DNA from: Marivita geojedonensis
GTDB lineage: Bacteria > Pseudomonadota > Alphaproteobacteria > Rhodobacterales > Rhodobacteraceae
DNA: 64,000 nucleotides
Direction: 5' to 3'
Assembly: GCF_002115805.1 (NCBI RefSeq)
Contig: NZ_JFKC01000006.1
Span: 62,001 to 126,000, forward strand
Made by a program: the position numbers and the translations under genes. The notes beneath the pieces were generated by a model. That model ran no database searches. It worked only from the letters and a program-made list of their open reading frames with translations, and was not told the origin of the DNA. This document shows, in pieces, positions 1-64,000 of the stretch; positions within the stretch are counted from its first letter, which is position 1, and the number at the start of each line of letters is the position of its first letter.

Positions 1-1687
1 CGTCGATCATGTCGGGCTCGATCAGAGAATTCATCTTCAACCAGATCTGCGCCGGTTTGCCGGCGCGCGCATGTGCCGCCTCGGCCTCGATCATTTCGAG
101 CATCTTGGGTTTGAGCGAGTGGGGCGAGATCGACAGGTTTTCAAGACCGTCCGGCTGGGCATAGCCCGACAGGTAGTTGAACACCTTGGTGGCGTCCCGT
201 CCCAGCGCGGCGTCACAGGTGAAGAAGCTCAGATCGGTGTAAATCGTGGCTGTGATGGGGTGATAGTTACCGGTTCCGTAATGGGTGTAGGTCACCAGCC
301 TGTCGCCCTCGCGGCGCACCACGATCGAGATCTTGGCATGGGTCTTCCATTCCAGAAACCCGTACACCACATGCGCGCCTGCACGTTCCAGACGCCGTGA
401 CTGACGGATGTTTGCGGCCTCATCGAAGCGCGCCTTAAGCTCGACCAGCGCGGTCACGGACTTGCCGTCCTCTGCGGCCTCACAGAGCGCCGCAACGATG
501 GGCGACTGGCGCGAGGTGCGGTAGAGCGTCTGCTTGATCGCCACCACGTCCGGATCCCGCGCCGCCTGCGCGAGGAACCGAACCACCATGTCGAACGTCT
601 CGTAGGGGTGGTGGAGCAGCATATCCTTCTGCCGGATCGCGGCGAACATGTCACCGTCGTGGTCCTGCACCCGTTCCGGGACACGCGGCGAGAAGCTCGG
701 CCAGAGCAGGTCGGGGCGGCTGTCGAGCACCAGCTCCTTGAGATCGGCCAGACCAACCATGCCGGCCAGTTCGATGACCTCGTCCTCGCTCACCCGTAGT
801 TCGCGCATCACCGTGTCGAGCAGACCCTTGGGCGCGCCGACCGAGATCGTCAGTCGGACCACTTCGCCGCGACGCCGCCGTTTCAGCGCCACCTCGAATT
901 CCCGAACAAGGTCTTCGGCCTCTTCTTCGACCTCGATATCGCTGTCCCTCAGCACTCGGAAACCGAAATGGTTGCGCAGCTTGTAGCCCGGAAACAGTCG
1001 GTCGAAATGCAGCAGAAGCACGTCTTCCAGCAGGATGAACCGATGTGTGCCGGTGTCGGAGGGCAGTGCAATGAAGCGGTCCACCTGCGCCGGGATCGGC
1101 AGAAGCGCCTGCAGCGGCGACCGGTCCTTTCGCCGCTCAAGCTGAAGCGCAAGGCAATAGCCGTTATTGGCGATAAAGGGGAATGGGTGTGCGGGATCGA
1201 TCGCAAGGGGCGACAGAACCGGAAAGACCTTGTGGATGAACGTATCTTCCAGGAAGGCCAGATCGGCGTCGCTCAGCCCGTCCCGGCCCAGCACCGAAAT
1301 CCCCTCGGCCTCCATCTGGCCCTGAAGATCGGCCAGCACCCGCTGCTGGGACGCCATCAGTTTGCGCGCATCCTCGTTGATCAGGACAAGCTGTTCCGCC
1401 GGGGTCAATCCGTCAGCCGCAGGTGTGATGTTGCCCGCCTGCGCCAACTCACGCAGTCCTGCCACGCGCACTGTGTAGAATTCATCCAGATTGGTGGCCG
1501 AGATCGACAGGAACCGGAGACGCTCCAGCAGCGGTACGCGCGGGTTCTCCGCTTCCTCCAGAACGCGCCAGTTGAAACCCAGCCACGACAGTTCCCGGTT
1601 CACGAAACGGTCCGGGCCGGTCAGGTCCAGATCGGAAAGGGTGGCCGGGTCGGGACGGGGGGCGTGCAGGAAATCGGCGCTGTTCAT
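1..1687 (-). CDS. ppk1: Polyphosphate kinase 1, C-terminus beyond the left edge
   Basis: Makes polyphosphate reversibly from the ATP gamma-phosphate. Only the first 562 codons lie in the window; roughly 150-170 C-terminal residues of a normal Ppk1 are missing off the edge. The N-terminal domain carries ELSWLGFNWRVLEEA at residue 32 followed by SATNLDEF, the family signature. His450 in KTHAKISIV matches the autophosphorylated catalytic histidine, and YGTGNYH follows about 20 residues later. ATG at 1687 is chosen because AAGGAG lies 4-5 nt upstream. It follows hda on the same strand after 67 nt. A PerM-Hda-Ppk order is one I recall from other Rhodobacteraceae, and suggests cotranscription. Confidence 0.95.
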   Translation of the reverse strand, partial: MNSADFLHAPRPDPATLSDLDLTGPDRFVNRELSWLGFNWRVLEEAENPRVPLLERLRFLSISATNLDEFYTVRVAGLRELAQAGNITPAADGLTPAEQLVLINEDARKLMASQQRVLADLQGQMEAEGISVLGRDGLSDADLAFLEDTFIHKVFPVLSPLAIDPAHPFPFIANNGYCLALQLERRKDRSPLQALLPIPAQVDRFIALPSDTGTHRFILLEDVLLLHFDRLFPGYKLRNHFGFRVLRDSDIEVEEEAEDLVREFEVALKRRRRGEVVRLTISVGAPKGLLDTVMRELRVSEDEVIELAGMVGLADLKELVLDSRPDLLWPSFSPRVPERVQDHDGDMFAAIRQKDMLLHHPYETFDMVVRFLAQAARDPDVVAIKQTLYRTSRQSPIVAALCEAAEDGKSVTALVELKARFDEAANIRQSRRLERAGAHVVYGFLEWKTHAKISIVVRREGDRLVTYTHYGTGNYHPITATIYTDLSFFTCDAALGRDATKVFNYLSGYAQPDGLENLSISPHSLKPKMLEMIEAEAAHARAGKPAQIWLKMNSLIEPDMID

Positions 1688-1754
1688 GGGGCTCCTTTAA
1701 TGGCGCTGCGTGAAATGTCTGTGACAGGCAGAGCGTCGCGCCGGTCATCTGCCC

Positions 1755-2450
1755 CTAGTCTGACGCGCTTTCTTCGGGGAATTCAAGATCAGCCAGCGCC
1801 GTCCGTGCCAGAGTGCGGGTCACGCCCTTCGGGGTCCCCAAGGCCTCGGTGTCCAAATGCGTCACCACGCGCCCGGCGGCCTCGAACGAACGGGGCATCC
1901 AACGGACAAGGTAGGGGATCACATCGGCCATCGGCACGATCTGCCGGTCGGCAAACAGCTTTGCGAGGACCGCCGACAGCAGGAGGTCATCCGGAAGAGA
2001 CATCTTGGCCACCGTCGTGCCAGCCATGCGGCTGGCCAGATCCGGCAGCTGCAGGCCCCACGACGTGGGCGCGCGCGTGGCGGTCAGGAGCATCGAATGT
2101 CCGTTGGCCAGAACGAGGTTGTGCAGGTGGAACAGCGCCTCTTCCGCCAATGTATCGCCTGCGATCCGTTCCACGTCCTCGACACAGATCGGCGCCTCGG
2201 CAAGCGACGGCACATCTGCGTCCGTCAGGTTGCGCGCGGCGACCATGCGCCCGCCGCTTTCGGCGCACCACACATGGGCGAGGTGGGTCTTGCCGGATCC
2301 GCGAGGGCCGACCAGAACCAACTTGCCGTTGGGCCAATTGGGCCACGTGTCCACCAGACCCAATGCAACCGCATTGCTTTCGGTGACGTAAAAATCCCCC
2401 CGGCCCAGTGCGGGGCGCACCGGCAGATCAAATTTCATCTGTACGGGCAT
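1755..2450 (-). CDS. hda: DnaA-related regulatory ATPase Hda (HdaA-like)
   Basis: A 231-residue protein related to the AAA+ part of DnaA but without its DNA-binding domain. Family members work with the sliding clamp to stimulate DnaA-ATP hydrolysis and limit re-initiation of replication. A Walker A motif GPRGSGKTH sits near residues 48-56, and the N-terminal MKFDLP segment resembles the Hda clamp-binding region. The start overlaps the stop of the upstream PerM-like gene by one base (TAATG), suggesting translational coupling; an internal Met5 is an alternative start. The Walker B region reads ICVEDVER, somewhat diverged from DnaA. Family assignment is firm; clamp-dependent activity is inferred from the family. 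Confidence 0.85.
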   Translation of the reverse strand: MPVQMKFDLPVRPALGRGDFYVTESNAVALGLVDTWPNWPNGKLVLVGPRGSGKTHLAHVWCAESGGRMVAARNLTDADVPSLAEAPICVEDVERIAGDTLAEEALFHLHNLVLANGHSMLLTATRAPTSWGLQLPDLASRMAGTTVAKMSLPDDLLLSAVLAKLFADRQIVPMADVIPYLVRWMPRSFEAAGRVVTHLDTEALGTPKGVTRTLARTALADLEFPEESASD

Positions 2451-3517
2451 TATTCCGGGTCCTGGTCACTCAGACCGCGATAGAGGCGGCTCTGCATGTA
2501 TTGCTGGGCGGCAAAACGGGCGATGACTCCTATGGAGGCGGCTACCGGCACGGCAACCAGCATCCCGACAAAGCCAAACAGCGTGCCGAATATGGACAGG
2601 GCGAGGATAAGCCACACCGGATGCAGGCCGACGGAAGACCCCACCAGCTTGGGTGTCAGCACATTGCCCTCGATCACCTGTCCCAGAACGAACACACCGG
2701 CCACCAATGCGATCGATAGCCAATCCCCCCAGAACTGGAAGAGCGCAAGGCCGATGGCCAGTGCACCGCCGATGAGCGCCCCAAGGTAGGGGATAAAAGT
2801 CACCAGCCCGGCCACGAACCCGACCACAAGCCCGAACTGGAGACCGATGATCATCAGTGCGACGGCGTAATAGGTGCCCAGAATGATGCAGACCGTGCCC
2901 ATGCCTCGGATGAAGCTTGCCAGTGTCCTGTCGATGTCACTGGCCAGCCTGCGGATCGTTGGCGCGTGATCACGTGGGAGAAGGTCGTCGATCCGGGCCA
3001 CCATGTTGTCCCAGTCAAGCAGCAGATACACCGCCACCACGGGCACGATGACGAAGAGCATCACGATGTTGATGATTCCTGCCGCCGAACTCAGGACGGT
3101 GTTGAGCAATTCGCCCCCGCGCGACTGGATGGTTTCACCGACGGAAATCAGGGACCGCCGCAGCGGGCTTTCCGCGTCCATCACGTCCGGGAACCGCTCG
3201 ACCAGAAAATCGCGCAGGTTTGCAAACAGGGTGGGCGCCATATTGAACAGGTCGACCGCCTGATTGACCAGCGACGGGATCACCCACAGAAGCAAAAGCA
3301 CGAAGGCCAGTATTCCGATCACGGTAATGATGCCTGTCGCCATCACCCGGCTGAAGCCCATGCGCTCAAGACGGTCTGCGACGGGGTCAAGGAAGTACGC
3401 AATCGCGCCGCCCAGTACGAAGGGCAAGAGCACGTCGCCAAGGAACCACAGCACCGTTACGAAAACGGCGGCTGCCAAGCCCCAGTATTTCACCTGCTCC
3501 CGCGCGGGAAGTGCCAT
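2450..3517 (-). CDS. AI-2E/PerM family membrane transporter
   Basis: A 355-residue polytopic inner-membrane protein with about eight hydrophobic segments, including a long pair at residues 11-45 and a cluster from about 205 to 340. Length and pattern match the AI-2E exporter (PerM/YdiK) family, whose substrates are mostly unproven. ATG at 3517 has an AAAGGCGG-type ribosome site upstream. It is the first gene of a minus-strand run with hda and ppk1 and is transcribed away from dctB. No substrate can be inferred from the sequence. Confidence 0.85.
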   Translation of the reverse strand: MALPAREQVKYWGLAAAVFVTVLWFLGDVLLPFVLGGAIAYFLDPVADRLERMGFSRVMATGIITVIGILAFVLLLLWVIPSLVNQAVDLFNMAPTLFANLRDFLVERFPDVMDAESPLRRSLISVGETIQSRGGELLNTVLSSAAGIINIVMLFVIVPVVAVYLLLDWDNMVARIDDLLPRDHAPTIRRLASDIDRTLASFIRGMGTVCIILGTYYAVALMIIGLQFGLVVGFVAGLVTFIPYLGALIGGALAIGLALFQFWGDWLSIALVAGVFVLGQVIEGNVLTPKLVGSSVGLHPVWLILALSIFGTLFGFVGMLVAVPVAASIGVIARFAAQQYMQSRLYRGLSDQDPE

Positions 3518-3672
3518 TCCGCAACCGCCTTTGTGATCCTGTCCCTACATCGCCTGTCGGAGCCGGGGTTTCAAGAGCAAGGCAGCCGCATTGGCTGGGC
3601 GCTCTCGTTTCAGGGGGGCGCATGGTTGGCCTGCGGCTTGTGTCGCCCGGAAATTCGCCGCATCTTCCTGCC

Positions 3673-5541
3673 ATGTCGGATACGCTCAAGACACGTCTGC
3701 ATCGCAAAGCCCTGACCTGGGCCGTTGCCCTGATCGCGGGAGCGGCAGCGATGGTTCTGGCGCTGCTGTTGCTGCTGTTTCCGGCGCTGGAGCGGGTCTA
3801 TCTGAACCAGTTGGGCAGCCGTGAAGCCTCGACGCTCGGTCTGGCGGTCGAAGGTCTCAATGGCTCTCTGCGCCGCTTCGAGGCGCTTCCCGGTCTTATT
3901 GCCGAACGTCCCGATCTGGCGCGGGCGCTGCGAGATCCCTCGGACACCGCTCTGATCGACCGGGTCAATGCAGATCTTCGGCGCACTGCCGAGGAGGTTG
4001 GGCTGTCGGACATCTTTCTGATCGATCCGGACGGTCTGACCATCGCGGCAAGCAACCATTGGAAGGAGCTGTCCTTCGTCGGTCAGAATTTTGCCTATCG
4101 TCCCTATTTTACTCTGGCTCTCGCCGGGCAGCAGGGGCGGTTCTTTGCGCTCGGCACCACGTCCGGTGAACGCGGGTATTTCTTCGCCGAAGCGGTGCGT
4201 GACACGACCGGGATCGTCGGCGTTCTGGCGGTCAAGTTCACCGTCGATGCGTTTGAGGCCGCGTGGCGCGACGGGACCAATGACATCATCGTTCAGGACG
4301 ATGCCGGTGTGATCTTCATGGCCAGCCGTCCGGATTGGCATTTCCGCTCGCTTGGTCCTCTCAGCGACGCGGCGCGCGATGCCATCGAGGCCACGAAGAA
4401 ATACCCGATGGATCAGCTGCTGCCGTTGCAGATCACACAGCAGCCTTTTGACGAAAGGTTCCGCCATCTGTCGATCACCGGCGACGACGGCCAGACCGAG
4501 CGTTTCATCGTGCAAAGCCAGATGATCCCCGAGGCCGGATGGCAGGTCTCGCTGCTTACCCCGACAGAACAGGCTTGGACACGGGCCATGGGCACCGTGG
4601 CTCTGACTGCGCTGCTGCTGCTCCTTGTCGGACTGATCGCGACCGTGGTGATCCAGCGCCGGATGCAGCTGCAGGAGCGTATCCGTGCCGCGCTGTCGAT
4701 GCAGGAAGAACTGGAACATCGGGTGACGCGGCGGACAGCGGAACTCAAGGAGGCCAACCGGCTCATCACGCAGGAGGTCGAAGAACGCCGGGCCGCCGAA
4801 ACCCTGTTGCGCCAGACCCAGACAGAGCTGATCCAGGCGGGCAAGCTGGCTGCGCTGGGCCAGATGGCCGCCGCTCTTAGTCACGAATTCAACCAGCCGC
4901 TTGCAGCCGTAAAGTCCTTTGCCCGGAATGCCGCCGCCTATCTTGATCGCGGCCAGCCGGACAAGGTGCGCCAGAACGTTGGCATGATCGACGATATGGC
5001 CGACCGGCTGGCTGCGATTTCGACCCATCTGCGCAACTTCGCCCGCCGTCCCGGCGAAAAGACCGAACCGATTCTTCTCAACCGGGCGCTGGACAGCGCG
5101 TTGATCATTCTGGAACCGAAGATGCGGGCTTCGGGCTGCCGCGTGGATCGCGGAACTATCGACGGTGAGATCTGGGTGCTGGGCGGGCAGGTGCGACTGC
5201 AACAGGTTTTCGTAAACCTGCTCAGCAATGCGGTCGACGCAATGAGCGACCAGACCGACCCTTTGATCGACCTGTCCATCGATCTTGAGAACAACCGGGT
5301 GCATGTCAGCGTGCGCGACCGTGGGACCGGCATGACGGATGCCGAGATCGCGCAGCTGTTCGATCCCTTCTTTACCACCAAAGAGCCGGGCAAAGGCATG
5401 GGGCTTGGGCTGTCGATCTCGTACAACATCGTTCGGGACTTCGGCGGCACACTCGAAGGCCGCAATCATCCTGATGGCGGAGCGGTCTTCACCGTGTCAC
5501 TGACGCTGGCCGAGGCACCATCGATGGCGGCGGCCGAATGA
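3673..5541 (+). CDS. dctB: DctB-type sensor histidine kinase
   Basis: A 622-residue membrane sensor kinase. After a short basic N-terminus there is a transmembrane helix (about residues 14-38), a periplasmic double-PAS-like region including YRPYFTLALAG, and a second helix around residues 305-325. A coiled linker leads to the H-box SHEFNQPLAAVKSFARN with His404, an N-box VNLLSNAVDAM and a GMGLGLS ATP lid. DctB proteins sense C4-dicarboxylates and phosphorylate DctD. The start is uncertain: ATG 3673 gives the usual short cytoplasmic tail, while an in-frame ATG at 3622 has a better AGGGGG ribosome site and would add 17 residues. The stop overlaps dctD by 4 nt (ATGA). The genes downstream encode a TAXI-TRAP system, so the ligand may not be succinate. 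Confidence 0.88.
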   Translation: MSDTLKTRLHRKALTWAVALIAGAAAMVLALLLLLFPALERVYLNQLGSREASTLGLAVEGLNGSLRRFEALPGLIAERPDLARALRDPSDTALIDRVNADLRRTAEEVGLSDIFLIDPDGLTIAASNHWKELSFVGQNFAYRPYFTLALAGQQGRFFALGTTSGERGYFFAEAVRDTTGIVGVLAVKFTVDAFEAAWRDGTNDIIVQDDAGVIFMASRPDWHFRSLGPLSDAARDAIEATKKYPMDQLLPLQITQQPFDERFRHLSITGDDGQTERFIVQSQMIPEAGWQVSLLTPTEQAWTRAMGTVALTALLLLLVGLIATVVIQRRMQLQERIRAALSMQEELEHRVTRRTAELKEANRLITQEVEERRAAETLLRQTQTELIQAGKLAALGQMAAALSHEFNQPLAAVKSFARNAAAYLDRGQPDKVRQNVGMIDDMADRLAAISTHLRNFARRPGEKTEPILLNRALDSALIILEPKMRASGCRVDRGTIDGEIWVLGGQVRLQQVFVNLLSNAVDAMSDQTDPLIDLSIDLENNRVHVSVRDRGTGMTDAEIAQLFDPFFTTKEPGKGMGLGLSISYNIVRDFGGTLEGRNHPDGGAVFTVSLTLAEAPSMAAAE

Positions 5542-6881
5542 GCGCGACGGGACCCGTACTGTTCGTCGATGACGAAGAGCCGCTGCGGATTGCGGCCCAG
5601 CAGACGCTGGAGCTTGCGGATCTCGACTGCCTCTGTTTCGACCGCGCTGCGGCGGCGCTGACCGAAATCGGCCCCGACTTTCCGGGGATCCTCGTCAGTG
5701 ACATCCGGATGCCCGGCATGGACGGGACAGAGTTGTTGCGCGCGGCTCTCCGCAAGGACCCGGAGTTTCCAGTGATCCTTGTCACCGGACATGGCGATCT
5801 TGAGCTTGCGGTCGCAATGATGCGGGAAGGGGCCTACGACTTCATCGAAAAGCCCTATGCGCCCGAACGCCTTGTCGATGCCGTGCGCCGCGCCCTTACT
5901 ATGCGCAGGCTGACCATCGAAAACCGTCAGCTGCGCAGTCAGGTTGCCCCGTTCATCGGCGCGCGCGAGGGATTGCGCGGCTTCAGTCCCGAAATGGAGC
6001 GGGTGCGAAAACAGATCAACGCCGTTGCCGCAAGCGATGCGGATGTCCTGATCGTTGGAGAGACCGGCACCGGCAAAGGGCTTGCCGCGCAGGCGTTGCA
6101 CGCGGCCAGCGCCCGGTCGGACAAACCGTTCGTTGCCATCAACTGCGCCGCCCTGCCTGCCGATATGATCGAGAGCGAACTGTTCGGTCACGAGCCGGGG
6201 GCGTTTGTCGGAGCAACACGCGCGCGGGCGGGCAAGTTCGAACATGCGCGGCGCGGCGCTGTGTTTCTTGATGAAATCGACAGCCTGCCTCTGGCACTTC
6301 AGGCCAAGCTGCTGCACGCGGTGGAAACCCGCTCGATCAACCGTCTCGGGTCGCACGATCCCATCGACCTCGATGTGCGGTTCGTGGCCGCCTCGAAATC
6401 CGATCTCGAAGCCGCTGCTGCCAAGGGAACCTTCCGCAGCGATCTGCTGTATCGCCTGAATGTCGTGACCGTGCGAATGCCCTCACTCGCGGCCCGGCGG
6501 GAAGACATTCCGATGCTCTTTCTCACCTTCGTGCGGCAAATGGCCGACCGCTATGGACAGCCGGTGCCGCAGGTTCCCGGCGCGGTTCTGGATGCCATCG
6601 CCTCGCGCGATTGGCTGGGGAACGCGCGGGAATTGCGCAATGCGGCAGAGCGCTACGTCCTTGGATTGCACGAAGGCGAAGAGCATCCTTCCCAGGAAAT
6701 GGCATCCCTGGCCGAGCGCGTTGCCGCGCATGAGCGCGCCTTGATCGCGGCCAGCCTTGCGGCCAATGGTGGCCGGCTGAAGGACACGTATGAGGCGCTG
6801 GGCATCTCGCGAAAGGCGCTCTACGAGAAAATGCAGCGCTACGGTCTGGACCGCGACTCCTTCGTCGAACCGGACACCTGA
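5538..6881 (+). CDS. dctD: DctD-type response regulator with AAA+ domain (GAFVGA variant)
   Basis: A 447-residue regulator: receiver domain at 1-120 with phospho-acceptor Asp55 (VSDIRMPGMDG) and DD at 11-12, AAA+ domain from about 145 with Walker A GETGTGKG and Walker B VFLDEID, and a C-terminal Fis-type helix-turn-helix ending GISRKALYEKMQRYGL. This is the layout of a sigma-54 activator. The sigma-54 contact loop, normally GAFTGA, reads GAFVGA (EPGAFVGATRARAGK), so the threonine is replaced by valine. It is translationally coupled to dctB and probably controls the TAXI-TRAP genes starting 224 nt downstream. I found no convincing -24/-12 promoter there. Confidence 0.9.
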   Translation: MSATGPVLFVDDEEPLRIAAQQTLELADLDCLCFDRAAAALTEIGPDFPGILVSDIRMPGMDGTELLRAALRKDPEFPVILVTGHGDLELAVAMMREGAYDFIEKPYAPERLVDAVRRALTMRRLTIENRQLRSQVAPFIGAREGLRGFSPEMERVRKQINAVAASDADVLIVGETGTGKGLAAQALHAASARSDKPFVAINCAALPADMIESELFGHEPGAFVGATRARAGKFEHARRGAVFLDEIDSLPLALQAKLLHAVETRSINRLGSHDPIDLDVRFVAASKSDLEAAAAKGTFRSDLLYRLNVVTVRMPSLAARREDIPMLFLTFVRQMADRYGQPVPQVPGAVLDAIASRDWLGNARELRNAAERYVLGLHEGEEHPSQEMASLAERVAAHERALIAASLAANGGRLKDTYEALGISRKALYEKMQRYGLDRDSFVEPDT

Positions 6882-7105
6882 CGGGTTGAACACAGGCGTC
6901 ACGCGCTTGAATGTGTCACCTGCGACCCACGGATTGGGCGCTTTGTTCCCATTTCCACCCATGGTGCCGAAAAAAACGCATTTTGCCGGAGATGTTGGCG
7001 TTAACGGCGCTAGGCGTTGCCCGCATGGACATGGTTCCTACTGCGCGACCCGGCGGGAGACACGGACCGGGCGGAAAACTCTGAAAATGCGTTTGGGAGG
7101 AACCA

Positions 7106-8095
7106 ATGCAGAAAATCACAGCTATCACCTTTGCCGTGGCCGTTGCGGTCACGGGTCAGGCCAATGCGGGCAGTCACGTCGACCGTGAAGGCTGGCCGGA
7201 AAGCTTTACCGTCGGTACCGCGTCACAGGGCGGCACCTACTTTGCCTACGGCTCTGGCTGGGCAAACCTTGTCGCGGAAGAACTGGGCGTGTCCGGCGGT
7301 GGCGAAGTCACAGGTGGCCCGATGCAGAACATGGCGCTGGTGCATACCGGCGACGCACAGTTCGGCATGACGACCATGGGTCCGGCAGCGGAATCACTGG
7401 GCGGCACAAACCCGATCGCGCCGGGTCTTCAGATGACCAATGCCTGCGCGATGTTCCCGATGTACCAGACGCCGTTCTCGGTGACGGCCCTGTCGTCGTC
7501 CGGCATTAGCTCGATCTCGGATATTCCGGAAGGCGCGCGCATCGGTTTCGGACCGGCGGGATCGACCTCTGACACCTATTTCCCGCGCATGATGGAAGAG
7601 CTGGGCGTGAACTTCGAACGCCGCAACGGCGGCTGGTCCGACCTCGGCGGTCAGCTTCAGGACGGCCTGCTCGACGTTATCGCGTTCGCTGCGGGTGTTC
7701 CGGTTCCGGCCGTGTCGCAGCTTGAGGTGCAGACCGATGTGAACATCATCGAATTCACCGAAGAAGAGCAGGCGCAGATCATGGAAGCGTTCCCGGTATC
7801 GGCGTTTGAGATTGCTGCGGATACCTACACAACACTCGAAGCTCCGGCGCGCTCGGTGTCGATGTGGAACTTCGCAATTGCCAACTGCGAACTTCCGGCA
7901 AGCTTTGTGAACGCGGTTGTGGACGTGGTCATGTCCGACAACGAGCGCATGGTGAACATCCACCGCGCGGCGCGCTCGACCCTGCCTGAGAACTGGGACA
8001 AGAATGGCGTGCTCAAGTGGCACCCGGGCGCGGCCCAGTGGTTCAAGGATAACGCAGGCGCGGATATCCCGGACAGCATGATCCACGGCATGTAA
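7106..8095 (+). CDS. TAXI-family TRAP transporter substrate-binding protein
   Basis: A 329-residue periplasmic binding protein with a Sec signal peptide (basic QK, hydrophobic AITFAVAVAVTG, probable cleavage after QANA). The segment VGTASQGGTYFAYGSGWANL is typical of the TAXI (TRAP-associated extracytoplasmic immunogenic) branch rather than DctP. It binds a substrate, usually a carboxylate or amino acid, and hands it to the fused permease encoded 156 nt downstream. ATG 7106 follows a strong GGGAGGAACC ribosome site. The 224 nt upstream region presumably holds the main promoter. The substrate is unknown. Confidence 0.93.
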   Translation: MQKITAITFAVAVAVTGQANAGSHVDREGWPESFTVGTASQGGTYFAYGSGWANLVAEELGVSGGGEVTGGPMQNMALVHTGDAQFGMTTMGPAAESLGGTNPIAPGLQMTNACAMFPMYQTPFSVTALSSSGISSISDIPEGARIGFGPAGSTSDTYFPRMMEELGVNFERRNGGWSDLGGQLQDGLLDVIAFAAGVPVPAVSQLEVQTDVNIIEFTEEEQAQIMEAFPVSAFEIAADTYTTLEAPARSVSMWNFAIANCELPASFVNAVVDVVMSDNERMVNIHRAARSTLPENWDKNGVLKWHPGAAQWFKDNAGADIPDSMIHGM

Positions 8096-8104
8096 GCCGT
8101 TCAG

Positions 8105-8135
8105 GAGCGGCGCGACACAGGGTTGCGCCGCTCCA
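8105..8135 (+). terminator. Stem-loop between TAXI binding protein and permease genes
   Basis: A perfect 10-bp GC-rich inverted repeat (GGAGCGGCGC, 11-nt loop, GCGCCGCTCC) starts 9 nt after the binding-protein stop codon. No uridine run follows, so it is more likely a partial terminator or 3' stabiliser than a full stop. In transporter operons such hairpins usually keep the binding-protein message in excess over the permease message. Confidence 0.6.
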
Positions 8136-8251
8136 TTTCCAGCAGACTCCGCACAGGCGTCACCTGACTGCCTCTCCGGTCTGCCCCAAGGAATTCTCAA
8201 GACATCAAGCGCCAAAGCGGGACGCATGGCGGCTTTGCCAGGGAGGTGGCA

Positions 8252-10522
8252 ATGGTACAGGAGTCTACACAGGCCGATGAGGGCCTGATCGCTGAAGGCG
8301 TCGATGAAGAGCCGATCGAAGGCAACCGGCGGCTGTTCACCGGATGGCGCCTGCAGGCTGTCGCCGGGTTTGCCGCGCTCTATGCGCTCTTTCACATGGC
8401 GGCGCTGAACGGGGTGTCGATTTCGGCCTATACCGGCATCACCATTCCCTTCCTTCCGCAGTTTCCGATGGAAACCTGGAACTTCCGCATCGTCCACATC
8501 GCGGGCGCGCTGGCGCTGGGCTTTCTGGTCTACAATGCGATGATGTTCGGCGACAGTGACGATGAGGCCGGCAGATCGGGGCCGTGGGACAAAATCGCCT
8601 ACCTCCTGATGCTGCCCGCGCTGTTCGCACTGGGCACCAGCCTCTGGTTCGCCCGCACCATTGCGTCGGGTGAACTCCCCGAGATGGGCGGCCTGACCAC
8701 ATGGCCCGCTTTCGCCGGAACGCCGATCTATGGGCAGGAGGTCTGGTACTTTGGCGTGCCGCTTCTGGCAGCCAGCATCGGCGGCGTCGTTCTTGGCTGG
8801 CTCGAAAAGGCACCGCGCGATCAGTTCCGCGCCTCGGACATTCTGCTGGCCATCTGTGGTGTTGCGGTTGCCGCCTACCTGATCGCCATTTACGGCACCG
8901 CCGCCCGAAATTCGGTCGGGACGCCGTTCGTTCCCATTGGTGTGGCCTTCGCCGCGACTGCGGGAACCGTGATGATCCTCGAACTGACCCGCCGTGTGGC
9001 CGGTCTGGCCCTTGTGATCATCACCGGTGTGTTCCTGGTTTACACCTTTACCGCCCACCTGCTGCCCGGCATCCTTGCCGTGCAAAGCGCCTACAGCTGG
9101 CAGCGGTTCTTCGGCCATGTCTATTCCGACGCCGGTATCCTTGGCCCGACCACGGCGGTGTCATCGACCTACATCATCCTGTTCATCATCTTCGCGGCCT
9201 TCCTGCAGGCGTCCAAGGTGGGCGACTACTTCGTCAACTTCGCCTTTGCCGCCGCAGGTCGCGCGCGGGGCGGCCCGGCGAAAGTGGCGATCTTCGCCTC
9301 CGGTCTCATGGGCATGATCAACGGCACGTCTGCGGGCAACGTGGTGGCGACGGGCTCTCTGACGATCCCGTTGATGAAGAAAGTGGGCTACCGCCCCAAG
9401 GTGGCTGGCGCCGTTGAGGCGGCTGCCTCGACCGGTGGTCAGATCATGCCGCCGATCATGGGGGCAGGGGCCTTCATCATGGCCGAGATCACCGGCATCC
9501 CGTATCAGGATATTGCCATCGCGGCCATCATCCCGGCGGTGCTCTACTTCGTGTCGGTCTACTTCATGGTTGATTTCGAAGCGGCCAAACTTGGCATGCG
9601 CGGCATGCGCGAGGACGAATTGCCGAAACTCGCCAAGATGGTTCGGCAGCTTTATCTTTTCATCCCGATCATCATCCTGATCGCGGCGCTCTTCATGGGA
9701 TATTCGGTGATCCGGGCCGGTACGCTGGCGACAATCGCAGCCGCCATGGTCAGTTGGCTGACCCCGTTCCCGATGACCCTGCGCGGCATTGCCAAGGCGT
9801 TCGAACTGGCTGGCATCATGTCAATCCAGATCATCGCGGTCTGTGCCTGCGCCGGTATCATCGTTGGCGTGATTTCACTGACAGGCGTGGGCGCACGCTT
9901 CTCGGCGGTCCTGCTCGATCTTGCGGCAACATCGCAACTGCTGGCGCTGTTCTTTGCCATGTGCATTGCGATCCTGCTGGGGATGGGGATGCCGACCACG
10001 GCCGCTTATGCGGTGGCCGCGTCCGTCGTCGCACCGGGGCTTGTGCAGCTGGGAATCCCGCAACTGACCGCGCATTTCTTCGTGTTCTATTTTGCGGTGC
10101 TGTCAGCCATCACACCCCCGGTGGCGCTGGCCAGCTACGCGGCAGCGGGGATCTCGGGCGCGAACCCGATGGAAACCAGCGTGGTCAGCTTCAAGGTCGG
10201 CATTGCGGCCTTCATCGTTCCGTTCATGTTCTTCTACAACAGCGCCCTGCTCATGGACGGCACATGGTTCGAGGTCATCCGCGCCGGTGTGACGGCGGTG
10301 TTCGGGGTGTTCCTCCTCTCGGGCGGTGTGCAGGGATGGTTCCTGGGTCAGCGTTCGGCATGGTTCATCCGGCTTGCGCTGATCGGGGCCGCACTGTTCA
10401 TGATCGAAGGCGGTCTGGTCACCGACCTGATCGGGATCGGCGTAACCGGAGCGGCATGGCTGGTGCAAAAGCTGTTCCACCCGGATCCGAACGCGCCCAT
10501 TCCGGTGCGCGGTGCAGACTGA
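8252..10522 (+). CDS. TRAP transporter fused 4TM/12TM permease (TAXI type)
   Basis: A 756-residue inner-membrane protein that fuses the small (4TM) and large (12TM) subunits of a TRAP transporter, the normal form in TAXI systems. Hydrophobic helices run almost without break from residue 35 to the C-terminus. The large-subunit part includes GMINGTSAGNVVATGSLTIP and GGQIMPPIMGAGAF, both characteristic of TRAP-T large subunits, and GMGMPTTAAYA near 575. Uptake is driven by an ion gradient. ATG 8252 is preferred over the GTG at 8246 because GGGAGG lies 5 nt upstream. It is followed by a strong hairpin terminator. Confidence 0.93.
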   Translation: MVQESTQADEGLIAEGVDEEPIEGNRRLFTGWRLQAVAGFAALYALFHMAALNGVSISAYTGITIPFLPQFPMETWNFRIVHIAGALALGFLVYNAMMFGDSDDEAGRSGPWDKIAYLLMLPALFALGTSLWFARTIASGELPEMGGLTTWPAFAGTPIYGQEVWYFGVPLLAASIGGVVLGWLEKAPRDQFRASDILLAICGVAVAAYLIAIYGTAARNSVGTPFVPIGVAFAATAGTVMILELTRRVAGLALVIITGVFLVYTFTAHLLPGILAVQSAYSWQRFFGHVYSDAGILGPTTAVSSTYIILFIIFAAFLQASKVGDYFVNFAFAAAGRARGGPAKVAIFASGLMGMINGTSAGNVVATGSLTIPLMKKVGYRPKVAGAVEAAASTGGQIMPPIMGAGAFIMAEITGIPYQDIAIAAIIPAVLYFVSVYFMVDFEAAKLGMRGMREDELPKLAKMVRQLYLFIPIIILIAALFMGYSVIRAGTLATIAAAMVSWLTPFPMTLRGIAKAFELAGIMSIQIIAVCACAGIIVGVISLTGVGARFSAVLLDLAATSQLLALFFAMCIAILLGMGMPTTAAYAVAASVVAPGLVQLGIPQLTAHFFVFYFAVLSAITPPVALASYAAAGISGANPMETSVVSFKVGIAAFIVPFMFFYNSALLMDGTWFEVIRAGVTAVFGVFLLSGGVQGWFLGQRSAWFIRLALIGAALFMIEGGLVTDLIGIGVTGAAWLVQKLFHPDPNAPIPVRGAD

Positions 10523-10531
10523 CACAACGCA

Positions 10532-10566
10532 GACAGGCCGGGCAAACGCCCGGCCTGTCGCATTTT
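10532..10566 (+). terminator. Intrinsic terminator of the TRAP operon, probably bidirectional
   Basis: A perfect 12-bp stem (GACAGGCCGGGC / GCCCGGCCTGTC) with an AAAC loop is followed by GCATTTT. It lies 9 nt after the permease stop and 19 nt from the stop of the convergent DsrE-like gene, so it may serve both. Confidence 0.85.
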
Positions 10567-10585
10567 GGGAATGTCTCTGGGACGC

Positions 10586-11041
10586 TCAGGGGCGAATGAC
10601 GTAGTACCCGGAATCGTCCAGTTCCATAAGACGCACGACACCGGCTGTAACGACGCCCGCATGTTCCGTAATCGGCGGCGCCTTGCCTTCATTCTTCGTC
10701 ATGCCCTTGATGGTGTTACCGCAGGCGCTGAACTTGATCTCGGGAATACTGCTCGAGATGCTCTGGATCCGGTCCATCACCGGCGAGGTGTCGGTGCGCA
10801 GCATGTGAAGACCGGCGTTGAACGTCACGATCTCGACCTCGTAGAAATCACCGGATTCACTCATGCCACGGGCAAAATTCGTGGCGACATTCAATGCCTT
10901 GTTGAACGTGGCGGGGTCATTGTCGCTGATCTGAATAGCGAGCCGTTTGGTCCCGTCACCGGCTTGCCCGGCAAAAACGGGCGAGGTGAGAAGCGCGGTC
11001 CCGGCAATCCCGGTAAGCACCGCGCGGCGTGATAAAGTCAT
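10586..11041 (-). CDS. DsrE-like protein with twin-arginine signal
   Basis: A 151-residue protein. The N-terminus has SRRAVLTG followed by a hydrophobic stretch and SPVFA, a convincing Tat signal peptide. The mature part has the beta-alpha pattern of the DsrE/DsrF-like fold (KRLAIQISDNDPATFNKAL), with one cysteine in FSACGNTIKGM at the position where family members carry a conserved cysteine. DsrE proteins take part in sulfur relay, but exported forms are uncharacterised. ATG 11041 has GGGAGGACC upstream; longer in-frame starts would bury the Tat signal. It converges with the TRAP permease; no functional link is evident. Confidence 0.75.
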   Translation of the reverse strand: MTLSRRAVLTGIAGTALLTSPVFAGQAGDGTKRLAIQISDNDPATFNKALNVATNFARGMSESGDFYEVEIVTFNAGLHMLRTDTSPVMDRIQSISSSIPEIKFSACGNTIKGMTKNEGKAPPITEHAGVVTAGVVRLMELDDSGYYVIRP

Positions 11042-11258
11042 ATTGGTCCTCCCTTGGTTATGGACCCAGGGTAGATACGGAAATCCGCATGCGTCCAGAA
11101 AATTGCGCACCGCGTGGGTTTGGTTGACCTGATGGCACCCCACCGCCGATTCCTGATCTTGCTTGACCGCAGGATCTTGTGCATGGGCGGCCGCACCGCT
11201 CTTGTCGGTGCCGATGCAACCCGCTAGGACGGGCCAAACCACCGATCAGAGGTCCCAG

Positions 11259-12602
11259 ATGCGTCTGTCCCGCTATTTTCTGCCCGTTCTCAAGGAAACC
11301 CCCGCCGAGGCCCAGATCGTCAGCCACCGGCTGATGCTGCGTGCCGGCATGATCAAGCAGGCGTCTGCGGGCATCTATTCCTGGCTTCCGCTGGGCTACA
11401 AGGTGCTGCGCAACATCGAACAGATCGTGCACGAGGAACAGATCCGCGCGGGCCATATCCCGATGCTGATGCCGACGTTGCAATCGGCAGACCTCTGGCG
11501 CGAATCCGGGCGCTACGACGATTACGGTCAGGAAATGCTGCGCATCACCGACCGGCACGGCCGCGACATGCTCTACGGTCCCACGAACGAAGAGCTGATT
11601 ACCGACATTTTCCGCAGCCATGTCGGCAGCTACAAGGACCTGCCGCTGACGCTCTACCACATCCAGTGGAAGTTCCGCGACGAGATCCGCCCGCGCTTCG
11701 GCGTGATGCGGGGCCGCGAATTCCTGATGAAGGACGGCTACAATTTCGACCTGACCAAGGAAGACGCGCTGCACGCCTACAACCGTCACCTGGTCAGCTA
11801 CCTGCGCACTTATGAACGGATGGGCCTGCAAGCGATCCCGATGCGCGCCGATTCCGGCCCCATCGGCGGCGACGACACGCATGAATTCCTCGTGCTGGCA
11901 GAAACCGGTGAATCCGAGGTGTTCTATGACAGCCAGATCACCGATCTGAAATTCGGCGACCGCGCCATCGACTATGACAGTGTTGAACAGTGTCAGGCGG
12001 TTCTGGAAGAATTCACCTCGCGCTATGCCCGCACCGATGAAACCCATGACGAGGCCGAGTTCGCCAAAGTCCCCGAAGAGCGCCGCCGCACCGCGCGGGG
12101 CATCGAAGTGGGCCAGATCTTCTATTTCGGCACCAAGTATTCCGACGCGATGGGCGCAACCGTGGCCGACGCCGAGGGCAACAAGGTTCCGGTGCATATG
12201 GGGTCGCACGGGATCGGTGTGAGCCGCCTTCTGGGTGCGATCATCGAAGCCAGCCATGACGACAACGGCATCATTTGGCCCGAAGGCGTGACGCCGTTCC
12301 ATTGCGGGATCGTCAACCTCAAGCAGGGTGACGACGAGGCGGATGCCGCGTGTGACGCGCTTTACAACAGCCTGACTGCGATTGGTCTGGAGCCGCTCTA
12401 CGACGACCGCAGCGAACGGGCCGGGGCAAAGTTTGCGACAATGGACCTGATTGGCTTGCCGTGGCGGATCACTGTTGGCCCGCGTGGGCTCAAGAACGGT
12501 GTTGTCGAACTGACCTCGCGCCGCACCGGCGAAAGCGAAGAACTGCCGCCCGAACAGGCCATCGCCCGGATTGCCGCCATCTACGGCAAAGCGACCGCCT
12601 GA
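11259..12602 (+). CDS. proS: Prolyl-tRNA synthetase, short form without editing insertion
   Basis: A 447-residue class II aminoacyl-tRNA synthetase charging tRNA-Pro. Early residues [20 protein letters not shown] and the motif 2 region [19 protein letters not shown] are typical ProRS; a [11 protein letters not shown] motif 3 is followed by an anticodon-binding domain. Bacterial ProRS of about 570 residues carry an INS editing domain between motifs 2 and 3; it is absent here, as is usual in Alphaproteobacteria. ATG 11259 lies 5 nt after an AGAGG-type site. The upstream 217 nt separates it from the divergent DsrE-like gene and should hold both promoters. Confidence 0.96.
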
Positions 12603-12641
12603 CGCAGATCCGCACCTTGAACGGGGCGGAGGGCATTTGTT

Positions 12642-12675
12642 AGCCAGAAGGCATGACACGCCTTCTGGCTTTTTT
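12642..12675 (+). terminator. Intrinsic terminator of proS containing the next gene's start codon
   Basis: A perfect 11-bp stem (AGCCAGAAGGC / GCCTTCTGGCT) with a 7-nt loop is followed by TTTTT (T12670 ends the stem), a textbook Rho-independent terminator 39 nt after the proS stop. The loop begins with the ATG of the downstream hydrolase gene and the 5' arm contains its AGAAGG ribosome site. Confidence 0.88.
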
Positions 12676-13591
12676 GTTCGGCGTCGCAGCGGCAACCCCG
12701 GCTGTCGCGTCCGATCCGGTATCGCTGTTCCAATCCTGGGCACGCGAGGCGGGTGCGGACACGGCACTGATGCAGGTGATACGAAATGGGGTGCCCGCTG
12801 AGGCTTTGAACCCCGATACGCCGCATGACCTGGCCTCCAACTCAAAGGCAATCACCGCGCTCTGTGTGTTGTCTTTGGTGGATGACGGCATACTGGCGTG
12901 GGATACGACGCTCACGGATGCGCTGGGGCAGGATGCGCCTCCTGCGACTGTGGCGGAACTTGTCACTCACAGCGCCGGGATCGGACGGGACTCGACTCAG
13001 CTTCGCATGGGGTTCTGGCTGAACGAGGACGAACCCCGCCACGCCCACGTGACCGAGATCGTCCTGAACCGCGGCCGCCAGCACGGCACGCGTGGTGAGT
13101 TTGCCTATAACAATGAAAACTACGCGCTCTTGGGCCGGATCATCGAATTGGTGACGGGAAAAACCTACGCCGACGCGTGCCGCACCCGCGTCTTCGACCC
13201 CGCCGGGGTGTCTGGAGATCTGTCACCGCGTTTCGGAGGCTTTGCCGCTTGGGGCGGGTGGCGGATGACAATGGCGGATCACGCGGCGCTGCTCTGGCAC
13301 TGGTTCGGGCCGGAAGGCCGGGTCGGGCGCGATCCGCTGGCGCTGCCGCATATCAAGCGCGCCGAAGGCAGCTTTTACGGGCTGGGCATGAATTACGAAG
13401 CTGAGGAGACCGGGTTCCGGATGTCCCACGCCGGAGCAATTTCGATCCCGTTCGGGCCAAAAACGGGTGCCTTCGCCGTGATCTACCCATCCGGTGCGGT
13501 GGCGGCGATGGGGTATGATGTGCCCGTGGCCAAGCCAGCGCAGTTTCACGCCCTGTCGGATGGTTTGGAACCGCTTCTGCGCGATCGCTGA
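12653..13591 (+). CDS. Exported serine hydrolase of the beta-lactamase/PBP-like family
   Basis: A 312-residue protein with a signal peptide (TRLLAFLFGVAAATPAVA). The N-terminal catalytic region DLASNSKAITALCVLSL gives the SxxK motif of class C beta-lactamase-like hydrolases, and YNNENYALLGRIIELVTGK supplies the YxN motif. A C-terminal HAGAI segment may take the place of the KTG box. The family includes esterases, D-aminopeptidases and beta-lactamases; the substrate cannot be told. The ATG lies in the loop of the proS terminator, so full-length proS readthrough RNA would hide the start. No other start preserves the signal peptide. It is followed by a tandem palindrome element and converges with glmM. 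Confidence 0.85.
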   Translation: MTRLLAFLFGVAAATPAVASDPVSLFQSWAREAGADTALMQVIRNGVPAEALNPDTPHDLASNSKAITALCVLSLVDDGILAWDTTLTDALGQDAPPATVAELVTHSAGIGRDSTQLRMGFWLNEDEPRHAHVTEIVLNRGRQHGTRGEFAYNNENYALLGRIIELVTGKTYADACRTRVFDPAGVSGDLSPRFGGFAAWGGWRMTMADHAALLWHWFGPEGRVGRDPLALPHIKRAEGSFYGLGMNYEAEETGFRMSHAGAISIPFGPKTGAFAVIYPSGAVAAMGYDVPVAKPAQFHALSDGLEPLLRDR

Positions 13592-13600
13592 CGCTCCGCT

Positions 13601-13641
13601 CCGTTTGCGTCAACGCAAACGGTGGATGGGTCGACCCATCC
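13601..13641 (+). repeat. Tandem-palindrome element, copy A
   Basis: Two adjacent palindromes separated by 1 nt: 13601-13622 (10-bp arms CCGTTTGCGT / ACGCAAACGG around CA) and 13624-13641 (GGATGGGTCGACCCATCC, a perfect palindrome). It begins 9 nt after the serine hydrolase stop codon. Architecture and GTCRAC cores are shared with copies at 27937, 30112 and 46153, while the stem sequences differ in a compensated way. Confidence 0.85.
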
Positions 13642-13650
13642 GCGCACCCC

Positions 13651-14983
13651 TCACACAGACGCCGCGACCTCGGCCACGATGCCGTCCACCACCTCGACCA
13701 GAAGCGCCTCGTCCTCGCATTCCGCCATAACCCGGATCAGCGGTTCGGTTCCCGATTTGCGGATCAACAGCCGCCCGCTGCCGTTGAGCCGCGCTTCGGC
13801 ATCCGCAATGGCTGCCTTGACCGACGCGGTCTCAAGCGGCGCAACGGACGGATCATAGCGCACGTTCTTGAGCAATTGCGGCACCGGGTCGAAACTGCGC
13901 GCCAGCGCGCTCGCCGGTTTGCCGGTGCGGCACATCTCGCCAAGGAACTGCAACCCGGCCATCAGTCCGTCACCGGTCGTTGCGTAATCGGTCATCACGA
14001 TATGGCCCGACTGCTCGCCACCGAGGTTCCATCCCCCGCGCCGCATCGCTTCCACCACATAGCGGTCGCCGACGCCGGTGCGTTCAAGCCGCAATCCGCG
14101 CCCGTCGAGGAACCGCTCCAACCCGAGGTTGGACATCACCGTGGCCACCAAAACGCCGTCGCGCAGGCGCTGCTCTTCGGCCCAGCGGGCCGCCATCAGC
14201 GCCATGATCTGATCGCCATCGGCCACCTGTCCGGTCTCATCGATCAGGATCACCCGGTCGGCATCGCCGTCCAAACAGATGCCGATATCGGCCCCATGTG
14301 CGACCACCGCGGCAGCCGCGAGTTGCGGATGGGTGGACCCGCAGCCTTCATTGATGTTGCTGCCGTTCGGGGTCACGCCCAGCGGGATCACATCCGCGCC
14401 CAGCTCCCACAGTACCTCGGGGGCGGCCTTGTAGGCGGCCCCGTTGGCGCAGTCGATCACCACCTTCAGCCCGTCAAGGCGCAGGTCCGCCGGGAAGGTC
14501 GACTTGACCCGCTCCTGATAGCGGAACCGTCCGTCGTCGATCCGCTTGGCGCGCCCGATGTTTTCCGCCTGCGCCGGCTCCACGCCCGTTTCGATCAGGG
14601 CCTCGATCTCTGCCTCGTCGGCATCCGACAGCTTGAACCCGTCCGGGCCAAAGAACTTGATCCCATTGTCTCGCGCCGGGTTGTGGCTGGCCGAGATCAT
14701 GATACCCAGATCGGCCCGCATCGATGGTGTCAGCAGCCCGACCGCCGGTGTCGGAACCGGCCCGAGCAGCAGCACGTTCATACCTGTCGATGTCAGCCCG
14801 GCCGTCAGCGCGTTTTCGAACATATAGCCCGACTGGCGCGTGTCCTTGCCGATCACGACCCGATGAACCCCCTTCGAGTCCTGCCGGAAGTGCCGACCTA
14901 CCGCAGCACCGATCCGCAGCGCCATATCCGCCGTCATGGGATACGCATTTGCCGTACCGCGTACACCGTCGGTTCCGAAAAGC

Positions 14984-14994
<11 letters not shown>
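13651..14994 (-). CDS. glmM: Phosphoglucosamine mutase
   Basis: Converts glucosamine-6-phosphate to glucosamine-1-phosphate for UDP-GlcNAc, the precursor of peptidoglycan and lipid A. A 447-residue protein, normal length. The N-terminus [13 protein letters not shown] is the family signature, Ser103 in [12 protein letters not shown] is the phosphoserine, CLDGDADR is the metal loop, and [12 protein letters not shown] is the C-terminal phosphate-binding loop. ATG 14994 overlaps the folP stop by 11 nt, so the genes are translationally coupled. The gene lies in folB-folP-glmM on the minus strand. Confidence 0.97.
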
Positions 14995-16003
<1,009 letters not shown>

Positions 16004-16042
16004 GGCGCGTCTTTGAAACGCAAAACGCCCTTTGACAAGCGG

Positions 16043-16969
16043 CTAGAGCACGCTTTCGCCGATGGCACTGTTGCGAACTGAAACATTCTCCAGTGCGGGC
16101 GTCTCTGCATCCACAACCAGCAACTCGCTGGCCTCCATTTCCTGTGCGAACCAGCCGGTCAGTGCGACCGTGTCCGTGACGCTGGTTTCGGGGCCCTCGA
16201 CCGCATCCAACACAATCTTCGACGGTGCCCAGATGCAGACCTGACCGTTCTTCATCGCCCAGTCCAGTTCAGTCCGTGTGGCAACCACCTTGCAGCGGGC
16301 GTCGCGCGCGGCGAGGCACCAGCCGTTCTGCTCAATGGCCAGAAGATCGACCCGCCGTTGCGGCAGCGCCTGTCCCGCCTCCGGACGTGGCCCGTCCGGC
16401 AGACCAACGCAAAGGATCAGTGGCGCGCGTTCCGCCGACAGCTGGTCGATCCATGCTCCAAGATGCTCCGATGCCATGGCGGCGTTGGAGAGATAGACCA
16501 CGCGGGGATGCGGCCGTTCCTGGCTGGCGTCCTGAGCAGCATCGCCCAGATCGCTGCGCGACCGCACGATCTCGACCCCCAGCGCGCCGGGACCTCGGTC
16601 CAGCTTTTCGATCCGCACGAAGGCGCGCAGCGCCTGCGGTTCCAGCAGAATGCGCTCTGCAATCCGCTCGGCCAGCGTTTCCAGAAGGTTGAGACGTTCG
16701 GCGGCAAGTTCCGTGGCGATCGCCTCGGTCACCCGGTCATAGGACAGGATGCGATCCACATCGTCGTCGATATGTCCAACAATCGGCTCCACCTCGACCA
16801 CCACGTTGAAGCAGACCCGCTGCCGCGTGCCACGTTCAGCCTGAAACGCCCCGATCTCGACCTCGACAATGTGATCCCGCAGCGAAATGCGGTCCACCGG
16901 GCCATCATCCGCCGTGGCAATGGCCCGCTCGGACGGGTGTGCAAAAGCAAGTCGGATTTCAGAACTCAT
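16043..16969 (-). CDS. folB: Dihydroneopterin aldolase fused to an amino-acid-kinase-like C-terminal domain
   Basis: A 308-residue protein, whereas ordinary FolB is about 120. Residues 25-145 form the aldolase: LRDHIVEVEIGAFQAERG, SYDRVTEAI, NLLETLAERIAERIL and a lysine in IEKLDRGPGALG. This step makes 6-hydroxymethyl-dihydropterin just ahead of FolP, encoded next. Residues 160-308 are a separate domain. Its WAPSKIVLDAVEGPETSVTD segment followed by an LLVVDA strand resembles the C-terminal half of small amino-acid-kinase-fold proteins, an assignment I make from pattern only. ATG 16969 has AGGGAG upstream; the in-frame extension to 17065 lacks a site. Confidence 0.85.
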   Translation of the reverse strand: MSSEIRLAFAHPSERAIATADDGPVDRISLRDHIVEVEIGAFQAERGTRQRVCFNVVVEVEPIVGHIDDDVDRILSYDRVTEAIATELAAERLNLLETLAERIAERILLEPQALRAFVRIEKLDRGPGALGVEIVRSRSDLGDAAQDASQERPHPRVVYLSNAAMASEHLGAWIDQLSAERAPLILCVGLPDGPRPEAGQALPQRRVDLLAIEQNGWCLAARDARCKVVATRTELDWAMKNGQVCIWAPSKIVLDAVEGPETSVTDTVALTGWFAQEMEASELLVVDAETPALENVSVRNSAIGESVL

Positions 16970-17083
16970 GGCGCGGCTCCCTTGTCGGTTTCTCCGGGCT
17001 ATCAGAGGTCGGCAGAAACGAGAATGCCGCGAAAGGGCATATTTCACCCCGTCCGCGACATTCAAAGAGCCTTTTGGGTCAGA

Positions 17084-17716
17084 TCAACCGTTGCTGCTGA
17101 CGCGCCAGGTGTGGCGATAGAAAACATGCACGCCGATCGCAGTGGTCTTGGTATAGGTGCGCGACCAGCGCGGGCGGACGGCCGTGGTGTGGTAATGCGT
17201 GGCACCGTCGGTCAGGTTCATCGGGGCGCGACCGTCCAGAATGGCGCGCGCAACCTTGCCGACCCGTTCCCATGCGCGCGGCTCGTGGATGCGCTCGGGG
17301 ATGCCATCGCATGTGTAGGTGAACTGGCACTGGTATTTCTTTCCGGTGCCCTGGTTGATCACACCGCAGACACTGTTCGGGAAGCGGCCGCTCTTGACGC
17401 GGTTCATGATCACTTCGGCCACGGCAAACTGGCCTTTGACTGTCTCTCCGCGCGCTTCGAAATAGAGCGCTTCGGCCAGACATTCCCACTGGGCTCCGCC
17501 TGTGGGCTTGTCCTGTGCATTGAGCCAGGACGTGTTGTAGATTGCCGAGTTGCGGGACACGGGGGTGACCAGCGATGTCAGGTGCGACTGACCGGCAGCG
17601 GTCAATCCGGTTTGTTCCTGTTCCAGAAGGGCTTGCGCGGCGGCCTTCGACCGATCCGCGAGCGCGGGCGACGCAAGAACAGCCGCCGCCAGGATCATTG
17701 CAAACAATCTCGTCAT
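17084..17716 (-). CDS. SleB-type cell wall hydrolase, exported
   Basis: A 210-residue protein with a clear signal peptide (TRLFAMILAAAVLASPALA). The body matches the SleB/CwlJ hydrolase_2 family: ECLAEALYFEARGE, with the presumed catalytic glutamate, then FAVAEVIMNRV, CGVINQG and THYHTTAVRPRW. Family members cut peptidoglycan glycan strands; in non-sporing Proteobacteria the role is probably wall remodelling. Four cysteines (in WECLAE, NSVCGV, YQCQF and YTCDG) may form disulfides. It lies 114 nt upstream of folB and 184 nt downstream of the PPDK-like gene, all on the minus strand. Confidence 0.88.
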   Translation of the reverse strand: MTRLFAMILAAAVLASPALADRSKAAAQALLEQEQTGLTAAGQSHLTSLVTPVSRNSAIYNTSWLNAQDKPTGGAQWECLAEALYFEARGETVKGQFAVAEVIMNRVKSGRFPNSVCGVINQGTGKKYQCQFTYTCDGIPERIHEPRAWERVGKVARAILDGRAPMNLTDGATHYHTTAVRPRWSRTYTKTTAIGVHVFYRHTWRVSSNG

Positions 17717-17900
17717 ACCGAGTGTTTATCTCGCAACATTGTGGGTGGCAGCGAAATGCACAGAAATAAGGCAACGCCGCGCGATCGACGGGCTGTTATA
17801 GAAATTTTAGGATTTTCACAAGTTAAGCGGCCATGCGCCTCGTGCAAAGCCGGTAACCACCCCGAAATAGGGCGAAATATGGGCCACTCTTCACCGACGG

Positions 17901-20480
17901 CTACTTGATCTTGTCGGCCAACGCAAGTTGTGCTGCTGCCAGTCTGGCGACCGGAACCCGGAACGGAGAGCAGCTGACATAGTCGAATCCCGCTTCCCGA
18001 CAGAAGGCAATTGATTCGGTATGGGCGGCATGTTCCCCGCAGATGGACAGAACCACGTTTGGACGGGTGGCGCGACCCCGAACCACGCCAAGGCGCAACA
18101 ATTCTCCGACCCCTTCGGTGTCGAGGATGTGAAACGGGTCTTCCGAGAACACTCCTTGCCGCACATATTCCGACATGAACCGCCCCGCGTCGTCGCGTGA
18201 AAGGCCGTAGGTCATCTGGGTCAGGTCGTTTGTCCCAAAGCTCAGGAAATGCGTATGCTCGGCAATATCACCGGCGCGCAGGCAGGCGCGGGGGGTCTCT
18301 ACCATGACCCCAAGCCGGTAGCTGAAATCAACGTCGTTTTCCGTGCGCACCGCCGACGCGACCGCCTCGACCCGCGTCCGAACGAGTTCGACTTCCCGTT
18401 TGGCTGACACCAGTGGCACCATGATCTCGGGCACGACGGTGATGCCTTCCTTCGCCGCCTCGACCGTCGCCTCGAAAATCGCGCGGGCCTGCATGTCGTA
18501 AATCTCGGGCACCGAGATCCCCAGCCGCACGCCCCGCATGCCCAGCATCGGGTTGTATTCCGACAGGCTTTCGATCCGCCGTGTCACATCGCTCACCGGG
18601 ATGTCGAGGGCTTCGGCCAGCTCGCGCTGTCCCGCGCGGCTGGTCGGCAGGAACTCGTGCAACGGCGGGTCGAACAGCCGGATGCAAACCGGTTGTCCCT
18701 GCATGATCTGGAACAACTCAAGAAAATCCGCCCGCTGCATCGGAAGCACCAGTTCCAGCGCCGCCTGCCGATCCTTGGGGTCATGCGCAAAGATCATCTC
18801 GCGCATCGGCGTCAGACGCTCGGCTTCAAAGAACATGTGCTCGGTGCGGCAAAGGCCGATCCCCTGCGCCCGAAAGTGCAGCGCGGTCTTGGCGTCCGCA
18901 GGCGTGTCGGCATTGGCGCGCACCCCGATATCGCGTTCCGCATCGGCCCAGCTCATGAATGTCCGGAACGTATCGTCCAGCGTCGCCTCGATCATCTCGA
19001 CCGATCCGGCCAGAACCTGACCGTTGGTGCCGTCGATGGTGATCTCGTCGCCCTCCTTGAGGACCCGCCCATCCGTCGCCACCAATGAGCGGCGCTTGAC
19101 CTGAAACCGCATGTTTGCGGCCCCGACCACGCAAGGAAGGCCAAGCCCGCGCCCGATCACCGCCGCGTGGCTCGTCATGCCGCCCCTTTCGGTCAGCACG
19201 GCCGAGGCAGCATGCATCCCGCGAATATCCTCCGGGCTGGTTTCCCGGCGCACTAGTACGCAGGGGTCGCCGCGGGCCGCGCTGGCCTGAGCGGCTTCCG
19301 ACGAAAAAACGATCCTGCCCGTGGCCGCGCCCGGGCTCGCCGCAATGCCGCTGCCCAGAACATCGCGCCTGGCTTTCGCCGCCACCTGTCGGTGCAGAAG
19401 CTCGGACAGGGCGCGCGGCTCGATCCGCATCACCGCTTCCTGCCGTGTGATGATGCCGTCCTCAGCCAACCGCACGACGATCCGCAGCGCCGCCCGGGCG
19501 CTGCGCTCCACGCGCACACCATCGAGAATGTGCAGTTTGCCATTCTCGATGGTAAATTCGATCTGCATTTCCTCGCGCAGCCGGGCGCGCATCAGCGCCG
19601 CATGCTCCTTGAGCGCGGCGAATGCCTCCGGGGCCAACTCCTCGAGCGACGGCCCGCGCGGGTCTTTCTCGAGGAAGATCGACGCTGCCCCGCCATCCAG
19701 CGCCTCGCGGCCCTGGCTCTGACTGAGGTAGCGGCCCGTGACCTGTGGCAGACCCGTGGACGGGTTGACCAGTTGCAGCACACCCGATCCACATTCACCG
19801 CTGCCCAGCCCAAGGGCCATTTCCTGCACAACAAGGCCAAGCCCCGCATCCACGGGCGCACCCTTGGCCTGCCGCAACAGCCGCGCCGTTGTGCCTTCCC
19901 ACGCCCGCGCCATGGATCGCAGGATTTCCGCCAGTTGCACGGCGGGATCCTGCGGAAACGGCTCTTCGGCCTCTTCCTCGTACAAGACCAGCGCCTTGGC
20001 GAGCGCCGCCGGGCTGGCGCCGTCGATCTCGTCAAAGACCTCGGCATCCAGACGCGCCACGTCCACGGCGTAATTCATGATGAACCGCAGATAGATCTCG
20101 GTCGCCGCCACATCACCGATCCGGGCACACAGAGCCTTGTGCCGGGCATCGTTCATTCCGATGTTGAGGAACGCACCCGGACCGCCCCAGTCGGGATCTT
20201 CGGATGACGGCCGTACGCACAGCAGGGTGTCCGGATCGAACTCTGTCAGCAGCTCCGACACGTCGGGCCGGTATCCGCCCGCCAGTTGATGAACGGTGTC
20301 AAAGGACAGGGCCACGGTGCGCGGCACCGGCAGGTCAAGCCGCACCAGACGCTGCAGGCACTTCGCACGCCCGCCATGGGTGGGCGTGGACATGGGCGAG
20401 CTTGGTGTGATCAGCGTCACATCCGGATTGTCGGGACTTGGTTTCTGCACCGCAGCACCTCTTGAATGTGCACGCAGCAT
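17901..20480 (-). CDS. ppdK: Pyruvate phosphate dikinase-like protein with diverged ATP-grasp domain
   Basis: An 859-residue protein aligning along the whole PPDK family. The phosphohistidine domain is intact, with His438 in ERGGMTSHAAVIGRG. The PEP/pyruvate barrel is well kept: GIGLCRTEHMFFEA, LFDPPLHEF, FLSFGTNDLTQMTYGLSRDD and Cys814 in ICGEH. The N-terminal nucleotide domain is unusual. The canonical GGKGANL loop reads GGRAKCL, the SMPGMMDT stretch reads DPDWGGPGA, and the QTRNGKR strand reads LDGVRVER. It may phosphorylate or dephosphorylate pyruvate poorly or use another donor. It follows glyS by 44 nt. The start is uncertain; an ATG at residue 30 is possible. Confidence 0.85.
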   Translation of the reverse strand: MLRAHSRGAAVQKPSPDNPDVTLITPSSPMSTPTHGGRAKCLQRLVRLDLPVPRTVALSFDTVHQLAGGYRPDVSELLTEFDPDTLLCVRPSSEDPDWGGPGAFLNIGMNDARHKALCARIGDVAATEIYLRFIMNYAVDVARLDAEVFDEIDGASPAALAKALVLYEEEAEEPFPQDPAVQLAEILRSMARAWEGTTARLLRQAKGAPVDAGLGLVVQEMALGLGSGECGSGVLQLVNPSTGLPQVTGRYLSQSQGREALDGGAASIFLEKDPRGPSLEELAPEAFAALKEHAALMRARLREEMQIEFTIENGKLHILDGVRVERSARAALRIVVRLAEDGIITRQEAVMRIEPRALSELLHRQVAAKARRDVLGSGIAASPGAATGRIVFSSEAAQASAARGDPCVLVRRETSPEDIRGMHAASAVLTERGGMTSHAAVIGRGLGLPCVVGAANMRFQVKRRSLVATDGRVLKEGDEITIDGTNGQVLAGSVEMIEATLDDTFRTFMSWADAERDIGVRANADTPADAKTALHFRAQGIGLCRTEHMFFEAERLTPMREMIFAHDPKDRQAALELVLPMQRADFLELFQIMQGQPVCIRLFDPPLHEFLPTSRAGQRELAEALDIPVSDVTRRIESLSEYNPMLGMRGVRLGISVPEIYDMQARAIFEATVEAAKEGITVVPEIMVPLVSAKREVELVRTRVEAVASAVRTENDVDFSYRLGVMVETPRACLRAGDIAEHTHFLSFGTNDLTQMTYGLSRDDAGRFMSEYVRQGVFSEDPFHILDTEGVGELLRLGVVRGRATRPNVVLSICGEHAAHTESIAFCREAGFDYVSCSPFRVPVARLAAAQLALADKIK

Positions 20481-20524
20481 ACGACTGCGCCACGCCCTGA
20501 CAAGTGGCGTTTACAGCGCAGGTG

Positions 20525-22747
20525 TCATCCTTCGATCCGCGTAAGATCCGCAACCTGCAAACAGGTCTGACGGATCGTGTTCAACAGGTTCAGACGGTTG
20601 CGCCGCAGCACTTCGCTTTCGGCATTGACCTGCACCGCTTCGAAAAACGCATCCACCGGCCCACGAAGATCGGCCATCGCCGCCATTGCCGCGCTGAAAT
20701 CCTGCGCCTTCATTGCGGGCGCGATCTTCGCCTCTGCCTGCGCCAAAGCATCGAACAGCGCGGTTTCGGTCGGGTCTTCGGCAAATTTCGGGTCGGCCCC
20801 GAACGAATACTCCACCCCGTCCTTGTCCTCGGCCTGCGTCAGGATGTTGTTGGCCCGCTTGAAGCCCTGAACAAGGTTCTCGCCGTCTTCGGTCGACAGG
20901 ACGTCCTGAAGCGCGCGGGCCCGTGCCACCAACAGCGCCAGATCGTCATTGCCCGGCATTCCAAGGCAGGCGTCGATCACGTCATGCCGGACACCCTCAT
21001 CCCGCAGGTAATTCTTCAGCCGGTCGTGGAAGAACGCGAGAAGATCGACGGACTTGTCGGGCAGGGCCTCTTTCATCGCATCCAATCCGGCAGTCGCGTC
21101 ACCGCCGCGCTTTTCTTTAAGCGTCCGATAGGCTGCGCCAAAGACGCCGTATTCCGCAATCGCGTCGATCAGGTCTTCGACATCGCTGTCGGTGACTTCG
21201 TCGATCATCCGCGCCTTGTGTCGCACCAGCTGCGCGTCCATAAAACGGTCAAGCGAAATCGCGAGAGAGTTCTCAAGCACCAACCGGATCACCCCGAGTG
21301 CAGCCCGACGCAGCGCAAACGGGTCTTTCGATCCCGTGGGCTTTTCGTCGATCGCCCAGAACCCGGTCAGGGTGTCGATCTTGTCGGCCAACGCGACCAC
21401 CACAGACACCGATGCAGAGGGCACGTCATCCGACGGCCCAAGCGGCGAATAATGCTCTTCACAGGCGGCAGCGACTTCGGCGGGCAATCCTGCTGCCGCA
21501 CTGTAGTAGCGGCCCATAAGTCCCTGAAGTTCCGGGAATTCGTACACCATTTCCGAAGCCAGATCCGCTTTCGCGACCTGCGCTGCCTGTTCCGCAAGAT
21601 TGGCATCCGCTCCCACGACGGGGGCCAATTCGCGCGCCAGCGCGGCAATCCTGTCGATCCGGTCGCGCTGCGAGCCCAGCTTGTTGTGGAAGGTCACCGA
21701 CCCAAGCGAGTCGAGCCACGGCGCCATTTTTTCCTTCTTGGCCACGCGCAGGTCGTTCTCCCAGAAGAATTTCGCATCGGCCAGACGCGCCGACAGCACC
21801 TTCTGGTTGCCCGCAAGGATGGTCGCACCGTGATCAGCGGTCTCGCGGTTCGCCACAGTGACAAAACGTTCGATGCGCCCGGTCTTGGGGTTCTTCACCG
21901 AAAAGAACTTCTGATGCTCTTTCATAGAGGTCTGAAGCACTTCCGGGGGCAGATCCAGGAACTCAGCCCCGATCTCGCCCATCAGCACAACGGGCCATTC
22001 CACCAGACCCGCGACTTCGGCCAGAAGGCCCTTGTCCTCAACCACTTCAAGCCCACTTGCGAAAGCCTGATTGGTCGCATCCTGCCAAATTGCCTCGGCC
22101 CGTTCTTGCGCATCCAGAACGACATGGGCGCGCTTGAGCTTTGCCTCGTAATCGTCGAATCCGGTGACATCGAACGCGCCCGGCGCCATGAAGCGGTGGC
22201 CTTCGGTGGTGCGGCCCGACGCAATGCCGTCCACGTCCAAAGGCACCACCTCGGACCCGTCCTCGCGCGACAGCAGGCAGATAATTCTGTGCAGCGGGCG
22301 TACCCAGCGCAACGAGCCAGCCCCCCAGCGCATCGACTTGGGCCACGGGAAGTTGAGGATCGTGTCCTCGAGCACCTCAGCCACGATCTCGGCGGCGGGT
22401 CGGCCCGGCTTTTCGATCACCGCAAAGAACACGCGGCCTTTCTTTTCGTCGCGCTCGATCAGGTCGTCGCGGCTGACACCCGCGCCCCGCAGGAACCCCT
22501 CGACGGCCTTTTCCGGAGCATCGACGCGTGGGCCTTTGCGCTCTTCCTTGATGTCCGGCGACCGCTCGGTCAGCCCGTCCACACGCAGCGCAAGGCGGCG
22601 CGGCGTGGAATAGGCGGCGGCGCCCGCATAGGTCAGACCCGCCTCGACCAATCCATTGGTCACGCGCGACTTGAGGTCGTCAGCGGCCTTCGCCTGCATC
22701 CGTGCCGGGATTTCCTCGGAAAAAAGCTCGATCAGAAGGTCGGGCAT
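20525..22747 (-). CDS. glyS: Glycyl-tRNA synthetase beta subunit
   Basis: The large subunit of the heterotetrameric bacterial GlyRS. At 740 residues it is full length, beginning PDLLIELFSEEIPARM, the family N-terminus, with MRWGAGSLRWVRPLHRI and a C-terminal anticodon-binding region. The true start is ATG 22747: GGAGG lies 8 nt upstream and the ATG overlaps the upstream TGA (TGATG), while the TTG at 22750 is a poorer choice. Its partner glyQ is the first gene of the operon, with two unrelated genes between them. Confidence 0.96.
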   Translation of the reverse strand: MPDLLIELFSEEIPARMQAKAADDLKSRVTNGLVEAGLTYAGAAAYSTPRRLALRVDGLTERSPDIKEERKGPRVDAPEKAVEGFLRGAGVSRDDLIERDEKKGRVFFAVIEKPGRPAAEIVAEVLEDTILNFPWPKSMRWGAGSLRWVRPLHRIICLLSREDGSEVVPLDVDGIASGRTTEGHRFMAPGAFDVTGFDDYEAKLKRAHVVLDAQERAEAIWQDATNQAFASGLEVVEDKGLLAEVAGLVEWPVVLMGEIGAEFLDLPPEVLQTSMKEHQKFFSVKNPKTGRIERFVTVANRETADHGATILAGNQKVLSARLADAKFFWENDLRVAKKEKMAPWLDSLGSVTFHNKLGSQRDRIDRIAALARELAPVVGADANLAEQAAQVAKADLASEMVYEFPELQGLMGRYYSAAAGLPAEVAAACEEHYSPLGPSDDVPSASVSVVVALADKIDTLTGFWAIDEKPTGSKDPFALRRAALGVIRLVLENSLAISLDRFMDAQLVRHKARMIDEVTDSDVEDLIDAIAEYGVFGAAYRTLKEKRGGDATAGLDAMKEALPDKSVDLLAFFHDRLKNYLRDEGVRHDVIDACLGMPGNDDLALLVARARALQDVLSTEDGENLVQGFKRANNILTQAEDKDGVEYSFGADPKFAEDPTETALFDALAQAEAKIAPAMKAQDFSAAMAAMADLRGPVDAFFEAVQVNAESEVLRRNRLNLLNTIRQTCLQVADLTRIEG

Positions 22748-23274
22748 CAATTGCCTCCAGTTTCACGTTCCGGGCAGTCTTCGCCCATGGGGCTGCCATC
22801 GTAGGCCTTGTCCCCGCAATCGTTGATTTCGTGCCAGATATAGCCGCGCCCGTCCTCGGTAACGGCGACCACGCGGTCGATCCCGAACTCGAGGTTGCGC
22901 TGGCTGGTGAACACCTGCGCGCGGCCATTGCGGATGTCGTCGCCGATGGTTTCGGCGTCAAAACAGTCAAACCATCCCGGCGCATTGCGCGGCGCTGCGC
23001 CCAGATACTGTTCATAGGTCGAGGTCAGGGTCGATAGCGGTGTTTGCGTGGTAAAACACGCTCTGAACCTGATGGGCGAGCTTTCCGAGTCAATCGCCTG
23101 AAAATCCTCGTAAAGGATCGTTTCCAGCTCTCCGTTCAGCGTGGTGAGCTGGACGTCATCGGTGCCGGTCGGCGTCACCGTTTCGTAATAGGCGTAAACC
23201 TGCAGGTAATACATCGCCACCCCGGCGACGAGCGCGCAGACAAGAATGACGATCCCAAGGATTTTACCGGTCAT
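22747..23274 (-). CDS. DUF6446-like single-pass membrane protein
   Basis: A 175-residue protein with one N-terminal transmembrane anchor (KILGIVILVCALVAGVAMYYL) and a periplasmic domain with four cysteines (RACFTT, WFDCFD, INDCGD and GEDCPE) that could form two disulfides. I associate it with the Rhodobacteraceae DUF6446 family from its position in the glyQ-glyS operon and its sequence; function is unknown. Its TGA overlaps the glyS ATG by one base and it begins 3 nt after the fkbM stop, so it is made with the synthetase subunits. Confidence 0.75.
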   Translation of the reverse strand: MTGKILGIVILVCALVAGVAMYYLQVYAYYETVTPTGTDDVQLTTLNGELETILYEDFQAIDSESSPIRFRACFTTQTPLSTLTSTYEQYLGAAPRNAPGWFDCFDAETIGDDIRNGRAQVFTSQRNLEFGIDRVVAVTEDGRGYIWHEINDCGDKAYDGSPMGEDCPERETGGN

Positions 23275-23277
23275 CGT

Positions 23278-23979
23278 CTACTTCCAATCCATGTTCACAC
23301 GCGGGCGGGTCATTTCCGCGGCCTGCGCCCGCAGCGCATCGGTACGCGAAAGAAGGTCAGGTATGCGGCTTTCGTGGGTTTCGACGAACAGATGCCCGAT
23401 CCGATTTTTTACCGGATGGTCAAAAAGCGCCTCCAGCAGCGGCACTTCGGCCCCTTCGATGTCCATCTTGATCACCGCGATCTCGCCGCCGAGGCCGTCC
23501 AGAAAGGCGGGAAAGTCGATCACTTTGACATCCACGGCGCTGTCGGTGTCGATATTGCGCTTCTGCGCCATGAGCGAGGACGACTGCGATTGCTCGACCG
23601 GATCGGCGTCGAACGCGGCTGTCCGGTAAAGCGGAAACGTCCCGTCCTCGGTCCCGGCCGCCGCCTCGATCACCTCCACATTCGGCACGTCGGCCAATCT
23701 TGTGCGCAGCTCAGCCGCCGTCCACGGGTCCGGTTCGAACGCATAGACCTTGGCCGCATGGGCCGCCATCGTCCGCGTGTGCTGGCCCAGATTGGCCCCG
23801 AGGTCGATGCAGATCTTCCCACTGGCCCCAGCCAAGGCATTCCGAAACTCTGCCTCTGCCGCCGGCGCAAAAAGCTTGCGCAGCTTGCGGCGGTATTTCA
23901 GCCCAAGCTCTCCCGGCAGGTGCTGCAACAGGCCGTATTTGGCCCGCCGCAGTGGCGTATTTCGGTGGGCGGATGCCAT
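23278..23979 (-). CDS. FkbM-family methyltransferase
   Basis: A 233-residue SAM-dependent methyltransferase. Motif I is CIDLGANLGQHTRTMA (about residues 56-71), followed by VYAFEPDP as the acidic loop and IAVIKMDIEGAEVPLLEAL as the FkbM signature. FkbM proteins usually O-methylate sugars or polyketides. It sits between glyQ and the DUF6446-like gene. Its ATG overlaps the glyQ TGA by one base (TGATG), so the longer in-frame extension to 24132, inside glyQ, is rejected. The substrate is unknown; the tight coupling to glycyl-tRNA synthetase subunits is notable. Confidence 0.85.
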   Translation of the reverse strand: MASAHRNTPLRRAKYGLLQHLPGELGLKYRRKLRKLFAPAAEAEFRNALAGASGKICIDLGANLGQHTRTMAAHAAKVYAFEPDPWTAAELRTRLADVPNVEVIEAAAGTEDGTFPLYRTAAFDADPVEQSQSSSLMAQKRNIDTDSAVDVKVIDFPAFLDGLGGEIAVIKMDIEGAEVPLLEALFDHPVKNRIGHLFVETHESRIPDLLSRTDALRAQAAEMTRPRVNMDWK

Positions 23980-24908
23980 CAGGCGGCATACCCCCCGGCT
24001 TCGGTCAGCACAAAGGCATCCGCACAGCGTTTCGCAAGCGCGCGCACCCGCCCGATATAGCTTTGCCGTTCGGTGACCGAGATCACGCCGCGCGCGTCCA
24101 GCAGGTTGAAGATATGGCTGGCCTTGATGCACTGGTCATAAGCGGGATGCGCCATGACGATCCGCTTGCCGGTCTTCGGATCATCCTCGGCGTGATTCAG
24201 AATCCGCGCACACTCGGCCTCGGCTTCTTCGAAGTGGCGCAGCAGAACGTCCGTATCTGCCACGTCAAAGTTCCAGCGCGAATATTCCTGTTCCGTCTGG
24301 CGGAACACGTCGCCATAGGACAGTGCAATCGGCGCGTCCGGATCGTTGTAAGGCATGTCCATAACGTGATCGACGCCCAGCACATACATCGCCAGACGCT
24401 CCAGCCCGTAGGTCAGTTCGCCCGAGACCGGATGACAGTCATGTCCGCCAACCTGTTGAAAATATGTGAATTGCGACACTTCCATGCCATCGCACCACAC
24501 TTCCCAACCCAGACCCCACGCGCCCAGCGTCGGGCTTTCCCAGTCGTCTTCCACAAAGCGGATGTCATGCAGCGACATGTCGATTCCGATGGCCCGCAGC
24601 GATCCGAGATAGAGCTCCTGAAGATCAGGCGGCGACGGTTTGATCAGCACCTGGTACTGATAGTAGTGCTGCAAACGGTTCGGGTTCTCGCCGTAACGCC
24701 CATCGGTCGGACGGCGCGACGGCTGCACATAGGCGGCGGCCCACGGACGCGACCCAAGCGACCGCAGCGTCGTTGCCGGGTGGAACGTGCCCGCACCCAC
24801 TTCCATGTCATAAGGCTGCATCACCGCGCAGCCCTTTTCGGCCCAATAGGTTTGCAGACGCAGGATGATCTCCTGAAAACTGCGCGGCTTCGTGATGGTC
24901 TGATCCAT
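23979..24908 (-). CDS. glyQ: Glycyl-tRNA synthetase alpha subunit
   Basis: The catalytic class II subunit of bacterial GlyRS, 309 residues. [17 protein letters not shown] and [18 protein letters not shown] open the protein; [18 protein letters not shown] and [20 protein letters not shown] are diagnostic. ATG 24908 is preceded by a GGTGGATG-type site. It is the first gene of a minus-strand operon glyQ-fkbM-DUF6446-glyS, with the PPDK-like gene 44 nt beyond. It diverges from the trypsin-like gene across 154 nt that should contain both promoters. Confidence 0.97.
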
Positions 24909-25062
24909 GGTGCATCCACCCCGGTTTCGTGTTGGCGCCTGATTAGGCGCACGGGGCACGGGGGTCAATTGCACGCGAGCGCCTAATTTTCGCGTTCCAG
25001 TACCGGCGCAATCTTGCTAGAGCTTGACGCCGAAAGAGGTTTTTCGGGCAGGTGGCAGTCGA

Positions 25063-26778
25063 ATGATGCGCAATTTTTTGTTTTCCGTGCTGGCAACATG
25101 GGTGTTTCTGGTTCAATCGGTGTCTGCGCAGGAGAGTGTCTACGTCCAGATTGAATCGCAGCCCAGCCTTTCGGCTGCCGAAGACAGCCTGCGCGGCTAT
25201 GCCTCGCGTCTTCCCGATGTGAACGGCTTTGACCTCGGACGGGGATGGTACGGCATCGCGCTGGGTCCGTATCCCCGTGACGAGGCAAACCGCGTACTGC
25301 GCACCCTGCGCGCACAGCGCCTTATCCCGAGCGACAGCTATCTGGAAGGTCCGGACCGCTACGGCCAGCGCATCTGGCCCATAGGGGCCGGGCCGGCCAC
25401 GGTGCCTGCGGTGACGGCCCCCGAGATCACGGCCCAGCCTGAACCACAGGAGGTTGACGAAACCCCGCGTGAGGCCCGGGCATCCGAAGCTCTGCTTTCA
25501 CGCGAAGAACGCGAAGCGCTGCAGATCGCCCTGCGCTGGGCCGGGTATTACAACGCCGCCATTGACGGCGCGTTCGGCCGTGGGACCCGGTCTTCGATGG
25601 CCGAATGGCAAACCGCAAACGGATTTGAACCGACAGGCGTTCTGACCACGGCCCAGCGGGCCGAACTGTTCCGCCAATATAACGCGGTTCTCGAAGGGAT
25701 GGACATTCAGACCGTGCGCGACACCCGCGCCGGGATTTCCATTGATCTGCCGCTGGGTGCGGTGGCCTTTGACCGCTATGACAGCCCATTTGCCCATTTC
25801 GATCCGACAGGCACCGTCGATGGCGCCCGCGTCCTGCTGATCAGTCAGCCGGGTGACCGTGACCGTCTTGCCGGGCTCTACGAGATCATGCAGACGCTCG
25901 ACATCGTGCCTCTGGACGGACCACGGGAGCGCAACCGCGACAGCTTTACGCTGACGGGTCAGGACAGCCGCATCGTGTCCCACACAGAGGCCCGACTGGA
26001 CGGCGATGCGATCAAGGGCTTTACCCTCGTCTGGCCCGCTGGCGATGAAGAACGCCGTCGGCGGATCCTTGCGGCGATGCAGTCCAGCTTTGCGCCGATC
26101 GACGGTGTGCTCGACCCGGCGGTGATTGCCGAGGACAGCCAGAGCGTCGATCTCGTGGCCGGGCTTGCCATCCGCCAGCCCAAGCTCACGGCGTCGGGCT
26201 TTTTCGTCGACCGTCAGGGCAGGGTGCTGACCACCGCAAGCGCCGTGGAAAACTGCAGCCGCATCACCCTCAACAGCGATCACGACGCTGAAATCCTGGC
26301 AAAGGATATTGGACTGGGTCTGGCCGTGCTGCAGGCGACACAGCCTCTTGCGCCGACGGCCATCGCTCAGTTCCGCGAAACCACGCCGCGCCTGCAATCC
26401 GAAATCGCGGTCGCGGGGTATTCCTTTGGCGGTGTCCTTCCGGCAGCGACAATGACCTTCGGCCGGCTGGCCGACCTGCGTGGTCTGAACGGCGAAGAAA
26501 CCCTGAGCCGCCTTGCGATCAGCACGCTGGACGGCGATGCCGGCGGACCGGTTGTGGATGACGGCGGCGCTGTGCTGGGCATGTTGATCCCGCACGATGC
26601 GGGTGGGCGGCAATTGCCGGACGAGGTGAACTTCGCCACCAAGAGCACAGCGCTGCGCGAGGCCCTGTCGCGTGCGGGCATTTCGGCGCAATCGACCCCG
26701 AACCTGCCACGGCTCGATCCGGTCGATCTCACGGCGCAAGCTACGGCGATGACGGTCCTGGTCAGCTGCTGGGAGTAG
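25063..26778 (+). CDS. Exported SPOR-like/PG-binding protein with degenerate trypsin-like domain
   Basis: A 571-residue exported protein. The signal peptide runs to SVSA; ATG 25063 is preferred over 25024, which lacks a ribosome site. Next come a SPOR-like segment (YVQIESQPSL ... IALGPYPRDEANRVL), a peptidoglycan-binding helix bundle (LQIALRWAGYYNAAIDGAFG) and a C-terminal trypsin-like fold. The catalytic residues look lost: where the histidine is expected the sequence is TTASAVENC (Ala394), and GNSGGP is GDAGGP, with alanine at the serine position (Ala493). It is therefore probably a binding rather than cleaving protein. The last 17 nt overlap the 3' end of the convergent DMT gene. Confidence 0.8.
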   Translation: MMRNFLFSVLATWVFLVQSVSAQESVYVQIESQPSLSAAEDSLRGYASRLPDVNGFDLGRGWYGIALGPYPRDEANRVLRTLRAQRLIPSDSYLEGPDRYGQRIWPIGAGPATVPAVTAPEITAQPEPQEVDETPREARASEALLSREEREALQIALRWAGYYNAAIDGAFGRGTRSSMAEWQTANGFEPTGVLTTAQRAELFRQYNAVLEGMDIQTVRDTRAGISIDLPLGAVAFDRYDSPFAHFDPTGTVDGARVLLISQPGDRDRLAGLYEIMQTLDIVPLDGPRERNRDSFTLTGQDSRIVSHTEARLDGDAIKGFTLVWPAGDEERRRRILAAMQSSFAPIDGVLDPAVIAEDSQSVDLVAGLAIRQPKLTASGFFVDRQGRVLTTASAVENCSRITLNSDHDAEILAKDIGLGLAVLQATQPLAPTAIAQFRETTPRLQSEIAVAGYSFGGVLPAATMTFGRLADLRGLNGEETLSRLAISTLDGDAGGPVVDDGGAVLGMLIPHDAGGRQLPDEVNFATKSTALREALSRAGISAQSTPNLPRLDPVDLTAQATAMTVLVSCWE

Positions 26779-27691
26779 TGCCGCGTCGGAACAGCCGTTG
26801 CAGCGCGCCCCATTGGCTGATCAGAACGCCCAGCAGGATGAGGCCCATCGCAAGCAGAAGCGTGACGCGGAACGGCTCGCCCAGAACAAGGATGCCAAGG
26901 AGCACCGACCACATTGGCACCTGGTAGCTGACCAGTGACATGAACACCGGCCCCGCGCTGCGTATCACGAGGATGCGCAGCATATTGGCTCCGGCGGTCG
27001 GGATCAGCCCCAGAAGCGCAACGATGAACAGAGTCTCGGCGTCCGGAAGAGGCGGCAGCCCTTCAACGACGACCGCCGCGGGAATGACCAGCAGCGATCC
27101 GAACACGAGCGCCAGAGCGGCGAGGCCGAACGGGTCAATCGGTGGCAGGCGGCGCATCAGCACCGAACTGATGGCATAACAGGTTGCCGCCCCGATGCAG
27201 GCCAGTCGTCCGAACGGTTCCAACGGATCGCCACTGGACGCGAACGCCTGTCCCCCCAGCAGCACCGTCACCCCGACAAAGCCGACCACCATTCCGATCA
27301 GCCGGCGCGGCGTGATCCGCTCTCCCGGAACGAAGACATGCGCAAGCGGCAGCATGATGAGCGCGCCCGACGCCATCGACACCCCGGCAAAGCCTGAGGT
27401 CACGGATTGCTGCCCCCAGCTGAGCAGCATGAAGGGCACCGCCGAATTGAACAGACCCGAAAGCGCCAGCGCGCCCCAGGCCGTGTCCTCTGTCAGAAAC
27501 AGCTTCCCGCCACGCAACTGCCAGACGGCGACCGCCAGCAGGGCGGCAAACCCGATCCGCCCTGCGGCCAGCCAGAACGGCGTTATCCCCCGAAGCGCCA
27601 GTTCGATAAAGAGAAACGTCGCGCCCCAGACAAGGCCCAGCGTTGCAACCATAGCCCAGTTGGCCGGGGTGATTTCGGGTTGTGAGTGCAT
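26762..27691 (-). CDS. DMT-superfamily (EamA) transporter
   Basis: A 309-residue inner-membrane protein with ten hydrophobic helices in two EamA repeats; each repeat starts with the typical VWGATFLFIELALR-type segment. Such proteins export amino acids or other metabolites; the substrate is unknown. ATG 27691 is used although the ribosome site is weak. Its 3' end overlaps the convergent upstream plus-strand gene by 17 nt. It diverges from a 27-residue peptide gene, and the shared region holds a 10-bp inverted repeat. Confidence 0.85.
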   Translation of the reverse strand: MHSQPEITPANWAMVATLGLVWGATFLFIELALRGITPFWLAAGRIGFAALLAVAVWQLRGGKLFLTEDTAWGALALSGLFNSAVPFMLLSWGQQSVTSGFAGVSMASGALIMLPLAHVFVPGERITPRRLIGMVVGFVGVTVLLGGQAFASSGDPLEPFGRLACIGAATCYAISSVLMRRLPPIDPFGLAALALVFGSLLVIPAAVVVEGLPPLPDAETLFIVALLGLIPTAGANMLRILVIRSAGPVFMSLVSYQVPMWSVLLGILVLGEPFRVTLLLAMGLILLGVLISQWGALQRLFRRGTTPSS

Positions 27692-27721
27692 AAAAAATGG
27701 GCATCCTGAGCGGAAGGTCGC

Positions 27722-27756
27722 CCGGATGCGGCGCAGGTGGTTGCAACCGCATCCGG
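27722..27756. promoter_or_regulatory. Inverted repeat in the DMT/small-peptide divergent region
   Basis: Perfect 10-bp arms CCGGATGCGG and CCGCATCCGG are separated by 15 nt, which themselves include most of a GGTTGCAACC palindrome overlapping the right arm. The element lies 31 nt from the DMT start and 82 nt before the small peptide start. It could be an operator for either gene or an RNA hairpin in the peptide leader. Confidence 0.4.
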
Positions 27757-27837
27757 TTCACGCTGCTCTGTAGACCGCTGCCCCGGGCGCGGCAACGCCC
27801 CTCGATACGCGATCGCCATTCTTTTCAGGAGGACCAC

Positions 27838-27921
27838 ATGGACGTGTTTTTCATTCTGCCGATCATCATCCTGCTCGTGTTGCTGGCATGGTGCCTTGTG
27901 CAATTGAAAGACGGCCTCTGA
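27838..27921 (+). CDS. Predicted 27-residue single-pass membrane peptide
   Basis: A tiny gene encoding MDVFFILPIIILLVLLAWCL followed by VQLKDGL: nearly all of it is one transmembrane helix with a short polar tail. Support comes from a consensus AGGAGG site 6 nt before the ATG, a clean stop, and no overlap with another gene. It recalls small subunits or modulators of membrane complexes such as CydX or KdpF by size, but I see no sequence match to them and no partner gene nearby. Copy B of the tandem-palindrome element begins 15 nt after its stop. Confidence 0.7.
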   Translation: MDVFFILPIIILLVLLAWCLVQLKDGL

Positions 27922-27936
27922 TCGGGATCTGCGCGC

Positions 27937-27977
27937 GCTTTCCGTCAACGGAAAGCCGCGATGCGTCGACGCATCGC
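27937..27977 (+). repeat. Tandem-palindrome element, copy B
   Basis: Palindrome 27937-27956 (arms GCTTTCCGT / ACGGAAAGC around CA) and perfect palindrome 27958-27977 (GCGATGCGTCGACGCATCGC), 1 nt apart. It follows the small membrane peptide gene by 15 nt and precedes the ilvC terminator on the other strand. Same architecture as copies A, C and D. Confidence 0.88.
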
Positions 27978-27993
27978 CCCCTGCCGCCCGTAC

Positions 27994-28019
27994 AAAAAAG
28001 GGCGGCCAACAGGCCGCCC
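27994..28019 (-). terminator. Intrinsic terminator of ilvC
   Basis: Read on the minus strand, an 8-bp stem GGGCGGCC / GGCCGCCC with a 4-nt loop is followed by six uridines. It starts 27 nt after the ilvC stop codon. Confidence 0.9.
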
Positions 28020-28045
28020 CCATCTGTGCTGTCTGATCGCGACGA

Positions 28046-29182
<1,137 letters not shown>

Positions 29183-29200
29183 ACATGATACGCAGAATTC

Positions 29201-29656
29201 ATGCTTGACGCGACCGATCACCGAATCCTGCGCCAGTTTCAGGCGGCCCCCGATCTGCCCATGGCCGATCTGGCCGACAGGGCAGGGGTTACCCCAACCA
29301 CGCTGGCCCGCCGCCTCGACAAGATGCGCGACGCAGGGGTGATCCGCGCCGTGCGTACCGTCATCAACTGGCCCGCGCTGGGCTACACGGTCGAGGTTTC
29401 GCTGCGCGTCACCCTCGACAAGACCCAGCCACGCGCCTTTGACGAATTTCTTTCTGAGGCGCGCAAAGTGCCTGAGGTGATTGAAGCGCAGACCTTTCTG
29501 GGGCAGGTGGATGCGCGCCTGTCGGTCATCGCCCGCGACATGCCGCATTACCAGCAGGTCTACCGCGACAAGCTCCTGACCCTGCCGCACATCGCGGATA
29601 TCGAAGCATTGATGCACGTCGCCCGCGTCAAATTCGACGAGACCCTGCCGCTGTGA
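29201..29656 (+). CDS. Lrp/AsnC-family regulator, first of a pair
   Basis: A 151-residue regulator with an N-terminal helix-turn-helix (LADRAGVTPTTLARRLDKMRDAG, about 26-48) and a C-terminal RAM-type ligand domain (AQTFLGQVDARLSVIARDM). Family members form octamers and sense amino acids. It lies opposite ilvC, so branched-chain amino acid control is a reasonable guess. The ribosome site before ATG 29201 is poor. The last bases, GTGA, provide both its stop and the start of the second Lrp gene, so the two proteins are probably made in fixed ratio and may form mixed oligomers. Confidence 0.9.
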   Translation: MLDATDHRILRQFQAAPDLPMADLADRAGVTPTTLARRLDKMRDAGVIRAVRTVINWPALGYTVEVSLRVTLDKTQPRAFDEFLSEARKVPEVIEAQTFLGQVDARLSVIARDMPHYQQVYRDKLLTLPHIADIEALMHVARVKFDETLPL

Positions 29657-30111
29657 TCGACCTCGACGACACCGACCGGGCCATGATCCGCGCCGTGGCT
29701 GCTGATGCCCTGATCAGTGCCGGGGCACTGGGGCGCCAGTTGGGCCTGAGCCAGCCAGCCGCGTGGCGTCGCCTGAAACGGCTGCGCGATGCGGGTGTGT
29801 TCCGTGGCCCGCGCCTTGATCTCGATGCACAGGCGCTTGGCTTCAGCGTGACGGTGTTTCTAGGCGTGAAACTGGCCACCAAGGGGCGTGTGAGCCTTGA
29901 GGACTTCGAACGCGCCGTGACGGCGATCCCTGAGGTGCAGACGGTGGAGCACGTGTTGGGCCTCTACGATTACCGCCTGCGCGTTGTCGCCCGCGACATT
30001 GCCGATTTCGAACGCGTGCTGCGCCGCCGGATCATGACCCTGCCGGGTGTGGGGAATATCGACGCCAATGTGCTTCTGTCCGAAGAACGTCTGCCCGGTC
30101 CCATCGGCTGA
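29653..30111 (+). CDS. Lrp/AsnC-family regulator, second of a pair
   Basis: A 152-residue paralogue of the preceding gene: helix-turn-helix LGRQLGLSQPAAWRRLKRLR at about 29-48, then a ligand domain with EHVLGLYDYRLRVVARDI. It starts at a GTG overlapping the previous stop (GTGA). The two proteins differ strongly in the recognition helix, so they probably see different DNA sites or one helix dominates in a hetero-oligomer. Copy C of the tandem-palindrome element starts directly after its stop. Confidence 0.9.
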   Translation: MIDLDDTDRAMIRAVAADALISAGALGRQLGLSQPAAWRRLKRLRDAGVFRGPRLDLDAQALGFSVTVFLGVKLATKGRVSLEDFERAVTAIPEVQTVEHVLGLYDYRLRVVARDIADFERVLRRRIMTLPGVGNIDANVLLSEERLPGPIG

Positions 30112-30153
30112 GGCGATGCGTCGACGCATCGCCGTTTCGCGTTGACGCGAAAT
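30112..30153 (-). repeat. Tandem-palindrome element, copy C (inverted)
   Basis: Perfect palindrome 30112-30133 (GGCGATGCGTCGACGCATCGCC) followed by 30135-30152 (arms TTTCGCGT / ACGCGAAA around TG). On the minus strand the order is the same as in copies A, B and D, with the TTT palindrome first. It therefore reads as lying 10 nt downstream of the minus-strand Hint gene rather than belonging to the Lrp gene. Confidence 0.85.
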
Positions 30154-30162
30154 CCTGCGCGC

Positions 30163-31260
30163 TCAGGCGGCTTCCGTCATGAGCGCCAGAGCCTCGTGTT
30201 TTTTCAGAGTGTACCGTGCCATCGGGCCGTCGATCGCAAGATCCGCCGTGTCCGGCAGCAGATCCAGAATTTCGTCCCGCGCGGCGTCTTCTAGGCTCTG
30301 ACGGGCCATGTTGCCTGGATAGAGCGTCTCTGACGCGCAGCCTTCGGCAAACACGACGTGATGTGCGTCGCACAGGAAATGCCAGTAGTCGATCATCGGG
30401 CGTGGCTCCAGCACGATTGTGCTACCATTGACCAGATGCTTGGCCGCCACCAGAACCTCGGGTTCACCGAACATGAGTTCGGCGGCGGATCCCCGCACGA
30501 GCATCCGGTGGTTCGGCGATACCCACAGATCGCGGATGTTGTCGAGCGCGCCGCGACGGATCCGGATGGGCGTGTTCACGCCGTCGCCGGGCACGCGGAC
30601 ATGTCCGATCCAGCGGATTTCCTGCGGCCCGGCATCGAGCGTTGTCACCAGGTCGCCCGATTTCAGTGTCTCGATGAAGCGTGGCCCGTCAGGAGTTTCA
30701 ATCAGTGTCCCCGAAGCAAAGCAGATGACAATCAGCCCGTCCGTGATGCTGGACGAGAATGCCCCGTCGCCGATTTCGTCGCCACTGATGATCCCGTCAC
30801 CATCAAGATCGATATCCTCGTTGGTTGGGATCTCCAGCGGCCCGTTCTGCGAGGCCAGCGTTTCAAGGATATTCACCCCGGCGATGGCGGCGACCGTGTT
30901 CAACGTCGGTGCGCCCGGGTCCGACGAGGTCAGTCCGCTTGCATCGATTTCAAGATACCGGTCGCCCATCGTCCGGCGCCCGACATCCACATCGGCACTG
31001 CCGGTATAGGTATATTTGGCAACGTCATTGTAGTAATCCGAGGCGTTGTCATACACGATGATCGACGTGATCACCGTGTCATCGGTCAGAACGCCATCCA
31101 CTGTGACGTTCTCGGCCACGAAGACAACAATGTCGTTGTCCTCAAACAGCGCCGTCGCGCTGTGCAGCATGTACTCGCCGCCATTCGAGGCGTTCGAGTT
31201 CGTGGTTTGCGGATCACCGACTACACTGAAACCGTTTAACAACAACGTTGTTGTTGCCAT
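30163..31260 (-). CDS. Hint (hedgehog/intein) domain protein, probably secreted
   Basis: A 365-residue acidic protein without a Sec signal. Residues 1-170 are rich in Asp, Thr, Ser and Gly and include a calcium-loop-like DLDGDGIISGDEIGDG. A Hint domain starts near residue 180: VICFASGTLIETPDGPRFIE with the presumed nucleophilic cysteine, LKSGDLVTTLDAGPQEIRWI, and SPNHRMLVRG. Hint proteins of this type in Rhodobacteraceae often accompany RTX proteins and type I secretion, but no secretion genes are in the window. ATG 31260 has GAGAGGC upstream. Autoprocessing at the cysteine is possible but not shown. Confidence 0.82.
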   Translation of the reverse strand: MATTTLLLNGFSVVGDPQTTNSNASNGGEYMLHSATALFEDNDIVVFVAENVTVDGVLTDDTVITSIIVYDNASDYYNDVAKYTYTGSADVDVGRRTMGDRYLEIDASGLTSSDPGAPTLNTVAAIAGVNILETLASQNGPLEIPTNEDIDLDGDGIISGDEIGDGAFSSSITDGLIVICFASGTLIETPDGPRFIETLKSGDLVTTLDAGPQEIRWIGHVRVPGDGVNTPIRIRRGALDNIRDLWVSPNHRMLVRGSAAELMFGEPEVLVAAKHLVNGSTIVLEPRPMIDYWHFLCDAHHVVFAEGCASETLYPGNMARQSLEDAARDEILDLLPDTADLAIDGPMARYTLKKHEALALMTEAA

Positions 31261-31505
31261 GTCTGCTCTGCCTCTCGGGGTCTGTCGCCCCTGTTTCAAG
31301 GTTAATGCAACCCTAACGTGCTCGCGGACTCCCGGTCAAATGTTCATGTTCGGGAAACAATATGAAGGCTCCCCTGTGACCCAACGGCATCGCGCGCGTC
31401 TCCGGCCCGGGGCGGGGACAATCCGCCGCGACCGGTCAGGTCCAAACAGGCTTTGCCAAACGCGCGCGGTCGCGATACCCAAGTCGCAACTCAGGGAGGT
31501 TTGCC

Positions 31506-32630
31506 ATGGCGCTGCTCGACACAGTCGATCCCACCGGGCTCGAAGAATTCTCGGTCGTGTTTACTGACCGTTCGCTCAACCACATGTCCAAGGCGTTCCA
31601 GACGGTGATGACCGACATCTCGTCGATGCTGAAAGAGGTCTACAACGCCGATGCCGTGGCCCTTGTGCCCGGTGGTGGCAGCTACGGGATGGAAGCGGTC
31701 GCGCGCCAGTTCGGGCAGGGGGCCAGGACGCTCATCGTCCGAAACGGCTGGTTCTCTTACCGCTGGACGCAGATCTTCGACGCAGGCCAGTTCGGCGGCG
31801 AAACAATTGTGATGAAGGCCCGTCAGACCGGCAACGAGCCCACCGCGCCCTTCGCGCCTGCGCCAATCGAAGACGTGACCGCCCGCATCCGCGAAGAGAA
31901 GCCGGATATCGTGTTCGCACCGCATGTGGAAACCAGCGCGGGCATCATCCTGCCGGATGACTACGTGACTGCTTTGGCAACAGCTGCTCATGAGGTCGGC
32001 GCGCTTATGGTGCTCGATTGCATCGCTTCGGGCTGTGCCTGGGTCGACATGAAGGCCACTGGCGTCGACGTGCTGATCTCGGCCCCGCAAAAGGGCTGGT
32101 CCGCCACCCCGTGTGCCGGGCTCGTCATGATGTCCGACCGCGCCGTGGCCCGCATGCAGGACACCACATCGAACAGCTTTGCCGCCGATCTCAAGAAATG
32201 GCACCAGATCATGCAGGCCTATGAAAACGGCGGCCACGCCTATCACGCCACCATGCCGACAGATGGGCTCAAGGCGTTCCGCGATACGATGCTGGAAACC
32301 CGCGCGTACGGCTTTGAAAAGCTCAAAGAGGCTCAATGGGCGCTGGGCAATGCCGTGCGTGCGCATCTCACGGTCAAGGGTATCCGCTCTGTGGCCGCCG
32401 AGGGCTATGGCGCGCCAGGAGTTGTGGTCAGCTATACCGCCGACCCGGAAATCCAGTCCGGGCGCGCTTTTGCCGCCAAAGGTATGCAGATCGCAGCCGG
32501 CGTCCCGCTGCAATGCGATGAACCGCCAGAGTTCTCGACCTTCCGCCTCGGTCTTTTCGGCCTCGACAAGCTTTACGATGTCGAGGGCACCCTGGCCCGT
32601 TTGAAAAAGGTTCTGGACGAGGTCCTCTAA
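31506..32630 (+). CDS. Class V aminotransferase (alanine/serine-glyoxylate type)
   Basis: A 374-residue PLP enzyme of the AGXT/SerA-glyoxylate aminotransferase group. ALVPGGGSYGMEAVARQF is the phosphate-binding region, VLDCIASGCAWVDM carries the PLP-pyridine aspartate, and SAPQKGWSATP has the Schiff-base lysine (Lys196). Likely substrates are small amino acids with glyoxylate or pyruvate; the exact pair cannot be told. ATG 31506 follows a strong AGGGAGGTTT site. It has its own promoter region (245 nt from the divergent Hint gene) and ends at a very long hairpin terminator. Confidence 0.88.
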   Translation: MALLDTVDPTGLEEFSVVFTDRSLNHMSKAFQTVMTDISSMLKEVYNADAVALVPGGGSYGMEAVARQFGQGARTLIVRNGWFSYRWTQIFDAGQFGGETIVMKARQTGNEPTAPFAPAPIEDVTARIREEKPDIVFAPHVETSAGIILPDDYVTALATAAHEVGALMVLDCIASGCAWVDMKATGVDVLISAPQKGWSATPCAGLVMMSDRAVARMQDTTSNSFAADLKKWHQIMQAYENGGHAYHATMPTDGLKAFRDTMLETRAYGFEKLKEAQWALGNAVRAHLTVKGIRSVAAEGYGAPGVVVSYTADPEIQSGRAFAAKGMQIAAGVPLQCDEPPEFSTFRLGLFGLDKLYDVEGTLARLKKVLDEVL

Positions 32631-32646
32631 CCTGTCGGGACCGGAT

Positions 32647-32712
32647 GCATATTTGGAAAAGAAGAAGCAGGGGACGCGCGCTGTCTCCTGCTTCTTCTTT
32701 TTTCAAATATGC
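32647..32712. terminator. Long imperfect palindrome acting as bidirectional terminator
   Basis: Arms of about 29 nt run from 32647 to 32675 and from 32683 to 32712 with a 7-nt loop, and include GAAGAAGCAGG pairing with CCTGCTTCTTC. A TTTTTT run follows the core stem on the plus strand and TTTTCC on the minus strand. It ends the aminotransferase gene and can stop minus-strand transcripts too. Confidence 0.85.
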
Positions 32713-32743
32713 TCCTGCGTCATACGGCATCAGACCGCCCATG

Positions 32744-32767
32744 AAAAAGGCCGCCCGTCTGGCGGCC
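32744..32767 (-). terminator. Intrinsic terminator of the J-domain gene
   Basis: On the minus strand GGCCGCC pairs with GGCGGCC around a 5-nt loop and is followed by five uridines, 25 nt after the J-domain gene stop. Confidence 0.88.
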
Positions 32768-32792
32768 TCTGTCGACACAAGTTGTGCAAAGC

Positions 32793-33425
32793 TCACTTGA
32801 AGTTGCGGCTGTCCTTGATCTGATCCCAGGCCCAGACCACCTCCTGCAACTGCTCTTCCTGCGAGCGGTCACCGCCGTTCATGTCCGGGTGCAGCACCTT
32901 GATCAGCGCCTTGTAGGCCTTGCGCACCTCCGCCTTGGACCATGTGTCCTTGGCTTCGAGGATTTCGATGGCCCGCCGTTCGGTCGGCGGCAGGCGCTTG
33001 GTGTGGCCCGCCGAGGACGCGTTGCGCCCGGGGTTGCGCGTGGCATTATCGCCGAGCACCTGGTGTGGGTCTTCGATGCCCAACCGTGCCCAGGCCTTGG
33101 CCTCCGGGTCGCGCCAATCCTTCGTCTGGCGCTCCCACACCTTGTCCGACGTCGCCTGCGCGTTCATTTCGGCCTCGGTCTTGCCGTCGAAGAAGTTCCA
33201 CTTGGTGTTGTATTCGCGCACGTGTTCCTGGCAGAACCAGTAGAAGTCATCCAGAACATCCGGTGCCTTCGGGGCACGGAATTTGCCGGCCTCTTCGCAT
33301 CCGTCGTGATCGCACACCCGTGTCGAGGTCTCGGACGCGCCCGACATGCCCCGCCGCCCGCGAGGGTTTTTCTTCTTCGCCGACTTGATCGACATATCGA
33401 AACCGAATGGATCTGATTTGCTCAT
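32793..33425 (-). CDS. J-domain protein with N-terminal Cys-rich region
   Basis: A 210-residue cytoplasmic protein. The C-terminal 60 residues are a J domain with the HPD motif (KVLHPDMNGGD) that stimulates DnaK. The N-terminal half has CDHDGCEEAG and FCQEHV, a Cys2-Cys/His arrangement that may bind zinc, joined by a basic start (KSAKKKNPRGRRG). There is no Gly/Phe region as in DnaJ, so it is a specialised co-chaperone. ATG 33425 is chosen as the first with a plausible site. It is divergent from bolA with 74 nt between starts. Confidence 0.85.
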   Translation of the reverse strand: MSKSDPFGFDMSIKSAKKKNPRGRRGMSGASETSTRVCDHDGCEEAGKFRAPKAPDVLDDFYWFCQEHVREYNTKWNFFDGKTEAEMNAQATSDKVWERQTKDWRDPEAKAWARLGIEDPHQVLGDNATRNPGRNASSAGHTKRLPPTERRAIEILEAKDTWSKAEVRKAYKALIKVLHPDMNGGDRSQEEQLQEVVWAWDQIKDSRNFK

Positions 33426-33499
33426 AACCTGCCCTTTTCGACTCGGAGGCGTGAGTGTAGACCAATCGCGCGCAGAGGTAAGCCCTTGGAGGCGAAAAA

Positions 33500-33757
33500 A
33501 TGACCCGAACGGAACAGATTGAAACACGACTGCGCGAGGCGCTGGACCCCCGCGAACTCACCGTGCGCGATGACAGCGAACGCCATCGCGGTCATTCGGG
33601 TTATCAGGAAGGCGGCGAGAGCCATTTTCACGTGATCATCCGGTCGGCTGCGTTTGAAGGTCAGTCCCGCATCGCCCGCCACCGCATGGTGCACAGCGCG
33701 CTTGGCCCGGAACTGGTAAAGGCGATTCACGCCCTGTCGATGGATCTCGACACGTAA
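33500..33757 (+). CDS. bolA: BolA-family protein
   Basis: An 85-residue protein with the BolA fold pattern: ELTVRDDSERHRGH, GESHFHVIIRSAAFEG with conserved histidines, and RHRMVHSALGPEL. BolA proteins bind iron-sulfur clusters together with monothiol glutaredoxins and influence morphology and stress response. GGAGG lies upstream of ATG 33500. It converges with the DUF4177 gene after only 14 nt. Confidence 0.93.
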   Translation: MTRTEQIETRLREALDPRELTVRDDSERHRGHSGYQEGGESHFHVIIRSAAFEGQSRIARHRMVHSALGPELVKAIHALSMDLDT

Positions 33758-33771
33758 GGAACAGGAGCGCC

Positions 33772-34173
33772 TTAAGCGGGGCGCGTCTCTTCGTTGCCTT
33801 CCTCGAAATCCGGCTCTGCTTCGGTCGTGATCTCAGGTTCGGACTCTGCCACCCCATCGCCCTCTGGCACAGCGGACGTAACCGCAGGGGTGGCCGTCAG
33901 AACCGGCTCGACCCGTGCGGGTCCCGTCTCGGGCGCGGCCTCGACCGCAACAGCCCGGCGAAACACCAGCAATGTGCGCCAGTTGGTCTCCGACCCGGTC
34001 AGCCCCACCCGCTCGGTCGAGGGCAGCACGTCCGAGCGCTGATACTCCCAGCCCTCTGCCGCCAGCTCGTTGATCGCCTGCTCGACCCCCAGCGCAAACC
34101 GCGCCTCGGGCGTCTTGACCCCCTTGGCCTTGATCCCCTTCACCGGGGCCGGAACCACCTTGTATTCGAACAT
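33772..34173 (-). CDS. DUF4177-domain protein with acidic tail
   Basis: A 133-residue protein. The first 75 residues (FEYKVVPAPVKGIKAKGVKT, ELAAEGWEYQRSDVLPS, RTLLVFRR) fit the small DUF4177 fold; the rest is a low-complexity tail rich in Glu, Ala, Pro and Thr. Function is unknown. ATG 34173 has AAGGCGG upstream. It lies 59 nt after gatB on the same strand, so the two may be cotranscribed. Confidence 0.8.
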   Translation of the reverse strand: MFEYKVVPAPVKGIKAKGVKTPEARFALGVEQAINELAAEGWEYQRSDVLPSTERVGLTGSETNWRTLLVFRRAVAVEAAPETGPARVEPVLTATPAVTSAVPEGDGVAESEPEITTEAEPDFEEGNEETRPA

Positions 34174-34232
34174 GCGCACCGCCTTACCTGTTGGGACCAA
34201 ATCTGTACCGGGCCTTCACCCGGAACTGCGTA

Positions 34233-35747
34233 CTACAGCCCCAGCTTCGCCGTCACAATCTGGTTGACCGCCGCCGGGTTTGCCTTGCCGCCCGTGGCTT
34301 TCATCACCTGACCCACAAACCAGCCTGCAAGCTTCGGGTTCTGCTGGGCTTTTTCCACCTGCGCCGGGTTCGCTGCAATGATCTCGTCCACGGCTTTCTC
34401 GATTGCGCCGGTATCCGTGACCTGCTTCATGCCGCGCGCGTCAACGATCTCCGCCGGGTCGCCCCCTTCGGTGTAGACGATCTCAAAGAGGTCCTTTGCG
34501 ATCTTGCCCGAGATGTCGCCTTTCTTGATCAGTGCGATGATCCCTGCCAGTTGCGCCGGAGAGACCGGGCTCTCGGTGATGTCGTGGTCTTCTTTCTTCA
34601 GCCGCCCGAAGAGTTCGTTGATCACCCAGTTCGCCGCCAGCTTGCCGTCATCGCAGCCTGCGACCACCTCTTCGAAGTACCCGGCATTCGCCGTATCCGC
34701 CGTCAGCACGCCCGCGTCGTATTCGGACAGGCCGAAATCGTTGACAAACCGTGCTTTCTTCTCATCCGGGAGTTCCGGCAGGTTGGCCGCGATGTCGTCC
34801 ACCCACGCCTGTTCGATCTCCAGCGGAAGCAGGTCGGGGCAGGGGAAGTAGCGGTAATCATGCGCCTCTTCCTTGGACCGCATCGAGCGGGTCTCGTTCT
34901 TGTCCGGATCGTAGAGCCGGGTTTCCTGATCGATCTTGCCACCGGCTTCGAGGATGCCGATCTGGCGGCGCGCCTCATAATCAATCGCCATCTGGATGAA
35001 CCGTATGGAGTTCATGTTCTTGATCTCGCAGCGCGTGCCGAGATGCGAGAAATCCTGCGTTTCCTGATACTTCTCGTACTGGCCGGGGCGGCAGACCGAC
35101 ACGTTTACGTCGGCGCGCAGGTTGCCGTTCTGCATGTTGCCGTCGCAGGTGCCCAGATAGCGCAGGATCTGGCGCAGCTTGGCGACATAGGCCGCTGCTT
35201 CCTCGGGGCCGCGAATGTCGGGACGGCTGACAATCTCCATCAGCGCCACACCGGTGCGGTTCAAGTCAACAAAGCTCATTGCCGGATCCATGTCGTGGAT
35301 CGACTTGCCCGCGTCCTGTTCGATGTGGATGCGCTCGATCCGCACCCGGCGGGCGATGCCCGGCTCCATATCGACGATCACTTCGCCTTCGCCCACGATC
35401 GGGTGATAGAGCTGGCTGATCTGGTAGCCCTGCGGCAGGTCCGGATAGAAATAGTTCTTGCGGTCAAACGCGCTGACGAGATTGATCTCGGCTTTCAGGC
35501 CCAGACCGGTGCGCACCGCCTGTTCGACGCAGAATTCGTTGATGACCGGCAGCATGCCCGGCATGGCCGCGTCCACGAAGGCCACGTTCGAGTTCGGCTC
35601 GGCCCCGAATTGGGTCGATGCTCCCGAGAACAGTTTGGCCTTGGAGGCGATCTGTGCGTGCACCTCCATCCCGATGACCAGTTCCCAGTCATGCTTGGCC
35701 CCGGCAATTACCTTGGGTTTCGGGGCTTCGAAGGTCAGGTCCAGCAT
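34233..35747 (-). CDS. gatB: Aspartyl/glutamyl-tRNA amidotransferase subunit B
   Basis: The kinase/transamidation subunit of GatCAB, which converts Glu-tRNA(Gln) and Asp-tRNA(Asn) to the amide forms. A 504-residue protein of normal length: [48 protein letters not shown] and a C-terminal YqeY-like helical domain ending [18 protein letters not shown] 35747 follows AGAGGAATTGCC. gatA and gatC are not in the window. Confidence 0.97.
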
Positions 35748-35821
35748 GGCAATTCCTCTTGGCGTGAACGCCCGGTGGAATACGCCAGAGGGGGGCAGGG
35801 GGCAAGGGGTTGGAGGCCGGT

Positions 35822-37033
35822 TTAGCTGCCGGACGTGTCCCGCGCAGCTGGGGCGGTGACCGGGGGCAGCCCGCGTGCATGTCGGTCCAGCGCCGTTGAC
35901 GCCCGCTGGCGACCCTTGGTCAGGCGATCCTGATCGTCAAGCCGGGTCGCCCAGACCCCCTTGGCGGCATACCAGACGCGCGGATGCACTTCGCGCAGAT
36001 GATCGGTCACGATCCAGTCGAAACAATCGGCAATCCGCGCCCGTGCTTCGACATTCACCCCCTCGGGTTCCAGAGCGGTGCCTGTATAGGCCGCCAAGAC
36101 ATTTGCCGTGTGCTGATCGGTCTGACGGCTCAGAATATCGCGCAGTCCGGCGCAGAACAGATCCGCGTCGAGCAGTGCAAACGCTTCGTCATCCACAAGC
36201 AGCGCATCGAGATAGGTCCAGGAATATCCACCGCGACCCCAGACATCGGCCGTCCGCTCCATCGTCCGGCGCGCTTCGTGATCAAGCCGCTCATAGCTTC
36301 CGAACCACCGCGGCAGCATGTGATTTCCCAGAGCGCGCATGTATTTGGCCATGCAGGGAGCAAGATCGATGAGGTCTTCGTAATCGTCGCTGGCCCGGGT
36401 GCGGGGGCGGGTCTCGGCGGCCAGCAGCGCACAGCGGGCAGCGGCCAGCATGGGGGAATCCAGTTCAAACGCATCGAACCGGTCAATCAGGTCGCTGGCG
36501 CTCTTGAAGTGACGGAAGAAGGCCGCGCGGTGGGCGGCGGGAATGTCCTGGCGCCAGCCTTCGCCGCGCCACGCCCAGCCAATATCGATATGCGCCATCG
36601 CCACTACATAGGCCACGCCATGATCGCCGGGGGTTTCATCCAGCACCAGATGCATGTCGTTCATGATCGACACCGCGCCCAGTTCATCGCCGGCGTTGAC
36701 AGCGCGTGTGGCCGCCGTGATCGCATCGGCGCGCGCCCCCTCGGCAAGGATTTCCGCCTCGGGAACGCCGCCAGGTGTCATCGCGCGGGCCGCGTCGGCT
36801 GCCCGGATCCGTTCGCCCAGGGTTGCCCAGGCATCCTGACGGGCAAGGTAGAGCCCGGATTCGAACAGGGCGTGATGCAGGTCTTCCTCCTCGCTTGACG
36901 GTTTGACAGGCAAGGTCAGTTTCGGTGTCGCCTTCAGGGCCTCGATGTTGAGAACCGGGCCATTCGGATGCGGCGCATCGTGAAGCGCGCGGGCCTTTCT
37001 GATCAGGGTTGTCAGGTTGTCCAGAACGGGCAT
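35822..37033 (-). CDS. Conserved-looking protein of unknown function
   Basis: A 403-residue, mostly helical, acidic protein without signal peptide or transmembrane helix. ATG 37033 is chosen (GAAGG 8 nt upstream) over the GTG at 37066, which lacks a site. Visible features are an N-terminal [20 protein letters not shown], a histidine-containing [19 protein letters not shown] and a [20 protein letters not shown] segment. I recognise no domain. The repeated short Ala-rich helices recall TPR-like folds. It is 74 nt upstream of gatB on the same strand and divergent from the transglycosylase gene. Confidence 0.75.
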
Positions 37034-37215
37034 CGGAAAAGCCTTCAGTTGAATCGGTGCGGTCACCGGTCGTCGCGAATGTGATGCTTTGGGTATCGTG
37101 GAAAAACGTGTCGCAATTCGGGCGTCAAAACGATTTCAGAGGGGTAATCTGTGGGCGTTGGCAATGCGCCGCCGGGCAATCTGGGCAATAGGCGGATTCG
37201 CGCGACTCTCCGCCG

Positions 37216-38004
37216 ATGGCCGGTCGCGCCCTCCCGCTTTTTCTTGATTTTCTAGAATTTTTCGGAAATACACGCCCGGTGTCACGCTGGGGGATCATAG
37301 GCGTGGCGGTGTTTGTAATGGGTCTCGCAGGAGCCGTTTCCGCAACGCCTGCCACAATGGTTGACGGTCAATCAACCGCCGCGCTGTCGGAGTCGCTGAG
37401 ACCCGTGGCGCGCACCTACACACCTCTTCCCGAGATGCGCTGGAGCCACCGGAGCGAGGCGGACCGCTGGTCGCGCGCGGCGTTGACCGCATTGCGCAGC
37501 CACGCAAGCGTGCTGCCCCGCATGGTGCCAAAGGACATCACCGACTGGTGTCCGGCCTATGTCACCAATGACACGTCCGGTCGCGAGGCGTTCTGGATCG
37601 GTCTTCTCTCGACACTGGCGAAACACGAAAGCACCTATCGCCCAACGGCGGTGGGTGGCGGAGGCAAATGGTACAGTCTGCTTCAGATCCTGCCTGCGAC
37701 GGCCCGCGGTTACCGGTGCAACGCGCAGTCGCGCGATGCGCTCAAGAACGGCGCGGCCAACCTGCAATGCGCGCTGCGGATCATGGCCGTGACGGTGCCG
37801 CGTGATGGTGTCGTGTCTGCCGGAATGCGCGGCGTCGCTGCGGATTGGGGCCCGTTCCACAGCCGGACCAAGCGGACGGACATGATGAAGTGGACACGCG
37901 CGCAGCCCTATTGCGCGGGGCTGGCTCGATCCCTGCGTCCGGTGGCGCGCCCCGAGCCTGAACGCAGCCCGTGGGAAGGTGTGGTCTCCACCCGGGGCGA
38001 GTGA
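37216..38004 (+). CDS. Lytic transglycosylase-like (SLT) protein, exported
   Basis: A 262-residue protein with a hydrophobic export signal (GVAVFVMGLAGAVSA). The SLT-like core is LLSTLAKHESTYRPTAVGGG, with the likely catalytic glutamate in KHES, followed by KWYSLLQILPATARGYRC and a run of short helices. Three cysteines (WCPAY, YRCNA, LQCAL) may form disulfides. Such enzymes cleave peptidoglycan to 1,6-anhydromuropeptides. The start is unclear: ATG 37216 has no ribosome site, and a GTG at 37279 would leave a more typical signal peptide. It converges with the acyltransferase gene. Confidence 0.8.
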   Translation: MAGRALPLFLDFLEFFGNTRPVSRWGIIGVAVFVMGLAGAVSATPATMVDGQSTAALSESLRPVARTYTPLPEMRWSHRSEADRWSRAALTALRSHASVLPRMVPKDITDWCPAYVTNDTSGREAFWIGLLSTLAKHESTYRPTAVGGGGKWYSLLQILPATARGYRCNAQSRDALKNGAANLQCALRIMAVTVPRDGVVSAGMRGVAADWGPFHSRTKRTDMMKWTRAQPYCAGLARSLRPVARPEPERSPWEGVVSTRGE

Positions 38005-38048
38005 CAGCAAGCAGTCTTGGATTTCAGCCGGACGATTGCGCGTCGCCG

Positions 38049-38909
38049 TCAGGCGCCACGCGGGCGGCGCCGCGATGCATCCCAAAGAGACACGCCTTCT
38101 GTCCGCGCCTCACCCAGAGCCAGCGTGGCTCTGCGCAGCAGCGCGATCCCGTCCTCCGAGTTTTCCGGCAGGGCCTTCGGAGAAATCGGTTCACCGACGC
38201 GGATCTCGTAGGGTTGGCGGTGTTTGTTCAGGGTTTCGTGGAACAGGGTGATGTCCCGCAGCGTCGGATGGACCGCATCGAACAGGTAGAACAGCGCGGA
38301 GTTGCGGGCCTGCAGATGAATCGGAATCACCGGCAGATCGAACTTGCGCGCCAGCATCGCCGCCGAGGCCATCCAGGGCCGTTCATGCAACCGCGTCCCA
38401 CGCCGTTTGGCCAGACGTCCCGAGGGAAAGATCACGCCAATCCGCCCCGCCTTCACGGCCTGCCGCGCAAACACCATGGTCTCGCGGGTCTTGGCATGGC
38501 TGCGTCGGTCCTTGCGCCACTCGACCGGAGCGATGATGTCAGACAACTGTGGGATCACCTTCAGGATGTCGTGGTTCGCAAAGTAATAGGCGTCCCGCCG
38601 CACCCGCCGCAGCACTTCGTGCAGGATGATCCCGTCCGCGATTCCTGTGGGATGGTTCGCGACGATCAGCGCCGCGCCATGGCCTGGAATATGTCCGGCG
38701 CCAGAAACCGACACCCGCCGGGCCAGCCGGTCGGCCATGACATCCATGATGTCGAGCGCGGGCAGGTTGCCGATATCTTCGGCCAGCGCAACGGTCCGGT
38801 CATATCCCAGCACCGCATTCAGCACCGGGCGCGCCATGCCTGCGGCCAGCGTCGGGCGAAACAGCCAGGGCGCGCGGTCCTCGATCAGCGGGTCTATCCG
38901 GTCTCTCAT
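38049..38909 (-). CDS. PlsC-like 1-acyl-glycerol-3-phosphate acyltransferase family protein
   Basis: A 286-residue acyltransferase. The NHPTGIADG segment is the NHx4D catalytic motif and GVIFPSGR is the second acceptor-binding block; IPIHLQARNS follows. Family members acylate lysophosphatidate or lyso-ornithine lipids; the true acceptor cannot be told. ATG 38909 is preceded by AGGAG. It stands alone between the transglycosylase (convergent) and a small membrane protein gene. Confidence 0.85.
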   Translation of the reverse strand: MRDRIDPLIEDRAPWLFRPTLAAGMARPVLNAVLGYDRTVALAEDIGNLPALDIMDVMADRLARRVSVSGAGHIPGHGAALIVANHPTGIADGIILHEVLRRVRRDAYYFANHDILKVIPQLSDIIAPVEWRKDRRSHAKTRETMVFARQAVKAGRIGVIFPSGRLAKRRGTRLHERPWMASAAMLARKFDLPVIPIHLQARNSALFYLFDAVHPTLRDITLFHETLNKHRQPYEIRVGEPISPKALPENSEDGIALLRRATLALGEARTEGVSLWDASRRRPRGA

Positions 38910-39071
38910 GCGGCTTCTCCTGACAGAGCAGCGTGACAATGGCATGACAAGCGCAAAGCATCCCGCGCAGGGAGGCAAGTCGGATGTCCGGCGCGGGTTG
39001 TTTTGCGCAATGTCATGCCAGTTTCGGCATAACGCAGGCAAACACGCGCCGGTTCCCAGTCTACCGCAGGA

Positions 39072-39512
39072 TCAGAGAAATCCAAAATGGTGCCGCTCGT
39101 GGCGCAGTCCCGCGTCATCAAGCGCGGCGCAAAACACCTTGTAGGGTGGGACGACCTCGATCGGCAGACGCATCACAGAGCCATCCCGCAGATGCAGCCG
39201 CGCATTCACCGCCAGGTCCATACGCGTATCGAACCGCACATAATCGATATCCGACAGGGCAAGCTGCCCTGAGTGCCGCCTGCTGTGCCAGGTCAGATCG
39301 TCCGGCCCAAGCGTCAGGCGGGTGGTGTCGTTGCGCAGCGCTTCTAGGCAGGCGGGCAGAGACACGCCGATCAGGGCAACCGGAACCCACCACATCGCGT
39401 CCGCTGCCCGGAACAGCGCCGCGCCCAGCCAGAAAAGACCGATCGCGATCAGGGCCCGCGGTCGACGGGCGCTGATCCGGTGGTCGAGATAGGGCGCGCG
39501 GTCGCGGACCAC
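39072..39512 (-). CDS. Small membrane protein with PH-like tail, unknown function
   Basis: A 146-residue protein with two adjacent transmembrane helices (about 20-36 and 42-57) and a beta-rich cytoplasmic tail (LTLGPDDLTWHSRRHSGQLA, VRFDTRMDLAVNARLHLRDG) that looks like a bacterial PH domain. It starts at GTG 39512, only 3 nt after the pepN stop, which suggests translational coupling to PepN. No functional call. Confidence 0.7.
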   Translation of the reverse strand: MVRDRAPYLDHRISARRPRALIAIGLFWLGAALFRAADAMWWVPVALIGVSLPACLEALRNDTTRLTLGPDDLTWHSRRHSGQLALSDIDYVRFDTRMDLAVNARLHLRDGSVMRLPIEVVPPYKVFCAALDDAGLRHERHHFGFL

Positions 39513-39515
39513 GGC

Positions 39516-42065
39516 TCAGCCAAGGATGCGGCTGACCATCTCGTCGGTGTCGCGGCTCAGCTTCGGCTTGGCCTTGATCCGTTCCAACTGTGTGCGGATC
39601 AGCGCCTGACGATCTGCGTCGTAGCGTTTCCACGTCTGGAACACCGAACACATGCGGGCCGTGGTCTGCGGGTTCTTGTCGTCGAGCCGGATCAGCCAGT
39701 CGGCAAGGAACGCGTAGCCCGCGCCGTCCTTGCGGTGGAACCCGGCATGGTTCATCGCGAACCCGCCCATCACCGCGCGGAAGCGGTTGGGGTTGCCCAT
39801 GTCGAAGGCCGGATGCTCCACCAGACCTTCGGCCACATCGACCGCAACATCCGGTTTTGCCATCCCGACCTGAAGCCCGAACCATTTGTCCATGACCAGC
39901 CGATCATGGTGCCATTGGGTCTCGAACGCCTTGATCGCCGCGTCGCCCTTGCCCGCCGAAATGAGGTGCGACAACGCCGACAGCTGTAGCGTCATGTTGT
40001 CCGCCGCATCATACTGCGCCTGTGCCGCCGCGCCATCGTCCAGTCGCGTCTGCAGGGCCAGCAGGGCCGACCCCAGCGACCGCTTGCCCGACTGGTCGGC
40101 GTCGGGCAGATAGGGCGCATCCACCGCGACGGATGCCCGTAACTCGGGCAGGAAGCCGCGCCAGGCCTCGGCCATGTGCCCGCGCAGGTCTTCGGCGGCC
40201 TGCCAGATCGCATCGGGGTCGGGCGTCGAACCCATTTCGAACAGCACCTGCGCCATTTCCGATTGTGTCGGCAGAGACAGCATCAGCGCCCGGAAGGCCG
40301 GATCAAGTGTGTCGTCCCGCACCACCCGCTCCAGCCCGTCGAGCCACGCGGTGTCCGGACCCGCGCCATCGCGGATCATTGTCACGAGGCAGTCGCGCGC
40401 GAGATTTCGGCTCGCCTCCCAGCGGTTGAATTCATCCGTGTCATGCGCCAGCAGAAACGCGCGTTCCTCGCGGCTGACTTCCCGCTCGAGCACGACAGGT
40501 GCAGAGAAACCGCGCAGGATCGACGGCACCGGTCTGCTGGCAAGCCCGTCAAAGCGGAAGCTCTGTTCGGCCTGCGTCATCTCCAGAACCTGCGTCGGCA
40601 CCACCTCGTCGCCATTCGGGTTGAGAAGGCCCACGGCAATCGGAATGACTTTGGGGCCTTTCACATCCTGACCGGGGGTCGGTGGTGTGTGCTGTTTGAA
40701 TGTCAGGGTATAGACCCCGTCCGCCCAATCCTCCGACACGGCCACACGCGGGGTGCCGGATTGCGAATACCACAGCTTGAACTGGGCAAGGTCGCGGCCC
40801 GTAGCATCCTCGAAAACGCGCAGCCAGTCCTCGATGGTGCAGGCCTGACCATCATGGCGGTCGAAATAGAGATCAAGAGCACGTATATAAGCATCGTCAC
40901 CGACCAGCGTTTTGAGCATGCCGATCACCTCGGCACCCTTTTCGTAGACCGTGGCGGTGTAGAAATTGTTAATTTCCTGAAAACTCTCCGGCCGCACCGG
41001 ATGGCTCAGCGGGCCCTGATCCTCAGGGAACTGCCGCGCGCGCAGATCGATCACGTCGCTGATCCGTTTCACCGGTTCCGATCGCATATCGGCGGTGAAC
41101 TGCGCATCGCGGAACACCGTCAGGCCTTCCTTCAGGCAAAGCTGGAACCAGTCGCGGCACGTGATCCGGTTGCCCGTCCAGTTGTGGAAATACTCATGCG
41201 CAATAATCGCTTCAATTCTTTCGAAATTCATATCGGTCGAGGTTTCGGGCGAGGCCAGAACGCAGGAGGAGTTGAAGACGTTGAGCCCCTTGTTCTCCAT
41301 CGCGCCCATGTTGAAATCGTCGACAGCCACGATGTTGAAGATGTCGAGATCGTATTCGCGCCCGTAAACCTCTTCATCCCAAGTCATTGATTTCTTGAGA
41401 GCTTCCATCCCGAAGGCGCACTTGTCCACATCCCCCGGGCGGACCCAGATGTTCAGTTCGACCTGCTTGCCGGACATGGTGGTGAAGCTGTCGGGATGGT
41501 TCACCAGATCGCCGGCCACCAGCGCAAAGAGATAGGCCGGTTTCGGCCACGGGTCGTGCCATTCGGCCCAGCCCTCGCCGCTGCCCGCCGGATTGCCATT
41601 GGACAGCTTCACCTTTTCTTCACCCTCGATCCGTACGATGAAGGTGCTCATCACGTCTGGGCGGTCGGGATAGTAGGTGATTTTGCGGAACCCTTCCGCC
41701 TCGCACTGGGTGCAATACATGCCGTTCGAAATGTAAAGCCCCTCCAGCGCGGTGTTGGTCTGCGGGCTGATCTCGACCTCGGCCTCCCACACGAAAGGCG
41801 TGTCCGGCACGGTGCAGCGCAGCCCCTCGTCGGTCAGGTCAGGCGTCACGTCTTGCCCATCGATCTTCGCCCAGATCAGGGAAAGCTCTTCGCCATGCAG
41901 GAAAAACGTCCTATCCGATGCATCCGGGTTCGGCGCAAACGCAATTCGGCTGATCACCCTCGTGGCGGTCGGCGCCAGACGAAAGGTCAGGTGAACACTC
42001 TCCACCACATAGCCGAACGGCGTGTAGTCCTTGAGGTAGATCGTCTTGGGCGCTGCATCTTTCAT
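39516..42065 (-). CDS. pepN: Aminopeptidase N (M1 metallopeptidase)
   Basis: An 849-residue cytoplasmic zinc aminopeptidase. The exopeptidase motif GAMENKGLN precedes the zinc site HEYFH with His290, Glu291 and His294, and Glu313 in LKEGL as the third ligand. The C-terminal helical half follows the E. coli PepN pattern. ATG 42065 has CGGAG upstream; the open frame extends further to 42362 but without a start site and across the phrB promoter. It is divergent from the photolyase gene. Confidence 0.96.
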   Translation of the reverse strand: MKDAAPKTIYLKDYTPFGYVVESVHLTFRLAPTATRVISRIAFAPNPDASDRTFFLHGEELSLIWAKIDGQDVTPDLTDEGLRCTVPDTPFVWEAEVEISPQTNTALEGLYISNGMYCTQCEAEGFRKITYYPDRPDVMSTFIVRIEGEEKVKLSNGNPAGSGEGWAEWHDPWPKPAYLFALVAGDLVNHPDSFTTMSGKQVELNIWVRPGDVDKCAFGMEALKKSMTWDEEVYGREYDLDIFNIVAVDDFNMGAMENKGLNVFNSSCVLASPETSTDMNFERIEAIIAHEYFHNWTGNRITCRDWFQLCLKEGLTVFRDAQFTADMRSEPVKRISDVIDLRARQFPEDQGPLSHPVRPESFQEINNFYTATVYEKGAEVIGMLKTLVGDDAYIRALDLYFDRHDGQACTIEDWLRVFEDATGRDLAQFKLWYSQSGTPRVAVSEDWADGVYTLTFKQHTPPTPGQDVKGPKVIPIAVGLLNPNGDEVVPTQVLEMTQAEQSFRFDGLASRPVPSILRGFSAPVVLEREVSREERAFLLAHDTDEFNRWEASRNLARDCLVTMIRDGAGPDTAWLDGLERVVRDDTLDPAFRALMLSLPTQSEMAQVLFEMGSTPDPDAIWQAAEDLRGHMAEAWRGFLPELRASVAVDAPYLPDADQSGKRSLGSALLALQTRLDDGAAAQAQYDAADNMTLQLSALSHLISAGKGDAAIKAFETQWHHDRLVMDKWFGLQVGMAKPDVAVDVAEGLVEHPAFDMGNPNRFRAVMGGFAMNHAGFHRKDGAGYAFLADWLIRLDDKNPQTTARMCSVFQTWKRYDADRQALIRTQLERIKAKPKLSRDTDEMVSRILG

Positions 42066-42182
42066 CGGGTGCTCCGGAACTGTGTCATTGCGGGTTGAGG
42101 TAATACCTACGCCGCGTTTTGGAAGAAGGGAAACGGGTTCGCGCCACTGGTCGCGCTCGGTGCGCTGCCTAGATGTGCAGGC

Positions 42183-43700
42183 ATGACGACAATCCTCTGG
42201 TTCAAACGCGACCTGCGCATCCACGACCACCCGGCGCTGGCCCTTGCCGCGAGGGATGACCATGTTGTGCCGCTCTACATCGTGGAGCCGGACTATTGGA
42301 CGCTGCAGGACACCTCTGGTCGGCAGTTTGCTTTTTTGCAGGAAAGTCTGGCCGATCTGCAAACCGCGTTGCGGGGTTTGGGCAGCGATCTGGTGATCCG
42401 CGTGGGGGACGCGGTGCAGGTGTTTCAGGACTTATACCAAACGGTAAAATTCGACCATCTGGTCAGTCACGAGGAAACCGGCAACGCCTGGACCTTTACC
42501 CGCGACAAGCGGGTTGCCGCCTGGGCGCGTGGGCAGGGCGTTCGATGGACGGAACTGCCGCAATCGGGTGTCGTGCGCCGCCTGCGCGGGCGTGACGGTT
42601 GGGCCGGACAGCGCAACGCCTTTATGGCGCAGGCTCAGACCCAGGCTCCAAAGGCGTTGCCGCCCTGCGACCTGCCGTCAGACCCGATCCCGACGCTTTG
42701 CGCACCTGACCGCTGTCCGGACAGGCAACCGGGTGGCCGGGACCAGGCTCTGTCGCTGCTGGGCGGGTTCCTGACCGAGCGCGGCCGGACCTATCGCAAA
42801 GACATGTCCTCACCGCTGGAAGGTGCTGCCGCCTGTTCCCGCCTCAGCCCGCATCTGGCGCTGGGCACTCTCACGATCCGCGAGGTGGTGCAGGCCACCG
42901 CTGCCCGACAGCGCGAGGTCAAAGGCGGGCCGCGGAATGGTTGGGCCGGGAGCCTCAAGTCGTTCCAGTCCCGCCTCGCATGGCGCGATCACTTCATGCA
43001 GAAGCTGGAGGATGAACCCGCTTTGGAACACCGCTGCCTGCACCGCGCCTATGAAGGGATGCGCCCACTGGAGCCGGACCACAGCCGTCTGACGGCATGG
43101 CAAAACGGCGAAACCGGGCTGCCCTTCCTTGACGCCTGCATGCGGTCGCTGCGTGCCACCGGGTGGCTCAATTTCCGGATGCGGGCGATGGTGGCGAGCG
43201 TGGCGAGCTATCACCTCTGGCTCGACTGGCGCAGTACCGGGCCGTACCTGGCGCGGATGTTCACCGATTACGAACCGGGCATCCATTGGTCCCAGATGCA
43301 GATGCAATCGGGCACCACGGGCATCAACACACCGCGCATCTACAACCCGATCAAGCAGGGCGCCGATCAGGATCCGACGGGCGTGTTTACCCGCCGCTGG
43401 CTGCCGGAACTGGCAGATGTGCCGGACAGGCATCTGCAAACGCCCTGGACATGGGACGGGGCAGGGCAGGTGCTGGGCAAGACCTACCCGATGCCGATCA
43501 TCGACGTCGCCGAAGCCGCCCGCGCCGCGCGTGACCGCATCTTCTCCATGCGCCGCAGTGTCGACCGGTCTGAAACGCAGCGCGTGATCCACAAACATGC
43601 CAGCCGCAAAGACGGTGCCGGGCATTTCGTCAATGACCGTACCCCGCGCAAACCGCGCCGCAAGACACCCGATCATGCACAACTGAAACTGGACCTGTAG
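42183..43700 (+). CDS. phrB: Cryptochrome/photolyase family protein
   Basis: A 505-residue flavoprotein. The N-terminal antenna domain starts [16 protein letters not shown]; the FAD domain has [39 protein letters not shown] and [17 protein letters not shown]. Photolyases use blue light to repair UV-induced pyrimidine dimers. The mid-region has no obvious iron-sulfur cysteine set, and the C-terminal 60 residues form a basic tail ([13 protein letters not shown]). Dimer type (CPD or 6-4) or a photoreceptor role cannot be decided here. Its TAG overlaps the GTG start of a DUF2256 gene. Confidence 0.9.
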
Positions 43701-43849
43701 TGCCCAAACAGCGCAAGAAATCCGATCTGCCGACCAAGACCTGCGCCACCTGTGGCCTGCCGTTCACATGGCGCAAGAAGTGGGAAAAAGTCTGGGACGA
43801 GGTGAAATACTGCTCGGACCGATGCCGCAGGTCCAAAAGCAAAGCATGA
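43700..43849 (+). CDS. DUF2256 zinc-ribbon-like small protein
   Basis: A 49-residue basic protein starting at GTG 43700, whose G is the last base of the photolyase stop (TAGTG). The pattern [20 protein letters not shown] then VKYCSDRCR gives four cysteines in two pairs, matching DUF2256, a family that is frequently encoded beside photolyases. It probably binds zinc. Function is unknown; the coupling suggests a role with the photolyase. Confidence 0.88.
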
Positions 43850-43909
43850 GTTTCAAGAGGTGCCGAACGGTGCGCGCCGATTATCAAAATTTCCCAAACG
43901 CACCCTTTT

Positions 43910-43928
43910 TGGTCAGATAATCTGACCA
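43910..43928. promoter_or_regulatory. Palindromic operator upstream of glcB
   Basis: TGGTCAGAT-A-ATCTGACCA is a perfect 9-bp inverted repeat with a 1-nt centre, 67 nt before the glcB ATG. A plausible promoter follows: TTGCGG at about 43935, 17 nt, then a TA-rich hexamer. TGGT...ACCA ends are typical of GntR (FadR/GlcC/PdhR) sites, though spacing here is longer than the 11-nt FadR-type core. It likely binds the regulator of glyoxylate use. Confidence 0.6.
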
Positions 43929-43995
43929 GCCCTGTTGCGGATCGGAAACTTTCTTTCTAATTGAGTACCACCGTATACAGTGAGGGAAGACGGAC

Positions 43996-46146
43996 ATGGG
44001 CACGCGCATCGACCGCCACGGATTGCAGATCGATCAAACGCTTTTTGACTTCATCGAAGGGCAGGCGCTGCCCGGCACCGGTGTTGAGGCCGATGCCTTC
44101 TGGGAGGCGCTCTCGACGCTCGCGCATGAGTTCGGCCCCAGAAACACAGACCTGCTCAAGATCCGCGACGACCTTCAGACCAAGATCGACGAATGGCACA
44201 TCCGCCACCGCAACCATCCGCACGACCACGAAGCCTACAAGGCATTCCTGTCGGAAATCGGCTACCTGTTGGATGAAGGCGATGATTTCGAGATCGAAAC
44301 CGCCAACACCGACCCCGAGATCGCATCCGTGCCCGGCCCGCAGCTTGTGGTGCCGATCACCAATGCCCGGTATGCCCTGAACGCCGCAAATGCCCGCTGG
44401 GGCAGCCTGTATGACGGGTTCTACGGCACCGACGCGATGGGCACACCCGCACCCAAGGGCGGATACGACAAGGGCCGAGGCGCCCGCGTTGTTGCGCGTG
44501 CCCGCGTGTTCCTGGACGAGGCATTCCCGATCGACGGGGGCAGCCATGCCGACGTGCGGCGGTATTACGTCCATAACGGCGCGCTGCTGATCGATGACAT
44601 GCCGCTCGCGCAGCCCGAAAAGTTCATCGGCTACAAAGGCCACCCGAAAGCGCCCGACGCGGTGCTGCTGCGCAACAACGGGCTGCATGTCGAACTGGTG
44701 TTTGATCGCACCCATTTCATCGGCAGCCGAGATCAGGCGGGTCTGGCCGATGTGCGCCTCGAAAGCGCCGTGTCCGCGATCATGGATTGCGAAGATTCGG
44801 TCGCCTGCGTCGATGCCGAGGACAAGGCGCTGGCTTATGCCAACTGGCTTGGCCTGATGAAGGGCGATCTGGCCGACACGTTTGAAAAGGGCGGCAAGAC
44901 CGTCACCCGCGCGCTCAACCCCGATCTGAGCTACACATCGCCGGACGGAAAGGGCGAGGTGACGATCAAGGGCCGCGCGCTGATGCTGGTGCGCAATGTG
45001 GGCCACCTGATGACGAACCCGGCGATCCTGCTCAAGGACGGGTCCGAAATTTACGAAGGCCTGATGGACGCGATGATCACCACGCTCATCGCGAAACATG
45101 ACCTGTCCAAGACGAGCGGCGCGCGCAACTCGGTCAATGGGTCGGTCTACGTGGTGAAACCCAAGATGCACGGGCCGGACGAAGTGGCGTTTGCCGACGA
45201 GGTCTTCACCTTTGTCGAAAAGGCGCTGGGCCTGCCGCAATACACCGTCAAACTGGGCATCATGGACGAGGAGCGCCGCACGTCGGTGAACCTCAAGCAG
45301 TGCATCCGCGCCGCCAAGCACCGGGTTGCCTTCATCAACACCGGCTTCCTCGACCGCACCGGCGATGAGATCCACACTTCGATGGAAGCGGGTCCGTTCA
45401 GCCGCAAGGACTTCATCAAGCGCAAGGCCTGGATCGGCGGCTACGAAAACCGCAACGTGGATATCGGCCTTGAATGTGGTCTCAGTGGCAAGGCGCAGAT
45501 CGGCAAAGGCATGTGGGCCATGCCCGACATGATGGCGGCGATGCTCGAGCAGAAGATCGAGCACCCGAAATCCGGCGCCAACTGCGCCTGGGTGCCGTCG
45601 CCGACCGCTGCCACGCTGCACGCGCTGCACTATCACAAGGTCGATGTGTTTGCGGTGCAGGACAAACTGCGCAAGGGCGGCCGCCGCGCGCATGTGGACA
45701 CGATCCTCGATATTCCGCTGGCGGCATTCCAGAAATGGTCGAAAGACCAGATCACACGCGAGGTCGAGAACAACGCACAGGGCATCCTTGGCTACGTGGT
45801 GCGCTGGGTCGATCAGGGTGTCGGCTGCTCCAAGGTGCCGGACATCAACAACGTGGGCCTCATGGAAGACCGCGCCACCTGCCGCATCAGCGCCCAGCAC
45901 ATCGCCAACTGGCTGCACCATGACGTGGTGTCGAAGGACGAGGTAATGGAGATTCTGCAGCGCATGGCGGTAGTTGTGGACGAACAGAACGCAGGCGATC
46001 CGGCCTATACGCCGATGGCGCCGGGCTTCAGTACAATCGCGTTCAAGGCCGCCTGCGATCTGGTCTTTGACGGCCGTGTGCAACCCTCGGGCTATACCGA
46101 GCCGGTCCTGCACCAACGCCGTCTGGAACTGAAAGCCGCCAGCTGA
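43996..46146 (+). CDS. glcB: Malate synthase G
   Basis: Condenses glyoxylate and acetyl-CoA to malate. At 716 residues this is the large single-chain G isoform. Diagnostic segments are [57 protein letters not shown] and [18 protein letters not shown] 43996 follows GTGAGGGAAGACGG. A strong palindrome lies upstream as a likely operator, and a tandem-palindrome element and a hairpin terminator lie downstream. No isocitrate lyase gene is in the window. In this group glyoxylate also arises from the ethylmalonyl-CoA pathway or glycolate. Confidence 0.97.
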
Positions 46147-46152
46147 GACGGC

Positions 46153-46194
46153 GCGTTTCGGTCAACCGAAACGCACGATGCGTCAACGCATCGT
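46153..46194 (+). repeat. Tandem-palindrome element, copy D
   Basis: Palindromes 46153-46174 (arms GCGTTTCGGT / ACCGAAACGC around CA) and 46175-46194 (arms ACGATGCGT / ACGCATCGT around CA) directly abut. It starts 6 nt after the glcB stop and runs into the terminator stem. Same layout and orientation as copies A and B. Confidence 0.88.
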
Positions 46195-46224
46195 GGCCCG
46201 GCGAAAACCGCTTTCCCGGGCCAC
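46193..46224 (+). terminator. Hairpin terminator after glcB
   Basis: A 9-bp stem GTGGCCCGG / CCGGGCCAC with a 14-nt loop, followed by a modest ATTTGCATTT tract. It begins inside the last two bases of the tandem-palindrome element. Confidence 0.65.
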
Positions 46225-46269
46225 ATTTGCATTTGCGCCCCCAAACCCTTCTGCGTATAGAGGCGTCAG

Positions 46270-46346
<77 letters not shown>

Positions 46347-46795
46347 TGTCTCAACAGGTTAGATCCAACACAAACCGGCGATCCAACCCGCGCCGAGCGG
46401 GAATGATCGGGGTTGAGGGCAACGCACGGTGGCCAGCGGCACTCAAATTCGCGCATCGCGTACCGGCCGGGGCCGCGTGATCATGGCATTGCGACGGGGA
46501 TGTTTGCGCCAGCCTGGTCATCTTTCCGCAAGTATCCGAGACGCTGGCGGACACGGCACGCCGGGAGTCGGGAAACCGCTGGTTTCATGCGCACATGGTT
46601 TGGGAAAGGTTCGAACCGATGTCCCGCAAGCACACGAAACAGCCACATCAGATCAAACGACGTTGCGGCAGAATGGGCTCTAACGGCGCAAAACCCGCAG
46701 AACGGGCGCAATTTGACATTGACTGACCTTGGGTCAATTCCATTCCATGCCCGCAATCAGTTCGGGCCGCCAACGGCCATTTGGGAGGTTTGTAC
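46347..46795. other. Non-coding stretch between tRNA-Arg and the autotransporter gene
   Basis: 449 nt without a convincing gene; short open frames here lack ribosome sites and have atypical composition. Near the right end a TTGACA-like hexamer is followed by TGACCTTGGGTCA, a 5-bp inverted repeat, which together may form a promoter/operator for the autotransporter gene. The rest shows no structure I can name. Confidence 0.5.
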
Positions 46796-48751
46796 GTGAA
46801 CATCAAGAAAATCGCTTGGGCGAGTACGGTCCTGACGGGCCTTGCCACCGTCGCGGCAGCCGAGGAGCTGCGCTTTGACGACCTGTTCATCATCGGCGAC
46901 TCGCTGAGTGACGCAGGAACCTATTCGCAGTCGATCATTGCTTCGGGGCAGGGGCAGCTTCCGGTCATCAATTACAAGTTCCTGACGAATGTGCCGGACG
47001 GGTCGTCGCTGACCTACGGCGAATTCCTCGGGCAGCAGCTGGGGCTGAGCCTCGGGCCGAACGTCTATTCTGCGGTGCCGATTGCCGGGCAGGACGAGGT
47101 GGGCCTTGGAGGCACGATCTATGCCGAAGGTGGCTCGCGCGTGACCGATCCGGCAGGGATCGGTTTCAGCCCGGCCACCGGCATCACCACGCGGTCGCTC
47201 ACGGAACAGGTGGACCGGATGCTGGCCGACCGTCCTGAACTGGGCGAAAACGATCTGGTGATCCTCTGGGGCGGAGCGAATGACGTCTTCGCCCAGGCCG
47301 CCGGTGTGGGCGCGGCGGCGATCAGCCCGCAGGATGCGGCGGCGAACATGTCTCAGGCCGCGATCGAGCTGGTCGGGTTGGTCGATCGGGTGCGCGTCGC
47401 TGGCGCCGAGTCGGTGATCGTTGTCACCGTGCCGGATATCGGCGCGACGCCCTTTGGCATATCGTCCGGCCCGCAGGGTGCCGGATTGCAGACCGCGCTG
47501 ACCGATGCGTTCAACCAGACGCTTCTGGCCTCGATTGGAGACCGCGCGGTGATCGTGGACAGTCAGAAACTCCTGGGTACGATTCAGGCGGATCCAGCCA
47601 AATACGGCTTCACCGCGCCAAACGCGGCGGTGGTCCCAGCGTGCCCGGATTCCTCGCTCGGCTGTCTGCAGGGATTGAACGCCAGCGCCGACAGCGAAGC
47701 CCGCGTCTTCGCCGATGGCGTACACCCGACAACCTCGGCGCACGAGCTGTTCGGTCAGGCCGCTTTTGCCGGGCTTCAGGCGGCGACCCAGACGGGCGCG
47801 ATCTCCGTCGCCACCATGACCGCGCTGCGTCAGCATGGCCTGTCCATCGAAAACCGGATGAACCCGACCGTTCTGCGCGTCACCGATGAAAACGGCAACG
47901 CGCGGCGGCGCGAGGTGGGCGAGGTCGATGTCTATGCCAGCCTCGATTTCGGCAGTTACGAAGGCGATGCGCAACAGGTGACACCGGGTCTGGAAGGCCG
48001 GACCAAGGTGCTGAAGCTTGGTGCGGACATTGCTATTGCGCCCAACGCCACCATCGGCGCCGGTCTCAGCCTTGATCAGGGCGATGTGGATTTCGACAAT
48101 GACGTGGGCGGGTTCGACAGCAACCTTATGGTCGGCGTTGTTTTCGGCCAGGTGGCTCTGTCTCAGAAATACTACGTGAACGCGGCCTTCGGGGCGGGGA
48201 CCATCAACGTCGATGACATCACCCGCAGCTTTGCGCTCGGGCCGGCGACGGAACGTTACACGGCCGACACCGAAGGCAGCTACCGCTTCGCCCGCGTTGG
48301 CGGCGGCGCGCTCTATTCGCTGAATGATCAGGTGCGCCTGAACCCCTTCGCCCATTACACATGGGAGAAGGTCTCGATCGACGGGTTCACGGAATCGGAC
48401 GGCGCGGCGAGCCTGTCTTTCGGTGACACCGAATATGAATCGAGCCGCATCACCGCCGGCCTTTCAGCGATCTTTGCTCCGTCCAACATGGATGGCTGGA
48501 TCTTCAATATGCGCGGCTCGGTCGAGCATGATTTCAACGACGATCCGCTTGAAGTGTCGCTTGGTCCGGATTCCGACACGCTTGGTACGGTCTCCGCGCC
48601 GCGGCCGGACCAGACCTGGGGCTACATCTCGGGGTCGGTGGTCAAGGAATTCGGCTCGGGCGCGTTCCTGAGTGTCACCGGGACAAGCTCGATCGGTCTG
48701 GACGGGTCGCGCGGCTACACCGGGGCCGTCACGTACAAGATGACCTTCTGA
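46796..48751 (+). CDS. GDSL-type esterase autotransporter
   Basis: A 651-residue outer-membrane autotransporter. GTG 46796 is preferred because GGGAGG lies 7 nt upstream; the signal peptide IKKIAWASTVLTGLATVAAA follows. The passenger is a GDSL hydrolase with Ser36 in IIGDSLSDAG, a block-III motif WGGANDVF (Asn162) and the Asp307-His310 pair in FADGVHP. The last 270 residues alternate in a beta-barrel pattern and end in phenylalanine (TYKMTF), the normal barrel terminus. Relatives such as EstA act on lipids at the cell surface. Homology to the family is clear; substrate is unknown. Confidence 0.92.
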   Translation: MNIKKIAWASTVLTGLATVAAAEELRFDDLFIIGDSLSDAGTYSQSIIASGQGQLPVINYKFLTNVPDGSSLTYGEFLGQQLGLSLGPNVYSAVPIAGQDEVGLGGTIYAEGGSRVTDPAGIGFSPATGITTRSLTEQVDRMLADRPELGENDLVILWGGANDVFAQAAGVGAAAISPQDAAANMSQAAIELVGLVDRVRVAGAESVIVVTVPDIGATPFGISSGPQGAGLQTALTDAFNQTLLASIGDRAVIVDSQKLLGTIQADPAKYGFTAPNAAVVPACPDSSLGCLQGLNASADSEARVFADGVHPTTSAHELFGQAAFAGLQAATQTGAISVATMTALRQHGLSIENRMNPTVLRVTDENGNARRREVGEVDVYASLDFGSYEGDAQQVTPGLEGRTKVLKLGADIAIAPNATIGAGLSLDQGDVDFDNDVGGFDSNLMVGVVFGQVALSQKYYVNAAFGAGTINVDDITRSFALGPATERYTADTEGSYRFARVGGGALYSLNDQVRLNPFAHYTWEKVSIDGFTESDGAASLSFGDTEYESSRITAGLSAIFAPSNMDGWIFNMRGSVEHDFNDDPLEVSLGPDSDTLGTVSAPRPDQTWGYISGSVVKEFGSGAFLSVTGTSSIGLDGSRGYTGAVTYKMTF

Positions 48752-48789
48752 TCAGATCCGCATCTGGCCGCGGGCCGTTGCGCAAAAAG

Positions 48790-48817
48790 AAAGGCCGCCT
48801 GCAAGGGCGGCCTTTTT
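48790..48817 (+). terminator. Intrinsic terminator of the autotransporter gene
   Basis: AAGGCCGCC pairs with GGCGGCCTT around a 6-nt loop, followed by TTTTTGTTTG. It lies 39 nt after the stop codon and 19 nt before the stop of the convergent DUF882 gene. Confidence 0.92.
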
Positions 48818-48835
48818 GTTTGTACAATGAACCGG

Positions 48836-49405
48836 TTACCGGCCCCAGCTGCGGACCGGGCCGCAATCCATGTGAACGAAGTTCGACCCGGAGTAGCGGC
48901 CAACGCCGCCCGCCTTGCAGGCAGCGGCGGCGCGCGCCATCTGGTTTACGGACCGGGAGCTGAGCCGGAGGTCGGCCGCCTGACCCTTGAGGTGCAGGGA
49001 ATTCTTTGCAACGCCAGAACTGCGCGAGCGCAGCATGGCATTGGTTTTCGGGCTGCGATAGCCGCTCAGAAGCATGTAGGGTTCGGAAACATCCATCATG
49101 TTATGCGCTGCTGCCATGATATCGATGGTGCGCAGGTCGATGGATTTCACGTCATTGGTGCGCCAGTCGCGCATGAAGTGGTGAATCTCTTTCACGGCGT
49201 CTTTGATGTAATCGCCTTCGATCCAGTAGATCATGTCGATCCGTTCACCGGTCCGGCCCGAGTACATCCTGATCCGCCGGATATCGCCACCTCCACGCAG
49301 GAACCCTGCCGCATTGGAGTAGGTGGGCGCTGCCGCGACCGCAGTTGCTGCAAACGCAACCAACAGTCCGCGACGCGTGAAGCCGCCAGATACCATGTCA
49401 GTCAT
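48836..49405 (-). CDS. DUF882/YcbK-like exported M15-type protein
   Basis: A 189-residue protein with a twin-arginine signal (FTRRGLLVAFAATAV) and a peptidase M15-like domain: LSGYRSPKTNAMLRSRSSG, NSLHLKGQAADLRL with the His and Asp zinc-ligand pattern, and NFVHMDCGPVRSWG at the end with the final histidine. Family members are thought to act on peptidoglycan peptides. ATG 49405 lacks a strong ribosome site. It is divergent from the L,D-transpeptidase gene, a pairing that suggests a shared wall-remodelling task. Confidence 0.87.
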   Translation of the reverse strand: MTDMVSGGFTRRGLLVAFAATAVAAAPTYSNAAGFLRGGGDIRRIRMYSGRTGERIDMIYWIEGDYIKDAVKEIHHFMRDWRTNDVKSIDLRTIDIMAAAHNMMDVSEPYMLLSGYRSPKTNAMLRSRSSGVAKNSLHLKGQAADLRLSSRSVNQMARAAAACKAGGVGRYSGSNFVHMDCGPVRSWGR

Positions 49406-49749
49406 TGTGAAGTGCCTGTCCCGTTTTTCACTTTGCCTTGAGTCCACGCTGTTACGTGGTCTGCCGAATGCCTGATGTCGGGGACTATGACACAAGACGA
49501 ATCTCAAAAAAACCTAAAGTTCCGAAAAAACTTTCAGTTCAAGTATTTTCGGCAGATTCCTGCTTAATCTGAAAAATTGTGTTAAACTTACGCTACACCT
49601 CCAAGTTGCGGTGCAGCGAAGCCGCATCGGATTTGGAAAATTCAAATTAAACCTTTTTGTGAATGGACACCCAATTTGGCGTTCTTGACGATGTGAACAA
49701 AATGCGCCTCCCACGCGTTGATCCTGTGGTGTTTCAAGGAGACTGTTTG
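49406..49749. other. AT-rich divergent promoter region of DUF882 and L,D-transpeptidase genes
   Basis: 344 nt without a gene. The middle (about 49500-49660) is visibly AT-rich for this genome, with several A and T runs and TTGTGTTAAACT-like promoter material. Both flanking genes face outward, so it should hold both promoters. An in-frame upward extension of the transpeptidase frame to 49663 is open but lacks a ribosome site. Confidence 0.55.
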
Positions 49750-51360
49750 ATGACCCGACCGACGCTTCTTCGCAGCGTTGCCCTGCTTGCGATTGCAGCG
49801 GCCAGTTTCGTGGCTTCAAAGCCCGCGACCGCCGTGCAGGTGACTGCGTTTCAGCAGGCCGTGGCCGAGAACGTGTCGGGGGATGATCAGGTCGCCGCAT
49901 TCTACCGGGCGCGTGGGTTCGAACCGATCTGGACGGGTGGGACAGAGGCCGATCTCGAACGGCGCACGGCGCTTCTCGAAGCTCTTGGCATGGCACGTCA
50001 TCACGGGCTTCCAACCGCGAAATACAACTCGGACGCGCTGCTGTCGCAGATGGCATCGGTCCGCAGCGGTTTTGAACGGGGCGCACTCGAAGTTGCGCTG
50101 ACCGAGCTTTATCTCGACTTTGCACGGGACCTTCAGACCGGTGTGATCGAAAAACCGCGCAGCGTCGTCAGCTCGATCGTGCGGGAAATCCCGCGTCGTG
50201 ACGCGTCGTACTACCTCGACGGGCTGCTGTCTGACTCACCACGGGCCTTTCTCGCCACGCTGGCCCCGCAGTCGCACGAATACGCCCGCCTCATGAAAGC
50301 GAAGATGCGGCTTGAGCACACCATCGCTCATGGCGGGTGGGGTGCGCCCGTGCCGTCGGGCAAGTTCGAACCCGGCGATACCGGGGCAGGGGTCGTTGCC
50401 CTGCGCAACCGACTGATCGCGATGGGCTATCTCGACCGCACCGTGACCGCCCGGTACGACAGCGCGATGATCGACGCCGTCCGCCAGTTTCAGGAGGACC
50501 ACGGTCTTACGGTCGATGGTGTGACTGGGGGCGAAACACTCACACAGATCAACGCGACACCGCAGGACCGGCTGAAATCGGTGATGGTCGCGATGGAGCG
50601 GGAGCGCTGGCTGAACCTGCCTGACGGGCTGGGCGAGCGGCATATCCTCGTCAACCTGACCGATTTCAACGCGCGCATCTTCGATCACGGAAAGCTGACT
50701 TTTGAGACGCGCTCGGTCGTGGGGCATCAGGACAGCGACCGCCAGACGCCAGAGTTTTCCGACGAGATGGACCATATGGTGATCAATCCGAGCTGGTACG
50801 TGCCGCGCTCGATCATCGTGAAGGAATACCTGCCAAAGCTGCGCAGCAATCCCGGAGCGGTCTCGCATCTCCAGATCACCGACAGTCGGGGCCGTGTCGT
50901 CAGCCGCAATCAGAGCTTCGCACGGTATTCGGGAAACAGCTTCCCATTCGCCATGCGCCAGCCGCCGGGTCCGCGCAATGCGCTGGGCACCGTGAAGTTC
51001 ATGTTCCCCAACAAATACAACATCTATCTGCATGATACACCTGCGAAATCCCTGTTTTCGCGCGAGGTCCGCACCTACAGCCACGGCTGTGTACGCCTGA
51101 ACGATCCGCATGACTTTGCCTATGCGCTTCTGGCGCGGCAGACCGATGATCCGGTCGGGTTCTTCCAGTCGCGCCTGCGGTCGGGCAGCGAGACGCGGGT
51201 CAATCTCGACGAACCGGTTCCGGTTCACCTGATTTACCGTACCGCCTTTACCCACGCCAAAGGGCATACCCAGTTCCGCCGCGACGTCTATGGGCGCGAT
51301 GCGGCCCTTTGGAATGCGCTTAGCGCGGCAGGGGTGGAGATCGGCGGAATTCGCAGCTAA
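49750..51360 (+). CDS. L,D-transpeptidase, YcbB/LdtD type
   Basis: A 536-residue exported enzyme making 3-3 cross-links in peptidoglycan or attaching outer-membrane proteins. Signal peptide RSVALLAIAAASFVASKPATA; an N-terminal helical domain; a peptidoglycan-binding domain (GDTGAGVVALRNRLIAMGYL, about 215-275); then the YkuD catalytic domain with YSHGCVRLND, His445 and Cys447. ATG 49750 follows AAGGAGA. lpxD starts 30 nt after its stop, so envelope genes are grouped here. Confidence 0.93.
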   Translation: MTRPTLLRSVALLAIAAASFVASKPATAVQVTAFQQAVAENVSGDDQVAAFYRARGFEPIWTGGTEADLERRTALLEALGMARHHGLPTAKYNSDALLSQMASVRSGFERGALEVALTELYLDFARDLQTGVIEKPRSVVSSIVREIPRRDASYYLDGLLSDSPRAFLATLAPQSHEYARLMKAKMRLEHTIAHGGWGAPVPSGKFEPGDTGAGVVALRNRLIAMGYLDRTVTARYDSAMIDAVRQFQEDHGLTVDGVTGGETLTQINATPQDRLKSVMVAMERERWLNLPDGLGERHILVNLTDFNARIFDHGKLTFETRSVVGHQDSDRQTPEFSDEMDHMVINPSWYVPRSIIVKEYLPKLRSNPGAVSHLQITDSRGRVVSRNQSFARYSGNSFPFAMRQPPGPRNALGTVKFMFPNKYNIYLHDTPAKSLFSREVRTYSHGCVRLNDPHDFAYALLARQTDDPVGFFQSRLRSGSETRVNLDEPVPVHLIYRTAFTHAKGHTQFRRDVYGRDAALWNALSAAGVEIGGIRS

Positions 51361-51390
51361 ACCTCTGGCCAATCAGGCCGGAGGCTTCCC

Positions 51391-52482
51391 ATGTCCTTTA
51401 CCATTGCGCAGATCGCGGATGCCCTTGGCGTGCGCGCCGAAGGCGAGACCGCGTTGACAGTATCAGCGGTGGCAGAACCCGCAGATGCCGGGCCGGACGA
51501 TCTTGCATTGGCCATGAAGCCCGAATTCGCAGAGCAGCTGCCCGAGGGGCAGGCGCGCGCGGCGATGCTCTGGGACGGGGCGGACTGGAAGGCGCTGGGC
51601 CTGCGCGCAGCCCTGCTGGCGCCACGCCCCCGCTACGCAATGTCCGGTCTGTCCGCGATGATGGACCCCGGCGCAGGTTATGCGCCCGAACGCCACCCCA
51701 GCGCAGCGATCGACCCCACCGCCAACCTGGCCGACGATGTCTCTGTCGGTCCCTTCGCGGTGATCGGGCCGGGCGTGACCATCGGCGCGGGATCGGTGAT
51801 CGGCGCGCAGGTCTTCATCGGGCAGAACACGACAATCGGGCAGGGCGCTCTGCTGCATCCCGGCGTGAAGATCGGCCATTCCGTCACCATTGGTGATCGA
51901 TTTATCGCCCATTTCGGGGCCAGCATCGGTGCGGACGGGTTCTCATTCGTCACACCGGAACCTTCGGCCGCCGAGAAGGTCCGTGAAACGCTGGGGGATC
52001 AGGGCGGGGCCACAGCGCAAAGCTATGCCCGCATCCATTCTCTGGGCAGCGTCACTGTCGGCGACGATGTCGAGCTTGGGGCCAACAGCTGTATCGACCG
52101 TGGCACTGTTCGCGACACGCGGATCGGCAATGGCTGCAAGTTCGACAACCTCGCACAGGTGGGCCACAACGTGGTGATCGGCAATGACTGCCTGATCTGC
52201 GCGCAGGTCGGTATCGCCGGCTCGTGCCGCATCGGCAACAACGTGGTGCTGGGCGGTCAGACCGGGGTCAGCGACAACCTGTTCATCGGCGACAACGCCA
52301 TCACCGGCGGCGCAACCAAGGTGCTTTCCAACGTTCCCGCCGGTCGGGTGATGCTGGGCTATCCGGCGATGAAGATGGACACGCAACTTGACCTTTACCG
52401 CCAGCTCCGCCGCCTGCCGCGCCTGATGGCGGATGTGGCAAACCTCAAAAAATCGGTTTCAAAGCCCGACCCGAGCGACTAA
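51391..52482 (+). CDS. lpxD: UDP-3-O-acylglucosamine N-acyltransferase
   Basis: Adds the N-linked hydroxyacyl chain in lipid A synthesis. A 363-residue left-handed beta-helix protein: N-terminal uridine-binding domain, then hexapeptide repeats (from about residue 105: [20 protein letters not shown] and onward) and the family segment [18 protein letters not shown] with the catalytic histidine. ATG 51391 follows GGAGGC. It is usually found in bamA-lpxD-fabZ-lpxA clusters, but here it stands beside an acyl carrier protein and a ketosynthase gene. lpxA and fabZ are not in the window. Confidence 0.95.
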
Positions 52483-52518
52483 ATCACCCGCAGACGTAAC
52501 GACCTCTGGGGTGCGCAT

Positions 52519-52779
52519 ATGACCGTGGAAGACCGGGTGATCCGGATCATTGCGGAACAGGCGATGATTGAACCGTCGGACGTGGCGCTGACCGATACGA
52601 TGCAGGATCTGGGGATCGACAGCATGGGCCTCGTGGAATGCATCTTCGCGCTTGAGGAAGAATTCGAGATTGAGGTTCCGTTCAACGCCAACGAGCCGGA
52701 AAAGAGCGATTTCGACATCTCGTCGGTGCAGACCGTTGTCGCCGGGGTCGAGGGGCTGATCGCCCGGCAAAAGGCGTAA
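52519..52779 (+). CDS. Acyl carrier protein, specialised copy
   Basis: An 86-residue ACP with phosphopantetheine serine 35 in GIDSMGLVE, and the usual acidic helix II (ECIFALEEEFEIEVP). It is not the housekeeping AcpP: the DSM motif and the C-terminal part DISSVQTVVAGVEGLIA differ from the DSLD-type ACPs next to fabF. It lies 36 nt after lpxD and 6 nt before the ketosynthase gene, so it may serve a dedicated lipid A or secondary lipid acyl chain. That link is inferred from position. Confidence 0.88.
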   Translation: MTVEDRVIRIIAEQAMIEPSDVALTDTMQDLGIDSMGLVECIFALEEEFEIEVPFNANEPEKSDFDISSVQTVVAGVEGLIARQKA

Positions 52780-52785
52780 GCAGCC

Positions 52786-53994
52786 ATGAAGCGCGTGGTC
52801 ATCACCGGGGCGGGCACCGTCAACGCGCTGGGGCTGACCGTACCCGACACGCTGGAGGCGATGCGCGAAGGGCGCTGCGGAATTGGCCAACTGGCGTTTC
52901 AGGACGTGGAGCGCCTGTCGATCCAGATCGGCGCGCAGGTCCACGAGTTCGACGAGACCGCCCATTTCAACCGTCAGCAATTGTCGCTCTACGACCGCTT
53001 CACCCAGTTCACCCTCATCGCCGCCCGCGAGGCACTGGCACAGGCGGGGCTGGAATTCTCGGGTGAACTGGCCGCCAAGTCCGGTGTGGTCCTCGGCAAT
53101 TCCGGCGGCGGCATGACCACGCTCGATGAGAATTACCGAAGCGTTTACGAAGAGGGAAAGAACCGGGTCCATCCGTTTGTCGTGCCCAAGCTGATGAACA
53201 ACGCCGCTGCCTCCCATGTGTCGATGGAGTTCAACCTCAAAGGCCCGTCCTTCACCGTCTCTACCGCTTGCGCCTCGTCCAACCACGCCATGAGCCAGGC
53301 GTTCCAGATGGTGCATGGCGGTCTCGCCCCGGTGATGATCACCGGCGGGTCGGAATCGATGCTGTGCTTCGGCGGCGTGAAGGCGTGGGAAGGGCTGCGC
53401 GTCATGTCCAAAGACGCCTGCCGTCCCTTCAGCGCCAACCGCAACGGCATGGTGCAGGGCGAAGGGGCAGGCGTCTTCGTGTTCGAAGACTACGACCACG
53501 CCCGCAAACGCGGAGCCGAGATTCTGGCTGAGGTCGTGGGCTTTGCAATGACCTCGGATGCCTCCGACATCGTGATGCCATCCAAGAACGGCGCCGCGCG
53601 CGCCATCGCCGGGGCGCTGCATGATGCCAAGCTCAACCCGCAGGATGTGGGCTACATCAACGCCCACGGCACCGGCACTGCGGCGAACGACAAGACCGAA
53701 TGTGCGGCGGTGGCGGATGTGTTCGGGGCACATGCCGACCGGCTGATGATTTCGTCCACCAAGTCGATGCACGGCCATTGCATCGGTGGCACCGGCGCGA
53801 TCGAGCTTCTGGCCTGCATTATGGCCCTGCGCGACGGGGTGATCGCGCCCACCATCGGCTACGAGGAACCGGACCCCGAATGTGCGCTGGATGTCGTGCC
53901 GAACGAGGCCCGCGAGGCGAAGGTCGATGTCGCGCTATCCAATGCCTTTGCCTTCGGTGGGCTGAATTCCGTGCTTGCCCTGCGAGGGGTGTAG
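52786..53994 (+). CDS. Beta-ketoacyl-ACP synthase (KAS II-like)
   Basis: A 402-residue thiolase-fold condensing enzyme with nucleophile Cys162 in VSTACASSNHA, His in NAHGTGT and His in STKSMHGH. The last motif reads KSMHGHCIGGTG rather than the KSMTGHLLGAAG of FabF, and GFGGTN is FAFGGLN, so it belongs to a side branch. With the ACP 6 nt upstream it forms a two-gene unit after lpxD. Possible jobs are making a long or modified acyl chain for lipid A, or another lipid. Confidence 0.88.
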   Translation: MKRVVITGAGTVNALGLTVPDTLEAMREGRCGIGQLAFQDVERLSIQIGAQVHEFDETAHFNRQQLSLYDRFTQFTLIAAREALAQAGLEFSGELAAKSGVVLGNSGGGMTTLDENYRSVYEEGKNRVHPFVVPKLMNNAAASHVSMEFNLKGPSFTVSTACASSNHAMSQAFQMVHGGLAPVMITGGSESMLCFGGVKAWEGLRVMSKDACRPFSANRNGMVQGEGAGVFVFEDYDHARKRGAEILAEVVGFAMTSDASDIVMPSKNGAARAIAGALHDAKLNPQDVGYINAHGTGTAANDKTECAAVADVFGAHADRLMISSTKSMHGHCIGGTGAIELLACIMALRDGVIAPTIGYEEPDPECALDVVPNEAREAKVDVALSNAFAFGGLNSVLALRGV

Positions 53995-54008
53995 GGCGGC
54001 AGGCGCGA

Positions 54009-54629
54009 TCACGCCTTCCGCGCTTTTGACAACTCTTGGTCCTTTTGGTGGAAGCTGGCACTTTCATTGCCGCTGGGATACGGCACCTCGGGAATGTCCA
54101 CGTCGAGAAATCGGCAAAGTGGTTCCCAACCCGATCCAAGCTGATAGGTCAGCAAACGCTCCGGTCCAAACGCGCTTTGCACGTCAGCAACATTCCGATT
54201 GTAAACTGCGATCACGTGGTCCTTGTCGGAGACATCTCCTTCAAAAACAGTGTTCCGGAGCCGAGGCGCCATGCCTTCGGTTTTTTCCGGATCGCGAAGA
54301 AAGGTAAGAATGGTCTTTTCCATACTGGCGTACCAGCTTTCCGCATCGCGATAGGTCAACAGGATCTTTGTGTCGGGAAAATGGGCTGCCAATTCGCGCC
54401 AGTAGCGGGCCGCCGGCCAATCCACAGTGGCCCTGAATCCGTCGAACACCGCGTCCCAATCCGGCGTGACGGTCCCGTCATAGATGCCTTGCCACATCTC
54501 GAACCGGTCTTTGTTCGGGATGACCTCGTACATGTGGTAGCACGGGCCGTAGCCCAAGATTTCAAGTGCGCGTTTCATCGACTCCGTGCCGGTCCGCCCA
54601 AAACCTGCGCCGATTATGTCCAAAGCCAT
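54009..54629 (-). CDS. Sulfotransferase-fold family protein
   Basis: A 206-residue protein starting LDIIGAGFGRTGTESMKRAL, whose glycine-rich loop matches the PAPS phosphate-binding (5'-PSB) loop of the sulfotransferase_4 group, with ILLTYRDAESWYASM as the 3'-PSB block. Such proteins are common in marine Rhodobacteraceae and mostly uncharacterised. It converges with the ketosynthase gene after 14 nt. Base composition looks lower in GC than that of its neighbours. No acceptor can be suggested. Confidence 0.8.
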   Translation of the reverse strand: MALDIIGAGFGRTGTESMKRALEILGYGPCYHMYEVIPNKDRFEMWQGIYDGTVTPDWDAVFDGFRATVDWPAARYWRELAAHFPDTKILLTYRDAESWYASMEKTILTFLRDPEKTEGMAPRLRNTVFEGDVSDKDHVIAVYNRNVADVQSAFGPERLLTYQLGSGWEPLCRFLDVDIPEVPYPSGNESASFHQKDQELSKARKA

Positions 54630-55120
54630 GTTTGCACCGCTCCAAATGATTATGTGCTTAGGTCAAACCCTGCATGACTCTCTTTGGGCTGTCACGGTTC
54701 TTGATAGCGCTGCTGTGTGTTATTCGGCGTAAGCCGTGTCCAACGTACGCAGGCTTTCCAAATCCTTAACGCCTGACACCGCATACCCTCGCCCACGATG
54801 CGCATCGAGCGGGAAGGATCACTCCCATGCCGCGACACCATGAACTGACACTCTCTTGATCCCCAAACGGGGCGACCATGAGAAACCGGTTTCACGAAGG
54901 CCCCAGCGGGGCACAGGTCGCGGGGGGAGACCCCGACAGATGAGAGAACCGTCAGGCCCAAAGGGCGGCGCCGCTTCTTCTCCGCATACCGTCATCCTCG
55001 GGCGAAGCCCCGAGGGCCTCAATCCTCAAACATCCTCGGGTCACGCCCGAGGATGACACTGGCGCGCGCCTGCCATCGCGCCCCATTGCACTTTCGTGAA
55101 ACCCGTGGCCATCTGCGGCC
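54630..55120. other. Gene-free region with a composite palindromic repeat
   Basis: 491 nt between the divergent sulfotransferase and glnE genes. The first 150 nt are AT-richer and may hold both promoters. The remainder contains the repeat at 54991-55057. Open frames here overlap repeats and lack ribosome sites, so I call no gene. Confidence 0.5.
54991..55057. repeat. Composite GTCATCCTCGGG-type palindromic repeat
   Basis: GTCATCCTCGGGC at 54991 is inverted as GCCCGAGGATGAC at 55045, and each half contains its own CCTCGGG / CCCGAGG hairpin (54996-55015 and 55032-55054). Palindromic repeats built on GTCATCCTCGGG are widespread in intergenic regions of Alphaproteobacteria. This one looks like two imperfect units flanking a degraded middle. 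Confidence 0.75.
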
Positions 55121-57913
55121 ATGAATTTTGCCAGCCGCATCACCCGACTTCCCCACGCATATGAACCCGAACAGGGGGGCGATGCGCTCAAGGTGGCTCC
55201 TTGGGCGACGGATGATCTGGCGCGGCTGATCGACGGGGCAGGCGGGTGCAGCCCCTATCTCAAATCGCTGATCGACAAGGAAAGCGGCTGGCTCGAAACC
55301 GCGTTCGACGACCCCGAGGCGGCGCTTCTGCACGAGCATGACGCCCTGCGCGCCACCGCGCCGGATGCCCTTCCGACACGGCTGCGGCAGGCCAAGCGGC
55401 GTGTGGCGCTCCTGACCGGTCTGGCCGATTTGGCGGCGGTCTGGCCGCTCGAAACCGTCACGCAGGCCCTGACGGACTTTGCCGACCTTTCGGTCCACCT
55501 CGCTCTGCGCGCCACCATCGCGCACGAGATCAAGCGCGGCAAGCTGCCGGGGCAGACCGAGGACGATGTCGAACAGGCCGGTGGCATGGTGGCGCTGGCC
55601 ATGGGCAAGATGGGCGCCGGCGAGTTGAACTACAGCTCGGACGTGGACCTGATCTGCCTCTTCGACGAAACGCGCTTTGATCCGAACGATTACCATGAGG
55701 CCCGCTCGGGCTTCGTGCGTGCGACCCGCAAGGCCTGCGCCCTTCTCAGCGACATAACGGGCGAGGGCTATGTGTTCCGCACCGATCTGCGCCTGCGGCC
55801 GGACCCTTCCGTCACGCCGGTCTGCATCGCGATGGAAACGGCAGAGAGGTATTACGAAAGCCTTGGCCGGACATGGGAACGCGCCGCCTATATCAAGGCG
55901 CGCGCCTGTGCGGGGGACATTGCGGCGGGTGAGGGGTTCCTCAAGACACTGACGCCCTTTGTCTGGCGCAGGCATCTGGATTTCGCCGCCATCGAAGATG
56001 CGCATGACATGGTGCGCAAGATCCGCGACCACAAAGGGCTGGGCGGGCCGATCACCCTGCCGGGGCACAACATGAAACTGGGGCGCGGCGGCATCCGCGA
56101 AATCGAGTTCTTCACCCAGACGCGCCAGATCATCGCTGGCGGCCGCGACCCCGATCTGCGGGTGCGGGGCACGGTGCCGGGGCTGGCAGTGCTGGCCGAC
56201 AAGGGCTGGGTGCCGTCCGACGTGGCCCAGACGCTGACCGCGCATTACCGCGCGCATCGCGAGGTGGAGCACCGCGTTCAGATGATCCGCGATGCCCAGA
56301 CCCATGACCTGCCGCAATCCGAAAGCGGGTTCGACCGGCTGGCGGCCTTCATGGGCACCGACCGGGCTAGCCTCCAGCGCGACCTGCGAGACCGCCTCGA
56401 AGAGGTGCACGCGCTGACCGAAGGCTTCTTCGGCGGAGAGGCCACGCCCGCGCACGACATGGACGTTCCCGAAGATCTTGCCCGGTCCGAGATCGTCAGT
56501 CGCTGGCGCACCTATCCGGCGCTGCGCTCGGCGCGGGGCAGCGGGATTTTCGAACGGCTGCAGCCGGACATTCTGGGCCGTCTGGCGAAAACATCACATC
56601 CGCAGGACGCGCTTGCGGCTTTTGACGGCTTCCTCAGCGGGTTGCCCGCCGGCGTGCAGGTGTTTTCGCTGTTCGAAGCCAATCCGCATCTGATCGATCT
56701 TCTGATCGACATTGTCGGGGTGTCGCCGGATCTCGCACGCTACCTGTCGCGCAATGCCTCCGTGTTCGATGCGGTCATCGGCGGGGATTTCTTTGCCGAC
56801 TGGCCGGGGCAGGCGGCGCTGCGAAACGCGCTGACCGAGGAACTGGCCCGCGAAAGTGACTACGAGAACAAACTCAACACCGCCCGCCGCTGGGCCAAGG
56901 AATGGCATTTCCGCATCGGCGTGCATCTGCTGCGTGGCCTGATCGGGGCCGAAGAGGCGGGTGCGCAATATGCAGACCTTGCCGATGCCACGCTGGGCGC
57001 GCTGGCCCCCGAGGTCGAGGCGGATTTCGCCCGCAAGCATGGCCCCTGTCCGGGCCGGGGGGCGGTCGTGCTGGGCATGGGCAGCCTCGGGTCGCGGCGT
57101 CTTCATGCGAAATCCGATCTCGACCTGATCGTGATCTACGATCCCGGTGAGGTGGAGATGTCCGAGGGCCGCAGGCCGCTTGCCCCGCGCCCCTATTACG
57201 CACGTCTGACACAGGCACTGATCACGGCGGTAACGGCGCCGATGGCCGAAGGCCGTATGTACGAGATCGACATGCGCCTGCGCCCGTCCGGAAATCAGGG
57301 GCCGGTGGCAACCAGCCTGACCTCGTTCCGCACCTATCAGTTGAACGACGCCTGGGTGTGGGAACATCTCGCACTGACCCGTGCCCGCGCCGTGGCCGGA
57401 CCGGACACGCTGGCCCGGGATGTGGCTCAGGTGCAGGCCGAGGTGCTCGGCGCTGAGCAGGACCGCGACACCGTGCTGCGCGAGGTCGCGACCATGCGCA
57501 ACCGCATCGCCGCGGCCAAAGGGGGCGGGGATCCGTGGGACCCCAAGCTGGGGCAGGGGCGGCTTCAGGATATCGAACTGGTCGCGCAAGCCGCAGCCGT
57601 GCTGGGCGGGCAGCCGCTTGGCTCTGTGCCCGACGCGCTGCAAAGCGGGGTGTCCTGCGGCTGGCTCAGTGGCGAACAGGCCGACCGTCTGGCAGACACG
57701 TACCGCCTGTGCTGGGCGCTCCAGATCGCGTCGCGGCTGATTTCGGAATCCACAATCGCGCCGGACAGCGACAACAGCGCGGCCTCGGGCTTTTTGTGCA
57801 GGATCACCGGAACCGACAGCATTTCGGAGCTGAAAAAGACACTCGATACGGCATCGACCGAGGCGGCGCAGATCATCAACGCCGTGTTGCCGGATGTCAG
57901 CGAAGAGGACTGA
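55121..57913 (+). CDS. glnE: Bifunctional glutamine synthetase adenylyltransferase/deadenylase
   Basis: A 930-residue regulator that adenylylates and deadenylylates glutamine synthetase in response to PII and glutamine. Two nucleotidyltransferase domains are visible: GELNYSSDVDLICLFDE at about 165-180 and RLHAKSDLDLIVIYDP at about 655-670, both with the DxD pair. Helical linkers contain GRGGIREIEFFTQTRQI and MYEIDMRLRPSGNQG. The length is typical. The start is the first ATG with a well-positioned frame; no clear ribosome site precedes it. A small gene follows 3 nt after its stop. Confidence 0.96.
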   Translation: MNFASRITRLPHAYEPEQGGDALKVAPWATDDLARLIDGAGGCSPYLKSLIDKESGWLETAFDDPEAALLHEHDALRATAPDALPTRLRQAKRRVALLTGLADLAAVWPLETVTQALTDFADLSVHLALRATIAHEIKRGKLPGQTEDDVEQAGGMVALAMGKMGAGELNYSSDVDLICLFDETRFDPNDYHEARSGFVRATRKACALLSDITGEGYVFRTDLRLRPDPSVTPVCIAMETAERYYESLGRTWERAAYIKARACAGDIAAGEGFLKTLTPFVWRRHLDFAAIEDAHDMVRKIRDHKGLGGPITLPGHNMKLGRGGIREIEFFTQTRQIIAGGRDPDLRVRGTVPGLAVLADKGWVPSDVAQTLTAHYRAHREVEHRVQMIRDAQTHDLPQSESGFDRLAAFMGTDRASLQRDLRDRLEEVHALTEGFFGGEATPAHDMDVPEDLARSEIVSRWRTYPALRSARGSGIFERLQPDILGRLAKTSHPQDALAAFDGFLSGLPAGVQVFSLFEANPHLIDLLIDIVGVSPDLARYLSRNASVFDAVIGGDFFADWPGQAALRNALTEELARESDYENKLNTARRWAKEWHFRIGVHLLRGLIGAEEAGAQYADLADATLGALAPEVEADFARKHGPCPGRGAVVLGMGSLGSRRLHAKSDLDLIVIYDPGEVEMSEGRRPLAPRPYYARLTQALITAVTAPMAEGRMYEIDMRLRPSGNQGPVATSLTSFRTYQLNDAWVWEHLALTRARAVAGPDTLARDVAQVQAEVLGAEQDRDTVLREVATMRNRIAAAKGGGDPWDPKLGQGRLQDIELVAQAAAVLGGQPLGSVPDALQSGVSCGWLSGEQADRLADTYRLCWALQIASRLISESTIAPDSDNSAASGFLCRITGTDSISELKKTLDTASTEAAQIINAVLPDVSEED

Positions 57914-57916
57914 ACC

Positions 57917-58180
57917 ATGCGCAAGGGCGACGCCACCGACCCCAAGGGCCTGATCGCGGAATCCTACCGCATCGACGGCATTAGCTATGAGGAATGCCGC
58001 TCGATCTTTCTGGACTGGGCGCTGGCGGTCCCGGTGGACGCCGACAGCCAGACCTTGATTTCAGAGCTGCTGTCGCGCCATGGCGAAGAAGGGCACCCGA
58101 TGACCCAGGTGCTCACTGAAGGCCTGACCGCTGCCAAAACCCCAAAACGCCGCGGGGGATGGAAAGCCAGACGCAGCTGA
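57917..58180 (+). CDS. Small protein of unknown function coupled to glnE
   Basis: An 87-residue cytoplasmic protein starting 3 nt after the glnE stop, so most likely cotranscribed and translationally linked. It begins with a basic and acidic stretch, has a central SYEECRSIFLDWAL helix and DADSQTLISELLSRHGEEGH, and a lysine/arginine-rich tail (TPKRRGGWKARR). I recognise no family. Its position suggests a role near nitrogen control, but nothing in the sequence shows this. Confidence 0.75.
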   Translation: MRKGDATDPKGLIAESYRIDGISYEECRSIFLDWALAVPVDADSQTLISELLSRHGEEGHPMTQVLTEGLTAAKTPKRRGGWKARRS

Positions 58181-58246
58181 AAGTGGCGATTTGGCACCCA
58201 GATCCGCGGATTTCAGCCAGAAACTGCATTGCTTTTTCACTTGTTC

Positions 58247-58258
58247 GGAGAATTCTCC
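58247..58258. promoter_or_regulatory. 12-nt perfect palindrome in an AT-rich leader
   Basis: GGAGAATTCTCC, about 210 nt before the most likely ACP-like start, in a region (58181-58470) that becomes visibly AT-richer towards its right end, with TTTGG, AAAAAATATAAC and other promoter-like runs. It may be an operator; a chance palindrome is possible. Confidence 0.3.
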
Positions 58259-58469
58259 TATATCTGCGCTGGCGCATCGCATTGGCATTTGCGGTGTGAT
58301 GGCAACCGCATTCCGACGTATACGGCAAGGATCGCACAAACGGCTCCTTTGCCCGCGCAGTTGGGTAGTAGACGCTTGCCGAAGAAAAAATTTGGTTTGC
58401 AATATCAGTTGGGTGAACTCGAGGACTTTAAAAAATATAACTGCTGCCAACCCGTTCCTGCAGGCACCG

Positions 58470-58820
58470 ATGATGACAGAGCGGTTCGATCCGGTGCCCA
58501 CTAACCGGCAGACAGCTTACCTCCGCCACGGAAGCAAAACACATAGGAGCTGCACGCGCTTATTTATCGGAAGGTTATCCATACCCAGCCCGACACCTGA
58601 GGCGCTTCTCGCCGAAGCACTGGGCTTGGACCCTTCGACCATCGGTCCCGAGACCGCGCTTGAAACCAGTGCGGCGTGGGACAGTCTGGCCCATTTCCGG
58701 ATCGTTGCCGCAATCGAAGAGACGCTGGCTCGTCCGCTGACCCCGGACGAGATTTTCTCCGCAACGGATTACCAGAGCATCGGAGCGTTGCTCACGACCG
58801 GAACCGCCGCCCAGGATTGA
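58470..58820 (+). CDS. Orphan acyl carrier protein-like protein
   Basis: Residues about 42-116 fold like an acyl carrier protein: TPEALLAEALGLDPS, then SAAWDSLAHFRIVAAIEE with a DSL serine (Ser72), DEIFSATDYQSIGALL. The phosphopantetheine-type serine is kept but the motif is WDSLAH rather than DSLxxVE. ATG 58470 is the likely start, giving 116 residues with about 40 ahead of the domain; no in-frame ATG lies closer to it, and no ribosome site is strong. An upstream TTG frame is not credible. No ketosynthase or synthetase partner is adjacent. Confidence 0.6.
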   Translation: MMTERFDPVPTNRQTAYLRHGSKTHRSCTRLFIGRLSIPSPTPEALLAEALGLDPSTIGPETALETSAAWDSLAHFRIVAAIEETLARPLTPDEIFSATDYQSIGALLTTGTAAQD

Positions 58821-58916
58821 GCCTGCCGGTCCGTCGTACGCCAACCCGTTCACCAATATCGACAAATGCGCGGAAACATGCTCCTTGGTCTGGCCGGGTC
58901 AGTGGGAAAGGGCGTC

Positions 58917-59825
58917 ATGCGCGAGAGGTCGGACAATGCGGTTCTCGCGATCCTGATCAGCGTCCTCGCGCTCGTCCTCTTCGATCTGATGGGGTTGATC
59001 ATCAAGCATCTTTCTCCTCGCTACAGCGCGGCGGAGCTTTCGGCCTATCGTAACCTCTTCGGTCTTGTGCCCAGCCTGATTGCACTCTGGATGACGGCAA
59101 GCTGGCGCGAGGCCGGGCGTCCGATGCGGATCCGCCAGTGGCGGCTGGCGGCGCTGCGGGGCGTTGCGGTCACCTTTGCCCAGTTCATGTTCTACCTGTC
59201 GCTCGGGATCATGGCCTTTGCCACGGCGACGACGATTTCCTACACAACCGCGCTGTTCACCACGGCACTCGCCGTTCCGATCCTGCGGGAGCGGGTGGGC
59301 TGGGTGCGCTGGTCCGCGGTCGCGGTCGGGTTTGTGGGGGTAGTGATGATTCTCAGACCGGGCAGCGATGCGTTTTCGTGGGCGCTGCTGCTGCCGGTCG
59401 GGGCGTCTGCGCTTTATGCCTTCAGCGGCGTGACCGCACGGCTGATCGACCCGGAGGTGCCTACGCCGCTCTTCAACCTCTATTCTTCGGTCATTGCGGC
59501 GGCGGGGTCGTTCACGCTGGCCATATCCATCGGCGGTTTCACCCCGGTGGCCAGCACCAGCGATCTGGCGTTCATCGTCCTGATGGGAATGTTCGGCGGA
59601 TCAGCGGTGCTGTGCCTTGTGGTGGCCTACCGTATGACCGAGCCAAGCAACCTTGCCCCGTTCAGCTATTTCGGCATTCCCATCGCATTCTTTCTGGGAT
59701 GGGTGTTCTTTGCCGAAGCGCCAGTGGACGATCTCTGGCCCGGTGCGCTTCTGATCGTGATCGGTGGGCTGATGATCGTGTTCAGGGAACGCGGGTTGCG
59801 GCGTCCGAAGGGACCCGGGCTCTGA
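58917..59825 (+). CDS. DMT-superfamily (EamA) transporter
   Basis: A 302-residue inner-membrane protein with ten helices in two EamA repeats, including RGVAVTFAQFMFYLSLGIMA and SAVLCLVVAYRMTEPSNLAP. Start ATG 58917 is favoured over 58866 and 58878, which would add charged residues without a ribosome site. The substrate is unknown. It runs toward the convergent bactofilin gene and is separated from it by the minus-strand terminator at 59848. Confidence 0.85.
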   Translation: MRERSDNAVLAILISVLALVLFDLMGLIIKHLSPRYSAAELSAYRNLFGLVPSLIALWMTASWREAGRPMRIRQWRLAALRGVAVTFAQFMFYLSLGIMAFATATTISYTTALFTTALAVPILRERVGWVRWSAVAVGFVGVVMILRPGSDAFSWALLLPVGASALYAFSGVTARLIDPEVPTPLFNLYSSVIAAAGSFTLAISIGGFTPVASTSDLAFIVLMGMFGGSAVLCLVVAYRMTEPSNLAPFSYFGIPIAFFLGWVFFAEAPVDDLWPGALLIVIGGLMIVFRERGLRRPKGPGL

Positions 59826-59847
59826 GCCCGTCTGCCTTGCGCCCACG

Positions 59848-59871
59848 AAAAAGGCCGCCCAAGGGGCGGCC
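59848..59871 (-). terminator. Intrinsic terminator of the M23-bactofilin pair
   Basis: On the minus strand GGCCGCC and GGCGGCC form a 7-bp stem with a 5-nt loop, followed by five uridines. It starts 25 nt after the bactofilin stop. Confidence 0.88.
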
Positions 59872-59896
59872 TGACTTCTGTCCGGGCTGAACGATA

Positions 59897-60400
59897 TCAG
59901 CCGTTCGATGCCGCCGGTGCCGGGGCAGGGGCCGGCTTGGCCTTGCCACCGTTGAGCGGGTCGTCCTGACGCTGCACCGAGCCTTCGAAATGGGCGCCAG
60001 ATTCGATCGCGATGGTCTTGTGGATGATATCACCCTCGACACGTGCGGTTGCGGTCAGACGCACCTTCAGGCCACGCACACGGCCCACGACGCGGCCGTT
60101 CACCACGACATCGTCAGCCACCACTTCGCCCTTGATCGTGGCGCTCTCGCCCACGGTCAGCAGGTGCGCACGGATGTCGCCCTCGACGGTGCCTTCGACA
60201 TTGATGTCGCCGGTGGTCTTCAGATTGCCCGTGATGTGCAGATCGCTCGACAGGATCGAGGCCGCCGGCTTGGCCTTGGGCGCGGATGCCTTGAACTCGG
60301 TTGCCGCAGACGGGCGCGAGGTTTCGGGAGTCGCCGGTTTCGGCGCGCTGCCCTCATCGGCCTTGGGGCCGGGCTCATTGATTTTACTTTTAGAAAACAT
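59897..60400 (-). CDS. Bactofilin
   Basis: A 167-residue polymer-forming cytoskeletal protein. After a disordered Pro/Ala/Lys-rich N-terminus, ILSSDLHITGNLKTTGDINV begins the beta-helix core, continuing VEGDIRAHLLTVGESATIKG and VVGRVRGLKVRLTATARVEG. The tail is Pro/Ala rich. Bactofilins position wall enzymes and shape the cell. The start overlaps the stop of the M23 peptidase gene by 11 nt, so the two are made together. Confidence 0.94.
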   Translation of the reverse strand: MFSKSKINEPGPKADEGSAPKPATPETSRPSAATEFKASAPKAKPAASILSSDLHITGNLKTTGDINVEGTVEGDIRAHLLTVGESATIKGEVVADDVVVNGRVVGRVRGLKVRLTATARVEGDIIHKTIAIESGAHFEGSVQRQDDPLNGGKAKPAPAPAPAASNG

Positions 60401-61703
60401 CGTTTGCAGCCTTGATGTAGATCATGGGGTTAACGGGTTTGCCGCCGACTCGAACCTCGTAGTGTAAATGGGTGCCGGTGGAACGACCAGTGTTCCCCAT
60501 AGCAGCAATTCTATCCCCGCGCGAGACCCTTTGACCCTTCTTCACGTAGAGTTTCGAGTTATGCGCGTAGCGGGTTTCGATGCCGAACTCATGCTGGATC
60601 TTGACGAGTCTACCATATCCTGACTGCCAGCCCGCATAGGTCACAACACCGTCCGCCGTGGCGTAGATCGGCGTGCCGTGTGCGCCGGCGAAATCGGTGC
60701 CCGCATGCAGGCGACCCCAGCGATATCCGAATCCGCTGGTAAAGCGGAACGAATCCTTGATCGGCATGGCGAAGGGCGCTTTTTCCGCCGCGATCCGGTA
60801 CAGGTTGAGGCGGTCCATCTGGTTCAGGATGCGGTTGGCGCGCAGCACGTCCTCAGACGGTTCCTCGCCACGGGTCGAGAAGCTCAGCGGCATCAGCGGG
60901 CCACCCTGGCCGGAATAGCCACGGCGCACCTGATTGAGGATGGTGTCGGGGTTCATGCCCGCCGCTTCGAACATCTTGTCGAGCGGTTTGACGGAGACGG
61001 TCATCGCCTCTTCGAGCTGGCGGAAGATTGTGTCGTTCTTTTCTTCCATCAGCTTGATTTCGGTCGCCATCTCGTCGGCGCGGATCAGGGCATCCTGCGC
61101 GTCGGCCACAACCTGATCGCGCTCTTCTGCGGTGCGGGCCAGGGCGGCTGACAGGAAATCCAGCGTCGTGCTGTCGATCTCGCCACCCGAGGCAAGGGCA
61201 GTACCGCCTTCGTTGATCTCGTTCCGCAGTGCGGCCAGTTCGGTCCGTACGTCTTCGCGGTCACGGATCGCATCGCGCAGTTTCAGCTGAACAGCCTCCA
61301 GTCCGGTTTCCAGCTCTGCCGTGCGGGTTTCGGCATCGAGCAGCCTGGACTGCATGACCGAGACCTGTTCCAGAGCGGTGTTGAACCGCTCCTGCGCGGC
61401 GACCGCTTCGGCGGCACGGGCATTGCGTTCTTCGGAGAGGATGTTGAGGCGAAGCTGGTAGGTTTCGAGATCGCGGCGGGCCTGTTCGCGGAAGTTGCCG
61501 GATCCGATGGAGTCCATCAGCAGGACGGCGGTGGCGATGATGCTCCAGGCTAGGACGAGGGATGCGCCCCCGAAGGCAATGGCCTGTGTGCTGGATTTCA
61601 GCCGGATGAAGCGGGTGTCTGTATCGGATCTCAGGAACAGTCGGCGTTCCGGAAAAAAGCGTTCAAGTATGGCATGCAGTTTGATCGCAAGTCGTGTGCG
61701 CAC
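60390..61703 (-). CDS. M23 (LytM-type) peptidase with coiled coil, bactofilin partner
   Basis: A 437-residue bitopic membrane protein starting at GTG 61703 with AGAGGAAC upstream. One transmembrane helix lies near residues 41-65, then a long coiled coil (about 70-225), then a LytM domain with His333 and Asp337 in HAGTDFAG and His412/His414 in GTHLHYEV, a complete zinc set. The active site should cleave peptidoglycan cross-bridges. The gene overlaps bactofilin, an operon arrangement documented for bactofilin-M23 pairs (for example LmdC type) that control cell shape. Confidence 0.93.
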   Translation of the reverse strand: MRTRLAIKLHAILERFFPERRLFLRSDTDTRFIRLKSSTQAIAFGGASLVLAWSIIATAVLLMDSIGSGNFREQARRDLETYQLRLNILSEERNARAAEAVAAQERFNTALEQVSVMQSRLLDAETRTAELETGLEAVQLKLRDAIRDREDVRTELAALRNEINEGGTALASGGEIDSTTLDFLSAALARTAEERDQVVADAQDALIRADEMATEIKLMEEKNDTIFRQLEEAMTVSVKPLDKMFEAAGMNPDTILNQVRRGYSGQGGPLMPLSFSTRGEEPSEDVLRANRILNQMDRLNLYRIAAEKAPFAMPIKDSFRFTSGFGYRWGRLHAGTDFAGAHGTPIYATADGVVTYAGWQSGYGRLVKIQHEFGIETRYAHNSKLYVKKGQRVSRGDRIAAMGNTGRSTGTHLHYEVRVGGKPVNPMIYIKAANDVF

Positions 61704-61918
61704 CTGTATGTTCCTCTTTCCCGTCCCTTAGGTCGCGCCTCTAAAGCCCCAACTCCGGGCGCGTATCCGTTACGGCTCTATCGATACATTCCGAAATTGG
61801 CAACGTTTTTGGACCAGTGATTCCCGCGCGCGCGCGATCCCTTGCCGAATTGGCAAGATTTCGCCGATCTTTTCGGGGCTTATCGAAGGTTGCGCATCTG
61901 CCACGGAACGTGGCGCGG

Positions 61919-62728
61919 TCAGCCGGTTTCCGTCAGCGGCCAGTAGAAATCCGGCGGAAGCCCCGCCTCGGCGCGCTTTTCCTCGTTGAAAGGTGGTTTC
62001 AGTGCGCCTTTGAAATAGCGCCGCACCAGTGTGTGAAAGGCGTCTTTCGGGTCTTCCTCGTGGCGCCCACACAGAAAGTGAAACCATTTCGAGCCATAGG
62101 CCACATGCCCCACTTCCTCGGCATAGATTGTCTCAAGTGCGGCCACGGCGCTGGTGGCATCGGCCTTGCGGAAGATCTCGATCATGCCGGGGGTCACATC
62201 CAGGCCCCGTGCTTCGAGCACCATCGGCACCACCGCCAAACGGCCCATGAAATCGTCCACCGTGTCTTCGGCGGCGCGCCACATGCCGGCGTGGGCGGGC
62301 AGGGCGCCGTAAAAGCTACCCATCTCTTCAACACAGTCGCACATCAGGTTGAAATGCTTGGATTCCTCGTCCGCCGCCTTGACCCAGTCATCATAGAACC
62401 CCATCGGCATCCGGACATGGGTAAAGCGCGGGATGATGTCCCAGTGCAGGTCCACCGCGTTCAGTTCGATATGCGCCACCGCATGCAGAAGCGCGATGCG
62501 CCCCTGCGGACTGCCGGGCTTGCGCTTGGGCACATCGCGCGGGTCGAGCAGTTCCGGCGCATCCGGCCGGGATGGGCGCAGCGGCGGCGTGGCGGTTCCG
62601 ATCTCAAGCGGCGCGCCTGCCTCGCGCGCGGCGAACCATTGCGCGGCATAGTCCCGCGACTTGGCGGTTTTGTCCCGCCCGTCCGCAGTGGTCAGAACAT
62701 CCACCGCCATGTCACATAAGGTCATCAT
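61919..62728 (-). CDS. DUF455 ferritin-like protein
   Basis: A 269-residue protein of the DUF455 family with a ferritin-like helical bundle: ALLHAVAHIELNAVDLHWDI and AADEESKHFNLMCDCVEEMG carry the E-x-x-H type metal ligands, and IYAEEVGHVAYGSKW supplies the third. The metal centre and substrate are unknown. ATG 62728 (or the adjacent ATG at 62725) follows GAGGGGCT. A 154 nt gap with three hairpins separates it from the upstream bcp gene. Confidence 0.88.
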   Translation of the reverse strand: MMTLCDMAVDVLTTADGRDKTAKSRDYAAQWFAAREAGAPLEIGTATPPLRPSRPDAPELLDPRDVPKRKPGSPQGRIALLHAVAHIELNAVDLHWDIIPRFTHVRMPMGFYDDWVKAADEESKHFNLMCDCVEEMGSFYGALPAHAGMWRAAEDTVDDFMGRLAVVPMVLEARGLDVTPGMIEIFRKADATSAVAALETIYAEEVGHVAYGSKWFHFLCGRHEEDPKDAFHTLVRRYFKGALKPPFNEEKRAEAGLPPDFYWPLTETG

Positions 62729-62805
62729 AGCCCCTCATTGCGCGCTGGGCGTTGAAGTTCAAGCCGATGACCTGTGCTTCTCTGTTTAATAAATACCTCG
62801 GGAGT

Positions 62806-62871
62806 ATGAGGGCGGAGCCCTCATGCGCGCCGCAGGCGCGCCCCGGTCGGATCGGGCATGGCCCGATCCGA
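62806..62871 (-). repeat. Three consecutive hairpins after bcp
   Basis: Three inverted repeats, each with a 3-nt loop: 62806-62824 (ATGAGGGC-gga-GCCCTCAT), 62825-62841 (GCGCGCC-gca-GGCGCGC) and 62847-62871 (TCGGATCGGGC-atg-GCCCGATCCGA). They sit 11 nt after the bcp stop on the minus strand. No uridine run is present. Confidence 0.85.
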
Positions 62872-62882
62872 GACAAAGATGA

Positions 62883-63350
62883 TCAAAGCGCCTTTGCCGC
62901 TTCAAGCACCTCTTCGGCATGGCCAGGTACTTTGACCTTGCGCCAGGCTTTCGCGATCCGGCCCTCGGCGTCGATCAGGAAGGTCGAGCGTTCGATCCCC
63001 ATGAACTTTTTGCCGTACATGGATTTTTCCTTCCACACGCCGAAATCCTCGGACGCGGTGCCGTGTTCGTCCGAGATCAGCGGCACGGTCAGCTTTTTCT
63101 TGACCATGAACTTCTCGTGGCTCTCGAGGCTGTCTTTGGAAATGCCGAACACCTTGACGCCGATCTGCGCAAATTCGCTGTCCAGAGCGGTGAAGGCCTC
63201 GTTTTCCTTGGTGCAGCCCGACGTTTCATCACGGGGGTAGAAAAACAACACAACCGGCGTGCCGCGCAGGCCCGACAGCGAGATTTCGCTGTGTTCGCCG
63301 CCCTGTACGGGAAGGGTGAAGTCCGGAGCCAATTCCAGTGTGTCGCTCAT
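62883..63350 (-). CDS. bcp: Thioredoxin-dependent thiol peroxidase (Bcp/PrxQ), single cysteine
   Basis: A 155-residue peroxiredoxin reducing organic and hydrogen peroxides. The peroxidatic Cys46 lies in YPRDETSGCTKE with the Thr and Pro of the active site. Bcp of E. coli has a resolving cysteine 5 residues later; here that position is Glu51 and there is no other cysteine in the protein, so it must be a 1-Cys form resolved by an external thiol. ATG 63350 follows AAAGGA. It is divergent from an AsmA-like gene. Confidence 0.93.
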   Translation of the reverse strand: MSDTLELAPDFTLPVQGGEHSEISLSGLRGTPVVLFFYPRDETSGCTKENEAFTALDSEFAQIGVKVFGISKDSLESHEKFMVKKKLTVPLISDEHGTASEDFGVWKEKSMYGKKFMGIERSTFLIDAEGRIAKAWRKVKVPGHAEEVLEAAKAL

Positions 63351-63422
63351 GGCGCTATCCTTTAAGAGTAAGAAAACGGATCGGGGGCTGTTCCCCGGTT
63401 TCGCAGAGAATAACGCAAAAGG

Positions 63423-64000
63423 ATGCCGCTTCCAGTGACGGAGCCGGAACTCTCGACACAGGACACCGGACAGCCGGCCCCGCCGCCCCGGCGGCGGCGC
63501 GGGGGCAGGGTGCTGGTTGTTCTGCTGGTGCTGTGCGCGGCGCTGGCCGCGGCGGGCTGGGCGATGGTCGGGCGCAGCGTGTCGGCCCCGCTCTGGGTGC
63601 GCGACACGGTCGAGGACCGGCTGGCCGCGGCGCTGCCCGGGTTTCAGGTGTTGTTCGGTGACGTGCAGCTTCGGCTTGATCCGGACGGGGCGACTCGGAT
63701 CATCCTGCTGGATGTCGATGTGCAGACGTCGGCCGGTGCGCCGGTGGCGGTGCTGTCGGATATCGAGATCGGCCTCGCTCTGCATGATCTGATCCGCCGC
63801 AACGTCGTTCTGCGCGATCTGAGTGTCAGCGGAGCCTTCGTCACCCTGACCCGAAACAGGGCGGGCCAGCTGGGACTGGCACTGGGCGATGCTTTTGCGA
63901 TGGATGGTGCCGCACCCGACGTGCCGACGCTAGTGGCGCAGGTCGATGCGCTGCTGATGGATGACCGTCTGTCGCGGCTTCAGAGCGTCGAGGCCAACGC
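63423..64000 (+). CDS. AsmA/YhdP-like envelope protein, N-terminal part only
   Basis: The first 192 codons are in the window and the frame runs off the right edge. A Pro/Arg-rich start is followed by a transmembrane helix (LVVLLVLCAALAAAGWAM, about 37-54) and a repeated beta-rich segment (FQVLFGDVQLRLDPDGATRI, VAVLSDIEIGLALHDLIRRN) typical of AsmA/TamB-like or DUF3971 proteins, which move phospholipids to the outer membrane. ATG 63423 has AAAAGG directly before it with hardly any spacer, so the start is provisional. Confidence 0.75.
   Translation, partial: MPLPVTEPELSTQDTGQPAPPPRRRRGGRVLVVLLVLCAALAAAGWAMVGRSVSAPLWVRDTVEDRLAAALPGFQVLFGDVQLRLDPDGATRIILLDVDVQTSAGAPVAVLSDIEIGLALHDLIRRNVVLRDLSVSGAFVTLTRNRAGQLGLALGDAFAMDGAAPDVPTLVAQVDALLMDDRLSRLQSVEAN

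What the first reader, a model, noticed from the sequence alone, without database searches (positions are those of the whole stretch)
13601..13641. Family of two-palindrome elements just after stop codons
Four elements (13601, 27937, 30112, 46153) share one plan: a palindrome with TTT...AAA arms, 0-1 nt, then a GATG...CATC palindrome, each centred on GTCRAC. The stems differ between copies but stay paired: TTTGCGT/ACGCAAA, TTTCCGT/ACGGAAA, TTTCGCGT/ACGCGAAA and TTTCGGT/ACCGAAA. That is covariation, so structure is probably selected. All eight hairpins would present a UCRA loop closed by G-C. Each lies 6-15 nt past a stop codon in the same orientation. I do not recognise it as a named repeat family. 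It could be an mRNA 3'-end element, a REP-like mobile unit or a protein site.
Basis: partly seen in the sequence, partly recalled or inferred. Interest (0 to 1): 0.8.

Follow-up and report, generated by a model that had tools for sequence, protein, structure and literature searches.

The report
Twin-hairpin repeats after stop codons
A marine bacterial genus carries dozens of short two-hairpin DNA repeats placed just after genes; their stems change letters but stay paired, one was gained cleanly and some species seem to be losing them, which makes them a good test case for what such repeats do at gene ends.

Summary
The four elements are real: each is two palindromes centred 21 nt apart (TTT..AAA and GATG..CATC arms). 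One of the four is inverted and shows UUGA, not UCRA, on the + strand. The own genome has 55 places by covariance model, 44 of them strong (40 bits or more); of the 44, none lies between divergent genes and 36 lie within 15 nt of a stop codon. Orientation is mixed (24:20). The family is in all 17 genomes of the genus, identified as Marivita through named contigs. Stems covary, also at one orthologous place occupied in 16 of 17 species. The element at 30112 is a clean 46-nt gain; 11 of 11 comparable congeners lack it. Four genomes with 0-5 exact forward matches sit apart on the tree, each beside a sister with 11-25. I read this as a REP-like 3'-end element, spread by copying and maintained by a lineage-specific factor. 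It is not a GTAG or CGTC REP: no unpaired tag, and 13 of 17 genomes lack a Y1 transposase. Three other genera of the family carry runs of palindromes, mostly TCGA-centred, about 24 nt apart. The molecular act (termination, 3'-end protection or ribosome effect) is inferred, not shown.

The parts
13601..13622 (+). element 1, TTT..AAA palindrome CCGTTTGCG-TCAA-CGCAAACGG
13624..13641 (+). element 1, GATG..CATC palindrome GGATGGG-TCGA-CCCATCC; lies between convergent gene ends (13591 on +, 13651 on -)
27937..27956 (+). element 2, TTT..AAA palindrome GCTTTCCG-TCAA-CGGAAAGC, 15 nt after a small + strand reading frame (stop 27919-27921, read by eye)
27958..27977 (+). element 2, GATG..CATC palindrome; a terminator-like site on the - strand lies at 28021-27998
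30112..30133 (-). element 3 (inverted), GATG..CATC palindrome GGCGATGCG-TCGA-CGCATCGCC, directly after TGA 30109-30111
   Evidence: absent in 11 of 11 comparable congeners
30135..30152 (-). element 3 (inverted), TTT..AAA palindrome TTTCGCG-TTGA-CGCGAAA as read on +
46153..46174 (+). element 4, TTT..AAA palindrome GCGTTTCGG-TCAA-CCGAAACGC, 6 nt after TGA 46144-46146
   Evidence: occupied in 16 of 17 species
46174..46195 (+). element 4, GATG..CATC palindrome CACGATGCG-TCAA-CGCATCGTG; a tRNA gene follows at 46270-46343

Best explanation
This is a REP-like dispersed element of the genus Marivita: two palindromes, 21 or 22 nt centre to centre, about 42-46 nt in all, at the 3' ends of genes, right after stop codons and most often between convergent genes. 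SHOWN: copies spread (a clean 46-nt gain at 30112, tandem arrays elsewhere). SHOWN: stems change letters yet stay paired, between copies and at one orthologous place. SHOWN: four genomes on separate branches have few exact matches but many weaker ones, and of eight of their copies looked at one is fully paired. INFERRED: those four are losing the family, and the element is the site of a dispensable, lineage-specific factor, probably a protein that recognises the folded hairpin or the palindrome; where it is lost, copies decay together. INFERRED: because each palindrome reads nearly alike on both strands, one copy can give both converging mRNAs a double hairpin at the end, and the likely effect is on the mRNA end (termination, protection from 3' exonucleases, or slowed release at the stop). 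How copies are made is unknown; the own genome has no Y1 (RAYT-type) transposase match.
For: Copies: 21 exact matches per strand against control 0; 94 model matches at E<=0.01 on both strands, 150 of 2627 candidates scored, condensed by hand to 55 places, 44 at 40 bits or more. Genus: 17 of 17 genomes by model; exact pattern in 16 of 17, and in 0 of 44 genomes outside the genus. Names: 86 loci from a scan of named genomes, all titled Marivita or Rhodobacteraceae/alphaproteobacterial MAG; loci of 11 handles match them over the 300 nt compared, 8 of these titled Marivita. Placement, own 44: 24 convergent, 20 co-directional, 0 divergent, 36 within 15 nt of a stop. Named 100 (80 of 86 loci searched): 0 divergent although divergent gaps hold 16,688 of 66,759 intergenic nt, 0 inside genes. 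Pairing: 57 double-change cells against 17.9 shuffled, 0 of 500; own 44: 681 of 704 stem cells Watson-Crick. Orthologous site: 15 double-change cells against 4.6, 0 of 500. Gain: 0 of 11 congeners with both flanks hold the 30112 element. Decline: exact forward matches G002 5, G005 3, G010 1, G015 0 but 39, 51, 17 and 28 model matches; tree sisters G000 21, G013 14, G014 25, G006 11. Of eight top or exact copies from the four, one has all 16 pairs.
Against: No transcript or binding data. Orientation to the gene is not fixed in the own genome (24:20), which weakens a directional RNA signal. G-U pairs are few (13 of 704 cells are GU or AC), whereas in Bacillus cereus terminators GU is the most frequent intermediate (PMC5381666, abstract); that leans to a DNA-level palindrome. 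No raised T content follows the distal hairpin. Canonical terminators are somewhat rarer beside elements in convergent gaps (24 of 112 against 36 of 102) but commoner in co-directional ones (21 of 69 against 30 of 197). At the orthologous site one of five covariation measures does not exceed shuffles (further pair types, 138 of 500), and non-pairs there do not cleanly mark the four declining genomes: G016 3, G005 2, G010 2, G012 2, and one each in G001, G003, G002, G013, G006, G014; none in six. Support for the four sister pairs is uneven (0.98, 0.80, 0.68, 0.99). The model was built from 23 own copies chosen by the exact GATG pattern, so the inner pairs of the second hairpin could hardly vary. 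Gene conversion between copies could mimic maintenance.
Confidence: 0.5

Rival explanations
1. Plain selfish REP-like element: copies survive after stop codons because insertions elsewhere are removed, pairing is needed only for copying, and the host gains nothing.
For: Genus-restricted, uneven copy numbers, clean gain and tandem arrays, decayed copies. Di Nocera et al. 2013 (PMC3733652; abstract and sections 6, 8, 14, 15 and 17 part 1 read) describe REPs with the same placement and species-to-species swings.
Against: At 46153 the element is present in 16 of 17 species and its hairpins pair through double changes, while the stretch between it and the tRNA gene's conserved upstream region differs freely to the eye; a neutral old copy should decay. 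The 0-15 nt distance (36 of 44) is tighter than mere avoidance of genes and promoters needs.
Confidence: 0.27
2. Double-stranded DNA site: each palindrome binds a protein dimer (nucleoid, segregation or transcription-blocking protein), two dimers two helical turns apart on one face; RNA folding is irrelevant.
For: Centre distance 21 or 22 nt in 143 of 143 elements, though the finder searched only 19-24; orientation-independent (24:20) and few G-U pairs; in G352 142 of 169 palindrome centres are TCGA and 19 GCGC, both self-complementary, in a set partly selected for TCGA.
Against: A sequence-specific dimer should fix arm letters, yet outer arm pairs use all four Watson-Crick types. In the own genome loops vary while arms stay paired, and in G352 8 of 169 centres are other tetramers over intact arms. 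G352 spacing is 24, not a whole number of turns. Placement at gene ends has no simple DNA-level reason.
Confidence: 0.2
3. Unconventional bidirectional transcription terminators that happen to have been copied around.
For: 24 of 44 own copies between convergent genes; in reverse orientation the GATG hairpin is followed by the TTT of the next arm and scores as terminator-like at 46195-46174; some G221 palindromes have outer A/T runs.
Against: No raised T content after the distal hairpin; the scan's total hits equal shuffles (16 against 15.8); decline of the whole family in four genomes would leave many genes without ends.
Confidence: 0.25

Closest known systems
REP sequences, GTAG-tagged (E. 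coli, Pseudomonas), with RAYT transposases
   Same: Short palindromes, often paired, intergenic, close to the 3' ends of ORFs, convergent and same-direction gaps preferred, uneven between species (PMC3733652, sections read).
   Different: No conserved unpaired head in the flank consensus; no Y1_Tnp (PF01797) match in 13 of 17 genus genomes, the own one included; stems vary with pairing kept; 21/22-nt spacing.
CGTC-tagged REPs, mostly alphaproteobacterial (Di Nocera et al. 2013, PMC3733652)
   Same: 8-9 bp stems, 4-5 nt loops, dimers, no dedicated transposase, most near ORF 3' ends.
   Different: Their CGTC is an unpaired tag at the stem base, stems almost invariably start with A-T pairs, and most have a CCA tail (section 6). 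Here CGTC is paired at the apex and no such tag or tail is conserved.
E. coli REPs within 15 nt of a stop codon that stall ribosomes (as cited in PMC12306157, passages read; the primary paper was not read)
   Same: Same distance to the stop codon.
   Different: Effect not tested here; no sequence comparison with E. coli REPs was run.
Intrinsic terminators with compensatory evolution (PMC5381666, abstract read)
   Same: 3'-end hairpins with double changes.
   Different: No T-tract, few G-U pairs, dispersed by copying.

Membership tests
REP, GTAG superfamily | unpaired GTAG at one end of the stem | tested here: not met
   no conserved tetranucleotide outside either hairpin in any of the four orientation/context groups; flanks in alignment A1 not conserved
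REP, GTAG superfamily | associated RAYT (IS200/IS605-type Y1 transposase) | tested here: not met
   PF01797: no match in the own genome; match in 4 of 17 genus genomes, although 17 of 17 have elements. Whether those four genes lie beside elements was not examined
REP, CGTC superfamily | unpaired CGTC (or TGTC, CCTC) tag, A-T pairs at the stem base, CCA tail | tested here: not met
   CGTC is inside the paired apex; outer pairs use all four types; no tail in the consensus
REP-like repeats in the broad sense | short palindromic, multi-copy, extragenic, near ORF 3' ends | tested here: met
   44 strong own copies, 0 divergent, 36 within 15 nt of a stop; 0 of 100 named copies inside genes
MITE | terminal inverted repeats and target-site duplication | tested here: inconclusive
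   one clean comparison shows no duplication to the eye; one site is too few, and terminal repeats were not searched for by a tool
intrinsic terminator | GC hairpin followed at once by a T-tract | tested here: not met
   T frequency after the distal hairpin is not raised
any Rfam family | match above gathering score | tested here: not met
   only the tRNA at 46270-46343 in the window

The most novel reading that the evidence does not exclude
The Marivita element is one genus's version of an undescribed class in its family: runs of two to six palindromes with a mostly self-complementary centre (usually TCGA) and a near-constant 21-25 nt period, placed at gene ends, whose arms may take many sequences provided they stay paired. 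A lineage-specific trans factor maintains them, and genomes that lose the factor let all copies rot.
Probability: 0.3. Interest if true: 0.8.

Novelty: new variant of a known kind. Interest (0 to 1): 0.6.

Why it matters
What REP-like repeats do, and why some species keep them and others lose them, is an old open question (my judgement, recalled). Here the same gene ends can be compared across 17 species: gained, kept with compensated stems, or decayed. Four declining genomes next to richer sisters give a direct screen for the responsible factor. The parallel runs in other genera, with different arms but the same centre and a similar period, point to the features that matter.

Tried and rejected
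RAYT mobilisation: rejected for the own genome. Phage or plasmid carriage: no match in phages, only a 30-nt partial match in two Methylibium plasmids, 0 in viral contigs for the Marivita pattern and for a G352 pair, none in plasmids for a G352 run. Known RNA family: none. Replacement of canonical terminators: mixed result. Strand-specific G-U excess as a sign of RNA selection: GU against AC was 12 against 6 in co-directional copies and 4 against 11 in convergent ones, too few and inconsistent. Orientation bias: 73:26 in the pattern-selected named set but 24:20 in the own set, so not claimed. Target duplication: one clean site only, not resolved.

Literature: no paper on these repeats among the listings (open-access library only). 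The papers listed were seen as a listing (12 of 21); I take their 'palindromic repeats' to be CRISPR mentions, without opening them. PMC3733652: abstract, found passages and sections 6, 8, 14, 15 and 17 part 1. PMC12306157: abstract and found passages. PMC5381666: abstract and section list.

Rows dropped: one search gave 94 matches; I condensed them by hand to 55 places and counted the 44 at 40 bits or more; of the 11 weaker places 2 lay in divergent gaps. The model's 23 seed copies are among the own copies. One search covered 80 of the 86 named loci and gave 119 matches; the 19 below 40 bits were left out, leaving 100; one duplicate was removed (143 of 144). The named loci were chosen by an exact pattern, so their inner stem letters and loops are biased.

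Mended on checking: non-pairs at 46153 are not confined to the declining genomes; the count of full-length stretches in the 20-genus survey is 15, not 16; G352 distances to stops are looser than in Marivita.

Full report
THE OBSERVATION. The four elements exist as described with three corrections: the third (30112) is inverted, its TTT hairpin reads UUGA on the + strand, and distances to the stop are 0-15 nt. Each is two perfect palindromes whose centres are 21 nt apart. RNA folding gives the two hairpins with z of -4.5 to -5.0. Three lie between convergent genes, the fourth between a gene and a tRNA gene.

FAMILY SIZE AND RANGE. In the own genome (4.31 Mb, 73 contigs) the GATG pattern matches 21 times on each strand with no match for the reversed control. 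A covariance model from 23 own copies chosen by that pattern (A1, R1) gives 94 matches at E<=0.01, 150 of 2627 first-look candidates having been scored. Both strands of a copy often match, so I condensed these by hand to 55 places, 44 at 40 bits or more. The model finds the family in 17 of 17 genomes of the genus. The exact pattern is in 16 of 17 of them and in 0 of 44 others. In 295 genomes, one per genus of the family and scored with stricter filters, the own genome and three others had a match at E<=1e-6. A scan of named genomes with a stricter two-hairpin pattern gave 86 loci (80 printed, all), titled Marivita or only Rhodobacteraceae or Alphaproteobacteria MAG. Loci of 11 of the unnamed genus members match these over the 300 nt compared, 8 of them titled Marivita, hence the genus; the own genome itself was not named.

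PLACEMENT. Genes were called with a codon model trained on the window. Of the 44 strong own copies 24 lie in convergent gaps, 20 in co-directional gaps, 0 in divergent gaps; 36 are within 15 nt and 39 within 25 nt of the nearest stop codon. Of 100 copies in 80 of the named loci, 0 lie in divergent gaps, which make up 16,688 of 66,759 intergenic nt, and 0 lie inside genes; 4 lie after the last called gene of a locus. Orientation relative to the nearest stop is 24:20 in the own set and 73:26 (GATG first) in the named set; the second set is pattern-selected and contains orthologues, so I claim no bias. When a GGGG..CCCC hairpin lies close by, it is on the TTT side in 25 of 25 cases, of 143 elements, so the element has a polarity of its own.

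PAIRING. On A1, 95.9% of stem cells pair, with 57 double-change cells against 17.9 in shuffles (0 of 500). In the 44 own copies 681 of 704 cells are Watson-Crick, 13 GU or AC, 10 other; the two outer pairs of each arm use all four Watson-Crick types. Centre distance is 21 in 93 and 22 in 50 of 143.

HISTORY AT FIXED PLACES. 46153: occupied in 16 of 17 species, absent in G015. Across species 15 double-change cells are seen against 4.6 in shuffles (0 of 500), though further pair types do not exceed shuffles (138 of 500). G000 and others have CAC/GTG outer pairs; G003, G011, G008, G004 and G013 have CAG/CTG (G013 with the outermost pair lost); G001 shows a C-C mismatch between the two states. Six species have no non-pair, six have one, three have two and one has three. 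13601: of 9 congeners with both flanks, 6 are occupied (G002 decayed, G008 with a mismatch, G001 with three tandem copies) and 3 empty. 27937: of 11 congeners, intact in G011 and G012; in G004 an element lies beside an extra gene, with a CCAA loop; decayed in G008, G002, G001 and G013; none in G016, G010 and G014; G006 has another arrangement, not fully read. 30112: 0 of 11; five congeners have a gap exactly 46 nt shorter than the own genome, the others 23-45 nt shorter (all). Tandem runs of up to four copies occur in other species.

DECLINE. G002, G005, G010 and G015 have 5, 3, 1 and 0 exact forward matches but 39, 51, 17 and 28 model matches. A tree from two coding stretches puts each beside a sister with 21, 14, 25 and 11 exact forward matches; supports 0.98, 0.80, 0.68 and 0.99, while some other nodes are near zero. 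Eight of their top or exact copies were looked at: one (G015) has all 16 pairs Watson-Crick, the rest have at least one other pair, and their letters stay near the Marivita consensus rather than forming a new one. In G002 the 13601 and 27937 copies are broken as well. Non-pairs at 46153 alone do not separate these genomes from the rest. I infer several independent losses of whatever keeps copies intact; a dispensable trans factor is the simplest account, but that is inference.

OTHER GENERA. Weak hits in G221, G263 and G275 proved mostly to be runs of palindromes with other arms. A spacing pattern over 394 family genomes stands out from its control in G352 (45/48 against 0/0), G221 (13/14 against 0/1) and G248 (10/10 against 0/0), less so in G177 (11/5 against 1/1); G177 and several with lower counts were not followed. 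In G352, 45 runs of 2-6 palindromes have period 24 in 102 of 124 intervals; centres are TCGA in 142 and GCGC in 19 of 169; the 4-nt linkers are 76 different sequences of 102. The finder required six paired positions and one TCGA centre, and most loci were chosen by the pattern, so of the pairing only the outer two positions (99.4 and 96.4%) are a test. 2 of 45 runs lie in divergent gaps, and only 12 of 42 with a measured stop distance are within 15 nt. In stretches of G221 and G248, 14 runs, 0 divergent (the G248 stretches were chosen around pattern hits). In G221 an unrestricted count gave 11 close palindrome pairs against 3 in a shuffle, 10 of the 11 involving a TCGA or TCAA centre. In contig starts of 20 other genera (15 of full 20 kb, 5 shorter) no such pair was found. 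Whether these families share descent with the Marivita one or are convergent is not known.

WHAT IT IS NOT. No Y1 transposase match in the own genome; 4 of 17 genus genomes have one. No GTAG or CGTC unpaired tag (definitions from PMC3733652). No T-tract. No Rfam family. No phage or plasmid carrier found.

JUDGEMENT. Firm: a real, genus-restricted, REP-like two-palindrome family at gene 3' ends with compensated stems and a documented gain. Less firm: decline as loss of a factor, and host function through the mRNA 3' end. The paucity of G-U pairs and the mixed orientation keep a double-stranded DNA role open.

Noticed in passing
L287 just before the element at 2001-2060; also L009, L267, L089: A second palindromic insert (TCGTCCATTGG..TTGAACCAATGG..) sits inside a GGGG..CCCC hairpin next to an element in L287; its core is in 4 of 129 sources searched.
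   Followed up: partly
beside 25 of 143 elements, e.g. L020, L007: A GGGG..CCCC hairpin, in several cases followed by an ACCCCGAGGTATTT-like stretch, lies only on the TTT side of the element, in no case on the GATG side.
   Followed up: partly
G352 (loci L371-L380, L387-L443): Runs of mostly four 20-bp palindromes, period 24, linkers variable, centres TCGA or GCGC; 45 runs counted in the stretches read.
   Followed up: partly
L130 4709-4974, L131 6771-7030, L135 1388-1791, L209: Tandem arrays of three or four elements in other Marivita species; in L131 the second palindromes differ within one array.
   Followed up: partly
window 32657-32701: A long near-perfect inverted repeat (AAAAGAAGAAGCAGGGGAC / GTCTCCTGCTTCTTCTTTT) after a + strand gene, of another kind.
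   Followed up: no
G177: Pattern counts 11 forward and 5 reverse against 1 and 1 in the control suggest another genome with palindrome runs.
   Followed up: no
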